From: Pontibacter kalidii
GTDB taxonomy: Bacteria; Bacteroidota; Bacteroidia; Cytophagales; Hymenobacteraceae
Length of the DNA stretch: 64,000 bases
Direction of reading: 5' to 3'
Assembly (NCBI RefSeq): GCF_026278245.1
Contig: NZ_CP111079.1
Span: 4,770,501 to 4,834,500, forward strand
The notes below the pieces were generated by a model. It ran no database searches and was not told the origin of the DNA. It saw only the letters and a program-made list of their open reading frames with translations. The translations under genes and the position numbers were made by a program. Each line of letters opens with the position of its first letter. Within the stretch, counting starts at the first letter, position 1. Of this stretch, positions 1 through 64,000 are shown piece after piece.

Positions 1-563
1 GGCGCGGCAACCTGGCCGACAGCTTATACCTGACGCTGCCCGTGCAGTTTACCGCCCAGCATAAAGGCGGGCAGATAGATGCCTCCGACCTGCCGCTAAC
101 CACCGTAGCTAACGTAGCCATAGGCCTGGAGTTGGAGAAGAAGTATAACCGGCGCGTGTTACACAGGTTGTACACCAAGAATTATATGGTTGGCTTCAAG
201 GATTTCTCTAACGAGCTGCAGCTGCCCTATGAGCAGGGACACGGGGTATACTTTAACGTTGGCGCCGATACCAAATACCAGGATGTGATGCTGAGCTACT
301 GGCGCGGTGATGGGTACATATCTGAGTTGGGTGGCAAGCTTTACCAGTCGGCCTCCACCACCTTCAAGCACCCCGATCACCTGGAGGAGGAGCGGGAGCT
401 GCTTATTCTACGGCTGATGAAGGACGTTGAGCTAGAAGAAGGCCTGACCCTGACCCTGCGCCTCGAGCCGCTCTGGGACTTCAACGACCCAAAGCTAGAA
501 TTCTCCAGTGGCTTCTACCTCAGCTTCAATACAGACTTTTTCCTGGCCAAGGCAAAGCGATAA
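1..563 (+). CDS. C-terminal part of an outer-membrane barrel-like protein (5' end outside window)
   Basis: The reading frame is open from base 3, so the visible 187 residues are the end of a longer protein; a GTG at base 42 should not be taken as the start. The visible part alternates short polar and hydrophobic stretches rich in Tyr, Phe and Leu (LYLTLPVQF, FYLSFNTDFF), as in amphipathic strands of Bacteroidota outer-membrane barrels. No catalytic motif was recognised. The protein ends KAKR rather than in the usual terminal Phe, so the barrel assignment is an inference. It is followed by a repeat island, so it is probably the last gene of its unit. Confidence 0.6.
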   Translation, partial: RGNLADSLYLTLPVQFTAQHKGGQIDASDLPLTTVANVAIGLELEKKYNRRVLHRLYTKNYMVGFKDFSNELQLPYEQGHGVYFNVGADTKYQDVMLSYWRGDGYISELGGKLYQSASTTFKHPDHLEEERELLILRLMKDVELEEGLTLTLRLEPLWDFNDPKLEFSSGFYLSFNTDFFLAKAKR

Positions 564-569
564 GTATGA

Positions 570-1200
570 GAAGGCGGAGTTGATTGATAAGGTGCTTTGT
601 CCTAAGCTGGCGTAGCTGCAGTTTGTCATCGGTTTATACTTCGGCTATACTTTATACTTCCATGGTGCAAGCGTCCGCTTGTGGCTTTGCTGCCGCTGTT
701 TCCCGTGAATTGAGACAAGCTATCCTTACTAGCTACAGTTCATCCACGGCTTTACAACCTGCATTGTTTCACCTCTGACTTTGGCTCGCTCAAGCCCGCG
801 AGGGCTCGTCTTCCCGCATCGCGCTGCTTTCGCTTCCTGCCCTCGTGCCTCGGGCTGCCTCGCTGCCGCTCGTCACAGGAACCTCTCGAGGCGCTCAACG
901 GAAAGACTGGGACCAGATTCTATAGCCACCGCTATTTGTCATCTCGACCTTTGGGAGAGATCACTTTAGAATTCCCGATAGATCCTCTCGCACTGCTCGA
1001 GAGGACAGGGAGTGTGGCAAGTATGATTCCCCTCCTTGGAGGGGTTAGGGGTGGGTTCATACTTTGTAGGGACAGATCGCGACCTGTCCGCTTTCGGCAG
1101 CAACTATGAAACTTGTACTTCAGCTAAAGCAATGACAGGCTCCCCTCCTTGGACAAGGAGGGGTAGGGGTGGTTGGCCCCGGTACTTTAAACCAAGATTT
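570..1200. repeat. Intergenic repeat island 1
   Basis: This 630-base stretch between two genes holds no convincing coding sequence. It is a mosaic of modules that recur elsewhere. There is a hairpin-string segment (about 600-690) with AAGCGTCCGCTTG-type palindromes. A roughly 300-base composite (about 690-1012) is in inverse orientation to the copies near 31.0 and 52.6 kb. A second composite (1026-1180) starts with the 32-bp GGGG-type repeat and contains the palindrome-like GGACAGATCGCGACCTGTCC (1070-1089). Three TATACTT words lie in about 30 bases near 636-662. Short open frames at 584-778 and 781-969 lie wholly inside the repeats and are not counted as genes. Confidence 0.8.
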
Positions 1201-1201
1201 A

Positions 1202-1870
1202 CTACACTATAGCCGTCGAGCTGGCTTTCTCCTGCTGCTGTACTTTCTCGAAGTCCTGGCGGGTGAAGCCGTAATAGCTTAGATCCAACAGTTTGTCGGA
1301 GTCGGCGCCGCGGTAGTCGCTGCGCAGTACACCCTCTTTCACAAATCCGCAGCCCTGGGCCAGCGAGCCGTAACTCTCGTTGGCACTGGTGCAGCGCAGG
1401 TATATTTTATTCAGTCCCAGCGGCCCGAAGGCAAACCGGATCACCTCCTGCAGTGCCTCCTGTGCCAGTTGCCGGGTGGCAGGCCAGGCAGCAAAGTATA
1501 AACCCAGCTCAGCCTTAGGGATAGTGCGGTCCAGGTTCTTGAGGGCGATGTCGCCGATGTAATGGTTGTCCTCTTTCTGCCAGACGCCAAAGTCGAAGAT
1601 GCGCCGATTCTCCCAGTCGGTGCGTAGTTGCTGCACCTGCGAGCGGGCATCGTCCAGCATGCGCACCCGCGCCAGGCGGCCAGAGAAAGCAGGTTTCAGG
1701 TATGCCATGTTCTCCTGCAGCAGGCGCATAAAATCCTGCTCGTCTCCCTCCTGGTAAGGCCGCAGAAGCAGGTGTTCTGTCTCTAACTGCTCATCAAAGT
1801 CCTCAGCAATAGTATTGTATAAAAAGCTCATGTAGTCTGATGTATATGTGTGATGCTGTTGTTCCGTCAT
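1202..1870 (-). CDS. GNAT-family N-acetyltransferase (RimJ/RimL type)
   Basis: A 222-residue protein that probably transfers an acetyl group from acetyl-CoA to an amine, perhaps a protein N-terminus or small molecule; the substrate cannot be read from sequence. The N-terminal pattern LETEHLLLRPYQEGDEQDF is typical of the RimJ/RimL branch, and the C-terminal half has the family layout with alternating strands and a late SxxLAxxxGFxxEG-like segment (GSLAQGCGFVKEG). An alternative Met lies 13 codons in (MSFLYN). It stands alone, divergent from the SDR gene at 1987, with a repeat island downstream. Confidence 0.8.
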   Translation of the reverse strand: MTEQQHHTYTSDYMSFLYNTIAEDFDEQLETEHLLLRPYQEGDEQDFMRLLQENMAYLKPAFSGRLARVRMLDDARSQVQQLRTDWENRRIFDFGVWQKEDNHYIGDIALKNLDRTIPKAELGLYFAAWPATRQLAQEALQEVIRFAFGPLGLNKIYLRCTSANESYGSLAQGCGFVKEGVLRSDYRGADSDKLLDLSYYGFTRQDFEKVQQQEKASSTAIV

Positions 1871-1986
1871 ACGCTAATCACTATAAAACGTGCTGCTAGG
1901 CTGGTATGTTTATACTTCTTTAACTGTAACTATACTTATGCCGTTAAAAAATACAATCTAATTGTTCAGCAAATTATTTAAAGCAA

Positions 1987-2850
1987 ATGGGAAACAGACT
2001 TAAAGGAAAGGTGGCCATCGTGACAGGCGGTGGCGCGGGTATCGGCGAAGCCATCAGTAAGAAATTCGCCAGTGAAGGAGCCATGGTGGTTGTGGCTGGT
2101 TTTCCGGAAGACCCGGTGGAGGACGTGGCGCGGGAAATACAGGAGGAGGGAGGTACTGCCATCCCTTTCACCGCCGACCTGTCCCTGCTGGCCAACGCCG
2201 AGAGCTGCGTGCAGCTGGCCGTGAAGCAATACGGCAAACTCGACATCCTGATCAACAACGCGGGCACCTTTCCGGAGGTGAACATGCTCTCCGATTACTC
2301 GGAGGAGGCCTTCGACTACCTGCTCAAAAACAACATCCGGACAGCCTTTGTGATGAGCAAGGCAGCGCTGCCGGAGCTGCAGAAAACCAAAGGGAACATC
2401 GTTTGCGCCGGCTCCGAGTCGGGTGCACTGGGCATTGCGCAAAATGCGCCGTATGGCGGCACCAAGGGCTTCATGCACGCCTTTACCAAGGGGCTGGCGG
2501 CGGAGCAGGCGCAGAAGGGCGTGCGCTGCAATATTGTGGCGCCCGGCCCCATCGACACCGGCTGGACCCACAAGGAAACCGGTCCGATGGACAAGCAAAT
2601 GGAGCAGATGGTGACGCAAGGCACACTGATGGGCCGGCGGGGCACGCCGGAGGAAGTGGCTAACGTATACCTGTTCCTGGCTTCGGAGGAGGCCTCGTAT
2701 GTAACCGGTGCCATCTTCCCGGTAGATGGCGGCACGCTTATCGCCAAAGGCCCAGCCGGCGACATGGCTGCACAAAGTATGAAAACGCAGCCGGATGGGG
2801 AGTTGAAACTGAAGCACTCCAGGGAAAGCCATACCTCGATCAGGAAGTAG
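1987..2850 (+). CDS. SDR-family NAD(P)-dependent oxidoreductase
   Basis: A 287-residue short-chain dehydrogenase/reductase, predicted to oxidise or reduce a carbonyl/alcohol using NAD(P). The Rossmann glycine motif TGGGAGIG is at residues 13-20, NNAG at about 90, a Ser in the GSESGALG segment at about 143 and the catalytic YGGTK at about 156-160, so the active site is intact. The core ends at VDGGTLIAKGPAG and is followed by an unusual charged tail of about 30 residues. The substrate is unknown. It is monocistronic: it diverges from the GNAT gene and ends at a long bidirectional terminator shared with the convergent gene at 2926. Confidence 0.88.
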   Translation: MGNRLKGKVAIVTGGGAGIGEAISKKFASEGAMVVVAGFPEDPVEDVAREIQEEGGTAIPFTADLSLLANAESCVQLAVKQYGKLDILINNAGTFPEVNMLSDYSEEAFDYLLKNNIRTAFVMSKAALPELQKTKGNIVCAGSESGALGIAQNAPYGGTKGFMHAFTKGLAAEQAQKGVRCNIVAPGPIDTGWTHKETGPMDKQMEQMVTQGTLMGRRGTPEEVANVYLFLASEEASYVTGAIFPVDGGTLIAKGPAGDMAAQSMKTQPDGELKLKHSRESHTSIRK

Positions 2851-2863
2851 GTAAAACAGCTCT

Positions 2864-2911
2864 AAAACCGGAAAGCCACTCCTGTAAGTATGGGAGTGGC
2901 TTTCCGGTTTT
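2864..2911. terminator. Bidirectional terminator, 19-bp perfect stem
   Basis: Arms 2864-2882 and 2893-2911 pair perfectly over 19 bp around a 10-base loop. The stem begins with AAAA and ends with TTTT, so it can terminate both the SDR transcript and the convergent minus-strand gene. The loop contains the word AAGTATG. Confidence 0.85.
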
Positions 2912-2925
2912 ATACTTTATACTGG

Positions 2926-3354
2926 CTACGCGTTCAGGTACGGGTAATTAAAGTGTTTCGGACTGTGCAGGTTCTGCTGAATCATCATGACCTCCAGGGT
3001 ATGGGCCGTTTCTTTAAAGAACTCCAGGCGGCGGTAGAGCATCTCTTTCTGCAGCACAGTGCCGGTGGCGGTTCTTATGTAGGCTTTCTTATCCTCCAGC
3101 ACACGGTGCATCACCTCGTTTGCCTGCTCCTCGTTTTGGGCGTACCACTGTTGGAAATCGAACAGGCGGGCTGCTCCCGGCGTGGCTGACGTAAAATCCA
3201 GTCCGTGCAGGCGCAGCACATCAGCCAGCAGGTCCACCTCCAGCGGAATGGAGGTGTTGTAAGGCATGGTACGCACTTCCAGTTTACTGTTAAGCGCGCT
3301 CGCAATGCGGGCCAGGTTATCTTTAAAGCGAAGGAATAAAGCAGCCGCTTCCAT
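2926..3354 (-). CDS. Conserved-looking hypothetical protein, 142 aa
   Basis: A soluble, mostly helical 142-residue protein without signal peptide or recognised motif. It has charged amphipathic stretches (FKDNLARIASALNSKLE, EEQANEVMHRVLEDKKAY), which argue for a real gene. It ends at the terminator shared with the SDR gene, and codon use matches its neighbours. No function is proposed. Confidence 0.65.
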   Translation of the reverse strand: MEAAALFLRFKDNLARIASALNSKLEVRTMPYNTSIPLEVDLLADVLRLHGLDFTSATPGAARLFDFQQWYAQNEEQANEVMHRVLEDKKAYIRTATGTVLQKEMLYRRLEFFKETAHTLEVMMIQQNLHSPKHFNYPYLNA

Positions 3355-3429
3355 ATCTCTATCAGGTAAATTAAACTATAAGTATGGGCGCAAAATTACA
3401 CCAATAAGTTTGAATTGCAATTAACGGGA

Positions 3430-3599
3430 TTTTGAATGAGGGGATGAGCGATGGAGTGAATCTTCTCCATGTCATCCTGGAAGGATCTTGTTGGCGAGTA
3501 GCTACTGCTTGTATACAAGGCAACCAAGATCTTTACAAGATAACAGAACTGGGAGAGCATCCCATTCACTCATTCAAAATTCACGCATTCAAAATTAGC
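3430..3599. repeat. Short intergenic repeat downstream of the MoxR gene
   Basis: The stretch contains TCATCCTGGAAGGATCTTG followed by GAGTAGCTACTGC and an inverted AAGATCTT, a type of Bacteroidota intergenic sequence, flanked by near-repeats of CATTCACTCATTCAAAATT and ATTCAAAATTAG. I see no coding sequence here. Confidence 0.4.
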
Positions 3600-4565
3600 C
3601 TACAGCAGCTCCCGGATCAGTTGTTCTTCTGTAACGCCCTCGGCCTCGGCCTTGAAGTTGCGCACGATGCGGTGGCGAAGTATGGGCAGCGCCACTTCCT
3701 GCACGTCCTCAATATCGGGGCTATATTTACCGTTGAGGATGGCGTTGCACTTGGCGCCCACGATCAGGTGCTGCGAGGCCCTTGGGCCCGCGCCCCACTC
3801 CAGGAACTGATTTGCCTGCTTAGAGGCCATCGGCATGTTCGGGCGAGTCTGGTGCACCAGCTTTACGGCATACTCCACCACATTGTCAGTAACCGGCACG
3901 CGGCGCACCAGCTGCTGAAAGGCAAGTATGTCGTCGGCGTGCAGGATCTTGCGGAGTTGGTGGGTGGCAGCGCCCGTGGTGTTCTTTACGATCTGCAGTT
4001 CTGACTCGTAGCTTGGGTAGCCTAGTGTGATGTTGAACATAAAGCGGTCGAGCTGCGCTTCGGGCAGGGGATAAGTGCCCTCCTGCTCGATCGGGTTTTG
4101 GGTGGCCAGCACAAAGAATGGTTCCGGAAGGCGGTACCTGTGGCCCGCCACGGTTACGGCGTGCTCCTGCATGGCCTCCAGCAGGGCGGCCTGCGTCTTA
4201 GGGGGCGTCCGGTTAATCTCGTCGGCTAGCACGATGTTGGCAAAGATAGGACCCGTCACAAACCGGAAGTTGCGCTCGTTGTCCAGGGTCTCGGCCCCCA
4301 CGATATCGGAGGGCATCAGGTCGGGCGTGAACTGCACCCGGTTAAAGCTCATATCCAGCGTGGAGGCGATGGTTTGGATGAGGAGCGTTTTGGCCAGCCC
4401 CGGCACCCCCACCAACAGGCAGTGCCCCTGACAAAAAACAGCTGTAAGTACCAACCTTACGACCTCGTCCTGGCCTACAATCACTTTTGATATCTCAGAA
4501 GTGAGCTCCCGGTAGGAGTGGTGCAGGGCGTCGGCTGCTTCTTTGTCAGAGGTGAACTGCGTCAT
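3600..4565 (-). CDS. MoxR-family AAA+ ATPase
   Basis: A 321-residue MoxR-type AAA+ ATPase, thought to act as a chaperone that remodels or activates partner proteins, often with von Willebrand A-domain (Bat) proteins. The Walker A GVPGLAKT is at residues 53-60, followed by a Walker B with the MoxR signature ADEINRTPPKTQAALLEAMQ and a sensor region ATQNPIEQEGTYPLPEAQ. The length is normal. It starts 6 bases after the stop of the upstream foldase gene, so the two are probably co-transcribed. No Bat/DUF58 gene follows, whereas a batD gene is present 23 kb away. Confidence 0.92.
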   Translation of the reverse strand: MTQFTSDKEAADALHHSYRELTSEISKVIVGQDEVVRLVLTAVFCQGHCLLVGVPGLAKTLLIQTIASTLDMSFNRVQFTPDLMPSDIVGAETLDNERNFRFVTGPIFANIVLADEINRTPPKTQAALLEAMQEHAVTVAGHRYRLPEPFFVLATQNPIEQEGTYPLPEAQLDRFMFNITLGYPSYESELQIVKNTTGAATHQLRKILHADDILAFQQLVRRVPVTDNVVEYAVKLVHQTRPNMPMASKQANQFLEWGAGPRASQHLIVGAKCNAILNGKYSPDIEDVQEVALPILRHRIVRNFKAEAEGVTEEQLIRELL

Positions 4566-4571
4566 AGTCTG

Positions 4572-5942
4572 TTATTGCGTTAGTTGCTGGAGCCCACTGC
4601 AATCCTGGTACTCCGGGTCTACTTCTATGTAAACGGTGTTGATGTTCTTCTTAAACCACTCGTTTACGGCTTTGCTGCGCCGCTCGGCCAGGGCCGCGTT
4701 GGCAATTTTCTGGTAATCGTCCGTCAGGTTCGCCAGGTGCGGGGGCGTTTTCGACTTCAGGTACAGAATACGCACGGCATCCTTGCCATCTGGCGTGGTA
4801 AAGGCCACAGGCCTGGAAATCTCGCCTACCTCAAGGGTATCGATCACAAAGAAAATGGCCGGGTCCACCTGGTCCATCGGGATGTAGGTGGTGCCAGTGG
4901 CACGGCTCGTGAGCATGCCGCCATTGTCTTTGGTGTTGGTATCGTCGGAGTACTCCTTGGCGGCCTTGGCAAATGAAATACTATCGTTCACGATCAGCGT
5001 ACGGATGCTGTCCAGCTCGGCGGAGGCGGCGGCAATGTCTACCGTGGCGGTGGCCGGCTTTATCAGGATGTGGCGCGTGTTAAACTCCTGCCCGCGGCGC
5101 TCGATCAGCTGTATCAGGTGGAACCCGAACTGCGACTCGATCACGTTGGAGATGCCGCCCGGTTCCAGGCGCAGGGCGGCAGCCTCGTACTCCGGTACCA
5201 GTTCCTTCTTCTTAAAGAAGCCAAGCGTACCTCCGTCCTGGGCAGAGCCCGGGTCCTGCGAGTACTGCTTGGCCAGCGTGGCGAAATCCTCACCGGCCAG
5301 TATACGCTTACGCAGCTCTTCCAGTTTCTGGCGCGCCTCCTGCTTCTGCTCGCGGCCAATCTCGGCAATGTTCACGATCTGGCCAATCTCTACTTCGGTG
5401 GAGAAGTAGGGCAGGCTGTCCTTCGGGATGTTGTTAAAGTACCTTTTGATCTCTTTAGGAGTTACGGATACTTTGCTCGTGATCTCACGCTGCATGCGTT
5501 CCATTACCAGCTGCTCACGCACAGTTTTGCGCAACTCGTCTTTTAGTTGGCGTAGGCTTTTGTTGTAGTATTGCTCCAGGCGCTCGGTGCCGCCCACCTG
5601 GCTGGCCAGGTAGTTGATCCGGTCGTTTAGCTCGCTTGCAACCATACCATCTTCTACTGTGATAGAATCGATCTCGGCGCGGGCCAGCAGCAGCTTGTCC
5701 TGCAGCAGCGAGGTAAACACCTGGCACTTCAACCCCTCGTTGGGCTGTTGCTTGGACTGGGCCAGGTACTGCAGGTAGCCAAACTCCAAGTCGGAGCGGA
5801 GGATGACGTGGTTATCCACCTTGGCGATGATGCCATCCACCTGCACCTGCTGCACAGGTGCCTGGGCCTGGGCCTGTGCAGATAAGACGATGAGGCAGAG
5901 TGTTGCAAAGGCCGATAGGGCGAACTGATGAATCTTTTTCAA
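4572..5942 (-). CDS. SurA-like periplasmic peptidylprolyl isomerase
   Basis: A 456-residue secreted foldase that probably helps outer-membrane proteins fold. Residues 1 to about 27 form a signal peptide ending AQAQA. A SurA-type N-terminal chaperone region follows (VDNHVILRSDLE, QLVMERMQREI), then two parvulin (PpiC) domains at about 175-285 and 290-395. The first shows the GTLGFFKKKELVPEYEAAA pattern and the second the GGMLTSR variant. It lies between a second PpiC-type lipoprotein (6046) upstream and moxR downstream, forming an envelope-biogenesis operon. Confidence 0.92.
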   Translation of the reverse strand: MKKIHQFALSAFATLCLIVLSAQAQAQAPVQQVQVDGIIAKVDNHVILRSDLEFGYLQYLAQSKQQPNEGLKCQVFTSLLQDKLLLARAEIDSITVEDGMVASELNDRINYLASQVGGTERLEQYYNKSLRQLKDELRKTVREQLVMERMQREITSKVSVTPKEIKRYFNNIPKDSLPYFSTEVEIGQIVNIAEIGREQKQEARQKLEELRKRILAGEDFATLAKQYSQDPGSAQDGGTLGFFKKKELVPEYEAAALRLEPGGISNVIESQFGFHLIQLIERRGQEFNTRHILIKPATATVDIAAASAELDSIRTLIVNDSISFAKAAKEYSDDTNTKDNGGMLTSRATGTTYIPMDQVDPAIFFVIDTLEVGEISRPVAFTTPDGKDAVRILYLKSKTPPHLANLTDDYQKIANAALAERRSKAVNEWFKKNINTVYIEVDPEYQDCSGLQQLTQ

Positions 5943-6045
5943 GGGATCTATCTTAATTTATACTTATGCTCGGAAATAACGCACAAGTTACTTCTTTATT
6001 CTGAAATACCCGAAAAGCGGGGCAAAATAGGGAACGGGGCCGGGG

Positions 6046-8346
6046 TTACTGACGTACCAGTTTCTCTACCTCGTCTTCCTTCACCTCAACCGGGTACTTG
6101 CTGCGCAACTCCTGCACCCACTGCTCCTCCAGGTAGTTCTGGTAGTCAGAGATAACCGGGCCGCGCACCTCGCTCAATTCTTTGTAAGCCGGCTCCAGCA
6201 CATCTTTTATGATGATGAGGTACTCGCGGCCGTTCTGCTGCGCGGCGTAGGTGCCTTCTTTCCACTCCACGGCATCCAGCGCTTTGTTCTCGCCGCGCTG
6301 GAATTTCTTCTCCATTAACTGCACGGCCAGCGGGTTGTCCTTGTTCAGGCTCTCGGCCAGGGCTGCCAGCTCCGGAGTGTAAAGCGTGAAGGAGACGCGG
6401 CGGTTGCGGCGGCGGCCAGCCTCCGTGTTGTCGGAGCCTGCCTGCTTGCTTTTGCCCAGGCTGTTGCTGGTAAGTTGCGCGGCCGGCACGCCTTGCTGCT
6501 GCAGGTATACTTTGGCGGCATTGGCACGGGCCTCCGCCACTTTGGTGTTCTCGCGGGCGTCGGTGTGGCCCGTAATCTCCAGCGTCAGGGTTTCGTTCTG
6601 CTGTAGCAGCTCCGCCAGCTTACCCAGCTCCGCTTTACCATCAGCCGTAAGTTCGGCCTTGTTCTGCTCAAACAGCACGTCGTTCACCTTGGCAAACGAT
6701 ACCGGGTAGCGGCGCTTGCTTAACTGCTGCTGCGCCTGCTGTAGCAGCTCCTTGCTGGCCGCGCTGATCACGATAGCGTCGGCGCGCTCGCCCCATTTAT
6801 ACTTCTCGCGGTTTTGGTTAAAGTAAGTGCGCAGGCCAACGGTGTCTTCAATGGCTCTGCTCCATACTTTCTCGTCCATCAGCTGGAACAGCAGGATACC
6901 ATCGTGGTACTCCTGCACCAGCATGCGGTAGTCGGTATATTTGTTCTCGAGGTTGTTGCGCTCATACTCCAGCAAGCTCTGCTCAGCAAAGTTATCGTAG
7001 AGCAGGTTCATGGCATGGGCAGCGCTGCCGTTGGTGCGCGGGCGCTGCTCCTCCTTTACGTAAGTATAAAAATCAGCCACCGTATAGTTTTTGCCCTGAA
7101 TGGAGAAGAGTGTCTGCTTCAGTGCCTTGTCGCTATCATTATAGGTCCAGTTGCCCTGCAGCAGCTCGTCAGTGGCTTTGGCCAGCGCGGCGGCTTTTGC
7201 CTCGGTGTTCTCCGTAAAGTTGTTCTCCTGCTTAATGCGCTTCAGGAAAGCAGCCTTGTTCAGCTCGGAGCGGGAATCTTTGGCTATCTTGTTGCGCAGG
7301 TGCTGCTCCATCTCCTCGTAAGGCGGCAGGCTACGCTTTTCTACCATTTTAATGATGTGCCAGCCATAGGGCGTGTACACGGGTTTGGAGATATCCCCAG
7401 CTTTCTGCAGGCCAAAAGCGGCCTCCTCAAAGGCCGGAATCATGCGGCCGGTGCCGAACCATGGCAGCTCACCGCCGTTGCCGGCTGTGTTGGCATCCTC
7501 GGAGAACTCAGTGGCTAATTTTCCCCAGTTCTCGCCTCGCTGCAGGCGGCGATAAATGGCGTCTATGCGCTGCTTGGCTGCCAGCGAGTCAGCGGCAGGG
7601 GCGCCCGGCTTGGAGCGCACCATGATGTGGGCTACCTTCGCCTCGCCACGGGCCTCGCGCTTGTCGTTCACCTTTATTAGGTGGTAGCCGAAGCGGGTGC
7701 GCACCGGCATGGATATCTCTCCCTTTGCAGTTTTGTAGGCGGCGTCTTCAAACGGGTACACCATCTGCAGGGCGGTAAAGTACCCCAGCTCGCCTTTGTT
7801 ATCGGCGGCAGATGGGTCCTGCGAATGCTCTTTTGCCAGCTGGCCAAAGTCCTCGCCGCCCTGGGCACGCCTGCGCAGCTCCATCACGCGGTTGTAGGCC
7901 GCCAGCGTGTCTTCCGGCGCAGCATCGGGAGCAAGCGAGATAAGTATGTGCGAGGCGTTCACCTCCTGCTTCATCCGCTCGTAGGCCTCCTTCACCAACT
8001 GGTCGGTTACGCTTTTCTCGGTCAGGTAGGGCTGTGCCAACTGCTCTTTGTAACCTTCCAGCTCGCGCTTAAAAGCCATGGTGGTGTCCAGGCCGCGCTT
8101 TTCGGCCTCCATCACTTTCAGCTTAAAATTGGTGTACAAGTTCAGGTAGTCTGCCACGCTCTCGCGGGTGTAGGCATCGTCGTTGCCGCCGTTGTTCTTC
8201 TCGTACACATAACGGAACTCGGAAGTGGAGATAGGCTGGGAGCCAAGCGTAGCGATTGCGGGTTCTTTACTGCTGTTCTTATTGGAGGCGGTGCAGCCGG
8301 CAAGGGCCAGGGCGGCTACCGCAGCCAGTAGGTAGTTGCTGCGCAT
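6046..8346 (-). CDS. Peptidylprolyl isomerase lipoprotein with embedded OmpA-like domain
   Basis: A 766-residue predicted lipoprotein. The chosen start (MRSNYLLAAVAALALAGC) puts a lipobox LAGC right after the signal peptide; an in-frame Met 19 codons earlier would spoil the signal. Two parvulin domains follow at about residues 130-230 and 240-345 (GELGYFTALQM, GELPWFGTGRM). A helical region then leads into an OmpA/Pal peptidoglycan-binding domain at about 545-645 (NDVLFEQNKAELTADG, ITGHTDARENTKVAEARA, GRRRNRRVSF). After it the foldase-type C-terminus resumes (VEWKEGTYAAQQNGREYL, DYQNYLEEQWVQELRSKYPV). It is first gene of the operon with surA-like and moxR genes. Confidence 0.88.
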   Translation of the reverse strand: MRSNYLLAAVAALALAGCTASNKNSSKEPAIATLGSQPISTSEFRYVYEKNNGGNDDAYTRESVADYLNLYTNFKLKVMEAEKRGLDTTMAFKRELEGYKEQLAQPYLTEKSVTDQLVKEAYERMKQEVNASHILISLAPDAAPEDTLAAYNRVMELRRRAQGGEDFGQLAKEHSQDPSAADNKGELGYFTALQMVYPFEDAAYKTAKGEISMPVRTRFGYHLIKVNDKREARGEAKVAHIMVRSKPGAPAADSLAAKQRIDAIYRRLQRGENWGKLATEFSEDANTAGNGGELPWFGTGRMIPAFEEAAFGLQKAGDISKPVYTPYGWHIIKMVEKRSLPPYEEMEQHLRNKIAKDSRSELNKAAFLKRIKQENNFTENTEAKAAALAKATDELLQGNWTYNDSDKALKQTLFSIQGKNYTVADFYTYVKEEQRPRTNGSAAHAMNLLYDNFAEQSLLEYERNNLENKYTDYRMLVQEYHDGILLFQLMDEKVWSRAIEDTVGLRTYFNQNREKYKWGERADAIVISAASKELLQQAQQQLSKRRYPVSFAKVNDVLFEQNKAELTADGKAELGKLAELLQQNETLTLEITGHTDARENTKVAEARANAAKVYLQQQGVPAAQLTSNSLGKSKQAGSDNTEAGRRRNRRVSFTLYTPELAALAESLNKDNPLAVQLMEKKFQRGENKALDAVEWKEGTYAAQQNGREYLIIIKDVLEPAYKELSEVRGPVISDYQNYLEEQWVQELRSKYPVEVKEDEVEKLVRQ

Positions 8347-8514
8347 AGGTTGATTTAAAATCAAGATTTTCTTTGTTGTTGATCCGGGGGCCGGACGGTG
8401 CAATTTTAGCTAAAATTTCTGACAGATAAATCAAAAACTATAACCATAATACAATTGCAGAGGTATTTGTTCCCGGATAACGGAAGGAGGCGCAGCCAAA
8501 GTATGTAAGTGCCT

Positions 8515-8931
8515 TTATTTGATTTTCTTGTAAAGCAGGCAGGTATTCTGGGAGCCATCCGTGATGAACTCCACCTTGTCCATGATGCGGTTTACCAGGG
8601 CGATGCCCACGCCGCCTTTCTTACCCATCTTGATATGCTCCTGAATGTTGGGCTCCTTGTAGTTGCTCCGCTCAAAGGCCCGGCCCTGGTCGGCTATCTC
8701 GAACTTCACTTGGTCTTTAACCGTCTGCACTTTCAGGGTAAGGTACTTGTTGGGGTCCTCGTGGTTGGCGTGTATGATGAGGTTAGCACATATCTCGTCC
8801 ACGGCCAACACGATCTGATTCATGAGGATATCCGAAAGCGCGAGTGCCTTCAGATACTCCGTCACGAAGTCGCGTATCAGCTTCAGATTTTTTTTAGTAC
8901 AACTTACCCGAATGGAGTTATTCATTTGCAA
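8515..8931 (-). CDS. RsbW-like anti-sigma regulatory kinase (HATPase_c_2)
   Basis: A 138-residue GHKL-type ATPase of the anti-sigma/serine kinase class that phosphorylates a STAS partner and releases or holds a target. The N-box is visible as VDEICANLIIHAN, the G1 box as EIADQGRAF and the glycine-rich lid as GKKGGVGIALVNRIMD. The start overlaps the end of the STAS gene upstream by 14 bases, showing translational coupling. Together with the STAS and PP2C genes it forms a complete partner-switching set; no sigma factor is adjacent. Confidence 0.9.
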   Translation of the reverse strand: MQMNNSIRVSCTKKNLKLIRDFVTEYLKALALSDILMNQIVLAVDEICANLIIHANHEDPNKYLTLKVQTVKDQVKFEIADQGRAFERSNYKEPNIQEHIKMGKKGGVGIALVNRIMDKVEFITDGSQNTCLLYKKIK

Positions 8932-9256
8932 TGGTTCTTGCTTCCTCGTAATCGGATACGATGGTCATGAGCAGGTCCAGGCCAAGTATCTCGAACACGT
9001 TGCGTACTTTATCCTGCATGTTATAGAAGATAAGCTTGATCTGGGCGTCCTCGAACCGCTGCAGGTGCGAAATAAATACCCCGAGGCCCGCAGACGAAAT
9101 ATAGTTAAGATCCTGGCAATTAACCAGCACCTTGGCATATTTCATAATTTCCGGGTCTGATAACTCTTCGTCCAGAATAACGGAGGAGCTTGCATCCAGT
9201 TCACCGTCCAGGGTCATGATGACGGTATTTTCCTTGATTTCTTGTGTAATTTTCAT
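8918..9256 (-). CDS. STAS-domain anti-anti-sigma factor (RsbV/SpoIIAA-like)
   Basis: A 112-residue single STAS domain expected to bind the RsbW-like kinase encoded next to it. The phosphorylatable serine lies in ISSAGLGVF, directly after the strand VLVNCQDLNY, as in SpoIIAA/RsbV. Its phosphorylation state would be set by the neighbouring kinase and PP2C phosphatase. It sits 19 bases after the phosphatase gene and overlaps the kinase gene. Confidence 0.92.
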   Translation of the reverse strand: MKITQEIKENTVIMTLDGELDASSSVILDEELSDPEIMKYAKVLVNCQDLNYISSAGLGVFISHLQRFEDAQIKLIFYNMQDKVRNVFEILGLDLLMTIVSDYEEARTIANE

Positions 9257-9275
9257 CGGCCTACTTTACGGTTAT

Positions 9276-11348
9276 TCATGTGTTTTGTTGGATGGGCCTG
9301 AACTTAATGACCAGTAGCGTCTGGTCGTCATAAACGTTGTCAGGACCGGTAAAATCATTTACGTCGTTTATAATAGCATACTTTATGTCGTCGGCTTCCA
9401 GGTGGTACGTTTGCTTCAGCATGTACTGCAGCCTGTCCTCGCCGTACTCCTCGTTTCCCGGGCTGCGGGCCTCCACAATGCCATCGGTGTAGATCACCAT
9501 CACATCGCCAGGGTTATAGTCGTAGTACATCTCCCGGATGTGGGCGGCGTAGCGCTTATCGTCGCGGATGATGCCTAGCCCCAGCCCATCGGTCTTGAAG
9601 TAGAACACATCGTCCATCATGGAGTTATAGTACAACGTATGGCAGTGGCCCGCGCGGGCGAACATAAAGCCCTGCATACGGTAATCTATGATATATAGCG
9701 AAGAGGTAATGAAAGAGGTTCGCTCCAGGCAGCGGCTAAGCGCGCTGTTGGCCTGCTTCATAAACTCGCTCGGGGCCATGTCCTGCTGCATCAGCCCATG
9801 GAAGATGCCCTTCATCTGGGCCATGTGGAACGCCGCCGAAATGCCCTTGCCCGACACGTCGCCGATAATGATGGCGATTCGCGATTCGCTCAGCTGCAGG
9901 AAGTCGTAAAAATCACCGCCTACCTCTTTGGCCGCCACCGAGTGCGTGCTTATCTCAAACCAACTATCAGTGGGGAATGTTTTGGGGTTCAGGCTCTCCT
10001 GCACCTGCGTGGCGATCTTCAACTCCTCCTTGTAGCGCTCGTTCTGTAGCGACTCGCTCACCAGGCGCAGGTTCTCGATGGTGAGGGTGGTTTGGCTGGT
10101 GAAGGTGCGTAGCACGTTCACGGTCTCGTGGTCAAACCCGCCTTCCACATCCTTGAGCAAGTATAAAACGCCGGACAAATGCTTGGAGGTTTTGATGGGA
10201 AGTATGGCCATCGATTTCCAGGGCAGAGTCAGTTCCCGGAAGCCCGGGTTGCGCCCCAGGTTGTTGTTGATGTAATCCATGTTATGGATGTTGTAGGCCT
10301 GCAGCAGGTGCCGTATACTTTTGATCTGGCTCTCATTGATGTTGAGCACGTGCGTTACCTGGGGGTCGCTGTTGCGGATAATGTCGAACCAGGCGGCGCT
10401 GGCGTCGGAGGCCTTGATGGTGCTCTCCACCAGCATATCGTATACCTGCGCCTCGCTTTGCCCCTGCTGAATGGACAGACTCAGGCGCTGGAAGTTGAGC
10501 AGGTCCTCGCTCTTTTGCTCAAACACGCTGGAGGTGGGCAAGCTGAACAGCGACACCAGGAAGGCGGCCAACGTGTAGGTGCCCACAAACAGCATGGCCA
10601 GCAGCAGAAAACCCACATCGGTGTAGTCGATCACCAGGCTCTCGTTGTCGGACATGTTGTAGAAGAACCGCACAAAGATGTAGCAGCTGAGCAGGATGGC
10701 GCCCAACAGCACCAGGGAGCGGCTCTTGTTGTTGAAGGTGAGGTAGGCCACCCACTTCAGGTTGGTGCACAGGAAGAGGATGTAGAAGCCCATCAGGGCC
10801 AGCAGCGGCAGAAAAACGTAGCTGGTGTAGTTGAAGTTAAAGAGGGTGAGCAGCAGCGTTGCGGCCAGCAAAAGCTCAAACCAGTCCCAGGCAATCTGCA
10901 GGAACTTATTTTTGTGGTAGAGCAGCAGCTGCCGCCAGATATAAAAAGCCTTGGACAGGAACAGCACCAGCAAACCGAAGTTGATCTGGTACACCACGTG
11001 CAGCAACAGCGTGTACTCCACTTCGGCGTAGTTAATGTACACCCGGTACACCAGGTATAGCGCCACGCTCAGGTAAGCCGCCACACCTGCCTTCGAGAAC
11101 AGGTTCCAGAGGTAGCCTATAAAGTCTATGCCCTTGAGCATGTCGGTGTGTAGCCGCTGAAACAGGAACACCGAGACGATGAACACGACGTTGAGCAGGT
11201 TGCTCAGGAAAGGGAACGCAACACCAGGCACGCCGGCTCCTGCCAGTTTGCTTTCGGCGTTCAGCAGCACATAAACCAGCAGTAAGAGCCAGCTTATGAC
11301 CGCGGAAGTTGCCAGTAAGGTTTTTGCGTTGTTTTTATATAATTGCAT
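9276..11348 (-). CDS. Membrane-bound PP2C (SpoIIE/RsbU-type) phosphatase with GAF-like domain
   Basis: A 690-residue integral membrane phosphatase, likely the sensor of the partner switch. About eight hydrophobic helices occupy residues 10-270, followed by a GAF-like region (about 290-430, with VYDMLVESTIKASDASAAW), a helical linker (NERYKEELKIATQVQESLNP) and a SpoIIE phosphatase domain. The metal-binding motifs VGGDFYDF, GDVSGKG, AGH, YTDG and DDQT are all present, so it should be active. The start at MQLYKNN places the first membrane helix at the N-terminus; the frame also has a Met 33 codons upstream. It would dephosphorylate the STAS protein encoded just downstream. Confidence 0.9.
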   Translation of the reverse strand: MQLYKNNAKTLLATSAVISWLLLLVYVLLNAESKLAGAGVPGVAFPFLSNLLNVVFIVSVFLFQRLHTDMLKGIDFIGYLWNLFSKAGVAAYLSVALYLVYRVYINYAEVEYTLLLHVVYQINFGLLVLFLSKAFYIWRQLLLYHKNKFLQIAWDWFELLLAATLLLTLFNFNYTSYVFLPLLALMGFYILFLCTNLKWVAYLTFNNKSRSLVLLGAILLSCYIFVRFFYNMSDNESLVIDYTDVGFLLLAMLFVGTYTLAAFLVSLFSLPTSSVFEQKSEDLLNFQRLSLSIQQGQSEAQVYDMLVESTIKASDASAAWFDIIRNSDPQVTHVLNINESQIKSIRHLLQAYNIHNMDYINNNLGRNPGFRELTLPWKSMAILPIKTSKHLSGVLYLLKDVEGGFDHETVNVLRTFTSQTTLTIENLRLVSESLQNERYKEELKIATQVQESLNPKTFPTDSWFEISTHSVAAKEVGGDFYDFLQLSESRIAIIIGDVSGKGISAAFHMAQMKGIFHGLMQQDMAPSEFMKQANSALSRCLERTSFITSSLYIIDYRMQGFMFARAGHCHTLYYNSMMDDVFYFKTDGLGLGIIRDDKRYAAHIREMYYDYNPGDVMVIYTDGIVEARSPGNEEYGEDRLQYMLKQTYHLEADDIKYAIINDVNDFTGPDNVYDDQTLLVIKFRPIQQNT

Positions 11349-11646
11349 AAAACGGAAATCCGTTTTTGAATTGGCTGCGACTGAAAATGATGCTCCCCGG
11401 CCTGTTTTTGTAGTGTAAGGTAAGAAAAAATTCCGCTTCTCGGCCAAGGTGTCGTGTCCCGTTAAAGAAAATCACCTTGCATAACGTAATTCGTGTTGCG
11501 TAGGTTAGCTTTACAGGCCCGGCTGAGCCTATAAATATAGATTTTTATAAATATGTATAAAAAAGAATAGCAGCCAGCGCTCCGGCGCTGGCTGCTAAAA
11601 CCTTTATGGACACCGGTTTAGGAGTGGCCATTGCAGGATGTATACT
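11349..11646. other. Intergenic region between guaB and the phosphatase operon
   Basis: About 300 bases that contain the guaB terminator, described separately, and the presumed promoter region of the minus-strand phosphatase operon. I could not find a clear TAnnTTTG element for that operon. No open frame of note is present. Confidence 0.5.
11558..11597 (-). terminator. Rho-independent terminator of guaB
   Basis: Arms 11568-11580 and 11585-11597 form a perfect 13-bp GC-rich stem with a 4-base loop. On the minus strand it is followed by TTCTTTTTT, a proper U-tract. It lies 50 bases past the guaB stop. Confidence 0.88.
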
Positions 11647-13455
<1,809 letters not shown>

Positions 13456-13773
13456 TTAATAGGTAGCCATGGTAGGATCTACCTGCGTGGCCCAGGCGTG
13501 GATGCCGCCCTTCAGGTTGAGCAGGTTGTCGAAGCCCAGGCGCTGGGAAAGGTAGTTAATGGCTTGGGCGCTGCGGAAGCCGTGGTGGCAGATCACCACT
13601 ACCGGGATATCGCGGCGGATGCGGGCCGACTGCCTGGGAAGCTCCCCCAGCGGGATCAGCTCGCCGCCGAGATTGCAGATTTCAAACTCCTCCGGCTCAC
13701 GCACATCCAGCAGTTGGATGTTGCTGCTGTGGGCCAGCCTGTTTTTCAGCTCCTGTGCGGTAATCTCATCCAT
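13456..13773 (-). CDS. Single-domain rhodanese-like protein
   Basis: A roughly 105-residue cytoplasmic rhodanese domain, likely a sulfurtransferase that carries sulfane sulfur on a cysteine. The start MDEITAQELK is preceded by an AAAGGA ribosome-binding-like sequence; a Met seven codons earlier is less likely. The N-terminal motif LLDVREPEEFE and the active-site loop CHHGFRS with its Cys are intact, and the C-terminus has the LKGGIHAWA signature. Confidence 0.9.
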   Translation of the reverse strand: MDEITAQELKNRLAHSSNIQLLDVREPEEFEICNLGGELIPLGELPRQSARIRRDIPVVVICHHGFRSAQAINYLSQRLGFDNLLNLKGGIHAWATQVDPTMATY

Positions 13774-13900
13774 CGTTCCTTTTCTGTAAGGCAAGTATAA
13801 AGAATAGTTTTAGCGGCACACACAGCGAGAGGTTGCACCGGAATTCAAAATTAAGCAAGCTTTTGTTTACAAGTGCACCTTCGGGGTGTAAATTGCGGCA

Positions 13901-14608
13901 ATGGAAATCTGGCAAAGTATACAGGCGGGCCCCGGTGCCCTTCTGCTGGCGGCGATAGGCGGCTCTGCCCCGGAAGTATGGCAGCAGTTTGTGGCGGGCA
14001 TGCAGCAAACCTCCCTACTGGAGTACATTGCCGTAGTGGCGGGCATCGTAAGTGTGTGGTACTCCCGAAAGGAGGACATCCTGGTATACCCCATCGGCCT
14101 GATCAGCACGACCATCTACGTATACCTCAGCTTTAAGTATCACCTGATCGGGGAGGCGAGCGTGAACGTTTATTATACTATCCTGAGCGTGTATGGCTGG
14201 GTGCTGTGGGCCAGAAAGAACAAGCAGGAGGAGCACGTGCTTCACATTACGTTCTCCGACCAGAGGCAGTGGGGGCAGCAGTTGGCCTTTTTCGGGGTAT
14301 TGTACGTGGTTATCTACTTCTGCCTGGTATACCTGAAGGAAGCCTTCTACGAGGGCGTGATTCCGTGGGCCGACGCCTTTGCCAGCGCCACGGCCTACAC
14401 GGGCATGTGGCTGATGGCCCGCAAAAAGGTGGAGAGCTGGTACTGGTGGATAGCCACGAACATTGCCTCTATGCCGTTATACTTCGTGAAGGGCCTGGTA
14501 TTTTCGGCGGTGTTTTACTTTATCCTGCTGGTGATGGCCTTTGCCGGCCTGGTGGAATGGAAGCGAAGGGCCAGCAGGCAGAAAGTATACATGTCGGAGC
14601 CGGCCTAA
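13901..14608 (+). CDS. pnuC: PnuC-family vitamin transporter (nicotinamide riboside or thiamine)
   Basis: A 235-residue inner-membrane protein with about seven hydrophobic helices and PnuC-family segments (GIVSVWYSRKEDILVYPIGL, VYGWVLWARK, YWWIATNIASMPLYFVKGL). PnuC proteins carry nicotinamide riboside; the related PnuT carries thiamine. A NadR-type kinase gene 1.1 kb downstream favours nicotinamide riboside, while the TPP-riboswitch receptor further on leaves thiamine possible. The first 30 residues are hydrophilic to mildly hydrophobic, so a later start is possible. Confidence 0.85.
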   Translation: MEIWQSIQAGPGALLLAAIGGSAPEVWQQFVAGMQQTSLLEYIAVVAGIVSVWYSRKEDILVYPIGLISTTIYVYLSFKYHLIGEASVNVYYTILSVYGWVLWARKNKQEEHVLHITFSDQRQWGQQLAFFGVLYVVIYFCLVYLKEAFYEGVIPWADAFASATAYTGMWLMARKKVESWYWWIATNIASMPLYFVKGLVFSAVFYFILLVMAFAGLVEWKRRASRQKVYMSEPA

Positions 14609-14838
14609 GTTAGTGTCGGTAATGGTGCCGGCAAGCGGTTTTTGGGATTATGGAGCTGGGAAATTTAAATAAAATAGAGAAGGAGCCAGGGCAGTAACGG
14701 TAAAAGGTTGTTACAGAGTTATACTTTATCTTTTAACTATCTAATTACATGATTGGTGTTACCCCGTAAAAGGAGTGACTACCCATTGCTGCGACCCCGC
14801 ACGGGCGTAGTTTGTTAAACCACTAACGCTGCAGCATC

Positions 14839-15015
14839 ATGAAACAACGTAAACTGGAATTGCCCGACGAGCTAAAGTTCGAGAATCGGATGAAGTGGGG
14901 ATACGAGTCTCCGGATGAGCGCCCAAAGTTTGTTTTTCTGAGACAAAGCGGAGATGTAAAACCTAAGGTGGTGGAGGTGTACAACTTCTACGACTACAGT
15001 TTCTCTGAGAATTAG
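14839..15015 (+). CDS. Small hypothetical protein, 58 aa
   Basis: An intact 58-residue reading frame, rich in charged and aromatic residues (MKQRKLELPDELKFENR at the start, KVVEVYNFYDYSF near the end), without membrane segment. Support comes from its clean ATG-to-TAG frame in an otherwise gene-free gap, balanced codon use and an exceptionally strong terminator 20 bases after its stop. Function unknown. Confidence 0.6.
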   Translation: MKQRKLELPDELKFENRMKWGYESPDERPKFVFLRQSGDVKPKVVEVYNFYDYSFSEN

Positions 15016-15034
15016 AGCGCCCTATAACAGGCAC

Positions 15035-15083
15035 ATAAAAGGGAGGGGAGGCAGCCATTGCGGCTGCCTCCCCTCCCTTTTAT
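15035..15083. terminator. Strong terminator, 22-bp perfect stem
   Basis: Arms 15035-15056 and 15062-15083 pair perfectly over 22 bp with a 5-base loop; the arms end in ATAAAA/TTTTAT. It can serve the 58-aa gene on the plus strand and the minus-strand gene that ends at 15149. Confidence 0.88.
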
Positions 15084-15148
15084 AGTTCATACAGTAGTTT
15101 CTCCCTCGTGCAGGAGGGCAGGACAGTCCTTTCAAAAGTTAAGGGAAC

Positions 15149-15556
15149 TTACCTGCAGCCTTTCAGCCATTGTACGGCATCCTCCTCGTTGTCGTAGATG
15201 TAGACCTTGAAGCCTGGGCGGGCCCGTTTGCCCAGGTCCTCTGCGGCAAGCCTACCCTCATGGCCCTCCGGAACCAGGCTCGCCAGGCATGTCAGCCCGG
15301 CCTGCACAGCGGGCGGAAAGCACACCCGCTCCAGCCACTCATTCGCGTCCAGGAAAGAGCCGATATAGTGGCGCGCGTCGTTCAGGATCTTGGAGTAAGG
15401 GCTTCGCTGCAGGGCATCCACATAAAGCAGCCCGGCCGACTTCACCTGCTCTATGGTTACTGCACCGTACCAGCAGCCCTTTAGCCAGCCGTTTTCCTTG
15501 TCTACCTCAACCGTGAAGTATACTTCGTCATTGCTGTTGCGCAATTCTTTTTTCAT
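15149..15556 (-). CDS. Hypothetical protein, possibly STAS/SpoIIAA-like fold
   Basis: A 135-residue soluble protein beginning MKKELRNSNDEVYFTVEVD. The order of strands and helices (short strand pair, WYGAVTIEQVKSAGLLYVDAL, KILNDARHYIG, then a C-terminal FKVYIYDNEEDAVQWLKG) resembles small Bacteroidota STAS-like proteins with a DDR-type strand, but no phosphorylatable serine motif is evident. Single gene between convergent or divergent plus-strand genes. Confidence 0.6.
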   Translation of the reverse strand: MKKELRNSNDEVYFTVEVDKENGWLKGCWYGAVTIEQVKSAGLLYVDALQRSPYSKILNDARHYIGSFLDANEWLERVCFPPAVQAGLTCLASLVPEGHEGRLAAEDLGKRARPGFKVYIYDNEEDAVQWLKGCR

Positions 15557-15721
15557 TTACTTGGAATGAGAAGCGGAGCCGGAACCCTGTACCTGCCGAA
15601 AAGACCGGCCAAGAGGGATTCTATAACTCCGAGGATGAATAATGAGGTTGTTTGCATCATGCTAATTTACACTTTTAAAACAAGTAGCAAACTGTGGGCC
15701 AAATACTAGCATAAGTATACC

Positions 15722-15729
15722 TAACTTTG
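15722..15729 (+). promoter_or_regulatory. Putative -7 element for the NadR-like gene
   Basis: TAACTTTG matches the Bacteroidota TAnnTTTG -7 consensus and would give a leader of about 20 bases before the ATG at 15756. No good -33 TTG was found at the expected distance, so this is tentative. Confidence 0.4.
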
Positions 15730-15755
15730 GGCGCCGCAACAGCGGCAATGTGCTT

Positions 15756-16280
15756 ATGATCAAGATTGCCATTACCGGGCCCGAGTCAACGGGAAAGTCC
15801 ACCCTGGCCGAGCAACTGGCCGCGCGGTACGACACCGTGTGGGTGCCGGAGTATGCCCGCCGCTACGTGGGCAACCTGGGCCGACCTTATACTCTGGAGG
15901 ATATAGAAAACATTGCCCGCGGGCAGCTGGCTCTGGAGCGGGAGCTGCAGCAGCAGGCCAACACCCTGCTTTTTGCCGACACGGATATGCTGGTGCTCAA
16001 AATCTGGAGCGAGCATGCCTTTGGCCATTGCCCCGCCTGGATACAGGAGCAATTACTGCAGCAGGACTACAACCTTTGCCTGCTGATGGGCGTTGATTTG
16101 CCGTGGGAGCCCGACCCGCAGCGCGAGCACCCGCACCTGCGCCAGTTCTTCTACGAGTGGTACAAGCGGGAGCTGGAGGCCCTGCAGGTGCCGTTCGTGG
16201 AGATAAGCGGCCAGCAGCAGGAGCGGCTGCAACTGGCTACGCGGCACGTGGAGGCGCTCCTGCAGAAACATCAACCTTAA
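15756..16280 (+). CDS. NadR-type P-loop kinase (ribosylnicotinamide kinase-like)
   Basis: A 174-residue P-loop ATPase resembling the C-terminal kinase domain of NadR, which phosphorylates nicotinamide riboside to NMN. The Walker A GPESTGKST is at residues 7-15 (ITGPESTGKSTLAEQLA), then VPEYARRYVG and FADTDMLVLKIW, all typical of the family. There is no adenylyltransferase domain. I chose ATG 15756 over a GTG two codons upstream. The stop lies 10 bases before the aldose epimerase gene, so they are likely co-transcribed. Nearby pnuC suggests a salvage pair. Confidence 0.85.
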   Translation: MIKIAITGPESTGKSTLAEQLAARYDTVWVPEYARRYVGNLGRPYTLEDIENIARGQLALERELQQQANTLLFADTDMLVLKIWSEHAFGHCPAWIQEQLLQQDYNLCLLMGVDLPWEPDPQREHPHLRQFFYEWYKRELEALQVPFVEISGQQQERLQLATRHVEALLQKHQP

Positions 16281-16290
16281 ACAACCGGAC

Positions 16291-17166
16291 ATGCTATACT
16301 TCCTCGAGAACGAGAACTACAAAGTGGGCGTCGACACGCTGGGCGCCGAGCTGCACCACTTCATCAAGAAAGATGAGAACCTGGAGTTTATCTGGCAGGC
16401 CGACCCGCAGGTATGGACAGGCCACGCGCCCAACCTTTTCCCGATTGTGGGGGAGCTACCGGGGCAGCAGTACACGTACGAGGGGCAAAAGTATGGCATG
16501 AAGCGCCACGGCTTTGCCCGCCGCAAGGAGTTCAAGCTGGTGGAGGAGCAGCACGACAAGCTGGTTTTCCAGCTGACCGAGGACGAGGAGACGCTGCAGC
16601 AGTACCCGTTTGAGTTCAGGTTGCTGATCGCCTATACATTGGAGTGGAACAAGCTCTCGGTTACCTACCACATCGCCAATACAGGCAAGCAGAATTTATA
16701 CTTCTCTGTTGGTGGCCACCCAGGTTTTAATGTGCCCTTTTACCCCAACGAGTCGTATGAGGATTACTTCATCGAGTTTGAGAAAAAGGAAACACTGCAC
16801 CGCCATCTGCTGAGTGAGGATGGCCTGCAGAACGGCGACACCGAGGCGGTAATGGAGCAGGAGCGGGTGCTGCCCCTGAAAAGCAGCTACTTCTACAAAG
16901 ATGCGCTGGTATTTAAGGAGGTGCAGTCGGAGAAGGTGGTGCTGGGTAGCCACAGGAACGCACGCAGGGTGGAGGTGGAGTTTGAGGGCTTCCCGTACCT
17001 GGGCATCTGGGGTAAGCCGGAGCACCCACGCTACGTGTGCATTGAGCCCTGGTGCGGCATTGCCGGCAGGGTAGGCGAGAGCGGTGACATCACCGAGAAG
17101 GAGGGTATCAACCAACTGGCCCCGGAGCAGAGTTTCGCCCGCACCTATACCATCACGGTGCTGTAA
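16291..17166 (+). CDS. Aldose 1-epimerase family protein (LacX-like)
   Basis: A 291-residue galactose-mutarotase-fold protein that probably interconverts anomers of a sugar. Family features include VDTLGAELHHFIKKD, FPIVGELPGQQY, the KRHGFARRKEF segment with the active-site His, GGHPGFNVPF with the second His, and an acidic catalytic region near the C-terminus (CIEPWCGIAGR). Length is normal. It follows the NadR-like gene by 10 bases. Confidence 0.9.
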   Translation: MLYFLENENYKVGVDTLGAELHHFIKKDENLEFIWQADPQVWTGHAPNLFPIVGELPGQQYTYEGQKYGMKRHGFARRKEFKLVEEQHDKLVFQLTEDEETLQQYPFEFRLLIAYTLEWNKLSVTYHIANTGKQNLYFSVGGHPGFNVPFYPNESYEDYFIEFEKKETLHRHLLSEDGLQNGDTEAVMEQERVLPLKSSYFYKDALVFKEVQSEKVVLGSHRNARRVEVEFEGFPYLGIWGKPEHPRYVCIEPWCGIAGRVGESGDITEKEGINQLAPEQSFARTYTITVL

Positions 17167-17274
17167 GCACAGTCGTTATTGGTTGTTCGTTATTAGATTC
17201 TCGCTACTAGATGTTGAGTACGATAAATCACGCCTAACTCCTAAACTCTCTACCTCCCCAACTCCTAAACTCCC
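17167..17274. repeat. Short intergenic repeats
   Basis: Tandem-like variants of CGTTATTGGTTGTTCGTTATT and of AACTCCTAAACTC. Related sequences occur after the acyl-CoA dehydrogenase (22275), after holB (44085) and before 61500. Confidence 0.45.
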
Positions 17275-17340
17275 TAAGCTTTTCAATCAAAAAGCCCCGT
17301 TATGTTTCAACATAGCGGGGCTTTTTGATTGAAAAGCTTA
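17275..17340. terminator. Bidirectional terminator, about 30-bp stem
   Basis: Arms 17275-17299 and 17316-17340 are perfectly complementary over 25 bp, extended inward by a wobble and 4 more pairs to a 6-base loop. It contains AAAAAGCCCCG/CGGGGCTTTTT and lies between the convergent epimerase gene and the small gene at 17345. Confidence 0.9.
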
Positions 17341-17344
17341 GGAC

Positions 17345-17596
17345 CTAGTGCAGCGATGGCTCCGGGAATTTCGGAACCGTAATCTTCCTGATGTCATACT
17401 TCGGTTCGAAGTCGCTTACAGGAAGTGATATGCCTGGTGGAAGGTCCAGATCTGGCAAGTCATCTCCTAAAGGCTCGCCTCCATCATCGTCGTTGTCGGT
17501 AGATGGGGGGCGGTTGAATTTAGTGCGTGGGGAAAAGGCATAATATGCCAGTATGGTTAGCAAGGCTACTGTATACAATATGCTGATCATCATCAC
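17345..17596 (-). CDS. Small single-pass membrane protein, 83 aa
   Basis: An 83-residue protein with an N-terminal hydrophobic helix (ISILYTVALLTILAYYAF), then a positive stretch and an acidic, proline-rich tail (DNDDDGGEPLGDDLPDLDLP). It resembles in layout the 52-aa protein at 51185. Three consecutive Met codons allow alternative starts. Function unknown. Confidence 0.6.
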   Translation of the reverse strand: MMMISILYTVALLTILAYYAFSPRTKFNRPPSTDNDDDGGEPLGDDLPDLDLPPGISLPVSDFEPKYDIRKITVPKFPEPSLH

Positions 17597-17789
17597 GGTT
17601 CTCTTTTATTTTTCAACTTCTGCTGATCTCTCGGCGCGGCAAAAAGCTTGTTTACGAAAGGTAAAAACTATAGTGCCCTTTTAAGCTTTAGAACGTACTT
17701 TCAGGCTAAGTGGTTATCTGCCAGAGGTAAAATTTAGCAGGAGCCGCCAAGCTTGTGTTATGGGTTGCTGAAGTATAAATCAATCCTGT

Positions 17790-17821
17790 TTTGGTTTAGA
17801 AGAGAAAGCGACATACCTTTG
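17790..17821 (+). promoter_or_regulatory. Promoter of the TPP riboswitch transcript
   Basis: A TTTG -33 element at 17790-17793 is separated by 20 bases from TACCTTTG at 17814-17821, matching the Bacteroidota promoter consensus. Transcription would begin right at the riboswitch. Confidence 0.7.
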
Positions 17822-17822
17822 C

Positions 17823-17912
17823 CCGTACTCAGGGGTGCCCAAAGATTACGGGCTGAGATCATACCCATAGAACCTGATCCGGGTAATGCCGGCGAAGGGA
17901 GAGGTTCGGGAA
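17823..17912 (+). promoter_or_regulatory. TPP riboswitch (THI element)
   Basis: The conserved thiamine-pyrophosphate aptamer core is present: GGGGTGCC (17832-17839), CTGAGA (17853-17858), ACCTGATC (17872-17879), GGGTAATGCC (17881-17890) and GGCGAAGGGA (17891-17900). It lies in the leader of the TonB-dependent receptor gene that starts 67 bases later. Binding of TPP should lower receptor expression. No clear terminator stem was found between aptamer and gene, so control of translation is plausible. Confidence 0.95.
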
Positions 17913-17978
17913 ACAAAGTAGCAGGCTGCCTACCCCTGGCATGTCTGTATGTTTCACCATTTTCTTTTTCTATAACCA

Positions 17979-20453
17979 ATGAAAAGCTTTTTAATTGCGC
18001 TGGCAGCGATTGTACTGCCAATGCAACTGTTGGCGCAGCATACCCTGAGCGGGCGTGTGAGCAATGCCGACACAAACGAGTCCCTGGCCGGTGCTACCGT
18101 CGTGCTGCAAGGGGCCAACACCGCTACGGCCACCGGCAGCGGCGGCACATTCTCTTTTCCCAACCTTCCGGCCGGCACCTACACGCTAAGGGTGAGTTTT
18201 CTGGGCTTTGAGCAGCGGCAGGTAAGTATAAACCTGGCCCAGGACGAGCAGGTGCAGATACAGCTGCAGCCGCAGGCCCAGCAGGCAAGCGAGGTAATTG
18301 TGCAGGCCACCCGCGCCGACCAGACCACCGGCACCACTTTTACCAACGTAACACAACAGGAGATAGCCGAGCGCAACTTTGGGCAGGATTTGCCATACCT
18401 GCTCGAGCAGGTGCCATCGGTGGTGGTAAACTCTGATGCCGGCGCAGGCGTGGGCTATACCGGCATCCGCATCCGGGGCTCCGATATCACGCGCATCAAC
18501 GTAACGGTGAATGGCATCCCGGTTAACGACTCGGAGAGCCACGGTACTTTCTTTGTGAACATGCCTGACTTTGCGTCGTCTGTAGAAGATATTCAGGTGC
18601 AGCGCGGTGTGGGCACCTCTACAAACGGAGCCGGTGCCTTCGGGGCAAGTATAAATATCCAGACCCAGCAAGTGCGCCGCGAGGCCTATGCCGAAACTGA
18701 TAACAGCTATGGCTCTTTTAACACCTGGAAAAACAACGTACGCTTCGGCACGGGCCTGATCAACGGGAAATTTGCTTTTGACGGCCGCCTGTCGCGCATC
18801 AAGTCGGATGGCTACATTGACAGAGCCTTCTCCGACCTGAAGTCGCTGTACTTTTCGGGAGGCTATTACGGCGATAAAACCTCGGTTAAGTTCGTCACCT
18901 TCTCGGGTAAAGAGCAGACCTACCAGGCGTGGTATGGCACCCCGGAGGCCCTGGTGTACGGCAACGCCGCCGACCTGCAGGCCTACATAGACCGCAACTG
19001 GATAGAGGGAGCAGACAAGGAGAACCTGCTGAACGCCGGCCGCAAGTACAACTACTACACCTACGACAACGAAACCGACAACTACCAGCAAGACCACTAC
19101 CAGCTGCACCTCTCGCATGATTTTATGCCGGGCCTGACCTTTTCGGGAGCGCTGCATTACACCCTGGGGCGTGGCTACTACGAGCAGTTTAAGGCCGATG
19201 ACGACCTGGCCGATTACGGCTTGCCCAACGTGGAGATCGGCGGGGACACCATTGAGTCGTCGGACATCATTCGCCGCCGCTGGCTGGACAACAGCTTTTA
19301 CGGGGTGACCTATGCCTTGCAGTATAACCCGAACGCCCGCCTGAACGCGACCCTGGGCGGCGCCTGGAACACGTACGACGGCGACCATTTTGGGGAGGTG
19401 ATCTGGGCACGCTATGCCTCCACCTCGAACCTGGGCGACCGTTACTACGACAACAACGCTAAAAAAACAGATTTCAACATCTTTGCCAAAGCCACCTACG
19501 GCCTTACCGATAGACTGAATCTGTTCGGAGATATACAGGTGCGCACCATCAACTACGCGTTCGTGGGTTTCGACAACGACCTGGAAAATATAGAGCAGGA
19601 GGTGGATTATACTTTCGTGAACCCGAAAGCCGGCATCACTTATAACCTGCAGCCAACGCACCAGTTGTATGCCTCTTATGCGGTGGGCAACCGCGAACCG
19701 GTCCGCGACGACTTTACAGAGTCTACCCCAAGCAGCCGGCCGAAGCACGAGACCCTGCGCAACGTAGAGGCGGGCTACCGCGGGCAGCTGGCCTTGGCAG
19801 AGGTAGGCGCAAACCCGCTTACGGCCGACCTGGAGGCGAACTACTTCTACATGAACTACAAAAACCAGCTCGTGCTGACAGGCCAGATAAACGATGTGGG
19901 AGCCTATACCCGTACCAACATCGACAAGAGTTACCGCCAGGGCATAGAGCTTGCCGGTGCCCTGCGCCTGGGAACCACGGCCAAATTAAGCTCCAACTTA
20001 GCCTACAGCCAGAACAAGATAAAAGGCTTCCACGAGTTTATTGATGACTACGACAACGGCGACCAGGCCGTGAACAACTACAACGAAACGACCATTGCTT
20101 TCTCCCCGGCCTTTATTTCTGCCAGCCAGCTGGAGGTGGAGGTGCTGAAAGGGCTGCGTGCCGCCTTCATCTACAAAACGGTGAGCAAGCAGTACCTCGA
20201 CAATACTGAAAACGAAAGCCGCATCATCCGGCCTTACCAGGTAGGTGACCTGCGCCTGCGCTATAACATCGGGTTTAAAAATGTACTGAAAGAGCTGGAG
20301 TTAGGATTGCTGGTGAATAACGTGTTTAACGAGAAGTACGCGGCCAACGGCTATACTTTCAGCTACATTGCCGATGGCGCTCAGACAACCGAGAACTTCT
20401 ACTACCCGCAAGCCACGCGCAATTTCCTGCTCTCCGTTGGCCTGAAATTCTAA
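17979..20453 (+). CDS. TonB-dependent receptor, predicted thiamine/thiamine-phosphate importer
   Basis: An 824-residue outer-membrane receptor. A signal peptide (about residues 1-20, ending LLAQ) leads into a CarboxypepD_reg-like beta domain (about 22-105). A plug domain follows (about 110-230) with GIRIRGSDITRINVTVNGIPV and ERNFGQDLPYLLEQVPSVV, then a 22-strand-type barrel ending in RNFLLSVGLKF with the terminal Phe. The upstream TPP riboswitch indicates that the cargo is thiamine or a thiamine derivative, imported with energy from TonB. It is followed directly by a terminator and so is a single-gene unit. Confidence 0.93.
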   Translation: MKSFLIALAAIVLPMQLLAQHTLSGRVSNADTNESLAGATVVLQGANTATATGSGGTFSFPNLPAGTYTLRVSFLGFEQRQVSINLAQDEQVQIQLQPQAQQASEVIVQATRADQTTGTTFTNVTQQEIAERNFGQDLPYLLEQVPSVVVNSDAGAGVGYTGIRIRGSDITRINVTVNGIPVNDSESHGTFFVNMPDFASSVEDIQVQRGVGTSTNGAGAFGASINIQTQQVRREAYAETDNSYGSFNTWKNNVRFGTGLINGKFAFDGRLSRIKSDGYIDRAFSDLKSLYFSGGYYGDKTSVKFVTFSGKEQTYQAWYGTPEALVYGNAADLQAYIDRNWIEGADKENLLNAGRKYNYYTYDNETDNYQQDHYQLHLSHDFMPGLTFSGALHYTLGRGYYEQFKADDDLADYGLPNVEIGGDTIESSDIIRRRWLDNSFYGVTYALQYNPNARLNATLGGAWNTYDGDHFGEVIWARYASTSNLGDRYYDNNAKKTDFNIFAKATYGLTDRLNLFGDIQVRTINYAFVGFDNDLENIEQEVDYTFVNPKAGITYNLQPTHQLYASYAVGNREPVRDDFTESTPSSRPKHETLRNVEAGYRGQLALAEVGANPLTADLEANYFYMNYKNQLVLTGQINDVGAYTRTNIDKSYRQGIELAGALRLGTTAKLSSNLAYSQNKIKGFHEFIDDYDNGDQAVNNYNETTIAFSPAFISASQLEVEVLKGLRAAFIYKTVSKQYLDNTENESRIIRPYQVGDLRLRYNIGFKNVLKELELGLLVNNVFNEKYAANGYTFSYIADGAQTTENFYYPQATRNFLLSVGLKF

Positions 20454-20475
20454 AGTATAAATTCATACTTTCTGT

Positions 20476-20510
20476 AAAGAAGCCCCGCCATTCGGTGGGG
20501 CTTCTTTGTT
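20476..20510 (+). terminator. Terminator of the receptor gene
   Basis: Arms 20476-20489 and 20494-20507 form a 14-bp stem with one wobble and a 4-base loop, with T residues on the 3' side. Just before it, AAAGTAT (20452-20458) and ATACTTT (20465-20471) form a second small inverted pair. Confidence 0.85.
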
Positions 20511-21095
20511 GCCAGTATCAGGATTTCAAGATGAGCAGGATGTATACTTCTACTCCTGCCGCAAGATTAGCGAAAGCGTAAATGTGGTTGGGGTTGGCCG
20601 CAGTTTGTAACTGCTTTGCAAAAGCTACAATCGCTGGCGCTATAGAGTATACTTTGGCTGGAGCAGTCGGAAGTATACATCTGCTCACGTATACTTTTCT
20701 GCTTCCGCAGAAAGCAAGTTGAAAACTTGCGTCAAGTACAGCCACATTTACACTGCGCTAAACTTGCGGCAGGAGAGTGTTTTATACTTTGGCTATAGCA
20801 TTTATACTTGACGTATAGTAGCAGCCGAATCCCCTCCTCGGAGGGGCTAGGGGTGGGTTATAATTGTAGAGGTAGGGACAGGTCGCGACCTGTCCGCGCA
20901 AGAACAGCAACTATGAAACGTATACTTTGGCTAAAGCAGTTACAGGCTCCCCTCCTTGGATAAGGAGGGGCAGTTGGACCCGCTAAAGTCATTCACCCTG
21001 AGCACCTTTTACAAACCTGGAAATCCTGATTTAGACAATTCATTTAATATTTTATCTTTGCGTATTACACTTCTCATTCACCTTAAAACAAAACT
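20511..21095. repeat. Intergenic repeat island 2
   Basis: A gene-free stretch. It contains short hairpins (TCTGCTTCCGCAGA, GCAAGTTGAAAACTTGC) and several AAGTATA/TATACTT words. A second copy of the composite seen at 1026-1180 occupies 20828-20979: the 32-bp GGGG repeat (20828-20859), GGACAGGTCGCGACCTGTCC (20876-20895), CAGCAACTATGAAAC and a variant hairpin repeat (20945-20976). Confidence 0.75.
21053..21060 (+). promoter_or_regulatory. Putative -7 element of the acyl-CoA dehydrogenase gene
   Basis: TATCTTTG fits the TAnnTTTG consensus 36 bases before the ATG. The -33 position has TTTAG rather than TTTG. Confidence 0.45.
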
Positions 21096-22274
21096 ATGGC
21101 TTACGAATCAACAGGTGCGCCTGACTACTATAACATCGATGATCTGCTCACCGAAGAGCATTTGCTTATCCGGCAGACCATGCGCGACTTTGTGAAGCGC
21201 GAGATCTCTCCTAAAATTGAGCAGTGGGCACAGGATGCACACTTTCCTTCCGAAATTGTAAAGAAATTTGGCGATGTAGGCGCTTTCGGCCCGACCATCC
21301 CGACAGAGTATGGCGGTGGCGGCCTGGATTACATCAGCTACGGCATTATCATGCAGGAGATCGAGCGCGGCGATTCGGGCATGCGTTCCACAGCCTCGGT
21401 GCAAGGCTCGCTGGTGATGTACCCCATCTACAAGTATGGCTCCGAGGAGCAGCGCAAAAAGTACCTGCCTAAACTGGCAAGCGGTGAGTGGCTGGGTTGC
21501 TTTGGTTTGACAGAGCCGGACTTCGGCTCTAACCCGGGCGGCATGGTGACCAACATCAAAGACATGGGCGATCATTACCTGCTCAACGGCTCCAAGATGT
21601 GGATCTCCAACTCGCCCGAGTGCCAGGTGGCGGTGGTGTGGGCTAAAAACGAAGAAGGCCGCATTAAAGGCCTGATCGTGGAGCGTGGCATGGAAGGTTT
21701 TACCACTCCGGAGATCCATAATAAGTGGAGCCTGCGCGCCAGCTGCACCGGTGAGCTGGTGTTTGATAACGTAAAAGTGCCCAAAGAGAACCTGCTGCCA
21801 AATGTAGACGGTCTGCGTGGCCCGCTGGGTTGCCTTGATTCGGCCCGTTACGGTATTTCATGGGGTGCCATTGGTGCGGCTATCGATTGCTACGAGTCGG
21901 CGCTTAAGTATAGCAAAGAACGTGTGCAGTTCGACAAGCCGATCGGTGGCTTCCAGCTCACGCAGAAGAAGCTGGCCGAAATGCTGACCGAGATCACCAA
22001 AGCCCAGCTGATGGTATGGCGACTGGGCACGCTGATGAACGAAGGCAAAGCCACCACGCAGCAGATCTCCATGGCCAAGCGCAACAGCGTGGACATGGCC
22101 CTGCACATCGCCCGCGAAGCACGCCAGATCCACGGCGGCATGGGCATTACGGGCGAGTACCCGATCATGCGCCACATGATGAACCTCGAATCCGTGATCA
22201 CTTACGAAGGAACCCACGACATTCACCTGCTGATAACCGGTGCAGATATCACCGGCATTCAAGCATTTAAGTAG
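21096..22274 (+). CDS. Acyl-CoA dehydrogenase, glutaryl-CoA dehydrogenase-like
   Basis: A 392-residue FAD-dependent acyl-CoA dehydrogenase. Segments RGDSGMRSTASVQGSLVM, TEPDFGSNPGGM and YEGTHDIHLLITG match the glutaryl-CoA dehydrogenase branch better than straight-chain enzymes. The catalytic Glu lies in the YEGT segment near residue 375, and FAD/substrate loops are intact. It would act in lysine/tryptophan breakdown, but no other pathway genes adjoin it. It is monocistronic. Confidence 0.9.
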   Translation: MAYESTGAPDYYNIDDLLTEEHLLIRQTMRDFVKREISPKIEQWAQDAHFPSEIVKKFGDVGAFGPTIPTEYGGGGLDYISYGIIMQEIERGDSGMRSTASVQGSLVMYPIYKYGSEEQRKKYLPKLASGEWLGCFGLTEPDFGSNPGGMVTNIKDMGDHYLLNGSKMWISNSPECQVAVVWAKNEEGRIKGLIVERGMEGFTTPEIHNKWSLRASCTGELVFDNVKVPKENLLPNVDGLRGPLGCLDSARYGISWGAIGAAIDCYESALKYSKERVQFDKPIGGFQLTQKKLAEMLTEITKAQLMVWRLGTLMNEGKATTQQISMAKRNSVDMALHIAREARQIHGGMGITGEYPIMRHMMNLESVITYEGTHDIHLLITGADITGIQAFK

Positions 22275-22530
22275 TCGTTGATCGTTATTCGTTGCTCGTT
22301 ATTCGGGTGGCGGTTAAAGTATAAGTTGCGATTTACTGATGCAGAGCAGGTGTAAACCCACCCCTGAGAGCAGCGCTCGCTAGCTCAAAACTCGCGTTTT
22401 GGCTAGTCCAGAGGAGGGGAATCGCCTGTTATTTTGCAAAATTCCCCTCTTGGGAGGGGCAGGGATGGGTTAATCGAAACTTGAGTTATAAAGTATAGCA
22501 AAGGCAGCTGCGGGAGTAGCTGCCTTTTTA
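22275..22530. repeat. Repeat cluster before the DUF559 element
   Basis: Three parts can be seen. There is a CGTTATTCG-rich short repeat. An inverse copy of the 32-bp GGGG repeat (22355-22421) is split by about 38 bases that themselves form a hairpin (CTAGCTCAAAA/TTTTGGCTAG). A forward copy lies at 22441-22472. The word AAGTATA appears twice. Confidence 0.7.
22500..22530 (+). terminator. Rho-independent terminator
   Basis: Arms 22500-22509 and 22518-22527 form a 10-bp stem AAAGGCAGCT/AGCTGCCTTT followed by TTAA. It probably ends the acyl-CoA dehydrogenase transcript after the repeats. Confidence 0.75.
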
Positions 22531-22562
22531 ATTCCCCTCCTTGGAGGGGTTAGGGGTGGGTT
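22531..22562 (+). repeat. Left terminal inverted repeat of the DUF559 unit
   Basis: A 32-bp copy starting ATTCCCCTCCTTGGAGGGG and ending TAGGGGTGGGTT. The stop codon of the minus-strand DUF559 gene begins at the next base. Confidence 0.75.
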
Positions 22563-22934
22563 TTACTTCTGCTGGTTGGCTCTTATCCATGCTTCAATTG
22601 TTCGAAGCACGTTACTCAACTCTTGTTTTACTTCCCTATCATCAAACCGCAGGAATCTTATCCCAAGTTTTTCTAAAGCTGCCTGCCGCTTTGCATCTTC
22701 TTCAAAGCTATAGTCGTGGCTATCGCCATCTACTTCAATTGCTAATTGTAGCTCTTTGCAATAAAAATCAATTATAAAGCTATCCAGCGGTCTTTGTCTG
22801 TCAAAGTCATAGCCAAGAAGTTGGCGGCCCTTCAGTTCATTCCAAAGTATAACCTCGGACAATGTACTGTTCTGTCGCAGTTGTTTTGCCAGCTCTTTTA
22901 AGTATGGCTCGTAGGGGATGATTTTGCTTTTCAT
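22563..22934 (-). CDS. DUF559 Vsr-like endonuclease-domain protein
   Basis: A 123-residue protein of the DUF559 family, which shares the fold of Vsr/very-short-patch-repair nucleases. The PD-(D/E)xK-type core is visible: FIIDFYCKELQLAIEVDGDS supplies the Asp and the Glu-Val-Asp, followed by HDY, then KRQAALEKLGIRFLRFDDREV. The conserved N-terminus NSTLSEVILWNELKG is also typical. It fills the space between two inverted copies of a genome repeat. Its native role is unknown; a nicking or resolving role on repeat hairpins is my inference. Confidence 0.88.
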   Translation of the reverse strand: MKSKIIPYEPYLKELAKQLRQNSTLSEVILWNELKGRQLLGYDFDRQRPLDSFIIDFYCKELQLAIEVDGDSHDYSFEEDAKRQAALEKLGIRFLRFDDREVKQELSNVLRTIEAWIRANQQK

Positions 22935-22946
22935 CTGAGTACGATT

Positions 22947-22978
22947 GACCCACCCCTAACCCCTCCGAGGAGGGGAAT
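22947..22978 (-). repeat. Right terminal inverted repeat of the DUF559 unit
   Basis: The inverse copy, reading CCACCCCTAACCCCTCC then GAGGAGGGGAAT on the plus strand. It differs from the left copy in the loop (CG against TT context) and at the outermost base. Confidence 0.75.
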
Positions 22979-23030
22979 TGTTCCTCCACTATTTTTTGGG
23001 GCTAAAATTTATAAACGTTGCCCATAGTCA

Positions 23031-23540
23031 CTACTCCTCTTCCTCCTCCCCATACTTATCTTTATACTTTTTGCCCGGCACGTACTTCATCATACTTTCC
23101 CAGAGGCGGTCGAACTCGCGGCTGTAGTCCTGCACAATGCTGAGGTTGTCGGTGATAAGAATGTTTTCGTGGTTGTAGAGGGCGGCGCTGCGGGTCCAGT
23201 TGTAGCTGCCGGTGAGCACGCGGGCCTCGTCAAAAATGGCGAACTTGTGGTGCATGTGGCTTCGGGTTTTATCTATCCGCACCTCCAACCCCCGTACAGC
23301 CAACTCCCGGACATCTGAGCCGGTGTCGTGGAGTTTGTTGTTATCGGTGATGATCTTTATACTTACCCCACGTCGGTGCGCTTCCAGAATGGCCTCCGTA
23401 ATGCGGTTGTCGCTGATCGTGAACACGCAGATCTTTATACTTTTCCCGGCCTGCTCCATACTTTCCACGATGGCGTTGAGGCAGTCGTCGCCGGGGCTGA
23501 AAAAGGCGTGGCTCGTAATTCTTTGCTGATGACGTTGCAT
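23031..23540 (-). CDS. Phospholipase D-like (single HKD) protein, probable nuclease
   Basis: A 169-residue PLD-superfamily protein with one HKD motif (HHKFAIFDEARVLTGSYNWT), like the nuclease Nuc and mitoPLD, which act as dimers. The N-terminal part has the usual LNAIVESMEQAGKSIKICVFTIS fold start. There is no signal peptide, so it is probably cytoplasmic. The C-terminus ends in five Glu residues preceded by a Lys-rich segment. It stands alone between the DUF559 unit and ruvB. Confidence 0.85.
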   Translation of the reverse strand: MQRHQQRITSHAFFSPGDDCLNAIVESMEQAGKSIKICVFTISDNRITEAILEAHRRGVSIKIITDNNKLHDTGSDVRELAVRGLEVRIDKTRSHMHHKFAIFDEARVLTGSYNWTRSAALYNHENILITDNLSIVQDYSREFDRLWESMMKYVPGKKYKDKYGEEEEE

Positions 23541-23738
23541 GGAGCGAAAGGTACTACAGCTGCATCAATTTTAACATACTTTGTTTTAGAATTGCTAACG
23601 TGATTAGATTTGTGGCGAATAACTATAATTTAGTTAGCAAAAATACGTAAATTCGTAGGCTGAAATGGAGCGAAAGCACCGCCGAAACTGTTACCTTTAG
23701 AAGCAGCGAAAGCTCATTTTTTGTAGAAGATTATACTT

Positions 23739-24782
23739 ATGAGAGAAGATTATCTCACCGGCGAAAACGATTACATGACGCCGGCCGAACGCGACATAGA
23801 CAAGGCCCTCCGCCCGCTCAGCTTCCGTGACTTTACCGGTCAGGCGAAGGTGGTGGAGAACCTGAAGATATTTGTGCAGGCGGCCAAACGCCGCGGCGAA
23901 GCCCTGGACCACGTGCTGCTGCACGGCCCTCCGGGGTTGGGTAAAACTACGCTCTCGCATATTATTGCTTCAGAGCTGGATGCAGGCATCAAAATGACCT
24001 CCGGCCCGGTGCTCGACAAGCCCAGCGATTTGGCGGGCCTGCTCACCAACCTGGAAGCCAACGACGTGCTGTTCATCGACGAGATCCACCGCCTGAACCC
24101 GATTGTGGAGGAGTACCTGTACTCGGCTATGGAGGACTACAAGATCGACATCATGCTGGATTCGGGACCGAACGCCCGTTCTGTGCAGATCAGCCTGAAC
24201 CCGTTTACGCTGATCGGGGCCACCACGCGCTCCGGCTTGCTCACGGCGCCGCTGCGCGCCCGCTTCAGTATCAACAGCCGCCTGGAGTACTACGATGCCG
24301 AACTGCTGACCACCATCGTGAAGCGTTCGTCTGCCTTGTTGGGGGCGCCGATACACGAGGATGCCGCGTTCGAGATTGCCCGCCGCAGCCGGGGTACGCC
24401 GCGTATTGCCAATAACCTGCTGCGCCGTACCCGTGACTTTGCCCAGGTAAAAAGCGACGGCAGCATCGATGTGGAGATAGCCAAGTTTGCCCTGCACGCC
24501 CTCGACGTGGACCACAACGGCCTCGACGACATGGACAAGCGCATCCTTTCCTGCATCATCGACAAGTATAAAGGTGGTCCGGTGGGTATCTCCACTATAG
24601 CTACGGCCTGTGGCGAAGAAGCCGAAACCATCGAGGAAGTATATGAGCCCTTCCTGATCCAGGAAGGCTACATCAAGCGTACCGCGCGTGGCCGTGAGGC
24701 AACCGAAGCTGCCTACAGGCACCTGGGCAAGATTCCGCCGCAGGAGATAGCCTCCGGTGGCTTGTTCAATCAACCGGAGTAA
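23739..24782 (+). CDS. ruvB: Holliday junction branch-migration ATPase RuvB
   Basis: A 347-residue AAA+ motor that moves Holliday junctions together with RuvA. The Walker A GPPGLGKT is at residues 63-70, Walker [11 protein letters not shown] at about 112-121, sensor 1 GATTRSG and the arginine-finger region APLRARF follow, and the C-terminal winged helix binds DNA. The start ATG follows TTATACTT directly. Length and motifs are standard. It ends at its own terminator. Confidence 0.98.
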
Positions 24783-24804
24783 ATAAACTGTTTGTGATAA
24801 AGTG

Positions 24805-24836
24805 AAAAAGCAGGCTCTGATGGGCCTGCTTTTTTT
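24805..24836 (+). terminator. Terminator of ruvB
   Basis: Arms 24805-24815 and 24824-24834 form an 11-bp AAAAAGCAGGC/GCCTGCTTTTT stem with an 8-base loop and a T-run. Confidence 0.88.
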
Positions 24837-24932
24837 GTTAGCATCATTCAAAGATGATTACTGGATCATGTAAACATAAATCAGAAACTATTATCTTTTG
24901 ATTTCTTCAGTGCCGTCAGGATAAACATGTGC

Positions 24933-25814
24933 TTATTCGTTGATGACTTCTCTTATTAGCTTTTTAAATGTTGCGATAGTCGCCTCTTCATTTTCATGTT
25001 TTACAATACTCTCAATTCTAATTAGCCTTTGACCAGCAACTCCTAGTATTCTATCCTTCCAGCCATCTTTCATCTTTTGCCGAGAATCTCGGTGGTAAGG
25101 ACTGTCAAGCTCTATGAATCTAATAGCTCTAAAGTTGTCTTCGCTGTCAATTATGACACAATCTATAAGAGCTTTAAAGAAGTAATCCTTTTCTTCTTGA
25201 GTTAGATGATCTTTGACTGATTCAAAGTCTATTACTGCCGATAATGCAACGTTTGGGAACACCATAAAACTCTGAAAGATGTCTCTTACCGCGCGGTAGA
25301 AGAGGTATTCCTGTCTAGATTTGAATAGACTTATTCTGCCGTCATTTTCAATAATAAACTTGTTATACGTTACTTGAACCTCTTCTTGCTGAGAATGGCC
25401 TATTATGTTAGGCTTCGACTCTTCATAGTGTTGGATTATTTGGCAACATATTTCTTCCTCTGGAAATAGCTGGGCAAAGTTCAAAGCTTTTTCGATATCA
25501 TAAGTAGCTTCTAATTCAGCTATCTTGACAACAAGCCTTTTATAGTCTTCTAGGTTGAGAGTGAAATTGTGTTTAGTTGAATGATAGAGTGTATAAAAGT
25601 CTTGGAGATAATACTTGAAGCTTGGGTTCTGATTCTGTAAAGTATTACTAAGTAATTCTATTATTAAGTACTGATTAATAAACGAGCTTAATCTTGGGTC
25701 ATCAAAAATTAAACTACACTTTTTCTGGTCCTTGAATATGGTTATTAACTTCTCCCAGTCTTTATTGCTTACAAGTTGATAAATAATATCAGGATCAAAG
25801 GGAGGTGGTTTCAT
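24933..25814 (-). CDS. DUF2726-like putative nuclease, AT-rich gene
   Basis: A 293-residue protein of unknown role. The C-terminal half (about 165-280) resembles the DUF2726/Vsr-like nuclease fold: RQEYLFYRAVRDIFQSFMVF, VALSAVIDFESVK, CVIIDSEDNFRAIRFIELD and a final GVAGQRLIRI, with the Asp and Glu-Leu-Asp as likely metal ligands. The N-terminal half is helical with no match that I know. By eye its G+C is near 37%, far below its neighbours, which points to recent acquisition. It stands alone. Confidence 0.65.
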   Translation of the reverse strand: MKPPPFDPDIIYQLVSNKDWEKLITIFKDQKKCSLIFDDPRLSSFINQYLIIELLSNTLQNQNPSFKYYLQDFYTLYHSTKHNFTLNLEDYKRLVVKIAELEATYDIEKALNFAQLFPEEEICCQIIQHYEESKPNIIGHSQQEEVQVTYNKFIIENDGRISLFKSRQEYLFYRAVRDIFQSFMVFPNVALSAVIDFESVKDHLTQEEKDYFFKALIDCVIIDSEDNFRAIRFIELDSPYHRDSRQKMKDGWKDRILGVAGQRLIRIESIVKHENEEATIATFKKLIREVINE

Positions 25815-26022
25815 GACAGAAGTATGATATCTTAGAAGAGATGTTATTCACCTACAGAGCATACGTTGGTACTGCTGCAGATATAAAAGCAATATATTTA
25901 ATAATTGGAATACTTGGAAGGTAGCTTGTGATTATATTGATAATAGCATCGGACCTTTTTCTCCCTAACTTTGTTCTTCTGAAAGAATAGCTTCCAAAGT
26001 ATAAAGCGGCACCAAGTATAAA

Positions 26023-26970
26023 TTGAGCAAAGAGAAGTATACATACCTCATCAAGCAGAAGGCCAGCGAACTGGGCTTTATGTACTGCGGCATTTCCAAG
26101 GCGGATTTTCTGGAAGAGGAGGCGCCCCGGCTGGAGCGTTGGCTGAACCAGCGCATGCACGGGCAGATGCACTACATGGAAAACCACTTCGACAAGCGCC
26201 TCGATCCGCGCTTGCTCGTAGATGGCGCCAAGTCAGTGGTGTCGCTGCTGCTCAACTATTACCCGGAGAAGGAGACGCAGCAGGAGGAGGAGGAAACCTA
26301 CAAGATATCGAAGTACGCCTACGGCACCGATTACCACTTCGTGATAAAGGATAAGCTCAAAACGCTGCTGAGTTACATCAACGAAGAGATAGGGGAGGTG
26401 GGCGGCCGCTGCTTCGTAGACTCTGCCCCGGTGCTCGACAAGGCCTGGGCGAAGAAAAGCGGGCTGGGCTGGGTTGGCAAGAACTCTAACCTGATCACGC
26501 CGCAGGTAGGCAGCTTCTACTTCATCGCCGAGCTCATCATCGACCTGGAGCTGGAGTATGACGGGCCCATTAAAGACTACTGCGGCTCCTGCACCCGCTG
26601 CCTCGATGCCTGCCCAACCAATGCCATTACAGAGCCTTACGTGGTGGACGGCAGCAAGTGCATCTCCTACTTCACGATAGAGCTGAAGGATCAGCTGCCG
26701 CAGGAGATGGACGGGAAGTTCGGGAACTGGGTGTTTGGCTGCGATATCTGCCAGGATGTGTGCCCCTGGAACCGCTTCAGCAAACCGCACAGTGAGCCCG
26801 CCTTTGCGCCGCACCCGCATCTGAAAGAGCTGAAGACCAGCGATTGGCAGGAGCTGACACATGAGGTGTTCTCACAGCTGTTCAAGAAATCAGCTGTGAA
26901 GCGCACCGGCTACAACGGCCTGATGCGCAACATCCGCTTTGTGCAGGGCACCCCGGAAGAAGAGAAATAA
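26023..26970 (+). CDS. queG: Epoxyqueuosine reductase
   Basis: A 315-residue iron-sulfur, cobalamin-dependent enzyme that reduces epoxyqueuosine to queuosine in tRNA wobble positions. The C-terminal ferredoxin-like clusters are [16 protein letters not shown] and [13 protein letters not shown]; the central region has [20 protein letters not shown]. The only start in frame before the conserved N-terminus is TTG at 26023, since a stop lies six codons upstream. This gives [19 protein letters not shown], which fits the family. Confidence 0.93.
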
Positions 26971-26972
26971 AC

Positions 26973-27164
26973 TCAGACCTGGTGCTTCAGGAAAACACGG
27001 TTAAGGATGATCAGGTATACACCTGAGAACTGGTCGTAGCACCATTGCTTTAGTTGCTCAATTTCCTCCTTCACGAGTACTTTAAAAGCCTTGCGCAGCT
27101 CCTTTTCAAACAACATCTTATCGAAGCTGACCTTCACTAAGATTGTTTTAACGTATTCCAGCAT
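26973..27164 (-). CDS. Small hypothetical protein, 63 aa
   Basis: A 63-residue, mainly helical protein (MLEYVKTILVKVSFDKMLF, KELRKAFKVLVKEEIEQL), convergent to queG and ending two bases from its stop. The regular amphipathic pattern and charged residues make it more likely a real gene than chance. Function unknown. Confidence 0.55.
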   Translation of the reverse strand: MLEYVKTILVKVSFDKMLFEKELRKAFKVLVKEEIEQLKQWCYDQFSGVYLIILNRVFLKHQV

Positions 27165-27536
27165 TTTTGTGAATAGTAAGCTATTTTCATAGTATGGTTA
27201 TACTTACGGGCAAAATTTTAAATGGTCGTGCCGTCTCGTTATAATCATATTTAACATAAGCAAAACCTTGAATTTTGTTCATAAAGTATAACGTTCCCTC
27301 AGGCGGTCTCGCCTCTGTCAGAAGCCATCGGTTCCTGCCGTTATACTTTTGCCACCGGCTGCGGCGTTTTATAGAATGGCGCAACAGCTAACGCACAGAA
27401 AACGGCACTGCCAGCAGCTAAAGCCAATTTTGCGACCTTGCGCGCCTTTATCCTAAGAACGTGGTTCCTACCGAAAAAGTATTAAATTTGCCCTTGTACC
27501 CCTTAGCGACTTGCCGCAGCGCAGCGGCCCTGAACC
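27165..27536. other. Intergenic region upstream of batD
   Basis: About 370 bases between a minus-strand small gene and batD. It contains the presumed batD promoter; an open frame at 27187-27384 on the minus strand has no supporting feature. Three AAGTATA/TATACTT words occur near 27192, 27286 and 27343. Confidence 0.45.
27483..27490 (+). promoter_or_regulatory. Putative -7 element of batD-aroC
   Basis: TAAATTTG fits the TAnnTTTG consensus and would give a leader of about 40 bases. The -33 region has GGTT rather than TTTG. Confidence 0.45.
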
Positions 27537-28979
27537 ATGCGAGCCTTAACTCTGACCCTTATGCTTTGCCTCCTACTGCTTGTGCCGGCCCTGGCGCAGC
27601 AGATAGCTATTGAGCTGGGTAAGAGTTCGCTGCCGCTAAACCAGTACTACACTATCTCGGTAAGGCTGCAGAATCAGCAGCTGCAGGAGTATACTTCTTT
27701 CCCCGAGATTGAAGGCTTTAAAAAGAGCAACAAATATTCCTCCACCAAGACCATCATCACCGGCGGTACCACCACCACTATTCTGACCATTACCCAGAAC
27801 TATGCCGCCCTCGATGAAGGCGTTTATACATTAAAGCCTTTCACGATGAAGGTGAACGGGCAGACCCTGCAGTCGGAGGGGATGGTGATCAACGTGACGG
27901 AGATGCAGGCCGATGTGCCGCAGGATGCCAACCTGCCCCCCAATATGATTTTGCCGGAGGAGGAGCAGGTGCAGCCGGAGCAGGAGGCCGAGTTCGTGGA
28001 CAGGGAGGATAACGCTTTCCTGACGCTGTATACTGATAAGGAGGAGGTTTTTGTGGGGGAGGGCGTAAACGTGGCCCTATACTTTTACCTGGCTGAGCAG
28101 GACCAGCGCCTGCTGGATTTTTACGATTTCGCGAACCAGATGAACGGCATTCTGCGGCAGCTGAAGCAGTCGCACGTGTGGGAGGAGACCTTTGACTTTA
28201 CGGAGATAACCCCCGAAAACGTAACGGTGCAGGGCGAGCCCTACCTGCGCTTTAAGCTCTACGAGGCCGTGCTGTACCCCATTATGGCCAAGCCGCTAGT
28301 ATTTCCGCAGCTCAGGCTCCGGATGATAAAGTATAAGGTGGCCAAGAACCCGACGCTGCTCACCGAGGACCGGCAGGAGGGCCACAAGACGTTTTTCTCC
28401 AGGCCGCGCGAGGTGCAGGTAAAGGAGCTGCCGCCGCACCCGCTGCGCGATGTGGTAGCCGTGGGCGATTACCGCTTGCAGGAGCGCCTGTCGCAGGAGG
28501 TGGTGCCCGTGAACAAGACCTTTAACTACGTGTTTCAGGTGGAGGGCACCGGGAACCTGGACGCCATTATGCCGCCAGACCCCTCAGCGCCGGCAGGGCT
28601 GGAGTTTTACCCGCCCGATGTGCAGCAGGAAGTTACCCGGCGCGCAGGCACGGTCATGGGTTCCAAACGTTTTGCCTACACCATCATTGCCCGCGAAGCA
28701 GGGGTGTATAACATGAGCCGGAAAATGGAGTGGGTATACTTTAACCCCGCCACGGCCGCCTACGACACGCTGCGGCCAACCCTGCAGGTGCACGTAACCG
28801 GGGCCCCCGACAACGACGCCCTGGTGATGTCGCGGGACCTGGGTTCTTTCTACAAAATCATCAATAACGAAGACAACACACTGGTAAGCGTGCATCTGTT
28901 TAACGAGATTAAGCGCTACACCAACATCATTTTGCTGGTGCTGCTGGGCGTGTCTGTCTTTATATTTATAAAGCGATAA
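27537..28979 (+). CDS. batD: BatD-family protein
   Basis: A 480-residue envelope protein of the BatD (oxygen tolerance) family. A signal peptide ending VPALAQ is followed by beta-rich domains ([20 protein letters not shown], a [13 protein letters not shown] segment, [14 protein letters not shown]) and a single C-terminal membrane helix ([18 protein letters not shown]). BatD normally works with MoxR and BatA/BatB proteins; here none adjoins. It is followed two bases later by aroC, suggesting co-transcription. Confidence 0.85.
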
Positions 28980-28981
28980 TT

Positions 28982-30061
28982 ATGAGTAATTCTTACGGAA
29001 AGCTTTTTCGGATAACAACCTTCGGCGAGTCGCACGGAGCGGCAGTGGGGGTGATAGTAGATGGCTGCCCGGCCGGACTGGACATTAGCCTGGAAGAGAT
29101 ACAGCAGGCTTTGGACCGCCGCCGCCCCGGCCAATCCGACATTACCACCCCTCGCAAGGAGGAAGACAAGGTCACCATCCTTTCGGGGGTGTTTGAGGAC
29201 AAAACCACAGGCACGCCCATCGCCATGGTGGTGAACAACAAAGACCAGCATAGCCACGACTACAGCCATATAGCCCAGGCTTTCCGCCCGTCCCACGCCG
29301 ATTATACCTATACGGCTAAGTACGGCACCCGCGACCACCGTGGTGGCGGGCGCAGCTCGGCCCGCGAGACCGTAGCGCGCGTGGCAGCCGGTGCGCTGGC
29401 TGCAAAGCTGCTGCAGCACTACGGCATTACGGTGCAGAGCTACGTGTCGCAGGTGGGAAGTATAAAGCTGCGCAAGCCCTACCAGGAGCTCGACCTGAGC
29501 CAGATAGACTCGAACAAAGTACGCTGCCCCGACGGCCAAACGGCAGCCCGCATGATTGGCGTGGTGGAAGAGGCCCGCGACAGCCTCGACACCATCGGCG
29601 GTGTGGTGAGCTGTGTGGTGAAAGGCGTGCCTGCCGGCTTGGGTGAGCCTGTCTTTGATAAGCTGCACGCCGAGTTGGGCAAGGCCATGCTAAGTATAAA
29701 CGCCGTGAAGGGCTTTGAGTACGGCAGTGGTTTCGAAGGCGTGAAAATGCGGGGTTCCGAGCACAACGACCAGTTTTATACCGACGAGCAGGGAAACATC
29801 CGCACCCGCACCAACAACTCCGGCGGCATACAGGGCGGTATCAGCAATGGGCAGGACATCTACTTCAACGTGGCCTTTAAGCCCGTGGCTACCATCCTGC
29901 AGCCCCAGACAACCATAAACGACGCCGGGGAGGAGATAACCCTGCAGGGCAAAGGCCGCCACGACCCCTGCGTGCTGCCCCGGGCCGTGCCTATCGTGGA
30001 TGCCATGGCCGCGCTGGTGATAGCCGACTTCCTGCTGCGCCAGAAGGCAAACAAAGTATAA
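28982..30061 (+). CDS. aroC: Chorismate synthase
   Basis: A 359-residue FMN-dependent enzyme that converts EPSP to chorismate, the last common step to aromatic amino acids. Diagnostic segments are [18 protein letters not shown] at the N-terminus, [20 protein letters not shown] and [17 protein letters not shown] in the middle. [15 protein letters not shown] and [19 protein letters not shown] lie in the C-terminal half. All are intact and length is normal. It starts two bases after batD. Confidence 0.98.
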
Positions 30062-30063
30062 GC

Positions 30064-30750
30064 TCAGTCCTTTTTGACTTCCTGCTCTTTTAGAAGGCCT
30101 CTGGCGCGTTTTTTACTTGCGCGGGAGGCCTTTTTCTTTTTGCCGCCAATAGAAACGCCCAGCAGCTTCACATCGCTGGGCACCATGTAGCGACGCTGCT
30201 GCTGGCGCATGGTCTGCTGCAGGCCGTATGTTGCATTGGCTTCCGCATCCATAGCCCGCATCTTCGTAAGATCCTTTTCCTCTAGCGGCCCCAGATCCAC
30301 CTCCGGCTTTTGCTCCCTGGGCAGGTTCAGTTTCGAGACAGCCTCACGCAAGTCGCGCTCCGTGGCCCAGGGCATCACGTCTACGGTGGGTAGCTCGGTG
30401 GGGCTTTCGAGGAGATGGAGAAGTGTGGAGTAGCTGTTGCCCGTGAAAGTTTCGGGGAGGAGGAAGTACTGTCGCCGGTAACCCAGCGCGGCCACTACCA
30501 CACTATCGCCGGGGAGCACCGGCAGCGAGAAAAAGCCTCTTGGACCGGTATGGGTGCCCCGGTTTGTATTCGGCACAAATACGGCCACATTAGCCATGCC
30601 TGTTGCGCTGTCTCCCGCCACCACCAACCCAGATAGCTGCACCACCTGCTTTTGCTGCTGCGCCGCTGCTTTCCCTGGCCAAAGGATGGCACACAGAAGT
30701 ATAAAAGACAGGCAGCCAATAAGGCGGAAGGGGTTGTTTTTCATAGCCAA
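30064..30750 (-). CDS. Secreted CarboxypepD_reg-like domain protein
   Basis: A 228-residue predicted periplasmic or outer-membrane-associated protein. A signal peptide ends GKAAAQ (about residue 30). A single carboxypeptidase-regulatory-like beta domain follows (GLVVAGDSATGMANVAVF, RGFFSLPVLPGDSVVVAALGY) and a basic C-terminal tail (GGKKKKASRASKKRARG). This domain is common in Bacteroidota outer-membrane proteins. It converges on aroC with a 2-base gap. Confidence 0.75.
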   Translation of the reverse strand: MAMKNNPFRLIGCLSFILLCAILWPGKAAAQQQKQVVQLSGLVVAGDSATGMANVAVFVPNTNRGTHTGPRGFFSLPVLPGDSVVVAALGYRRQYFLLPETFTGNSYSTLLHLLESPTELPTVDVMPWATERDLREAVSKLNLPREQKPEVDLGPLEEKDLTKMRAMDAEANATYGLQQTMRQQQRRYMVPSDVKLLGVSIGGKKKKASRASKKRARGLLKEQEVKKD

Positions 30751-30871
30751 GGTAGCAGGTGCTTCAGGATAAGACGCAGTATAAATATAATAAAATAAGT
30801 ATAATTATATGTAACGCGCTCATACTTTGAGGTATTGCCTGCGGGGCTGCGGCTAACTGAAAAGTATTGGT

Positions 30872-31009
30872 TTAGCTGAACGTGCTGTCCGGCACGTAGC
30901 CCCAACGCGCCAGCTCCTCCAGGTGGTGTATGGGCCGGCAGCAGCCATCTTCTGCCAGAGACTTGGAAGTAGCTTTTGTAGTACCGAATCTAACCGTCCA
31001 TGCCCCATT
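30872..31009 (-). pseudogene. Possible 3' remnant of a gene
   Basis: A 45-codon open stretch ending in TAA, free of repeat sequence, whose last part reads as ordinary protein (SLAEDGCCRP, HHLEELARWGYVPDSTFS). It has no ATG and starts at the edge of the repeat island, so it may be the stump of a gene cut by repeat insertion. I do not recognise the family. Confidence 0.3.
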
Positions 31010-31822
31010 TCACCTCACCCCAACCCTCTCCTAGAAACAGGAGAGGGAGTTTATACTTACTCCTTTCCCTATCATCTCGAGCAGGGCGAGAGATCTATCC
31101 GGTATTCTAAAGAGATCTCTCCCAAAGGTCGAGGTGACAGTAAGGCAGCAGCTATCGAATCTGAACCCAGTCTTTCCGTTGAGCGCCTTGTGAGATCCGG
31201 TGCTCAACTTGTTGAGCAGCCGTAGCGCAGCGGAGGCAGGAGGGAACACAGCGCGATGCGGGAAGACGAGCCCTCTCGGGCTTGAGAGCAGAATGCATGA
31301 GATGAAACGGTAGGTTTGTGGAAACTAGAGGATCAGCAGTAGCTACAAAGTATAGCTTGTGTCAAAATGCAGGAAGCAGCGGCTAAGAAAGTATAAGCAA
31401 AGAATAAAGTCTGGCACAAGTATAAACCGGTAAGTATAAAAGTGTGGCTCGTGCGGATTACAAATCCGCGGCTATTATACTTCCGGATTGCAAATCCGAA
31501 AGAGCGGAAGCGAGTATGGCTCTGCGTGCCAGTCGGGTTGGAAACCCAACAAATAAAAAGACACGGGCTGCAAGCCCGCGGCAGCGTGGAAAGTATAAAG
31601 TATAGCAGCAAGTATAAAAGTATAGCCAGAGCAAGTATGGCTTTTCAAGCCAGTCGAGTAAGAGAGTCGACACCTACTGTAGGATATAAGTCTGAAGATT
31701 CGCGCCAGGAAAGAACTTGCGCCAAATGAAGTGGATGAAAAGAAGTCAGGAATAGCATTACACTTTCACTATATGCCTGAATCACCACCTGAATTTTATA
31801 CTTTACAGAATCCACTGAAAAC
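31010..31822. repeat. Intergenic repeat island 3
   Basis: It starts with a hairpin CCCTCTCCTAGAAACAGGAGAGGG (arms at 31023-31047 region), then the roughly 300-base composite (about 31060-31345) with GAGAGATCT and CTCGTCTTCCCGCATCGCGC-complement segments. A hairpin string follows (31440-31690) with CGGATTGCAAATCCG, GTTGGAAACCCAAC-like and GGCTGCAAGCCCG palindromes. Five AAGTAT words lie in 31591-31638. No gene is supported. Confidence 0.75.
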
Positions 31823-31862
31823 AAAACAGCCGCCCTTGCAAAGCAAAGGCGGCTGTTTTTAT
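31823..31862 (-). terminator. Terminator of the NhaD-type antiporter gene
   Basis: Arms 31823-31834 and 31848-31859 form a 12-bp AAAACAGCCGCC/GGCGGCTGTTTT stem. It lies just past the stop of the minus-strand gene. Confidence 0.8.
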
Positions 31863-31876
31863 ACGTTATACTTCGC

Positions 31877-33268
31877 TTAGAAAAGCCTCAGGTGTACTAC
31901 CAGGTACCATACCAGCGCCAGAATTGGCAGCAGGAACGGGATGGAGTAACGCAGGATATAGGCAAAGAAGGAAGGCATTTTGATGCCGGCGCTTTCGGCA
32001 ATGGCCTTCACCATGAAGTTTGGCCCGTTACCGATGTAGGTGACGGCTCCGAAAAGCACGGCTGCCAGCGATATTGCCTCTAGCTGGATCAGTGTCTCCA
32101 TGCCTGCGGCAGAGGTGCCCTCAGCAAACGTGCGCACATCAGCCACGCTGCCCTGCGACAGGTCGAACTTAGCCATGGCCAGCGACAGGAAGTTAGCGTA
32201 GGTTGGGGCATTGTCCAGGAAGCCGGAGAGCGAGCCGGTGGCCCAGTACAGGAAGCTTGGGGTGATATACTTGGCAAACTCAGGAGATGAGGCAATCTGA
32301 GCGGAAAGCTGCAGGGCCGGCATCATGGTAAAGAAGATACCGAAGAACAGGAATACTACCTCCAGGATAGGGTGGAAGTTAAAGTGGTTTCCGGCCAGGG
32401 CAGTCTTGCTGGAGAAACGATAGCACATAAAGGCAGCGGAAAGCTGAATGATCTCACGCAGGAAAGAAATTTTGGTGCCATCGTAGTAGATGTGCGGCAG
32501 TCCCTCCACCACGTTCGGATCCAGGAACACGGCGCCAATGATGATGGCCAGCCAGAAGATGTTGCGCTTACCGGAGAAGTGGAATTCCGTCTTCTCGTTA
32601 TTTCTGGCAACTACCTCCGGGTTAGGTGTAAACACTGTCTCCTTGTTCCGGCGGTCAACCAGGAAGAACATCAGGCAAAGCAGCGTGATACTCAGGAACC
32701 AAGGGGTGATCAGGTGCTCCAGCGTCCAGAAGAACGGTACGCCCTTGATAAAGCCGATGAACAGGGGAGGATCTCCGAGTGGTGTGAGCAGGCCGCCGGC
32801 GTTGCTTACGATAAAAATGAAGAAGACGATATGGTAAGGTTTGATGCGGTGGTTGTTGAGCCTGATGAAGGGGCGGATAAGCAGCAGCGAAGCACCTGTT
32901 GTGCCGATGATGCTTGCCAGAACGGCTCCAACTGCCACCAAAGCCACATTCATGAGCGGCGTGGCATTGGCATTCACATTCAGGTAGATACCGCCCGCGG
33001 CAATATAAAGTGAGCTGAGCAGTACCGCAAACGTAATGTATTCTGCCGCTGTGTGCGCTGGCATGTGTACGTCGCCCAGTACAAACAGGTAGTAGGCCAG
33101 CACGGTCAGGCCGAGCACGACGGCCACGGTTTTGTAGTTATGCTCCCAGAAATGACCGAAGAAGATTGGTCCGGCAGCGATCATACCGATCAGAATCAGA
33201 AACGGTACGATCAGGAACAAGGGTAAGGCGTGCTGAGCTTGAGCCAGTAGTATAAAGTTGTTTAGCAT
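31877..33268 (-). CDS. NhaD/citrate-transporter-family sodium:proton antiporter
   Basis: A 463-residue inner-membrane protein of the ion transporter superfamily, predicted to exchange Na+ for H+. About twelve hydrophobic helices are visible, with conserved SNAGGLLTPLGDPPLFIGF and SGFLDNAPTYANFL, the characteristic GDPP and DNAPTY signatures. Start MLNNFILLAQ was preferred because an upstream Met at 33307 overlaps a TATCTTTG promoter-like element. It is monocistronic. Confidence 0.9.
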   Translation of the reverse strand: MLNNFILLAQAQHALPLFLIVPFLILIGMIAAGPIFFGHFWEHNYKTVAVVLGLTVLAYYLFVLGDVHMPAHTAAEYITFAVLLSSLYIAAGGIYLNVNANATPLMNVALVAVGAVLASIIGTTGASLLLIRPFIRLNNHRIKPYHIVFFIFIVSNAGGLLTPLGDPPLFIGFIKGVPFFWTLEHLITPWFLSITLLCLMFFLVDRRNKETVFTPNPEVVARNNEKTEFHFSGKRNIFWLAIIIGAVFLDPNVVEGLPHIYYDGTKISFLREIIQLSAAFMCYRFSSKTALAGNHFNFHPILEVVFLFFGIFFTMMPALQLSAQIASSPEFAKYITPSFLYWATGSLSGFLDNAPTYANFLSLAMAKFDLSQGSVADVRTFAEGTSAAGMETLIQLEAISLAAVLFGAVTYIGNGPNFMVKAIAESAGIKMPSFFAYILRYSIPFLLPILALVWYLVVHLRLF

Positions 33269-33306
33269 GGTTTGGATTAGTGCTGTGTTAGATTTTGCTT
33301 GCAGCA

Positions 33307-33314
33307 CAAAGATA
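33307..33314 (-). promoter_or_regulatory. Putative -7 element of the antiporter gene
   Basis: On the minus strand TATCTTTG fits the consensus and predicts a leader of about 30 bases before the start at 33268. No clear -33 TTG is seen. Confidence 0.4.
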
Positions 33315-33435
33315 CATTTTCTGCACTAAATAGCTAGGCTTTGTGAGCTCCTGATTGCATAATTAATGTACCTACATGGAGCAGCAGCAGCAGTGACCAA
33401 AGCTTGTTCCTGTTAAATTATACTTTACCCACAAT

Positions 33436-33492
33436 GCTTCAAAAGCAGGAATCGCAAAGTGGTTCGGGCTTTGCGATTCCTGCTTTTGAAGC
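33436..33492. repeat. 24-bp perfect inverted repeat, unknown role
   Basis: Arms 33436-33459 and 33469-33492 are perfectly complementary around a 9-base loop. Neither side has a U-tract, and no gene ends here, so it is not an evident terminator. Confidence 0.6.
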
Positions 33493-33988
33493 TCCTGAAT
33501 TGTACTACTTCTCCTCCCGTAGCTGTGCCGTATCCATTGTTAGCACGGGTATGTCCTCGTCTTTTATCACATCCGGCTCCTGCCCGTGGTTGGCTCCCGT
33601 GCCTGTGTCATCCTTCACTTTCGCTTTCAAAGACTTCTGTTGTCTTCCTTGTCCTTTGTGCTCTCTTTCATGCTTTGCTTATTTTTGTGGTCATAAATTT
33701 GATTCCTGTAAGTCCAACTTTTTCTAGCTCATCCCAGACTTAAAATAAACCACCCGGATACCCTGTGTTACAGCTGCCGGGCTTTGTAACTTTAAACTAA
33801 CGACAAGGCTACAGTTGGTAGATGTGCGCAGGATTTATACTTATGAATAGCATAAAAACACTTACTGTGTTATCTGGTTATGACCAGAAGGTTTGTGGAA
33901 GTGCTGTGTTTTATACTTACAGACGGAGGCAGGAGCAGCATCACTGGAGCAGGAGCGGCAAGCATATGCACTTGTCGCAAATAATGCC

Positions 33989-33996
33989 TAATTTTG
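33989..33996 (+). promoter_or_regulatory. Putative -7 element of the NifU-like gene
   Basis: TAATTTTG fits TAnnTTTG, 50 bases before the start; a TTG lies only 14 bases upstream, which is short of the usual spacing. Confidence 0.35.
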
Positions 33997-34045
33997 GAAA
34001 CTTAATGCAATACCTACAGGTTTTAACATTAAACAGCGTAATATC

Positions 34046-34660
34046 ATGTTAGAAAATAAAGAAAAGATGGTCTCTGTATACGCGGAGGCGAACCCGAACC
34101 CCGAGTCGATGAAGTTTGTGATGAACGTGCAGATGCTGCCCGATGGCCAGAGCGTAGATTATCCCGATGTGGAGAGCGCACTGGAGTCGCCGCTGGCGCA
34201 GGAGCTGTTCAACTTCGACTACGTTTCACGTGTGTTTATTGCAAGCAACTTCGTAACCGTGACCAAGAGCGCCGACCTGGAGTGGGTAAAGATCATCCCG
34301 GAGCTGCGTACGTTCCTGAAGTCTTACGTAGAGGCTGGCGGGCCCATCTTTAACGAAGGATTCTCTGCCGCCAAGTCGCAGCCTGCCGACGCTGGCCACG
34401 GCGAGGCATCAGCTGAGGACACTGAGATCTCTAAAAAGGTGATTGACCTGCTGGAGAACTACGTGCGCCCTGCTGTGGAGCAGGACGGCGGTAACATCAC
34501 CTTTAAGTCTTACCACGATGGGGTGGTAACCGTGCACCTGCAAGGCTCTTGCAGCGGCTGCCCTTCCGCCACCGTAACCCTGAAGGCTGGTATCGAGAAC
34601 CTGCTCAAGCGCATGGTACCGGAAGTAAAAGAAGTTGTTGCCGATGGCGTAACGGTCTAA
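34046..34660 (+). CDS. NifU/Nfu-type iron-sulfur carrier protein
   Basis: A 204-residue protein with an Nfu N-terminal domain (NPNPESMKFVMNVQMLP; about 10-100), an acidic linker, and a C-terminal NifU domain (about 125-200). The cluster-binding CxxC is in SCSGCPSATVTLKAGIE. It should bind and deliver Fe-S clusters in the cytoplasm. Codon 8 is a second Met (MVSVYAEANP) and a possible start. It ends with a terminator and converges on secDF. Confidence 0.92.
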   Translation: MLENKEKMVSVYAEANPNPESMKFVMNVQMLPDGQSVDYPDVESALESPLAQELFNFDYVSRVFIASNFVTVTKSADLEWVKIIPELRTFLKSYVEAGGPIFNEGFSAAKSQPADAGHGEASAEDTEISKKVIDLLENYVRPAVEQDGGNITFKSYHDGVVTVHLQGSCSGCPSATVTLKAGIENLLKRMVPEVKEVVADGVTV

Positions 34661-34682
34661 CCGCACCAACGCATAAAGTATA

Positions 34683-34717
34683 AAAACAGCCAGCCCCTGA
34701 TCAGGGTTGGCTGTTTT
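34683..34717 (+). terminator. Terminator of the NifU-like gene
   Basis: An imperfect 16-17 bp stem AAAACAGCCAGCC.../...GGTTGGCTGTTTT with one wobble and one bulge. Confidence 0.78.
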
Positions 34718-34760
34718 GCTTTCAGAGCTTTTTTACAGCTCAATGTTTAGCCACCTCCTA

Positions 34761-34804
34761 AAACCAGAAAAGCCCGAAGCGTTTGCTCCGGGCTTTTCTG
34801 GTTT
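34761..34804 (-). terminator. Terminator of secDF
   Basis: Arms 34761-34780 and 34785-34804 form a 20-bp stem with a single mismatch and a 4-base loop, directly past the secDF stop. Confidence 0.78.
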
Positions 34805-34817
34805 GTGCTGCTGTTAC

Positions 34818-37799
34818 TTAGCGAACTTTCTGGGCTACCTGCGGTGTAGCTACAGGCTGCTTGGTATCCTCCTTAATCGTATCTACTACAATTGGCGTAG
34901 CGATGAACAGGGAAGAATAAGTACCGGCCAACACACCGATGATCATAGCCAGTGAGAAGCCGCGCAGTACTTCCCCACCGAAAAGGAACAGGATCACTAC
35001 TACCAGGAACAGGGTCAGGGAAGTAATGACAGTACGGCTGAATGTGCTGATCAGGGCTGGGTTAACAATCTGCCTGATTGTTGCGCGTGGATTATCCTGC
35101 ATGTACTCCCGCACACGGTCGAAGATTACCACCGTGTCGTTGATAGAGAAACCGATGATGGTCAGTACCGCCGCAATGAACACCTGATCCATCTCGTAAG
35201 AAATGCCAAACAGGTTCAGGATAGAGAACACTGAGATGATCATCAGGGCATCGTGGAGGAGGGCAACTACACCGCCCAGCGAGAACTGCCACTTCCTGAA
35301 ACGGAACATCACATAAATAAATATACCAGCCAGTGCTAACAGTACCGCGATCAAGGCAGTATTCTGGATATCGTCAGCCATCGTGGCACCCACTTTAGCT
35401 GAGCTCAGGATCTGCGGGTTCAGGCTGCTGTATTCCTGTAGTCCCTGCTCCAGTGCCGTTTTCACCTGCGTATCGGCCTCTGTGCTCTCGTCATCGGCCA
35501 GCCAGCTGGTAATCACTTTAACACGGTTAGAGGCACCAAACGTCTTCACCTCCGTGCCTGCCTGCTGGAAGTCGTCCATAAGCGTGGAGCGTATGTCAGA
35601 GGCCGGAACAGCCTTGTCAAGCTCAATCACGTAAGAGCGGCCACCTGTAAAGTCTATACCCAGGTTTGGCCCTTTAATAGCCATGGCTATGAAGCCGAAC
35701 GCGATAACTGCAATAGAGAAGGCATACGCTGGCTTTCTAAGTTTCATGACATCGAACTTCACGTTGCGGAACATCTTATCGGCAAGCGAAGAGGAGAAAG
35801 ACAGTTTGCCGGCCTTCTTTAAGGTGCGTTCTACCAGCAGTCTTGAGATGAATACGGAGGTGAAGAAAGACGTTACGATACCGATCATCAGCGTAATGGC
35901 GAAGCCTTTCACCGGACCGGAACCGAAGAAGTATAAGATAAAGCCTACAATGAACGTGGTTACGTTGGCATCAAAGATAGTGCTGAAGGCTTTGCCGTAG
36001 CCGGCGTCTATAACGGCGCGTATGTTAAGGCCTTTGGCAGCCTCCTCCCGCATACGCTCGAAAATAAGCACGTTCGCATCCACGGCCATACCCAGTGTCA
36101 GTACGATACCGGCAATACCTGGCAGCGTCAGCGCGGCGCCAAACTGGGCCAGTACACCAAGTATAAAGAATACGTTGAAAAGCAGGGCAAGGTCAGCAAT
36201 AAAGCCACCGCGTGCGTAGTAGGCGACCATGAAGATCACCACGATCAACAGGCCAGCCAGTGTAGAGATCAAACCCTGGTTGATAGCCTCCTGGCCCAGG
36301 GACGGACCAACGATGGCTTCCTCCACAATACGGGTTGGAGCAGGCATTTTACCGGCCTTCAGGATGTTGGCAAGGTCTTGTGCCTCGTCAATGGTAAAGT
36401 TACCGGAGATAGAGGAGTTGCCGCCTGTGATCTCGCCCTGTACTACCGGGGCAGAGTATACATAGTTGTCCAGCACGATGGCTACCTGGCGGCCAATGTT
36501 GTCACCTGTCAGGCGTGCCCACTTTCTGGCGCCGGTCGGGTTCATGGTCATGCTGATCTCCGGACGGCCTGCCTGGTCAAAGTCCTGACGGGCATCGTTG
36601 ATCACATCGCCGCTCAGCGGAGCTTTGCCGTCACGACCTTTCTTGATGGCATAAAGCTCTACAAACGCCTGGCCTCTGTCGCCCTCCAGCGGCTTCACGC
36701 TCCACAGGAACTTCATGTTCGGAGGCAGCATAGAACGCACGTCGGCACGGTTGAACAGCTCGTTGATGGTGGCTGTGTCGCGTACGTTGGCACCGATACC
36801 GCCTGGCATCGCTGTGAACAGATTCGCCAGTACGCCTCCCTGCTGGTCAAGGGCGGCAGTATCCGCCTGCTCGGCGGCTGTGTCGGTTGGTGTGGTAGCG
36901 GCAATAGCGGCAGAGTCTGTGGCGGCGGCTTGTGCCAGTACGTCTTCTGTGGCCGTGTCAGCGGCAACCGGTGCTTTGGTGGCGGCGGCTCTAGCGCCAC
37001 GCAGGTTCAGTTTGCCGGCGCGCTGCAGCTCGTCCAGGTGCTGGCCTACCTGCATCAGGTATGGGTTAAACTCCTGTGGTGTCCATACTTCCCAGAACTC
37101 CAGGTTCGCCATGCCTTGCAGCAGGTTGCGCACACGGTCAGGGTTGTCTACGCCCGGAAGCTCAATCTGAATACGGCCGGTGCCTTTCAGGCGCTGGATG
37201 TTTGGCTGTGTCACGCCAAAGCGGTCGATACGCGTACGCAGGATGTTGAAAGAGCGGTCGATGGCGTCATCTACCTCCGCCTGGATTACGTCGACCACCT
37301 CCTCGTTAGTAGACTCGTAGCTGATCTTGCCACGGTTCGCCGTGTTAGAGAAGATGCGGCTCAGGCGGCCTTCCGGCTCGATTTCGCGGTAAGCCTGGGC
37401 AAACAGCGTCGTGAAACGCTCCTGGCTGTTGCGCTGCATTTCCTTGGCGCGGTCCAGCGCTTTGAGGAAGTTAGGGTCTTTGCTGTTGCCAGACATAGAC
37501 CTCACGATCTCTACAGGCGATACTTCCAGTACCACGTGCATACCACCTCTCAGGTCAAGGCCCAGTCCGAGCTCTTTTTCCTTTACCTCCTGGTAGGTCA
37601 TGCCCATGAACACGGGCTCCTTCCACATGGAGTCGAGGTACGTTTGCTTTTTGGCTAGATCAACGTTGCCCTGCGCGTCTGTGGCATAAGCTTCCGCTTT
37701 TTCCTGCACGCTGTTGGCAACGAATGAGAACGACAGAAAGTAAAGGCAGAGTGCCGATACGATCAACGTCAGAACGATAATTAACGATTTGTTCCGCAT
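34818..37799 (-). CDS. secDF: Fused protein translocase subunit SecDF
   Basis: A 993-residue fusion of SecD and SecF, an inner-membrane motor that uses proton flow to pull proteins through SecYEG. The SecD part has GLGLDLRGGMHVVLEVSP and a large periplasmic P1 region, in which a low-complexity Ala/Thr/Asp stretch (about residues 270-320) is inserted. The SecF part contains the GIDFTGGRSYVIELD-like motif and IGFSINDTVVIFDRVRE. About twelve membrane helices are visible. The fusion is common in Bacteroidota. It is monocistronic. Confidence 0.96.
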   Translation of the reverse strand: MRNKSLIIVLTLIVSALCLYFLSFSFVANSVQEKAEAYATDAQGNVDLAKKQTYLDSMWKEPVFMGMTYQEVKEKELGLGLDLRGGMHVVLEVSPVEIVRSMSGNSKDPNFLKALDRAKEMQRNSQERFTTLFAQAYREIEPEGRLSRIFSNTANRGKISYESTNEEVVDVIQAEVDDAIDRSFNILRTRIDRFGVTQPNIQRLKGTGRIQIELPGVDNPDRVRNLLQGMANLEFWEVWTPQEFNPYLMQVGQHLDELQRAGKLNLRGARAAATKAPVAADTATEDVLAQAAATDSAAIAATTPTDTAAEQADTAALDQQGGVLANLFTAMPGGIGANVRDTATINELFNRADVRSMLPPNMKFLWSVKPLEGDRGQAFVELYAIKKGRDGKAPLSGDVINDARQDFDQAGRPEISMTMNPTGARKWARLTGDNIGRQVAIVLDNYVYSAPVVQGEITGGNSSISGNFTIDEAQDLANILKAGKMPAPTRIVEEAIVGPSLGQEAINQGLISTLAGLLIVVIFMVAYYARGGFIADLALLFNVFFILGVLAQFGAALTLPGIAGIVLTLGMAVDANVLIFERMREEAAKGLNIRAVIDAGYGKAFSTIFDANVTTFIVGFILYFFGSGPVKGFAITLMIGIVTSFFTSVFISRLLVERTLKKAGKLSFSSSLADKMFRNVKFDVMKLRKPAYAFSIAVIAFGFIAMAIKGPNLGIDFTGGRSYVIELDKAVPASDIRSTLMDDFQQAGTEVKTFGASNRVKVITSWLADDESTEADTQVKTALEQGLQEYSSLNPQILSSAKVGATMADDIQNTALIAVLLALAGIFIYVMFRFRKWQFSLGGVVALLHDALMIISVFSILNLFGISYEMDQVFIAAVLTIIGFSINDTVVIFDRVREYMQDNPRATIRQIVNPALISTFSRTVITSLTLFLVVVILFLFGGEVLRGFSLAMIIGVLAGTYSSLFIATPIVVDTIKEDTKQPVATPQVAQKVR

Positions 37800-37966
37800 T
37801 GTTTAAGTAAAAGTATGAATTAATTGATTGTTGGGTACAAAATACGTTTCCCCCCTCAGGGACTCTTAAATAACTATAATGATGTCTGGTGCGTTCCGTT
37901 GACTGCCGGATACAGCAGTACGGAGGCCTGGAGTTAGCAGGGGAAAGAGAAAGGAAAGGGGGCAGC

Positions 37967-38344
37967 CTACGGGGCGTTGGGCTGTACGGTAGTTGGTAAG
38001 ATACGGGCAGCAAAACCAGCCCCCGGAGGTACGGCCGTGTAGGCTGCAGGCAGCAGCGCAGTGGCTGTACGCGCAAAGGCCGGTTGCTGCGGAAGCGGCT
38101 CCAGGTCTTGCTGCAGGTTCTTAAGGGCTACAAAAGAGGTGGTGCCCTCCAGCGATACTTTCTGCTTTACACGCGTTTTCTCCGCATCCGTGGCAGGAGT
38201 TAGCTCGGTGTTCTTTTGCTGCGCCGCACCAGTGGCCGAGGTATATGCCATCACCTCCTGCCCGTTGAGCATAAGCGCCCACAGCAGGGTTAGAGACATC
38301 AGCAGATGCCGTAGGTGGCTGGATATGTTTCTGGCTTTTGGCAT
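37967..38344 (-). CDS. Hypothetical secreted protein, about 125 aa
   Basis: A short protein starting MPKARNISS, with a hydrophobic signal-like helix (LMSLTLLWALMLNGQEVMAY) and then a low-complexity Ala/Thr/Pro/Gln-rich tail (TATALLPAAYTAVPPGAG). A Met four codons earlier is possible. No domain recognised. It sits between trkA and secDF on the same strand. Confidence 0.5.
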   Translation of the reverse strand: MPKARNISSHLRHLLMSLTLLWALMLNGQEVMAYTSATGAAQQKNTELTPATDAEKTRVKQKVSLEGTTSFVALKNLQQDLEPLPQQPAFARTATALLPAAYTAVPPGAGFAARILPTTVQPNAP

Positions 38345-38388
38345 GTATAACCGCAAATATGAAATCTTTTCTGTTAAAAAAGAAAAAT

Positions 38389-39081
38389 TTAACGGTTTAC
38401 CTCAATAAATCGCTTCACATCCTGCTTCTTGCCGATAAGCAGCAGAATATCTGAAGGGTAAATAATGGTATCAGCTTTGGGCACACCGATGATGTGCTCT
38501 ACCTGGGTGGGCTTGCCGTCCTGTATCTCCTCAAAAAAGCGCTTGATGGTGATCAGGTTCAGGTTATACTTCTCGCGGAGCGATATTTTGGCCACGCTGC
38601 GGTTGGCGATGTTGCGCGGCGCGTTAATCTCCACGATCTCATAGTTGTCCGGCAGCGGCAGGAACGTGCGGATGCTGGGCTGCAGCAGGCGCTCGGCCAC
38701 GGTTTTACCTACCTCTCCCTCTGGCGAAAGGATCTCCTGCACCCCCATTTTCTCGAGGATGCGGCGCTGCTGCTTGTTGGAGGCACGGGTAATCACACGC
38801 TTCACGTTCAGCTCCTGCAGGTTGGCTGTGGCGATCAGCAACGCCTCAAAATCCTCCCCTATGGCCACCACCACCGCGTCCATGTCTTGTATGTTCTGCG
38901 CCTCCAGGGCGCGGATATCGGTGGCGTCCAGGGCCACGGCATAGGCTACCTGGTCTTTAATGGCCTCCACATGGTCCTCGTCGTAGTCGATGGCGATTAC
39001 CTCGGCGCCGCGCTCTGCCAGCGTGGTGGCTATGGAGTGGCCGAAGATACCCAGGCCGATGACCGCAAATTTGCTCCTCAT
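38389..39081 (-). CDS. TrkA/KtrA-type potassium-channel regulatory subunit
   Basis: A 230-residue cytoplasmic RCK protein that gates a potassium uptake channel. The N-terminal Rossmann fold starts FAVIGLGIFGHSIA and continues EVIAIDYDEDHVEAI, and a C-terminal TrkA_C domain ends IIYPSDILLLIGKKQDVKRF. Its start overlaps the udk stop by 4 bases (ATGA), so the genes are coupled. The channel subunit is not in the window. Confidence 0.9.
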   Translation of the reverse strand: MRSKFAVIGLGIFGHSIATTLAERGAEVIAIDYDEDHVEAIKDQVAYAVALDATDIRALEAQNIQDMDAVVVAIGEDFEALLIATANLQELNVKRVITRASNKQQRRILEKMGVQEILSPEGEVGKTVAERLLQPSIRTFLPLPDNYEIVEINAPRNIANRSVAKISLREKYNLNLITIKRFFEEIQDGKPTQVEHIIGVPKADTIIYPSDILLLIGKKQDVKRFIEVNR

Positions 39082-39698
39082 GCTTTTATCTTAGCGTTTA
39101 GGTAGGTGGTGAGCACCTCCAGCCCGCGCTCAAAATTGGCGTTGTTCGGGATGATGATGTCCGCGTCGTTTTTGTATGGCTTGATGTATTTCTCGTAGGT
39201 AGGGGCCACGTGGTTGGTATAGCGGTATAGCACGTCGTCCAGGTCGTAGCCGCGCTCTATTTTGTCGCGCACGATGCGGCGCTGCAGCTTAATGTACTCC
39301 TTCGCGTCGATGTATACTTTCAGGTCCAGCAGGTTGGCGATCGCCTCAAAATAAAACACGAAGATGCCCTCCACCACCACAATAGGGGCTGGCCTGAACT
39401 CCAGCTGTCGTGGCACTACATCGGGGTTGTTAAAGGTATACTCCTGGCGGTAAACGGTCTCGCCCTGGCTTACCTTCAGGATATCATGAGCGTAGGCCTC
39501 GTCGTCGATGCAGGAGGGCAGGTCGAAGTTGATCACCCCGTTGAGGTCTGCAGTCTGGTGCTCGCGCGGCTTGTAATAGTTGTCCTGCGAGATCAGGCAA
39601 ACGTGCTCCGGGGCAAACGAGGTAAGCAGCTTGTTTAAAAAAGTAGTTTTTCCTGAAGCACTACCTCCTGTAATCCCGACGATGAATGGCTTTTGCAT
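39078..39698 (-). CDS. udk: Uridine kinase
   Basis: A 206-residue P-loop kinase that phosphorylates uridine and cytidine in salvage. Walker A GGSASGKTTF is at about residues 10-19, followed by SQDNYYKPREHQ and NFDLPSCID, and a C-terminal KYIKPYKNDADIIIPN segment. Length is normal. It is coupled to trkA downstream. Confidence 0.94.
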   Translation of the reverse strand: MQKPFIVGITGGSASGKTTFLNKLLTSFAPEHVCLISQDNYYKPREHQTADLNGVINFDLPSCIDDEAYAHDILKVSQGETVYRQEYTFNNPDVVPRQLEFRPAPIVVVEGIFVFYFEAIANLLDLKVYIDAKEYIKLQRRIVRDKIERGYDLDDVLYRYTNHVAPTYEKYIKPYKNDADIIIPNNANFERGLEVLTTYLNAKIKA

Positions 39699-39768
39699 TA
39701 GAAGGCTTTGGTTTCAGACCACAAAAATAAAACATTAGCAGCTACTTGGCTAATCCGGCGCGTTATTT

Positions 39769-40353
39769 TTATACTTCCAGGCTTTTCAGGAAGCTCACCA
39801 GCTCCTCAGTGGCGCGGCCGCGGTGGCTGATGGCGTTCTTCTCCCCGGCGCTCATCTGGGCGAAGGTGCGGTCGTGGCCGTCGGGCACGAACACCGGATC
39901 GTAGCCGAAGCCTTTGTCGCCTTTCCAATCGGTGGCTATACTTCCTGTTACGATGCCCTCGAACTGGTGCTGCTGCCCGTCCAGGATCAGGGTGATGCTG
40001 GTACGGAAGCGGGCGCGGCGGTTTGGCTGCCCCTGCAGGCTATCCAGCAGCTTGTTTATGTTGTCTGCGTCGGAGCGCTGCGGACCGGCATAGCGTGCCG
40101 AATATACACCGGGCTCTCCGTTCAGCGCCTCCACCTCCAGACCGGTATCGTCGGCAAAGCAGCTCACGTGGTAGTTATTCCACACATACTCCGCCTTCTG
40201 GCGCGAGTTGCCCTCCAGTGTGTCCTGCTCCTCGGCCAACTCCTCGTTGCAGCCAATGTCCTGCAGGGTCAGCAGTTCATACTTGCCCTCCAGCATCTGG
40301 CTCACCTCGGCCAGCTTGTGGCGGTTATTGGTGGCAAAGCAGAGTTTCTTCAT
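39769..40353 (-). CDS. rdgB: Non-canonical purine NTP pyrophosphatase (RdgB/HAM1)
   Basis: A 194-residue house-cleaning enzyme that hydrolyses ITP, dITP and XTP to the monophosphates. Family motifs are FATNNRHKLAEVSQ at the start, ADDTGLEVEALNGEPGVYSAR, GYDPVFVPDG and the closing EKNAISHRGRA. All key residues appear present. Confidence 0.95.
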   Translation of the reverse strand: MKKLCFATNNRHKLAEVSQMLEGKYELLTLQDIGCNEELAEEQDTLEGNSRQKAEYVWNNYHVSCFADDTGLEVEALNGEPGVYSARYAGPQRSDADNINKLLDSLQGQPNRRARFRTSITLILDGQQHQFEGIVTGSIATDWKGDKGFGYDPVFVPDGHDRTFAQMSAGEKNAISHRGRATEELVSFLKSLEV

Positions 40354-40456
40354 TTTAGGTATTCGTTAACAGTTGTTGTAGTATGATGTTGAGGGGCGTT
40401 ATACTTCGTTTTGGCCGGGTCTAAAAACTAGCTACTATTAACCAGCAACTATTATT

Positions 40457-40972
40457 CTACAGCAAGTACGCGGCTACCTCATCCGGCTGCAGCACTACCT
40501 GCACGCGCTCGCGCAGCGTGGTAGCCAACGAGTAGCCGGTGTAGGTGGCGGCGATCGGGTAGAGCGGGTGATGGCGGTCTACAAGGGTGGCTACCTCCAC
40601 CTTCTTCGGGTTCTGTGGCAGAAAAGCATCTAACGTATAGGCCAGCGTTTTGCCAGTATTCAGCACGTCGTCTACCAGCACCACCACCTTGCCCTCCAGG
40701 TTTATACTTTGGGGCTGCAACTGCACCGGCTCCTGCAGCGGCGTGTCTTTGTTTAGTGTAACCTGCAGCAGCTGCACTTTTAAAGGCGATATTTGCTGCA
40801 GCTGCGCCGCCAGGTGCTCGGCCAGGGTGTAACCGTTGGGGTGGATGCCGGCCAGCACCAGCTCCTGTTCCTCAAAGTTGCGCTCGTAAATCTCGTAGGC
40901 AATGCGCTTTACCTTTTGCTCTATCTGGCTGCGGTCCAGTATCAGGTTCTGCTGCTTATATTCTGGTGTCAT
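40457..40972 (-). CDS. PyrR-like phosphoribosyltransferase
   Basis: A 171-residue phosphoribosyltransferase. The PRPP-binding motif VVLVDDVLNTGKTL is at about residues 97-110, and the layout (LVLAGIHPNGYTLAEHLA, TLVDRHHPLYPI, VQVVLQPDEVAAYLL) is closest to PyrR/uracil phosphoribosyltransferase. It may regulate pyrimidine genes or salvage a base; sequence alone does not decide. A TAAATTTG element lies upstream (41020-41027, minus strand). Confidence 0.85.
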   Translation of the reverse strand: MTPEYKQQNLILDRSQIEQKVKRIAYEIYERNFEEQELVLAGIHPNGYTLAEHLAAQLQQISPLKVQLLQVTLNKDTPLQEPVQLQPQSINLEGKVVVLVDDVLNTGKTLAYTLDAFLPQNPKKVEVATLVDRHHPLYPIAATYTGYSLATTLRERVQVVLQPDEVAAYLL

Positions 40973-41110
40973 AGGGTATGGTTCTGGCTTTGGTGGCGCG
41001 GCAAACAGGGCCGCTAAGGCAAATTTAAAAAGATAATTAGATTGGCCGCAGCTTTTGGCGGAAGCGTAAAATAATTTGGTGCATAGCGTTTTACTTTCAG
41101 AAAATGTTGT

Positions 41111-41118
41111 TAAATTTG
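41111..41118 (+). promoter_or_regulatory. Putative -7 element of rpmE2
   Basis: TAAATTTG matches the consensus with a TTT at the -33 position (41089-41091) 19 bases upstream. The leader would be about 35 bases. Confidence 0.5.
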
Positions 41119-41159
41119 CAGTCCGATTCAGAAATTAAGGTTATTTAACGTTTACGATA

Positions 41160-41405
41160 ATGAAAAAAGGCATTCACCCAGAGTACAGACAGGTGGTTTT
41201 CCAGGATATGACAAGTGATTTCAAATTTATCACTCGTTCTACTATGACTTCTGACGAGACTATCACGATGGAAGATGGTAAAGAGTATCCGGTAATCAAA
41301 GTGGAGGTTTCTTCTGCTTCCCACCCGTTCTACACTGGTAAAAACATCTTCGTGGATACCGCTGGACGTGTGGAGAAATTCAACACCCGTTACAAGAAAA
41401 AATAA
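41160..41405 (+). CDS. rpmE2: 50S ribosomal protein L31 type B
   Basis: An 81-residue ribosomal protein, bL31, of the zinc-free type B: the CxxC motif of type A is absent. Diagnostic features are [38 protein letters not shown] and a basic tail. Type B forms often substitute under zinc limitation elsewhere, but in Bacteroidota this is commonly the sole copy. It has its own promoter and terminator. Confidence 0.97.
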
Positions 41406-41434
41406 GCGGTTTATTCCGGTTAAAACGTTTCAGG

Positions 41435-41470
41435 AAAAGTCTTCCCAATTTAGTTTGGGGAGACTTTTTT
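41435..41470 (+). terminator. Terminator of rpmE2
   Basis: Arms 41435-41448 and 41455-41468 form a 14-bp stem with one wobble and a 6-base loop, ending in a TTTTTT run. Confidence 0.88.
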
Positions 41471-41631
41471 AGTTTCCCCCTCGTAGACGAAAAAAGCAGC
41501 CTGGCAGCAGGACGTGGTGTTGTACGCACACGCGCAGCGCCACGCGTACCTAGGTCCCTTACATCCCGAAATATTACCGCGTTATAAGGGGTTTTATGCA
41601 TTTTTAAGGAGAAGTTTTATACTTTTGCAGA

Positions 41632-42834
41632 ATGAATTTCATCCTCTTTGATGACGCCATTATCCGGCAGGACCTGCTGCCGTTGACTTTCACCAGGCCG
41701 GTGGCCGAGGTGCGCGTGGGTATCCTGACAATAGCAGAAAAATGGGCCAGGCACTTAGGTGGCACGGGCGCCTACCTGACGCAGCCATACTTGCAGCCAA
41801 AGTATACAGCCGGCGCGGGCCAAAGCCTCTACATCAACGGCGCCGTTGTCCCGGATGCGGAGCTGGCAGCAGCCGTGCGCGGGCTGAAGCCGGGCGAGGC
41901 GCTTCGCCACAACGGCCTGCTGATCGCCCTCCACAGCGATAACCTCATGTTTGAGACCCCGGAGGAACTGGCCAACTATACTTCTGCCAACGCGAAGGCG
42001 TACGACAATTGCACCGTGATCCGGGATGTATGGGATATCTTCCTGCAGAACGGCAATCAGATCCGCAGCGATTATACCTTGGTTACCGCCGGGCGGCAGA
42101 GCCAGCCCATCAACGACAGGTACACCATGGTGTACAACGAGGAGAACATCTTCGTGGAGGAGGGCGTGAAGATCCGGGCGGCCATCCTGAACGCGGAGAA
42201 CGGCCCCATCTACCTGGGCAAAAACTCGCAGGTGCATGAGGGGGCCGTTATAAAAGGACCTTTCGCGCTGGGTGAGGAAAGCAATGTGAACGTGGGCGGC
42301 AAAATGCGCGGCGACGTGAGCATCGGCCCGTTCTGCAAGGTGGGCGGCGAGGTGGCGGCCTCCGTGATCTTTGGCTATACGAACAAAGGCCACGAGGGCT
42401 ACCTGGGTAACTCCGTGCTGGGCGAGTGGATCAACATCGGTGCCGATACCAACACCTCGAACCTGAAGAACAACTACGCCGAGGTAAAAGTATGGAACTA
42501 CGCCAAAGGCAGTTTTAAGAGCTCAGGCCAGCAGTTCTGCGGCCTCATTATGGGCGACCACAGCAAGTGCGGCATCAATACCATGTTCAATACCGGCACA
42601 GTGGTGGGCGTGAGTGCCAACATCTACGGTCCGGGTTTTCCGCGTCAGTTTATCCCTTCGTTTAGCTGGGGCGGGGCGGCTGGTTTTGTAACCTTCCAGT
42701 TGCCAAAGGCGATGGAGCTGGCCGAGAAGGTCATGTCGCGCCGCAACCTGCACTTTGGCGAAACAGAGCAAAACATCTTCCAATACATCTTCGAGCAGGG
42801 CGAGCAGTACCGTATCTGGGACAAGAAAGTATAA
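41632..42834 (+). CDS. GlmU-family sugar nucleotidyltransferase-like protein
   Basis: A 400-residue protein of the Bacteroidota GlmU-like family. The N-terminal part (MNFILFDDAIIRQDLLPLTF, KPGEALRHNGLLIAL) resembles a degenerate nucleotidyltransferase fold. The second half (about 165-340) is a left-handed beta-helix of acyltransferase hexapeptides (IRAAILNAENGPIYLG, KNSQVHEGAVIKGPF, ADTNTSNLKNNY). A role in cell-envelope sugar activation is likely; the substrate is unknown. A hairpin terminator follows. Confidence 0.82.
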   Translation: MNFILFDDAIIRQDLLPLTFTRPVAEVRVGILTIAEKWARHLGGTGAYLTQPYLQPKYTAGAGQSLYINGAVVPDAELAAAVRGLKPGEALRHNGLLIALHSDNLMFETPEELANYTSANAKAYDNCTVIRDVWDIFLQNGNQIRSDYTLVTAGRQSQPINDRYTMVYNEENIFVEEGVKIRAAILNAENGPIYLGKNSQVHEGAVIKGPFALGEESNVNVGGKMRGDVSIGPFCKVGGEVAASVIFGYTNKGHEGYLGNSVLGEWINIGADTNTSNLKNNYAEVKVWNYAKGSFKSSGQQFCGLIMGDHSKCGINTMFNTGTVVGVSANIYGPGFPRQFIPSFSWGGAAGFVTFQLPKAMELAEKVMSRRNLHFGETEQNIFQYIFEQGEQYRIWDKKV

Positions 42835-42858
42835 GATTATCTGACAAACATTGGAATA

Positions 42859-42915
42859 AAGGACAAAAGACAAAGGAGTTGCGCGCAAGTGCTGTCTTTT
42901 GTCCTTTGTCTTTTA
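42859..42915 (+). terminator. Terminator-like inverted repeat
   Basis: AAAGGACAAAAGACAAAGG on the left can pair in two registers with TGTCTTTTGTCC and CCTTTGTCTTTT on the right, after a GCGCGC-containing loop. It lies between the GlmU-like gene and holB and ends in a T-rich run. Confidence 0.6.
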
Positions 42916-42921
42916 TCTTTG
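42914..42921 (+). promoter_or_regulatory. Putative -7 element of holB
   Basis: TATCTTTG fits TAnnTTTG and lies 36 bases before the GTG start. It overlaps the end of the preceding terminator-like repeat; the -33 match is poor. Confidence 0.4.
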
Positions 42922-42956
42922 TATTGACTCTCAAATCATAACCTTTAACTCCGCAC

Positions 42957-44081
42957 GTGCAGTTCTCTCAGATCATAGGTCATCAGGAAGCAAAAGCTTT
43001 GTTGCTCAAATCAGTGCAACAGAACCATGTGGCGCATGCGCAGCTGTTTCTGGGGCAGGAGGGAAGCGCGAACCTGGCGCTGGCGCTGGCCTATGCCACC
43101 TACATCAACTGCGAGGACAAACAGCCCGGCGATTCATGTGGAACATGCAGCAGCTGCGTGAAGATGAACAGGCTGGTGCACCCCGACTTTAACTTCGTGA
43201 TGCCGGTGACGGCCACCAAAACCGTGAGCAAGGATGCGCTGAGCAGCAAGTTCATGAACGAGTGGCGCGAGTTTATACTTGCCAGCCCCTACCAGGGCCT
43301 GAACGAGTGGATGCAGCACATCGGGGCAGAGAACAAGCAAGGGGCTATCTCCAAGGACGAAAGCCGCCAACTGGTAAAGCTGGTGTCGCTGAAGGCCTTT
43401 GAGGGCAACTATAAGATCGTGGTGATCTGGCTGCCCGAGCTGATGCACCCTTCTGCGGCCAATGCCCTGCTGAAGCTGCTGGAGGAGCCGCCCGCCCAGA
43501 CGCTGTTCCTGCTGGTAGCGCAGGCGGCCGAGAAGCTGCTGGCCACCATTACCTCGCGCACACAGATCGTGCAGGTGCGTAACTTTACCGAGCAGGAGGT
43601 GGTGCAGTATGTGCAACAGAAGTATAACCTGGAGGCTGACCGCGCCGCGCAGGTAGCGCAGTTGGCAGAGGGCAGCCTGAACGCCGCCGCCAAGCTCACC
43701 AGCGAGATCAGCAGCGACTACTTCACTTTCTTCACCGAATGGATGCGCCACTGCTATGGCTACAAGTTTAGCAACCTGGTGGAGATGAGCGAGGACTTTC
43801 AGAAGCTGGGGCGTGAGAACCAGAAGAATTTCCTGCTCTACGCGCTCAACCTGTTCCGAAAGGTGATGTTGTATGGGGTGGATGCCTCCCTGGTCGCTTT
43901 CCTGCCGCCCGCCGAGCTGGACTTCGTGCAGAAGTTCTCCAAGGTGATAACAGGCAACAATGCCGGTGAACTGGCCGAGGAACTGAACCAGGCGCACTAC
44001 CACATTGAGCGCAACGCCAACCCAAAGATGGTTTTTGTGGATAGCTCGCTGCAGATTGCCGGCTTCCTGCGTAAGGGGTAG
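42957..44081 (+). CDS. holB: DNA polymerase III subunit delta'
   Basis: A 374-residue clamp-loader subunit. The start is GTG (read MQFSQIIGHQEAK), because this is where the conserved N-terminus begins. The P-loop-like region is LGQEGSANLALALA, which lacks the usual Lys, as expected for a non-hydrolysing delta'. The zinc module is CGTCSSCVKMNRLVHPDF and the sensor-like region is NALLKLLEEPPAQTLFLL with SRTQIV. Length is normal. Confidence 0.94.
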   Translation: MQFSQIIGHQEAKALLLKSVQQNHVAHAQLFLGQEGSANLALALAYATYINCEDKQPGDSCGTCSSCVKMNRLVHPDFNFVMPVTATKTVSKDALSSKFMNEWREFILASPYQGLNEWMQHIGAENKQGAISKDESRQLVKLVSLKAFEGNYKIVVIWLPELMHPSAANALLKLLEEPPAQTLFLLVAQAAEKLLATITSRTQIVQVRNFTEQEVVQYVQQKYNLEADRAAQVAQLAEGSLNAAAKLTSEISSDYFTFFTEWMRHCYGYKFSNLVEMSEDFQKLGRENQKNFLLYALNLFRKVMLYGVDASLVAFLPPAELDFVQKFSKVITGNNAGELAEELNQAHYHIERNANPKMVFVDSSLQIAGFLRKG

Positions 44082-44251
44082 TTTTGGTTGTCGGATGTTA
44101 GTTATTGGTTATTAGGTTCTGATAATTCCTCTCTTGGGAGGGGTAGGGGTGGGTAAACAGGAACCGTTTAAGTATAAACCCCCATCTCTCAGTAAGAAGT
44201 ATAAACAGAGGCACAGCGCAAGTATAAAGCCGCCTCAAAGTAAAGTATAAC
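44082..44251. repeat. Short repeats between holB and hemC
   Basis: It includes a GTTATTGGTTATTAGG stretch, one solo copy of the GGGG-type repeat (44124-44154, slightly degenerate) and four AAGTATA words (near 44169-44245), the last just before hemC. Confidence 0.65.
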
Positions 44252-45202
44252 ATGGCAGAGAATATAACAGACAAAACGATACGCATCGGAACGCGGGGCA
44301 GCAAACTGGCCCTGTGGCAGGCCAACGCGGCGGCGGAGAAGCTGCAGGCCGTGGGACTTAAAACGGAGATCGTAATCTTCAGTACCAAAGGCGATCAGAT
44401 CCTCGACAAGTCGCTGGACAAGCTTGGCTCTAAGGGTGTGTTTACCGAAGAGCTGGAGATTGCGCTTCGTAACGGCGAAGTGGAAATAGCCGTGCATAGC
44501 GCCAAGGATGTGCAGTCCTCTATTCCGGAGGACCTGGAACTGGTGGCCTTTATGGAGCGCGAGAAAGTCAACGACGTACTCCTCTCCCTGAACCCGGACT
44601 TTAAGCTGGAGCCGGGCAGCAAGGCAGTGATCGGAACCTCCTCCACCCGCCGCAAGGCCCTGCTGAAGCAGTACTACCCGAACGTCACCACCGTGGAGTC
44701 GAGGGGAAACCTGCAAACGCGCCTGCGCAAGCTGGAGGAGCAGGGGATGGATGCCCTGATGCTGGCTTTTGCCGGGGTGCACCGCATGGAGTATGACAAC
44801 CTGATCGTGTACACTTTTCCGGAGGATGAGTTTGTGCCAGCCGTGGGGCAGGGCAGCGTAGCCATTGAGTGTGCCAGGAACCTGGAGCCCGAGCTGAAAA
44901 AAGCCTTGAAGCAGGCGCTCAACCACGCCGAAACCCATGTGTGCCTTTTGGCTGAGCGCGCATTCCTGCGTACCATGGAAGGCGGTTGCAGCATTCCTTC
45001 TTTCGCACTGGCCAGGCTAACCGATGAAGGCGTACGTATAAGCGGCGGCATTGTGAGCCTGGATGGAAAGAAGCTGTTGCAGGAAACACTGGAAGGGCCA
45101 ACCTCCGAAGCCGGTGAGTTGGGTGAAAAACTAGCCAACATCATCCTGAGCCAGGGAGGTGCCGAAATCCTGAAAGATATAAGAGCGGAGCGGGAAGAGT
45201 AG
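44252..45202 (+). CDS. hemC: Hydroxymethylbilane synthase (porphobilinogen deaminase)
   Basis: A 316-residue heme-pathway enzyme that joins four porphobilinogens. The N-terminus IRIGTRGSKLALWQA is typical, as are FTEELEIALRNGEVEIAVHSAKD, GTSSTRRKALL and AVGQGSVAIECA. The dipyrromethane cofactor Cys is in MEGGCSIPSFA near residue 245. It ends at a strong terminator. No other heme genes adjoin. Confidence 0.96.
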   Translation: MAENITDKTIRIGTRGSKLALWQANAAAEKLQAVGLKTEIVIFSTKGDQILDKSLDKLGSKGVFTEELEIALRNGEVEIAVHSAKDVQSSIPEDLELVAFMEREKVNDVLLSLNPDFKLEPGSKAVIGTSSTRRKALLKQYYPNVTTVESRGNLQTRLRKLEEQGMDALMLAFAGVHRMEYDNLIVYTFPEDEFVPAVGQGSVAIECARNLEPELKKALKQALNHAETHVCLLAERAFLRTMEGGCSIPSFALARLTDEGVRISGGIVSLDGKKLLQETLEGPTSEAGELGEKLANIILSQGGAEILKDIRAEREE

Positions 45203-45247
45203 CACACCTGTAGGGACAGGTCACGGACTATCCAATCGTTCCTGTGT

Positions 45248-45300
45248 AAAGTATAAAGAAGGCCCTCCTGCATGGTGCAGGAGGGCCTTCTTTATACTTT
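45248..45300. terminator. Terminator of hemC built on inverted AAGTATA words
   Basis: Arms 45248-45272 and 45276-45300 form a perfect 25-bp stem with a 3-base loop. The outer part of each arm is AAAGTATAAAG/CTTTATACTTT and the inner part is GC-rich. Confidence 0.9.
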
Positions 45301-45955
45301 ATACCTCACACGTTGCGATGTTCGGAAGTATAAACTTATACCTGGCCACAGGCCTTTTCGTCTGGCGCAAGTCTTCAGACTTGTGTCCTACCATGGCGTC
45401 GGGTTTGTAACCCGACTGGCTTGGAAAGCCATATTTTATACTTCCGCTGGCGCAAGCGTCCGCTTGTGCCTTTTTATACTTGCTGTTCCGGACATCTTTG
45501 TCCGGAACCACTTCTGCTGCGGATTTCCTAATCCGCGTAAGCCATACTTTTATACTTGCCGGTTTATACTTCCCTAGCTGCCGCTTCCTTTCTCTTGACA
45601 TAAGCTATACTTTATAGTTACTGCTGATCCTCCAGACTTACAGATCTATCGTTTCATTTCTGGCTTTGGTGCTCTCCAGCCCGAGAGGGCTCGTCTTCCC
45701 GCATCGCGCTGTGTTCCCTTCCTTTGCTCCTTCGTCGCAATGCCCTTTCAGGGCACCGGAATCTCACAAGGCGCTCAACGGAAAGACTGGGTGTCATTTC
45801 GATAGCCGCTGCTTTAGCGTTGCCACAAGTATAAAATAAATATGAGTAGTATAAGTGGTTTTATACTTTGTCCTTTGGCAGATAGTCTTTCGTCCAGACT
45901 CCCTGATAGCTCCTTTCAGGGTAGGGGTAGTAAATCGCAACTTGGGTTATAAAGT
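45301..45955. repeat. Intergenic repeat island 4
   Basis: A gene-free region. A hairpin string (about 45340-45590) has CAAGTCTTCAGACTTG, GTTTGTAACCCGAC-type, GCAAGCGTCCGCTTG and CGGATTTCCTAATCCG palindromes separated by TATACTT words. It is followed by the roughly 300-base composite in inverse orientation (about 45604-45832) with GCCCGAGAGGGCTCG. A further AAGTATA/TATACTT cluster lies at 45825-45960. Confidence 0.75.
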
Positions 45956-45960
45956 ATACT

Positions 45961-47517
45961 TTACGCCTTGGCGGCCTCAGCTTTTACAGCCTCTTTGGTA
46001 AGCGGGGTATTATTGGAGGAGCGGGCATAGGCCAGGAAGTCCTGCATCTCACGCTTCACGAACGGCGACAGCAAGTATAAACCGATCATGTTGGGGATGC
46101 TCATGGCAAACAGCATGGCATCTGAGAAGGCCACCACACTGGCTAGTTGCATCGGGGCCCCCAGCACCACAAAAGTGCAGAAAAGCAGCTTAAAGCTGAC
46201 ATCGGCTACTTTGTTGTGGCCGAAAAGGTAGGTCCACGACTTTAGTCCGTAGTAGGACCACGTGATCATGGTGGAGAATGCGAAAAGGATAACTGCGGCG
46301 GCCAAGATCATGGGGAACCAATCGATAACAGTGGCAAAAGCCGTGGAGGTGAGGGCAATGCCGTCGCCGGCGGCGTCCATCTGGTAGGCGCCCGTCACCA
46401 CAATCACCAGCGCTGTGATGGTACAAACTACCACCGTGTCGATAAACGGCTCCAGCAGTCCAACAAACCCTTCTGTTACCGGCACGTTGGTCTTCACAGC
46501 CGAGTGCGCGATAGAAGCCGAGCCGATGCCCGCCTCGTTGGAGAACATGCCACGGCGCAGGCCCTGGAGCATCACACCTACCACACCGCCGCCGATGGCC
46601 GTGGCCGAGAAGGCTCCTTCAAAAATAGCGGCGAAGGCACCGGGTATAAGTGTAAAATTGGAGATCAGCACGGCGATGGCCGCGATAATATACACAGCAC
46701 ACATCAGCGGCACTACTTTCTCGGTGACGCGGGCAATGCTTTTCATGCCGCCAAGTATAACCAGGCCCACCAGCACGGCCATGATCAGACCGAAGATCCA
46801 GGCGTTGCCGTCCCCGAACCAGGAGCCGGCCTCGCCGCCGGTTACGGCGATGAACTGCTGCGTGGCCTGGTTTATCTGGAACATATTACCGGCGCCAATA
46901 GCCCCTCCGATACACATAACGGCGAAGAAAGCCGCCAGGAACCTGCCCACGCCAGCCATGCCGCGCTCCTTCATGCCTTTGCTCAGGTAGTGCATGGGTC
47001 CGCCGGATACGGTGCCGTCTGCGTGTACATTCCTATACTTTACGCCCAGCGTGCACGAGACGAACTTAGACGACATCCCCAGCAGGCCGGCTACGATCAT
47101 CCAGAACGTAGCGCCCGGGCCACCCAGCGAAATGGCAATGGCCACGCCGGCAATATTACCTAAGCCCACTGTGCCCGAAACGGCCGCCGTGAGCGCCTGA
47201 AAGTGCGTTACCTCGCCCGGGGCGTCCGCTTGGTTATACTTGCCGCGGACAATGTCGAGCGAATGCCGGAAGCCCCTGATGTTAATAAAGCCGAGATATA
47301 CGGTAAAGAAGGCGGCACCGGCCAGCAGCCACACCAGTATCAGCGGAATCCCGATTCCCCCCACAGGGACCTCATAAAAAATAATATCGGAGATGAACTG
47401 GGCCGCAGGGGCGACAGCTGCATCAATTTTCTCGTCTATGGTCATGTTGTTTGCCTGGGCAAAAAGGGTGCTACAGGCCCCCAGACTGAGCACTGCAGAA
47501 AGTAAGATTCTTTTCAT
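45961..47517 (-). CDS. AGCS-family sodium:alanine/glycine symporter
   Basis: A 518-residue inner-membrane carrier of the alanine-or-glycine:cation symporter family. About eleven hydrophobic helices are visible. Family segments are [26 protein letters not shown], written here in parts as [10 protein letters not shown] and GGPGATFWM, then [19 protein letters not shown] and [18 protein letters not shown]. It has a predicted N-terminal signal-like segment (ending LFAQA), common in Bacteroidota members. Monocistronic. Confidence 0.93.
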
Positions 47518-47737
47518 CTATATGGATTAGTTGATTAGTCACTCTTCTTAAATTTAACTTTTTCTGCTGCCAAAGTAAAGTTTTAAGCCGGATTGCCTCT
47601 GTGAGTTCATTAAAAAATAAGTATAATTCAATATAAAACGGATTCCTTGGCCTTAGTTTATACCTAAGTATATTCGTCGCGCTTTGCTGGAGGTTGTAGA
47701 AAAAGCCCTGAAAGTATAAATAAGTGCCAAAAAGGTT

Positions 47738-47745
47738 TAAATTTG
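47738..47745 (+). promoter_or_regulatory. Putative -7 element of the cyclophilin gene
   Basis: TAAATTTG at 47738-47745 fits the consensus and supports translation from ATG 47799 rather than an earlier in-frame Met. Confidence 0.45.
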
Positions 47746-47798
47746 AAATCCTGCTATTTAGCCGGCAATACATTAACCGAACCGATTTAACTTTAAGT

Positions 47799-48449
47799 AT
47801 GAGACTGCTGAAACGCATGGCCGCAACCGCGCTGGTAGCCTGTGTGCTGCCGCTGGCGGTGCTGGCCCAGAAGCCGAAGGGCAAAGATCAACTCGTGACC
47901 ATCTCCACGCCGCAGGGCGATATTAAGCTGGTGCTGTTCGACGACACGCCGCAGCACAAAGCCAATTTCCTCAAACTCACCAAAGAAGGCTTCTACGACG
48001 GTACCACCTTCCACCGCGTAATAGACGGTTTTATGATACAGGGCGGCGACCCGAACACCAAAGACGATGACCCGCGCAATGACGGCTCCGGCAGCCCCGG
48101 CTACACAGTGCCGGCCGAAATTAGCGCCGCTCATAAGCACGTGCGGGGTGCCGTGGCAGCCGCCCGCCAGGACGATCGCGTAAACCCGTCGCGCGCCAGC
48201 AGTGGCTCCCAGTTCTATATTGTAGAGAACCACGACGGCACCCCCATGCTCGATCAAGTATACACTGTATTCGGGCAGGTGGTAGATGGCTTGGAGGTGG
48301 TGGATAAGATCGCCGAGCAGCCAAAAGATGGCCGCGACCGCCCTTTATCAGATATTAAAATGAAGGTGACGGTAGAAGACGTGAAGAAGAAAAAGATCGC
48401 CAAGAAGTATAATTACAATTACAACACCCAGACACTGGAGAAGAAATAA
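47799..48449 (+). CDS. Cyclophilin-type peptidylprolyl isomerase, exported
   Basis: A 216-residue cyclophilin. Start MRLLKRMAATALVACVLPLAVLAQ gives a clean signal peptide; a Met 25 codons upstream would precede the likely transcription start. Active-site segments are FHRVIDGFMIQGGDP, SSGSQFYIVENHDG and VFGQVVDGLEVVDKIA. The tail is Lys-rich. The start codon is embedded in the word AAGTATG. It is followed three bases later by an RmlD-like gene. Confidence 0.92.
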   Translation: MRLLKRMAATALVACVLPLAVLAQKPKGKDQLVTISTPQGDIKLVLFDDTPQHKANFLKLTKEGFYDGTTFHRVIDGFMIQGGDPNTKDDDPRNDGSGSPGYTVPAEISAAHKHVRGAVAAARQDDRVNPSRASSGSQFYIVENHDGTPMLDQVYTVFGQVVDGLEVVDKIAEQPKDGRDRPLSDIKMKVTVEDVKKKKIAKKYNYNYNTQTLEKK

Positions 48450-48452
48450 CAC

Positions 48453-49364
48453 ATGAAACGCATCCTTATAACCGGCTCTAACGGGCTGCTGGGCCAGAAA
48501 CTGGCCGAACTACTGCTGCCAAAGCAAGACATAGCGCTACTGGCTACCAGCCGGGGCGAAAACAAATTGGGCGAACTATACCCCACGCTGCCCTTCCGGA
48601 GCATGGACGTGACCAACCCGGAGCAGGTGGAGCAGGTGGTAAGCGAGTTCCGCCCTACGCACATCATCCACACCGCGGCCATGACCAATGTGGACCAGTG
48701 CGAGAACGACCGCGAGGGTGCCCTGCTGCTGAACCGCGATGCCGTGCAGTACCTGGTAAATACCTGCGAGAAGTATAACGTGCACCTTATCCACGTCAGC
48801 ACCGACTTTATTTTCGACGGCGAAGCAGGTCCCTACGACGAGACGGCGGAGGCTAAACCGGTGAACTTCTACGGGGAGACCAAGCTGATGGCCGAGGAGA
48901 TCGTGCAGAAGGCCAAGTGCAAGTGGGCCATACTGCGGACGGTGCTGGTATACGGCGTGGTGAATGATCAGGGGCGTACCAACATTGTGCTGTGGGTGCG
49001 CGACAGCCTGCAGGCGGGCAAGGTGATAAAGGTGGTAACCGACCAGTTCCGCACGCCAACGCTTGCCGAGGACTTGGCTATGGGCTGCTGGCTGGCCGCC
49101 GAGAAAGACGCCGAGGGCATCTACCACATCTCCGGCTCCGAAATGCTAACCCCTTACGACATGGCCCTGCAGGTAGCGGATTATTTTGACCTGGACAAAT
49201 CGCTGATCGATAAAGCCGACGGCAGCACTTTCTCCCAGCCGGCCAAACGCCCCGCGCGCACCGGTTTCATCATCCGCAAGGCAGCCACCGAGTTAGGCTA
49301 CCGCCCGCATACGTTTGCCGAAGGTATTCGCATGGTGGCGGAGCAGGCGGCAGGGCAGGTGTAG
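48453..49364 (+). CDS. RmlD-like NAD(P)-dependent sugar-nucleotide reductase
   Basis: A 303-residue extended SDR resembling dTDP-4-dehydrorhamnose reductase. The Rossmann motif ITGSNGLLGQKLAE is at the N-terminus, followed by HTAAMTNVDQCE, STDFIFDGEAGPYDE and YGETKLMAEE with the catalytic YxxxK. No rhamnose genes adjoin, so the substrate is open. It is coupled to the cyclophilin gene. Confidence 0.88.
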   Translation: MKRILITGSNGLLGQKLAELLLPKQDIALLATSRGENKLGELYPTLPFRSMDVTNPEQVEQVVSEFRPTHIIHTAAMTNVDQCENDREGALLLNRDAVQYLVNTCEKYNVHLIHVSTDFIFDGEAGPYDETAEAKPVNFYGETKLMAEEIVQKAKCKWAILRTVLVYGVVNDQGRTNIVLWVRDSLQAGKVIKVVTDQFRTPTLAEDLAMGCWLAAEKDAEGIYHISGSEMLTPYDMALQVADYFDLDKSLIDKADGSTFSQPAKRPARTGFIIRKAATELGYRPHTFAEGIRMVAEQAAGQV

Positions 49365-49525
49365 CCTGCTCCGGCATAATATTAAAAATATCTGATTTTT
49401 AATGTAGCTATCCAAAGCAATACCTATATTGTAGGCTTAAATTTCAGCACGTTACGACCAAACACCAATACCTAAGATCAACACCTTACAACAACTAAAC
49501 TAACTAAACACTTCTACCTTACTTT

Positions 49526-51178
49526 ATGAGTGCTAACAAAGAATCCTGGGGCTCACGCGTCGGCCTGATCCTGGCAATGGCTGGAAATGCCGTAGGCCTC
49601 GGAAACTTCCTGCGCTTCCCGGTGCAGGCGGTGCAGAACGGCGGCGGCGCCTTTATCATCCCTTATCTTGTCTGTTTCCTGGTGATGGGTATTCCCCTGC
49701 TCTGGATCGAGTGGTCGATGGGCCGTTTCGGGGGCAGGTTCGGAAACCACTCCACACCCTACATTGTGGATACGATGGGCAAACACCGCCTCTGGAAATA
49801 CATAGGCGTGTTCGGTATCTGGACTAACATTGCCGTGGCGGCCTATTACTGCTATTTGGAGTCCTGGACGCTCTCTTACGTGTTTCACTCCATCTTAGGC
49901 ACCTTCAACGGGCTCGATCAGGAGGGGGTGGCCGCTTTCTTCGATACTTATGTAAGCATTGGCGATTCTACGTTAGGCATACCCTATGAGGCGGTGGTGT
50001 TTTATGTGATCTGCCTGCTGCTGAACACCTGGATCCTTTCCAAAGGATTGTCAGGAGGGGTGGAGCGTGTGGCCAAAATAGGAATGCCCTTGCTGATTCT
50101 GTTCGGTATGTTCCTGGCCTACAAAGGCTTTACCATTACCGCCGGAGAAGCAGGTGCCGTGAACGATAGTTCTGTGGGCCTTAACTTCCTCTGGACACCA
50201 GATTACACCAAACTATGGTCGCCTACGGTGTGGCTGGCCGCTGCCGGCCAGATCTTCTTTACCCTGTCGGTAGGCATGGGCACGATCCATTGCTATGCTT
50301 CCTATGTGCGCTCTAAAGATGATATCGCCCTGAACGCCATGTCGGCTGGATGGATGAACGAGTTCGTGGAGGTGGTGCTGGGTGCCTCTATCCTTATCCC
50401 GATCTCCATTGGTTACCTGGGTATAGATCGTGTGACAGAGCTTGTGCAATCCGGTGGCCTGGGGCTGGCGTTTAAAACACTGCCGTTCCTGTTCACGCAG
50501 TGGGGAGAAGTGCTGGGCGCAGTAGCCGGTGTGATGTGGTTTGGCCTGCTGTTCTTTGCCGGCATCACGTCCTCGCTGGCGATGGGCACCCCCTGGATCG
50601 GCTTTATGCAGGATGAGTTTAACTGGAAGCGTAAATCCGCCGCCTGGTCCTTTGGCCTGATCGTGCTGGTGCTGGGCATGCCAACCGTACTTTTCTTCCA
50701 CTACGGTGTGTTCGATGAATATGACTACTGGGCCGGTACCGTGTCGCTGGTCGTGTTCGCCCTGGTAGAGACCATCCTGTTTGCCTGGGTATTCGGCATG
50801 GACAGAGGCTGGCGCGAGATCATGTCAGGCTCCGATATCAAGGTGCCGGGCATCTATAAGTTTATCATCAAGTTCGTGACGCCGCTGTTGCTGCTGTGGG
50901 TGTTCATCGGCTCGCTGGTAACGCCGAAGGGCGGTGATTGGGGCAAGGCTTTTGCCGGGGAGTGGGTGCTGGACGATGGCTCCATCATCAACAAGATCAA
51001 GAACTCCAGCCTGAAGCGCCAGTTGGCAGAGGCCACTGACCCAGCCGTGATAGAGCAGCTGCAGGAAACGCTGTTCTTCGTGAACGCCTCGCGCATACTC
51101 CTGGTATCAGTGTTCCTGGGTATTGCGGCGCTGGTTTACATTGCGTATAAAAAAAGAGTTAGAGAAGGACGAATCTAG
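49526..51178 (+). CDS. NSS-family sodium-dependent transporter
   Basis: A 550-residue LeuT-fold symporter, which takes up an amino acid or related compound with Na+. The N-terminal motif SRVGLILAMAGNAVGLGNFL-type (here GLILAMAGNAVGLGNFLRF) carries sodium-site residues, and about twelve helices follow. A long hydrophilic loop lies before the final helix (residues about 470-530). The next gene, 7 bases on, encodes a 52-aa membrane protein that may be an accessory subunit. Confidence 0.94.
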   Translation: MSANKESWGSRVGLILAMAGNAVGLGNFLRFPVQAVQNGGGAFIIPYLVCFLVMGIPLLWIEWSMGRFGGRFGNHSTPYIVDTMGKHRLWKYIGVFGIWTNIAVAAYYCYLESWTLSYVFHSILGTFNGLDQEGVAAFFDTYVSIGDSTLGIPYEAVVFYVICLLLNTWILSKGLSGGVERVAKIGMPLLILFGMFLAYKGFTITAGEAGAVNDSSVGLNFLWTPDYTKLWSPTVWLAAAGQIFFTLSVGMGTIHCYASYVRSKDDIALNAMSAGWMNEFVEVVLGASILIPISIGYLGIDRVTELVQSGGLGLAFKTLPFLFTQWGEVLGAVAGVMWFGLLFFAGITSSLAMGTPWIGFMQDEFNWKRKSAAWSFGLIVLVLGMPTVLFFHYGVFDEYDYWAGTVSLVVFALVETILFAWVFGMDRGWREIMSGSDIKVPGIYKFIIKFVTPLLLLWVFIGSLVTPKGGDWGKAFAGEWVLDDGSIINKIKNSSLKRQLAEATDPAVIEQLQETLFFVNASRILLVSVFLGIAALVYIAYKKRVREGRI

Positions 51179-51184
51179 GAAACC

Positions 51185-51343
51185 ATGAATACATCTGCGC
51201 TTGTTGTGATGCTCGGTACCATGTCGTTGGTAACCGGCCTGATGATTTACTTTTTTACGCGCGTGCTGAGCGCGCCGCCAAAACCTGAGCCCGACTCATT
51301 CCTCGATAACGATGATGATCCGGACCGGCAGGTAAAACCGTAG
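51185..51343 (+). CDS. Tiny membrane protein, candidate NSS transporter subunit
   Basis: A 52-residue protein: one hydrophobic helix (LVVMLGTMSLVTGLMIYFF), then a proline-rich and acidic tail (PPKPEPDSFLDNDDDPD). It starts 7 bases after the NSS transporter and ends 9 bases before the HhH gene, so it is co-transcribed. Its size and position match small subunits such as MetS described for NSS transporters in Actinobacteria, although the sequences are not obviously related. Confidence 0.7.
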   Translation: MNTSALVVMLGTMSLVTGLMIYFFTRVLSAPPKPEPDSFLDNDDDPDRQVKP

Positions 51344-51352
51344 AACCGATAC

Positions 51353-52297
51353 ATGAACAAATTACAGCACTGGATACGCAGGTACTTTGGCTTTTCGCAG
51401 CGCGAGGTTAATGCGTTTCTGGTGCTACTCACCTTACTGGTGCTGCTCTCGGTGGCACCTTTTCTTTTTAGCGGGATACTTTCCCCGCAGCCGGAGTTCA
51501 GCGCAGCGCTGGACCGCCAGCTACTCGACAGCCTGGCGGCACAGCTGGATGAAAGGCAGCCGGAGCGAGCCGCCAGGTATAGCGTGCCCACGGTGGCGCT
51601 TCAGCCGCTTAACCCCAACCAGCTGACGGTGGAGGAGTGGCAGGCGTTCGGGCTTCCGAAGTACCTGGCGCAGCGCATCCTGAACTACCGTAGCAAAGTA
51701 GGCGACCTGACTTACAAGGCAGAGCTTGGCAGGATCTACGGCATACCGGATTCCGTTTTCCAGCGGCTCTACCCCTACATCGAGCTGCCCGAGGAGCGCC
51801 CTTCCAAGTATAAACGTTCAGAAAGTATAGCCGGCTCCTCGTCTCGCCCTACGCCAAACCCAAACTGGAACACCGGCAAGCGGGAGAGATTCATCTTTGC
51901 TCCCTTCAACATCAACACCGCTGATACTACGCAGCTCAAGCAAATCCGGGGCATTGGCAGCAAGCTATCGGCCAGGATCGTGAACTTTAGAAATGGCCTG
52001 GGCGGCTTCCATAGTATGGAGCAGCTGCGTGAGGTGTTTGGGTTGCAGCCGGAGGTGGTAGACAGCCTGCACAAGTATACCTTCGTGCCGAAGGCGAACA
52101 CGGTGCAGCAGCTAAGTATAAATACGGCCTCTGCCGAGGAACTGCGGGCGCATCCCTACATTTCCGCTAACGTGGCGCGGGCCATTGTGGCGTACCGGGA
52201 GCAGCATGGGGGCTATGAGCAGGTGGAGGATGTGCGGCAGGTGAAGTTGGTAACAGCCGACCTGTTCGGAAAGCTGCAGCCATACTTAACGCTGTAG
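51353..52297 (+). CDS. Helix-hairpin-helix (ComEA-like) membrane-anchored protein
   Basis: A 314-residue protein with an N-terminal membrane helix (LVLLTLLVLLSVAPFLF region), then three helix-hairpin-helix segments. The first is FGLPKYLAQRILNYRSKVG; the second FNINTADTTQLKQIRGIG followed by LSARIVNFRNGLGGF; the third INTASAEELRAHPYISANVA with IVAYREQHGGY. ComEA proteins bind incoming DNA at the cell surface in transformation; this is larger and an inferred relative. It is the last gene of the NSS operon. Confidence 0.85.
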   Translation: MNKLQHWIRRYFGFSQREVNAFLVLLTLLVLLSVAPFLFSGILSPQPEFSAALDRQLLDSLAAQLDERQPERAARYSVPTVALQPLNPNQLTVEEWQAFGLPKYLAQRILNYRSKVGDLTYKAELGRIYGIPDSVFQRLYPYIELPEERPSKYKRSESIAGSSSRPTPNPNWNTGKRERFIFAPFNINTADTTQLKQIRGIGSKLSARIVNFRNGLGGFHSMEQLREVFGLQPEVVDSLHKYTFVPKANTVQQLSINTASAEELRAHPYISANVARAIVAYREQHGGYEQVEDVRQVKLVTADLFGKLQPYLTL

Positions 52298-53281
52298 AAG
52301 AAGGAGCTGCCTTATAGTAGGCTCTCCCCGCTACTTACATCAGGTATATAAATCCTCGAACCATCTGTTAAAAAAGAGGGAGTCCGGCATTACCGGGGCC
52401 AACCACCCCTGCCCCTCCTTATCTTTTTCGAGGGCCCCTACCCCCAGGAGGGGAGACTGTCATTGCTGTGGATGAAGTATGAGCTCCGTATCTGCTGGTA
52501 TCGCTCGGACAGGTAGCGACCTGTCCCTACAAGTATAAACCCACCCCTGACCCTTCCATGGAGGGGAATTTAACCTCACCCCAGCCCTCTCCTAAAAACA
52601 GGAGAGGGAGTTATACTTACCTCTTCTTCCCTGTCATCTCGAGCAGGGCGAGAGATCTAGGCGGAATTCTAGATAGATCTCTCCCGATGGTCGAGATGAC
52701 AGCAAGGGCCGAGGCTATCGAATCTGATCCCAGTCCTTGGGTTGAGCGCCTATGCGAGTTTTTCTGGTGACGAACGCGAGTGAGGCAGCCCGAGGTACGA
52801 GGGCAAGAAAAGCTCCCAGCGCGATGCCCGGGGACGAGCCCTCTCGGGCTTGAGAGCACCAAAGTCAGAGATGAAACAATAGGCTTGTAAGGCAGAGGAT
52901 GAACAGTAGCTAGCAAGTATAGCTTATTTCCAGTTGCGGCAAGCAGCAGCAAAGGCACAAGCGGACGCTTGCACCAGCGGAAGAATGAAGTATCACTTAA
53001 GTATAAAAGTATAGCTGAAGTGTAGCAGCACAGCCAAAGTATACAGTATGGCGTTTCGAGCCAGTCGGGTTACAAACCCAACGAATATAAAGGCACGGGC
53101 TGCAAACCCGCGCCAGCGAGTGGTGTAGCTTGTATCAAGCTGAGAAAAGCGGAAGCTATGGGAGTATGGCCCAAGTATAAAGCATGGCTCTTCAAACCAG
53201 CCGGGGCACATACGCGACACCGTATAGGACACAAGTCTGAGTACTTGCGCCAGTAGCACCATCCTTACCCTAATCCACTAC
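52298..53281. repeat. Intergenic repeat island 5
   Basis: The largest gene-free stretch, 984 bases. It carries an inverse copy of composite 1 (52395-52569): a hairpin with expanded loop, then GGACAGGTAGCGACCTGTCC (52508-52527) and the 32-bp GGGG repeat (52538-52569). The CCCTCTCCTAAAAACAGGAGAGGG hairpin and the 300-base composite (about 52573-52915) follow. A hairpin string (about 52940-53255) includes GTCGGGTTACAAACCCAAC-type units and AAGTATA words. Confidence 0.75.
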
Positions 53282-54121
53282 TTACGAGGTAAATGCCTTC
53301 GCCTGCATGAACGTATAGAAGAAAACCGCATTCGGGCTCTTAGCCACTACCTGCATCTCCTGCTTTAATTTTTCTGCCAGGTCCGCATCCACATAGCCGG
53401 CCTCCAGCAACTGTGGAAGCCCGCTCAGCAGCAACTCCGTCCAGAAACTGATCATCTCGGCACGCTTGGCCGGGTTGCGGTTATCCAGGTGGTAGGTTTT
53501 AGTTTCGGTGGAGATGCGCTGGTAGCCGACCGACTGCAGCAGGTTTCCGAGTTTAGCCCCCACAAAGGGGTCGCCGCCCATGTCGTACTGCAGGTCGTTG
53601 AAGCGCAGCCAGTACTGTAGCACGTTCGGGGAGTAGGGCTCCACGAAAAAGCTGGAGTTCAGCACCTCGGTGATCACAATCGGGCTGCCGGGCTTCAGCA
53701 CGCGCCGCACCTCCGACAGCACCCGGGCCGGCTCCGGTATGTGCTCCAGCACCCAGCACAGGAACGCCCCGTCGAAGTCAGCCTGCGAAGTAAAACTCAT
53801 GTCCATGGCATTTTCCTTCAGCAGTTGGTAGCGGTCGGTGGCGTAGGGGATAGTGGACAGGTATTTTTGTGCTTGTGCAATCTGCTTCTCAGAATAGTCG
53901 ATGCCCGTTAAATGCAGGTGCGGGAAGCGGCGCAGCAGGATCTCTGACTGAGCGCCTACGCCACAGCCAACCTCCAGCAGTTTGGTTACGGTAGAAAAGT
54001 CGATGTCGGAGTAGATCTTGTTCTCCATGAACCGTGCCTGCTTGTAGAGGCGCGTCTGCTCCTCCTGCGAGTAACCGTGCAGGTACTTCTCTTCTGATGA
54101 TTCTTTCGATGCTGTTGACAT
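53282..54121 (-). CDS. SAM-dependent class I methyltransferase
   Basis: A 279-residue cytoplasmic methyltransferase. Motif I LLEVGCGVGAQSE is at about residues 49-61, then LTGIDYSEKQIAQA (motif II), DFDGAFLCWVLEHIPEPARV and RVLKPGSPIVITEV. The C-terminal half is variable and may define the substrate, which is unknown. It stands 57 bases upstream of the NUDIX gene on the same strand. Confidence 0.9.
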   Translation of the reverse strand: MSTASKESSEEKYLHGYSQEEQTRLYKQARFMENKIYSDIDFSTVTKLLEVGCGVGAQSEILLRRFPHLHLTGIDYSEKQIAQAQKYLSTIPYATDRYQLLKENAMDMSFTSQADFDGAFLCWVLEHIPEPARVLSEVRRVLKPGSPIVITEVLNSSFFVEPYSPNVLQYWLRFNDLQYDMGGDPFVGAKLGNLLQSVGYQRISTETKTYHLDNRNPAKRAEMISFWTELLLSGLPQLLEAGYVDADLAEKLKQEMQVVAKSPNAVFFYTFMQAKAFTS

Positions 54122-54178
54122 TTTATGCTGCTGTTATTTCTGAAATCAAAATAATTAACCATCCACCGGGGGATAGGT

Positions 54179-54658
54179 TTAGGGCTGTGCGTCCTTTAGC
54201 AGGAGTTTTGCCTTTTCCACCACCTGCCGCTCTGTTTTAAAGGACAGCAGGTTAATTGCCTCCTCTATGGCTACCCAGCGCGCCTCATTCACCTCCCAGT
54301 CATGCTCGGCTATGTTACCCGAGGTATAGCGCAGCAGGAAGAAGTGCACGAATTTATGAAAGCGCACCCGCTGCTTGCCTTTATCGCCCACGTACCAATA
54401 CGTGATCGTCTCTATTTTCCGGAGGAGTTCGGTGTGGATGCCTGCCTCTTCGCGCACTTCGCGTATGGCCGTGGCCTCGGGTGTCTCCCCGGCATCCACA
54501 ATGCCTTTTGGCAACTGCCACCGCCGCTGCGGCCCCACCGAGATCAGTGCCACCTCCACGCCATGCTCCCCCCTACGATAGGCCACGCCCCCCGAAGAAA
54601 CCTGGTCGACGGTCGGGAGTTTTGGCTTCGGGGTGTTTGCGTCTGGTTGTGTGGGCAT
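54179..54658 (-). CDS. NUDIX hydrolase
   Basis: A 159-residue NUDIX protein, hydrolysing a nucleoside diphosphate linked to another moiety. The NUDIX box is recognisable as GETPEATA followed by REVREEAGI, preceded by RRWQLPKGIVDA. The N-terminus (MPTQPDANTPKPKLPT) is proline-rich and disordered. Most similar in layout to MutT/diadenosine-type enzymes. Single domain, complete. Confidence 0.9.
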   Translation of the reverse strand: MPTQPDANTPKPKLPTVDQVSSGGVAYRRGEHGVEVALISVGPQRRWQLPKGIVDAGETPEATAIREVREEAGIHTELLRKIETITYWYVGDKGKQRVRFHKFVHFFLLRYTSGNIAEHDWEVNEARWVAIEEAINLLSFKTERQVVEKAKLLLKDAQP

Positions 54659-54709
54659 CAGCTGAAGTATAAAGTATAGGTTTTATACTTGATGCACCGG
54701 GGCAAAGGT

Positions 54710-55792
54710 TTACTTGCTGCTGGTAATTACGGGCTGTTGCTTCTGCTGGTCGTTTAGCCAGAGCAAGGTGGAGTTATAGGCCATGTCGTGCACACCTATA
54801 TACAGCACCAGCTTCACATTCCTGGATTTGCGGCTAAAGACTACCTCCGGGTCCGACTCGCCAAAGTATGGATCGGAGGCTTCGCCCTGTAAGTTTTCCG
54901 GTATGGCCTGCTCTTTTACAATATACTCCATGTCTTCCTTGGAGATAGTGTCGGCAGGGGCGGCTAAGATGTTGTAGGCGCGGATAGAGTGGCTGGGAGG
55001 CACCAGGAGGTCATTTATGCCGTGCGCCAGGAAGATCGATACTTCTTTGGCCTGGTGAAGTTGGGTGCTGGGGCTGCGACGCTTGCCTTCTTCCTCGGCG
55101 GGCGTTCCGGGTAGTGGTTCTCCTCCCAAAGCAGCCACGATTTGGCCGTTATACTTGCGGTGCGGATAGTATAGGTTAAAGTCGTACCACTCCGGAATGT
55201 CGAACACCGGCACCCAGGCGGCCACACCGGCCCAGATGTCGGGGTGGCGGCTGGCGGCCACCAGGGCCGTCATGGCGCCGCCCGAGGAGCCTACCAGGTA
55301 CACGCGTGAGGAGTCGATGTTGGCGTGTTGCATGGCGTAGTCCACGGCGTCCACAATATCCTGGATAGCCACATCCGAGGCCATGGCCTCCGGCTGCTCA
55401 AACACGCCGCGGTAATTAGGCTGGATAAAAGCCCAGTCATACTTCTCGGCCCAGAGGGCAAACGGAATGGAAGGTACCTGCAGGTACCCGCTGCTCCAAC
55501 TGTGTAGCAGCACCAGCAGCGGCTTCTTACGGCTCGACTTCGACTCGTAGAATAGGGCCGGCTCCACTTTCCCATCCATCGTAGACTTTATCCGCACCAC
55601 CTCAATGTCCTTCAGGTCCTTTTTCCAGTCCTCCAGGTCCTCTTTTCCTACCTCGCCGGGGTATTGCTTGGTGGTGGTATAGCCCTCTAAGCGCTCAATG
55701 GGGGGGATGGGTTTGTCTCTGTTGCAGGCAGAAAGTATAAGGCACAGCAGCACCGGGAGCAGAAGTCTAACCGGGTGGGAGTTTATCTTCAT
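54710..55792 (-). CDS. Alpha/beta hydrolase lipoprotein (prolyl-oligopeptidase-like)
   Basis: A 360-residue secreted hydrolase with lipobox LSAC after a signal peptide (MKINSHPVRLLLPVLLCLI then LSAC). The nucleophile elbow is GSSGGAMTALVA; the acid is likely in AHGINDLLVPPSHS and the His in IGVHDMAYN. It resembles S9-type peptidases/esterases with LVLLHSWSSGYLQVP near the N-terminus. The cleaved bond is unknown. Confidence 0.86.
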   Translation of the reverse strand: MKINSHPVRLLLPVLLCLILSACNRDKPIPPIERLEGYTTTKQYPGEVGKEDLEDWKKDLKDIEVVRIKSTMDGKVEPALFYESKSSRKKPLLVLLHSWSSGYLQVPSIPFALWAEKYDWAFIQPNYRGVFEQPEAMASDVAIQDIVDAVDYAMQHANIDSSRVYLVGSSGGAMTALVAASRHPDIWAGVAAWVPVFDIPEWYDFNLYYPHRKYNGQIVAALGGEPLPGTPAEEEGKRRSPSTQLHQAKEVSIFLAHGINDLLVPPSHSIRAYNILAAPADTISKEDMEYIVKEQAIPENLQGEASDPYFGESDPEVVFSRKSRNVKLVLYIGVHDMAYNSTLLWLNDQQKQQPVITSSK

Positions 55793-55811
55793 TCTAGTTG
55801 TTTTATTCGGG

Positions 55812-55841
55812 CAAAGGTATGGATTGGCTATACTTCTACAA
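55812..55841 (-). promoter_or_regulatory. Promoter of the hydrolase lipoprotein gene
   Basis: On the minus strand TTG (55841-55839), a 19-base spacer and TACCTTTG (55819-55812) match the Bacteroidota consensus exactly, about 20 bases before the start codon. Confidence 0.65.
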
Positions 55842-55929
55842 GAACTGCGTCCTGTTAAAAATGTTGCATGGCGGCAATAAAGTATAGCAGGTTGTCGGGG
55901 ATAAAGATGTAAGTGAGCCGGTTAGCTTT

Positions 55930-56694
55930 TCAGTCCGCAACGTCTACGTCCTTATACGCTACTTCCAGCTTTGTTTTAGAGAGGATGTACTCCACGATAG
56001 CCTGATACTTCTCCTCGCCCACCTCATGGAAGTTATCGGATGTGTCCCATGTTCTGCCATCTGAGAAAATAATTTTATAATGCGGCTCCACCTCTGCCAC
56101 TCCCTTAGCCGTAGTATTTTGCTGGAAGTGGGTGATGGATTCTATCTCTTGTAAAGAATACTCCTGTGGGGATAGCGAGCCAAAGTCATCAATAATGATT
56201 TTATCATCCCTTACTTCTTTGTACCAGCCAAGGCCCAGGAAGGATAAGATGACACCGGCAGTCACGCAGCCCATGCACAGAAACCGCATCGCTCGGTAGC
56301 CATCAAAACCATGCTTGCGGTTCGTGTACGCAGTGTACACCTCGTATTCCTCCTGCAGCATCAGCCGGTAAAGGAACTCCATTGGCGGGATGATCAGCCC
56401 AAACCCGAAGCAAAGACCCGGCACCAGCCAGAACGAGGCGGGAGGGTAAATGGCTAAGTCCGCCTCCCGGCTCCTGAAATATATTGCCTGCACATCGTTG
56501 CCCAGCAGGTAAAACACATAACATATGGCACTTATAAAGAAGAAAAGGGGGATGAGGGAGAAAATCTCGTAGATCTTATACTTATGCTCGTTTACCAGCA
56601 GCAGCTTGTCGTAGTCTTTTATAGGTTTGGGCCTGTGTGGAAACAATACATGCAATAGCAGGAAAATAACTGCGGTAACAATAGAGGCCAGCAT
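55930..56694 (-). CDS. Hypothetical membrane protein, 254 aa
   Basis: An integral membrane protein with four or five hydrophobic helices (IVTAVIFLLLHVLF, LIPLFFFISAICYVFYLL, FWLVPGLCFGFGLIIPP, GCVTAGVILSFLGLGWY). A C-terminal soluble domain has PH-like strands (IIIDDFGSLSPQEYSLQEI, HYKIIFSDGRTWDTSD). This arrangement resembles Bacteroidota bPH-type proteins, but I cannot name the family. Confidence 0.65.
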   Translation of the reverse strand: MLASIVTAVIFLLLHVLFPHRPKPIKDYDKLLLVNEHKYKIYEIFSLIPLFFFISAICYVFYLLGNDVQAIYFRSREADLAIYPPASFWLVPGLCFGFGLIIPPMEFLYRLMLQEEYEVYTAYTNRKHGFDGYRAMRFLCMGCVTAGVILSFLGLGWYKEVRDDKIIIDDFGSLSPQEYSLQEIESITHFQQNTTAKGVAEVEPHYKIIFSDGRTWDTSDNFHEVGEEKYQAIVEYILSKTKLEVAYKDVDVAD

Positions 56695-56836
56695 AGGAAG
56701 TTAATAAGTGGCTGCAAGATAATTCCTTCCGTGTAATTTCTCCTTTCCAACTCTGATTAAATCCTGCTAACTTGCTTAAATGGCTTAGACTTTCAGGCGA
56801 CTTCTTTCGTTAACGGGGCAGTAACAGTTTCCTAGT

Positions 56837-57295
56837 ATGCAGCAGACACAGGCACAGCAGCACATCTACACAGCGGGTCCGGAAGACTTTGCCGCCCTGA
56901 CGGAAGTATGGGAAGCATCGGTGCGGGCCACACATCACTTTTTATCGGAAGAGGATATCCTGTTCTATAAACCCCTGGTGCAGCATGAGTACCTGGGGCT
57001 GGTGGAGCTGCATTATGTCAGAGATGCAAAAGGACGTGTTGCAGGCTTTCTTGGCACCTTAGATGGGAAAGTGGAAATGCTGTTCATCCGCCCGGAAAGC
57101 CGTGGGCAGGGCATCGGCAAAAAGCTGCTGCAATACGCCGTGCAGGCGTTAAAGGCAACTGCTTTGGATGTGAACGAGCAGAACGAGCAGGCAGTAGGCT
57201 TTTACGAGCACTTTGGATTTCGCACCGTGGGCCGTTCGGAGGTGGATGGCACGGGCAAACCGTACCCGATCCTGCATATGCAACTCCCCCGATAA
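56837..57295 (+). CDS. GNAT-family acetyltransferase (YjaB-like)
   Basis: A 152-residue acetyltransferase. The acetyl-CoA loop is RGQGIGKKLLQYAV at about residues 88-101, and the C-terminus has NEQAVGFYEHFGFRTVGR. ATHHFLSEEDI near the start is typical of the YjaB/YhhY branch. Its stop codon overlaps the helicase start (TAATG), so translation of the two is coupled. Confidence 0.9.
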   Translation: MQQTQAQQHIYTAGPEDFAALTEVWEASVRATHHFLSEEDILFYKPLVQHEYLGLVELHYVRDAKGRVAGFLGTLDGKVEMLFIRPESRGQGIGKKLLQYAVQALKATALDVNEQNEQAVGFYEHFGFRTVGRSEVDGTGKPYPILHMQLPR

Positions 57296-60200
57296 TGCTG
57301 CAAGCCCAAGAAGTACAGTACATCATGAAAGACATCCTCAAAAACTATAGACGCAGGCTTCTCAACCTCGGCTCCGGCAACAGGGCGCTGGTCTTGCTGC
57401 GCCTGTACCGGGAGCTGCACCTGGATGTGGAAGCGCTGGATTTCGTGAACGGCAAGCCTGCCTTTGAGGTGCTGGAGAAGCTGCTGAGCGGCAAGAAAAA
57501 GATCCCCCTGAGCCCTTATGCCGACAGCCGCCACGCGCCTGTGGCCGCTGTGAGCCGTCGCCTGCGGTTTATCAAGCGCAAGGCCGAAATGATTTTTGAG
57601 GAGCGCGGCAGCCGGGAGTTGTACTTAGGCTGGCCCTTTGTGCATGGCAAGTTCTCGGATGGCACGGCGGTGCGGAGCCCGCTGCTGTTCTTCCCGGTGA
57701 AGCTGCAGGTAAACGCAGCGCAGGAGTGGGAGCTGCAGCCCGACGAGGCGCAGCCGCCGCAGTTTAACCAGAGCTTTCTGCTGGCTTACGCGCACTACAT
57801 GGGCACGCCGCTGGCTGAGGAGCTGTTGGAGCTGGATCTGAGTACCCTGCCGCAGCACCCGCTGGAGTTCCGCACCAAAGTATACGAACTGCTGAAAGAG
57901 CAGCAGCTAAGTATAAACGCGGGCCGTGAGTTCTTTACCGATAAGCTCAAACGCTTTACAGACTATAAAAAAGCCGATTACGAGGCAGAATATAAACCGG
58001 GGCAGCTGGAGCTGGAGCAGGAGGCCGTGCTGGGCATCTTCCCGCAGGCTGCGTCTTATTTACTCACAGATTACGATGCGCTGCTGGAGCAGGGCGAGCT
58101 GCAGGAGATGGAGCAGCTGTTCGGCACGCCCGAGGCAAGTATAAACGGGAGCACGCAGGCCCAACATACCTTCACGGCCTTTGCCCTGGATGCGGCGCAG
58201 GAGGCAGCGCTGCAGGCGGTAAAGCAGGGGCAGTCGGTGGTGGTGCAGGGGCCGCCGGGCACGGGCAAATCGCAGCTTATCTGCAACCTGGTGTCTGATT
58301 TTACGGCCAGGGGCAAGAAGGTGCTGGTGGTGAGCCAGAAACGCGCCGCCCTGGATGTGGTGCATAAGCGGCTCTCGCAGCAGGGGATGGGCGCTTTCGC
58401 TGCCCTCGTGCACGACATCAACGCCGACCGCAAAGCTATTTTCAACCAGCTGCGCGAGCAGATAGACCGGCTAGACGAATACAAAAAGCAGAACCTGGCG
58501 CTCAACAGCATCTACACCGACCGCACCTTTCTGGAAGTGAGCCGCGGCATCAACAAAAACCTGGAGAAGCTACAGAACTTCAAAGCCGCCCTGTTCGACA
58601 TGAGCCGCTGCGGCTGGTCGCCTAAGGAGCTGTACCTGCGCAGCAGCCTGCAGCAGCCGCACATCCCGCTCCATTCATACTTTAAAAACCTGACCGCCGA
58701 GACCGTGGCGGAGTTTCTGCCGCGTTTGCGCCAGTATTTGCAAAAAGCCATACCCTGGCAAAAGGAGGAGTTTGTGTGGAAGGAGCGCCGCAGTATGGAA
58801 ACGTATACTTTCCAGGAGCGGCAGGAGCTGGAACAGGTGATTGAGGCGCTGCCAGAGGAGCACGGCAGGTTGCAGCGAAGTATAAACGAGCTGAGCGGCT
58901 ATACCTTCTTGCTGAGGGAGCTACCAACCTATACTTCTGCCTTAGAGGAAATAGCCCGGCTGCAGGAGCTGTTGGCACAGGAGGAGACAGGACAGGCGCT
59001 GCAGCTCTTGCTGCAGCGGCAGGTGGAGCCAAAGGAGCTGCAAAAGCAGGTGCTGCGGCTAAAGGAGCTGTACCTGGTTTGTCCGGCTCCGGATGCGGCC
59101 GTTGCCACCGAGGACCTGGTTTCCGTGAAAGCGGCCGTGGCCAAGTATGAGGAGCAGCAAAAGCAGCTGCTGGGGCGCATTACCTGGGCCTTTGCCCCCG
59201 AGAAGCAGCTGCTGAAAAAGGCGCTGGCCAAGTATAAGCTGGAGCTGGACGAGGCAGGCGTGGGCGAACTGCAGCGGCGCCTGGTGTTGCGGCAGCAGGC
59301 CGTGGAACTTATGCAGGGCATCAACCAAAGTATAAGATCAGACCTGAAAATAACGCAGCACCCCAGCGAGGTACTGCAAAAGCTAAAGGCCGTGGAGGAG
59401 GCCCTGCAGGCACAGAAACTGCTGCGCCAGCTGCACAAAGAGCAGGTGCTGCACGAAAAGCTGTTAAGTCTGGTGCAGCTGCCGGAGCATTTGCAGCGCC
59501 TGGTGCAAAGTATAAACGAGGCTGAAACAAAGTATAACCACTGGTTGCAGTGGCTCACGGAGGGGCAGATTTCGCGGTTAACGCAGGACGCGAAGTATAA
59601 AGAGGCCTTGCTGCAGGAGCTGCCGGAGGTGTTCGAGCATTTGGTGGCCTTCGATGCGCTGCTGACGTCCTTTACCGGTCCCGAACGCAAGGTAGCCGAG
59701 CTGCTGCAGGAACAGGGTATAAAAACGGCGGAGGAGGGCGAAGCGCTCCTGCTCAACAGCCTTTACCTGGCCTGGCTGCATGAGCTGGAGGGGCAGCACC
59801 CGGAGCTGCGCATGCCCAGCAACGGCGAGCTACAGCGGCTGGAGGAAGAACTGCAATTACTCTTGCAGCAAAAGCAGGAGCTGAGCCAGGAAATCGTGCT
59901 GTCGCGGCTCCGGGAGCAGGCCTACAAGGATATCGAGGTGAACCGATTGGGCAACCCAGTCACCTACCGCCGCCTGCACGCGCAGGTGAGCAAGAAGCGC
60001 AGCCTCTACCCGCTCCGCAAACTGTTTGCCCTGTTTTCCGAAGAAATGCTGGACCTGGTGCCCTGCTGGCTGGCCTCGCCCGAAACGGTGTCGGCGGTAC
60101 TGCCGCTGGAGCGGTGCTTCGACCTGGTGATTTTTGATGAGGCCTCGCAATGCTACGCCGAGACAGGCATCCCCGCCATGCTGCGCGGCAAGCAGGTGGT

Positions 60201-61284
60201 GGTGGCCGGTGATGCGCAGCAGCTCAAGCCTTCCGATATTTACCGCGCACGCTGGAACGGGGCAGCCGGAGAAGATGAAGTGGAGGAGCTGTCGGCAGAG
60301 TCGTTGCTGGAGCTGTGCGGTTTATACTTGCCGCAGACCATGCTCACGCAGCACTACCGTAGCCGCTACCCCGAACTGATCGAGTTTTCGAACCGCTATT
60401 TCTACAAAAACAAGCTGGAACTGATACCGGAGTTGCTGGATGCTAATGCCCGTCAGCCGGCTATCACGTTTGTGAAGGTGCATGGGCTGTGGCAGGATAA
60501 CCAGAACCTGCCTGAGGCGCAGCGGGTGGTGGAGCTGGTGCTGCAGTACCTGCAGGCCGGGCAGGAGGAACTGGGCGTGATCACCTTTAACTACAACCAG
60601 CAGATGCTGGTACAGGACCTGCTGGAGGAAGCGGCCCAGGAGCAAAACATCACCATACCTGCCTCCGTGCTGGTCAAAAACATCGAAAACATTCAGGGCG
60701 ATGAGAAGGAGGTGATCATCCTATCGGTGGGCTATGCGCCGGATGAGAAGGGCCGAATGGCCATGCAGTTCGGTAGCCTGAACCAGAGCGGGGGCGAGAA
60801 TCGCCTGAACGTGGCCGTGACCCGCGCCAAACAGGAGGTAGTGGTAGTGAGCAGCATCCGGGCAGAGCAGCTGCAGGTGGAGCACACCACACACGCCGGA
60901 CCAAAGGTGCTGAAAGATTACCTGCACTACGCGCAGCAGGTCAGCCGCCGCTATTTCGAGTATGAGCCGAAGCACGAAAGTATGCCGCCGCAGGTGCCGC
61001 TGCTCAAGGAAGTGCTGGCCCGGCAGGTGCCGTACCTGAAGCCCGAGGTGCCTTTCGCCGACCTGACCTTGGTGAAAGAGGCTGCCTACCAGGGCGTGGT
61101 CCTCACCGACGATGACCTGTACTACAGTGCCCTCTCGGTGCGCCACACGCATGCCGATATTCCGCTGCTGCTGCGCCAGCGCCACTGGCCGTACAAGCGC
61201 GTCTACAGCCGCCAGTTCTGGGAGAAACCCGAGAAAACGGCAGAAGAAGTTAGAAAGGTAAAAGTTAGAAAGTTAGAAAGTTAG
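57295..61284 (+). CDS. Large superfamily 1 helicase (AAA_11/AAA_12, DUF4011-like)
   Basis: A 1329-residue protein with an N-terminal region resembling DUF4011 (RRRLLNLGSGNRALVLLRLY). Walker A GPPGTGKSQL is at about residues 318-327 and motif Ia-like KVLVVSQKRAALDVV follows. A very long coiled-coil-rich insert spans about 390-930. The second part has Walker B LVIFDEASQCYAE, GDAQQLKPSD, TQHYRSRYPELI, FNYNQQML and the closing NVAVTRAKQEV. The fold matches UPF1/AAA_12-type helicases. TAATG coupling fixes the start at 57295, though Met 11 is possible. Role unknown; DNA/RNA repair or defence are options. Confidence 0.88.
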   Translation: MLQAQEVQYIMKDILKNYRRRLLNLGSGNRALVLLRLYRELHLDVEALDFVNGKPAFEVLEKLLSGKKKIPLSPYADSRHAPVAAVSRRLRFIKRKAEMIFEERGSRELYLGWPFVHGKFSDGTAVRSPLLFFPVKLQVNAAQEWELQPDEAQPPQFNQSFLLAYAHYMGTPLAEELLELDLSTLPQHPLEFRTKVYELLKEQQLSINAGREFFTDKLKRFTDYKKADYEAEYKPGQLELEQEAVLGIFPQAASYLLTDYDALLEQGELQEMEQLFGTPEASINGSTQAQHTFTAFALDAAQEAALQAVKQGQSVVVQGPPGTGKSQLICNLVSDFTARGKKVLVVSQKRAALDVVHKRLSQQGMGAFAALVHDINADRKAIFNQLREQIDRLDEYKKQNLALNSIYTDRTFLEVSRGINKNLEKLQNFKAALFDMSRCGWSPKELYLRSSLQQPHIPLHSYFKNLTAETVAEFLPRLRQYLQKAIPWQKEEFVWKERRSMETYTFQERQELEQVIEALPEEHGRLQRSINELSGYTFLLRELPTYTSALEEIARLQELLAQEETGQALQLLLQRQVEPKELQKQVLRLKELYLVCPAPDAAVATEDLVSVKAAVAKYEEQQKQLLGRITWAFAPEKQLLKKALAKYKLELDEAGVGELQRRLVLRQQAVELMQGINQSIRSDLKITQHPSEVLQKLKAVEEALQAQKLLRQLHKEQVLHEKLLSLVQLPEHLQRLVQSINEAETKYNHWLQWLTEGQISRLTQDAKYKEALLQELPEVFEHLVAFDALLTSFTGPERKVAELLQEQGIKTAEEGEALLLNSLYLAWLHELEGQHPELRMPSNGELQRLEEELQLLLQQKQELSQEIVLSRLREQAYKDIEVNRLGNPVTYRRLHAQVSKKRSLYPLRKLFALFSEEMLDLVPCWLASPETVSAVLPLERCFDLVIFDEASQCYAETGIPAMLRGKQVVVAGDAQQLKPSDIYRARWNGAAGEDEVEELSAESLLELCGLYLPQTMLTQHYRSRYPELIEFSNRYFYKNKLELIPELLDANARQPAITFVKVHGLWQDNQNLPEAQRVVELVLQYLQAGQEELGVITFNYNQQMLVQDLLEEAAQEQNITIPASVLVKNIENIQGDEKEVIILSVGYAPDEKGRMAMQFGSLNQSGGENRLNVAVTRAKQEVVVVSSIRAEQLQVEHTTHAGPKVLKDYLHYAQQVSRRYFEYEPKHESMPPQVPLLKEVLARQVPYLKPEVPFADLTLVKEAAYQGVVLTDDDLYYSALSVRHTHADIPLLLRQRHWPYKRVYSRQFWEKPEKTAEEVRKVKVRKLES

Positions 61285-61508
61285 GAAGTATAAGTATAGG
61301 AGGCTTTTCTGGCACAAGCCTCCGCTTGTGTCTTGCTTTGTAAAAGCAACTAATCGTATCGGGTTGCTTTTGCTTCAGCTAGTATAGATCTATATGTGGG
61401 CAAAAGCGGACGCTTGCGCCAGAAGCTGCTCACTTTATACTTTCTATACTTCCCTCCGTACAAACTCTCTAACTCCTAAACTCTCTAACTCTCAAACTCA
61501 AAATCCCC
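61285..61508. repeat. Hairpin repeats after the helicase gene
   Basis: Contains inverted CACAAGCCTCCGCTTGTG, GCTTTTGTAAAAGC-like and CAAAAGCGGACGCTTGCG units and AACTCTCTAACTCC direct repeats, with TATACTT near 61436-61452. The same units occur in repeat islands 1, 4 and 5. Confidence 0.65.
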
Positions 61509-62354
61509 TTGCTCTATAAGATCTTCACCGCCTACATCTACCTTCAAACCCTTTTCTGCGGATGTGGGCCCGACCGGCGCAACGGTGGTTTCGAGAAGCC
61601 GGGCTTTAAGTATAAACTGGAGCGGGTAGCACAGCTGGATGGCCAGATACAGGAAAGCTCCGGGCTTGCCCATGCCTCCGACAGCTCTACCTTCTGGACT
61701 CACGGCGACAGCGGCACACCGGCAGAACTGTATCGGTTTAATTTAGAAGGCGAGCTGCAGCAAACGCTGCCGCTGGAGCTGCAGAACCGCGATTGGGAAG
61801 ATCTGGCCGAGAGCGAGGAGCACCTGTTTATCGGTGACTTTGGCAACAACCAGAACAGCCGTAAAGACCTGCAGATCCACATCCTGAGCAGGCAGAATCA
61901 TACTTTGGAAGGCTCCTTATACTTCTCCTTTGAGGATCAGATGGATTTCCCGCCGGACAAAAACAACCTGCACTTTGACCTGGAGGCCTTTTTCTACTAC
62001 CAGGATTCGCTGTACCTCTTCACCAAAAGCCGTGGCAACAACATGCAGGTAAAGCTTTATACCTTGCTGGCGCGGCCCGGCACCTTTGTGGCGCAGCTGC
62101 AGGAGCGCCTGCCGGTCAGTGCCATGGCCACGGCTGCCGCCCTTTCGCCGGACCAGCGCCAGTTCGCCATACTTGGCTACGGCAAAGTATACTTGTTTGG
62201 GGTACAGAACGGCCACATCAACCTAAGTGGGAAACGCCACTGCCTGAAGGTGGGCAGAACGGGCCAGGCCGAAGCCATACTTTATACCTCCGATAACCAG
62301 CTCCTCCTTACCAACGAAAACGGCAAGGTATTCCGCCTGACCTTCCGGCAATAA
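61509..62354 (+). CDS. Hypothetical lipoprotein-like protein, beta-propeller type
   Basis: A 281-residue protein starting at a TTG codon, with a hydrophobic N-terminus and Cys residues (TLFCGCGPD), so probably a lipoprotein. The body has repeated beta segments (LYRFNLEGELQQTLPLE, LYFSFEDQMDFPP, VYLFGVQNGHINLSG), as in soluble beta-propellers. The N-terminus may be wrongly read, because no ATG fits; a frame error upstream cannot be excluded. Confidence 0.65.
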   Translation: MLYKIFTAYIYLQTLFCGCGPDRRNGGFEKPGFKYKLERVAQLDGQIQESSGLAHASDSSTFWTHGDSGTPAELYRFNLEGELQQTLPLELQNRDWEDLAESEEHLFIGDFGNNQNSRKDLQIHILSRQNHTLEGSLYFSFEDQMDFPPDKNNLHFDLEAFFYYQDSLYLFTKSRGNNMQVKLYTLLARPGTFVAQLQERLPVSAMATAAALSPDQRQFAILGYGKVYLFGVQNGHINLSGKRHCLKVGRTGQAEAILYTSDNQLLLTNENGKVFRLTFRQ

Positions 62355-62451
62355 CAAGCCTGGTTTATGATCCAGGGGTAAACGATAGACAAATAACGAT
62401 CTACTGTATTAAAAGCGCCGTAGTAGGAGTATAAACCCAACGAAATAAACT

Positions 62452-63327
62452 ATGCACACAACGATATTGGTAACAGGCGCCACCGGCACGGTAGGCCGCG
62501 AGGTGGTAAAGCAGCTGTCGATGCTGGATGGCGACATTCGGGTGAGGGCCGGGGTGCACTCCATCATAAAAGGCGAAAACCTGAAGCGCCTGCCGGGAGT
62601 GGAGATCGTGGAGATGGACTTTGAAGATCCTGACTCGTTGCATGCCGCTTTCACGCACGTAGACAAGGTGTTCCTGATCACGCCATTTGCCGCAGACCAG
62701 ATACAAATGGCCAAAACGCTGGTGGATGAGGCTAGAGAGGCAGGGGTGAAGCACATCGTGAAGCTCTCGGTAATAGGCGCCGATGCAGAGCCGGGGCTTG
62801 CGCTCGGGCGCTGGCACCGTGAGATCGAGAAGTACATTGAGAACAGCGGCTTCAGCTATACTTTCCTGCGGCCAACTTCTTTTATGCAGAACTACATCAA
62901 CTATAATGCGGACAGCATCAAAAAAGAGGGCAGGTTCTATGGCGCTACCGGCGAAGGAAAGGTAGGCTGGGTGGATGCCCGTGACATAGCTGCTGTGGGC
63001 GTGGAAGCGCTCACCAACGATGACCACATTGGGAAAGCGTATGACATTACAGGAGGAGAGGCCCTGTCGAACTACGAAGTGGCGCAGCTGATGGGCGAGG
63101 TGACAGGCAAGCCGGTGAACTATGTTGATGTGCCGGACGAAGCCGCTAAAAAGGGGATGACGGACCACGGCGTTCCGGGCTTTATGGCCGATGCCATGAT
63201 AGAAGTGTACAGGGAGTACAGAGCGGGTAAATCCAACGAAACCACTGACACTGTAGAGCGTGTGGCCGGACGCAAGCCGCACACCATGCGCCAGTTTCTG
63301 CAAGACCACAAGGAGTGTTTTGTGTAG
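62452..63327 (+). CDS. NmrA/azoreductase-type NAD(P)-binding protein
   Basis: A 291-residue SDR-like protein of the NmrA family. The Rossmann motif TGATGTVGREVV is at residues 8-19, followed by KVFLITPFAADQI, HIVKLSVIGADAEPG, FLRPTSFMQNY and WVDARDIAAVGVEAL. These proteins reduce quinones or sense NADP; substrate unknown. It ends before a terminator. Confidence 0.9.
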   Translation: MHTTILVTGATGTVGREVVKQLSMLDGDIRVRAGVHSIIKGENLKRLPGVEIVEMDFEDPDSLHAAFTHVDKVFLITPFAADQIQMAKTLVDEAREAGVKHIVKLSVIGADAEPGLALGRWHREIEKYIENSGFSYTFLRPTSFMQNYINYNADSIKKEGRFYGATGEGKVGWVDARDIAAVGVEALTNDDHIGKAYDITGGEALSNYEVAQLMGEVTGKPVNYVDVPDEAAKKGMTDHGVPGFMADAMIEVYREYRAGKSNETTDTVERVAGRKPHTMRQFLQDHKECFV

Positions 63328-63358
63328 CCTATAGAACATCGCTTTACATATAACAAGC

Positions 63359-63396
63359 AAAAATCCCCTCCCGAAAACTCAGGAGGGGATTTTTTA
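63359..63396. terminator. Bidirectional terminator
   Basis: Arms 63359-63371 and 63382-63394 form a 13-bp AAAAATCCCCTCC/GGAGGGGATTTTT stem. It serves the reductase gene and the convergent glycine-rich gene. The arm sequence CCCCTCC/GGAGGGG equals the outer hairpin of the 32-bp repeat. Confidence 0.88.
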
Positions 63397-63418
63397 TAAT
63401 ATTAGCTAAACAGCCGTG

Positions 63419-64000
63419 TTATTCATCCAGGTTACGATAGCGGTCGCTGCGGCGGGTCTGGTAGTTGCCCTGGTCTCTGTCGGAGCCGCTGCCCTGGCCG
63501 TAGCCGCGGTAGTTCTCGCGCGAGCTGGAGCCACGGTTGTCGCTGTAGTACGACGTGCCGCTATCCATGGAGCCGTAACGGCTTTGGTCTCCGCCGTAGC
63601 CGCCTTGTCCATAACCGCCTTCACCATAGCGGCCCTGGCTTGAGCTGCCGGAACCGTAGCCACCCTGGCTGCTGCTGCCGGAGCCATATCCATAGCCGCC
63701 GCTCATGCCGCTGCTGTAGTTGCTATCACCGTAGCCGCCTCTGTTAGAAGACGATCTGCCGGAAGAGCCGTAACCGCCAGAGCTTCTGCCATAGTCCTGG
63801 CCATAGTCGCTGCCTTGCGAACCATACCTGGCTGAACGGCCGGAGCTATACTCATCGTTATAAGAGCCGCCTCTGGAGCCATAGCCTCCCTGGCTGCCGT
63901 AGCCGCCCTGCATAGAGCTCTGGGAATCCCAGCCACGCTGCGAGCCACGGTCATCTCTGTCGTACTCGCTCATGCCTCTGCTGGAGCCGTAGCCCATGGA
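63419..64000 (-). CDS. Glycine/tyrosine/serine-rich low-complexity protein (5' end outside window)
   Basis: The frame is open to the window edge, so the visible 194 residues are the end of a protein. It is nearly all GYGS-, SSQGGYGS- and GGYG-type repeats with scattered Arg and Asp (RDDRGSQRGWDSQSS, YQTRRSDRYRNLDE). There is no hydrophobic segment. Such sequences are found in surface proteins and in RNA-binding or condensate-forming proteins, but nothing here decides. A Met at 63997 may be internal. Confidence 0.7.
   Translation of the reverse strand, partial: SMGYGSSRGMSEYDRDDRGSQRGWDSQSSMQGGYGSQGGYGSRGGSYNDEYSSGRSARYGSQGSDYGQDYGRSSGGYGSSGRSSSNRGGYGDSNYSSGMSGGYGYGSGSSSQGGYGSGSSSQGRYGEGGYGQGGYGGDQSRYGSMDSGTSYYSDNRGSSSRENYRGYGQGSGSDRDQGNYQTRRSDRYRNLDE

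Follow-up and report, generated by a model that had tools for sequence, protein, structure and literature searches.

BoxC, PIT and other triplex repeats have been on record since the 1990s, with no known mobiliser. These motifs are described as intergenic, in some cases arranged as inverted pairs, and frequent in certain Enterobacteria and Cyanobacteria, with remnants of transposases or integrases never found around them, according to the sections of the survey drawn on here (Holder 2015, PMC4666352). The same sections report that an oligonucleotide of the TM_ECO motif forms a triplex, and that a stable triplex is supported neither by duplex DNA nor by in vivo footprints (Holder 2015, PMC4666352). 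A dispersed repeat with a partner enzyme is described in the REPtron, where RAYT (TnpA-REP) is joined with REP sequences (PMC6006769, in the part consulted). On the side of the enzymes, the Caulobacter protein VsrA carries a DUF559 domain and has a proposed role in mismatch repair (PMC12907096, in the part consulted).

Here, a DUF559 gene of Pontibacter kalidii and the repeats on both of its sides are compared with these systems. The window is the whole stretch of DNA that was analysed, 64,000 nucleotides in length, and the unit formed by the gene and its repeats occupies a small part of it.

The Unit and Its Repeats in the Host Genome

The gene at 22563..22934 on the minus strand encodes a DUF559 (PF04480) Vsr-like PD-(D/E)XK nuclease of 123 aa, which scores 103.8 bits against the PF04480 profile (curated cut-off 20.6), and lies between inverted 32-nt repeats. 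The left terminal repeat, of type D, is located at 22530..22561 on the plus strand (triplex-finder match 22534-22559, 0 mismatches) and consists of the pyrimidine arm CCCCTCC, a loop, the purine arm GGAGGGG, the bases TTA, and a third block, GGGGTGG, that faces the gene. The right terminal repeat, likewise of type D and inverted relative to the left, is located at 22948..22979 on the minus strand (triplex-finder match 22950-22975, 0 mismatches). The first-pass annotation of this DNA was right that the repeats abut the gene, the left one adjoining the stop codon and the right one standing 13 bp from the start codon rather than the 12 given there, and that each arm contains a hairpin of its own. 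The inverted pair that it placed at 22531-22562 and 22947-22978 is real and near-perfect, with coordinates one base off and a measured complementarity of 31/32 (97%) instead of 30/32. A PLD-like gene (PF13091) adjoins the unit at 23031-23540 on the minus strand.

Copies of the repeat are also found away from the gene. A pattern derived from it, with up to three mismatches allowed, has five matches in the window compared with none in 100 shuffles, and 143 matches in the 5.05-Mb genome, where the reversed pattern has none. The triplex finder yields 17 overlapping matches at eight places in the window (1, 0, and 0 in three mononucleotide shuffles), one of which, 983-1015, is unlike a repeat copy. 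Solo type D repeats detected by both methods lie at 1029..1055 and 20831..20857, each on the plus strand, and two neighbouring solo repeats detected in the same way lie on the minus strand at 52540..52608 (type D at 52540-52566 with one mismatch, and another type at 52573-52608). The triplex finder adds an A-like solo repeat at 1142..1175 on the plus strand, with 1 mismatch, and a solo triplex repeat of another type (ACCTCACCCCAACCCTCTCC...) at 31012..31047 on the minus strand. Six solo copies had been listed previously; those near 1026, 20828, and 52538 are pattern matches, whereas those at 22355, 22441, and 44124 are degenerate copies that can be made out in the sequence yet fall under the threshold. 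The first two of these degenerate copies adjoin the unit at 22354..22473, with no strand assigned (22354-22423, with a long loop, and 22440-22473), are placed in repeat families D1, D2, and I3, and give no triplex-finder match. The third, at 44124..44154 on the plus strand, is seen on reading the sequence and is matched by neither the pattern nor the triplex finder.

PF04480 matches four places in the host genome, namely three solo genes and one domain within a larger open frame. All three solo genes are flanked by inverted repeats, and the domain in the larger frame lacks such flanks. The window gene and the gene at C1:1231081 carry the same repeat in the same geometry, while the third solo gene, at C1:3992574, is flanked by another kind of repeat whose geometry is reversed. 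Half of the 30 solo type D copies read in this genome, 15 in all, stand without any triplex neighbour inside 300 bp; where neighbours exist, they run in the same direction in 15 cases and are opposed in five, so the doublets seen in other genomes are not the rule in the host. In genomes G001, G059, G060, and G062, the type E copies among the matches listed include, as judged by eye, several inverted pairs with a start-to-start distance of about 82 bp that resemble non-autonomous doublets.

Bracketing Across Related Genomes

Profile search finds DUF559 in 42 of 59 relatives. The locus set holds 113 DUF559 loci (four from the host, 29 and 80 from relatives, with two places repeated and a few weak or short matches left out), two of which, L044 and L049, are replaced by wider stretches of the same places (L202, L203). 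From these, 112 units are called, 99 of them solo genes, with a frame shorter than 160 aa from the chosen ATG (a cut-off set after the first flank results were seen), and 13 of them domains in larger frames. An inverted-repeat (IR) score of at least 14 is reached by 91 of the 99 solo genes, compared with 2 of 123 control ORFs (80-200 aa, taken from DUF559 loci at least 4.2 kb long) and none of the 13 larger frames. Because the genomes are related, these counts are not independent. Grouping the units by shared flanks gives 40 genomic contexts, a cautious count in which some clusters merge neighbouring sites, and with one unit taken per context 38 of 40 reach an IR score of 14. Flanking repeats as a trait of any small gene are ruled out by the difference between control ORFs and solo genes and by the count per context.

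Inverted repeats thus flank DUF559 genes generally, in the relatives as well as at all three solo genes of the host. DUF559 genes without flanks, which the first-pass annotation had named as evidence against its reading, do occur; eight of the 99 solo genes and all 13 domains counted in larger frames score below 14, against the 91 solo genes with flanks. One of these 13, L056, is counted as a larger frame (705 aa from the ATG) and has an IR score of 27 around the DUF559 domain alone; it is possibly a solo gene that happens to sit within a long open frame.

Inverted flanking repeats are also frequent at Y1_Tnp (RAYT-like) genes, which are present in 46 of the 59 genomes searched, and at GIY-YIG genes, and these are repeats of other kinds. 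From 30 control loci for each family, 29 and 28 were long enough, and an IR score of at least 18 is reached by 12 of the 29 Y1_Tnp loci and by nine of the 28 GIY-YIG loci, a set that includes some large UvrC-like frames; all nine have a TGTCAT-type core. Each nuclease family is thus accompanied by its own class of repeat. Solo GIY-YIG genes (L106-L109, L112, L115-L117, L119) have a different dispersed repeat (TGTCATTTCGAA...), inverted copies of which stand on either side of the gene, and GIY-YIG genes with this repeat are possibly a third nuclease-repeat partnership.

A Triplex Grammar Shared by the Repeats

The repeats at DUF559 genes vary in sequence and obey one common rule, in which a pyrimidine arm, a loop, and a purine arm are followed by a few bases and a third block. 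This third block mirrors the purine arm, T being permitted for A (GGAGGGG, then GGGGTGG). Of the 131 hairpins whose tails are G-rich, 112 are better fitted by the mirror and six by a direct copy; over all 306 hairpins the mirror is better in 139 and the direct copy in 45, with 122 ties; and when each distinct arm with a G-rich tail is counted once the result is 28 to 5. The motif occurs in 165 of 197 solo DUF559 flanks (70 of 80 with one unit per context), compared with 12 of 849 control windows, which are of any kind and largely coding, and 0 of 21 larger-frame flanks. The flanks of Y1_Tnp and GIY-YIG genes are a fairer control, and the motif is present in 0 of 58 and 3 of 56 of these, respectively. 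The same flanks at an equal rate beside unrelated genes, which had also been named as an observation against the pairing, are not what is found.

The window repeats fit the intrastrand-triplex grammar of BoxC, PIT, and TM motifs, and the three-block arrangement is identical in BoxC, PIT, TM_ECO, and the DUF559 repeats. The difference is that the consulted sections of the survey name no partner gene (Holder 2015, PMC4666352), whereas here a nuclease family is tied to the repeats. The first-pass annotation described the repeats as hairpins and overlooked both their intrastrand-triplex nature and the reach of the pairing into many phyla.

The DUF559 Protein Compared With Known Enzymes

The structural model of the window protein has a pLDDT of 91.6, and its closest structural neighbour is 3hrl, followed by the homing endonuclease I-Bth0305I (3r3p) and Vsr. 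The protein thus has the fold of I-Bth0305I, which we take to belong to the EDxHD family. EDxHD is listed as a family in the consulted part of PMC6083498. 3r3p was deposited as a mobile intron protein, in contrast to the window unit, which is intergenic and bracketed by repeats. In the alignment, residues D56, D69, and D80 are invariant, and E27 and H73 are at least 90% conserved. E27, D56, D69, H73, and D80 are equated with E73, D102, D115, H119, and D124 of VsrA, as given in the consulted part of the source (PMC12907096), and are the predicted active-site residues. The fold and the E/D/D/H/D residues are shared with Vsr and VsrA, but the substrate of these enzymes, known or proposed, is a T:G mismatch within a methylated motif, and the same part of the source reports no association with repeats (PMC12907096). 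The ratio dN/dS is 0.04-0.13 in 13 of 16 DUF559 pairs (three are saturated, and several others have dS >1.5), which indicates that the nuclease is under purifying selection.

The DUF559 units resemble RAYT/REP in having a small nuclease gene between copies of a palindromic repeat that is dispersed in intergenic regions, in the specificity of the repeat for each enzyme group, and in the occurrence of both solo and paired copies. They differ in that the DUF559 protein carries no HUH/Y1 domain (the window protein has no Y1_Tnp match at E <= 0.001), that in the repeats, as read by eye, a mirrored G-rich third block takes the place of GTAG and a hairpin, and that the triplex motif is missing from all 58 Y1_Tnp flanks of the same genomes. 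The parallel to REP/RAYT drawn in the first-pass annotation therefore stands for architecture and specificity, and partly for copy number. Terminal inverted repeats and short gene-less copies are also features of MITEs and insertion sequences, but the DUF559 unit has no known transposase; besides DUF559, the only Pfam match of the window protein is MTES_1575, below the cut-off, and PADLOC returns weak matches only, the best being mREase_II at 0.00016. A link between DUF559 and repeats was not found in one open-access library, which covers few subscription papers and no bioRxiv, and the consulted parts of three relevant papers contain none (PMC4666352, PMC6006769, PMC1189080).

Repeat Type, Nuclease Lineage, and Copy Number

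Nuclease and repeat are inherited together, type for type. Both flanks could be typed in 80 units, and in 66 of these the two repeats agree in type and geometry; in the other 14 the flank types or the geometry differ, in many cases owing to a second kind of repeat close by. The third block is oriented outward in types A and B and inward in types C-F. In a tree of 93 nucleases, the carriers of A, B, and C each form one side of a branch, and the repeat labels require 14 changes compared with 55.7 when shuffled, with 0 of 200 shuffles as low. This tree has 93 rows, nine of them labelled outside the counted groups, with short or broken pieces left out; its columns are few, many of its forks are weak, and orthologous sites are not independent. 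Both the type of the repeat and its geometry agree with the branching of the nucleases.

Repeat number also goes with the presence of the cognate nuclease in 37 genomes of the genus, for types B (p=8.5e-5), D (p=0.002), E (p=0.007), and, more weakly, C (p=0.016); the number of type C repeats is tied more closely to the D nuclease (p=0.005) than to the C nuclease. Median copy numbers with the cognate nuclease present and absent are 2 and 0 for B, 36 and 3 for D, 12 and 3 for E, and 20 and 8 for C; these counts include the copies that bracket genes and leave in the relatedness between genomes. The bracketing copies may account for most of the effect in type B, and not for that in D, E, and C. 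The nuclease types behind these counts were entered manually and cover 37 of the 50 genomes searched, with the D2 clade kept out of D and type A repeats left out. Over the 37 genomes, the numbers of units and repeats are correlated (Spearman 0.71), and the four genomes without DUF559 have 0, 0, 3, and 18 repeats of types B-E. Copy number thus follows nuclease type in part. Independence of repeat number from the gene, a further point that had been raised against the pairing, is not seen overall, with exceptions in G005 (18 repeats and no DUF559 match) and in type C.

Element Edges, Gain, and Loss

Terminal inverted repeats are present at the edges of the element. In four of five copy pairs compared (L058/L147, L176/L182, the two copies in L169, and the window paralogue pair L002/L003), similarity stops no more than about ten bases from the outer edges of the repeats, and in the fifth, L063/L148, two copies in one genome that are 96.3% identical, it continues past them.

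The presence of units varies at fixed sites. All 50 genus genomes searched match a 2.6-kb query around the window unit (both flanks checked in some), and among the matches listed the unit is present in G000, G013, and G063 and partial in G034. At this site (22490-22985), the unit of G030 and G066 is inverted relative to the flanking genes, reading of the sequence points to remnants in G014 and G034, and the spacers of L308, L309, L312, L313, and L317 are without a triplex motif. A type E unit of G014 is absent at the same site in seven of nine genomes searched, that is, in all with both flanks found (six aligned), and the spacer of G012 is 469 bp shorter there, which is approximately the length of a unit. 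The comparison of empty sites between strains that had been suggested for this locus thus reveals presence and absence, but no exact junction or target duplication is resolved at the window site within the genus, at the type E site of G014, at L167, in Sinorhizobium Ak57, in Azospirillum, or at E. coli ycjD; at the window and G014 sites this is because spacers differ between species. In Azospirillum, all seven records cover at least 99% of the query, and one of these, L335, is longer by about 1.1 kb.

In L167 (G031, about 1967-2348), a RAYT-like (Y1_Tnp) gene is interrupted by a type C unit, which replaces about 220 bp relative to seven such loci. A single intergenic site may also hold different types of repeat and nuclease in different species, as found in L058/L159/L154/L174/L057/L062 and in L164 compared with the L001 group. 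In L059, L144, L187, L189, and L190, stops or frameshifts are present in DUF559 and the flanking repeats persist.

A Possible Route of Spread and Its Alternatives

The arrangement of repeat, DUF559 gene, and inverted repeat is probably a self-spreading or repeat-spreading partnership, in which the nuclease recognises its own class of triplex repeat. The repeat would fold while single-stranded, during replication or transcription, and the DUF559 nuclease would recognise its folded cognate and nick or cut at its foot. Host repair, by gene conversion or template switching, could then copy the repeat, or the whole of repeat, gene, and repeat, into a new place. Two copies would thereby bracket the gene, and the copies elsewhere would be non-autonomous offspring and remnants. 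That the nuclease cuts or copies the hairpin, as the first-pass annotation proposed, we infer as well, along with cleavage and mobilisation by the DUF559 enzyme. On the best reading, the system works like RAYT/REP with a nuclease of unrelated fold and chemistry. To our knowledge, a hydrolytic nuclease of the Vsr type would not by itself be expected to join DNA strands, unlike a Y1 transposase. For this reason a break-and-copy route is likelier than IS200-like transposition, and is possibly the one used.

The nearest rival is a selfish gene of the homing type, in which the nuclease cuts an unoccupied target, perhaps a solo repeat, and recombination copies the unit into it, so that solo repeats are mostly remnants of lost units. 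This reading is somewhat unlikely, since repeats far outnumber units (143 pattern matches in the host for three solo genes), which remnants alone explain poorly, and it may be the same process viewed from the side of the target. A different assignment of roles would have another enzyme, such as RAYT, move the repeats while DUF559 rides between them as a passenger. The distribution of Y1_Tnp (46 of 59 genomes) and the DUF559 unit found inside a RAYT-like gene in L167 are compatible with this, yet none of the 58 Y1_Tnp flanks has the triplex motif, their inverted repeats, where present, are others, each main DUF559 clade has its own repeat, and the nuclease is under purifying selection; a passenger is accordingly very improbable. 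A maintenance enzyme is hardly more convincing. On that account DUF559 would clear away triplex or hairpin obstacles, or mend mismatches in the manner of Vsr, and the nearby repeats would regulate or terminate its gene, as the Vsr fold of the protein and the proposed role of Caulobacter VsrA in mismatch repair (PMC12907096, in part) might suggest. However, inverted bracketing is not predicted by a maintenance role, and the patchy presence at fixed sites, the several types per genome, the stops and frameshifts in some units, and the symmetric, element-like ends favour a mobile unit.

The DUF559 unit lacks tested defining features of RAYT/REP and of insertion sequences, though it would be RAYT/REP-like in its working. 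The DUF559 family is a strong candidate for the spreader of a widespread repeat of unexplained origin, and provides the BoxC, PIT, and triplex repeats with a candidate gene that is found even in E. coli K-12. A broader proposal, for and against which the case is evenly balanced, is that DUF559 nucleases are the long-missing partners of BoxC, PIT, and TM repeats, and jointly make up a new minimal class of mobile element, in which a Vsr-fold nuclease recognises a three-stranded fold and spreads it by break-and-copy; with the GIY-YIG genes and their TGTCAT repeats, REP-like partnerships would then have at least three independent origins in unrelated nuclease folds. DUF559, a family whose name says only that its function is unknown, would thereby gain a likely substrate, a dedicated bacterial enzyme that recognises triplex-forming DNA is suggested, and nuclease-repeat partnerships, if this is true, are not confined to Y1 transposases.

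Distribution in Other Phyla, Plasmids, and Phages

The pairing extends beyond the relatives of the host. Among the best 80 of 549 confirmed relatives, which were found with a 5-row alignment and are biased to that subfamily, 60 DUF559 loci have at least one flank with the triplex motif, and these belong to Cyanobacteriota, Chloroflexota, Bacteroidota, Pseudomonadota, Desulfobacterota, and others (taxa from record titles). In this set of the best 80, the motif occurs in 78 of 140 flanks compared with 11 of 391 control windows, and it is absent from 20 of the 80 loci, some of which end at contig edges, including four of eight in alphaproteobacteria. Sixty loci of the same 80 have both flanks, with the motif on both sides in 18, on one side in 30, and on neither in 12, and 26 of them have an IR score of at least 14. 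In a plasmid collection, 7 of 12 loci reach this score (12 of 39 DUF559 records examined), and two phage records match the window protein with 36.6% and 32.2% identity. At the Sinorhizobium DUF559 locus (L213, L334), hairpin repeats lie downstream without a triplex match, and in S. meliloti Ak57 a deletion with its end in the hairpin has truncated the DUF559 gene, so that this is not an empty site.

The E. coli K-12 gene ycjD is a DUF559 gene, presumably located near 29 minutes on the K-12 map. In strain TG1, a BoxC/TM_ECO motif lies 167 bases downstream of ycjD, on one side only, and because of this map position it is taken to be TM_ECO no. 9, which is listed at 29 minutes. Its sequence is identical to TM_ECO nos. 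9, 16, 19, and 22 in the consulted sections of the survey (Holder 2015, PMC4666352), and YcjD is given as a PD-(D/E)XK member in the consulted part of another study (PMC1189080). The ycjD region (sapF-fabI, L216-L223) is found with at least 80% of the query covered in 3360 of 5426 E. coli genomes. Five alleles without ycjD that were read have an MFS transporter and an efflux gene in its place, and strain HH97 has a frameshifted ycjD. In Erwinia mediterraneensis (L300), about eight triplex repeats stand in tandem at 1856-2656, with a period of about 103 bp, downstream of the DUF559 gene.
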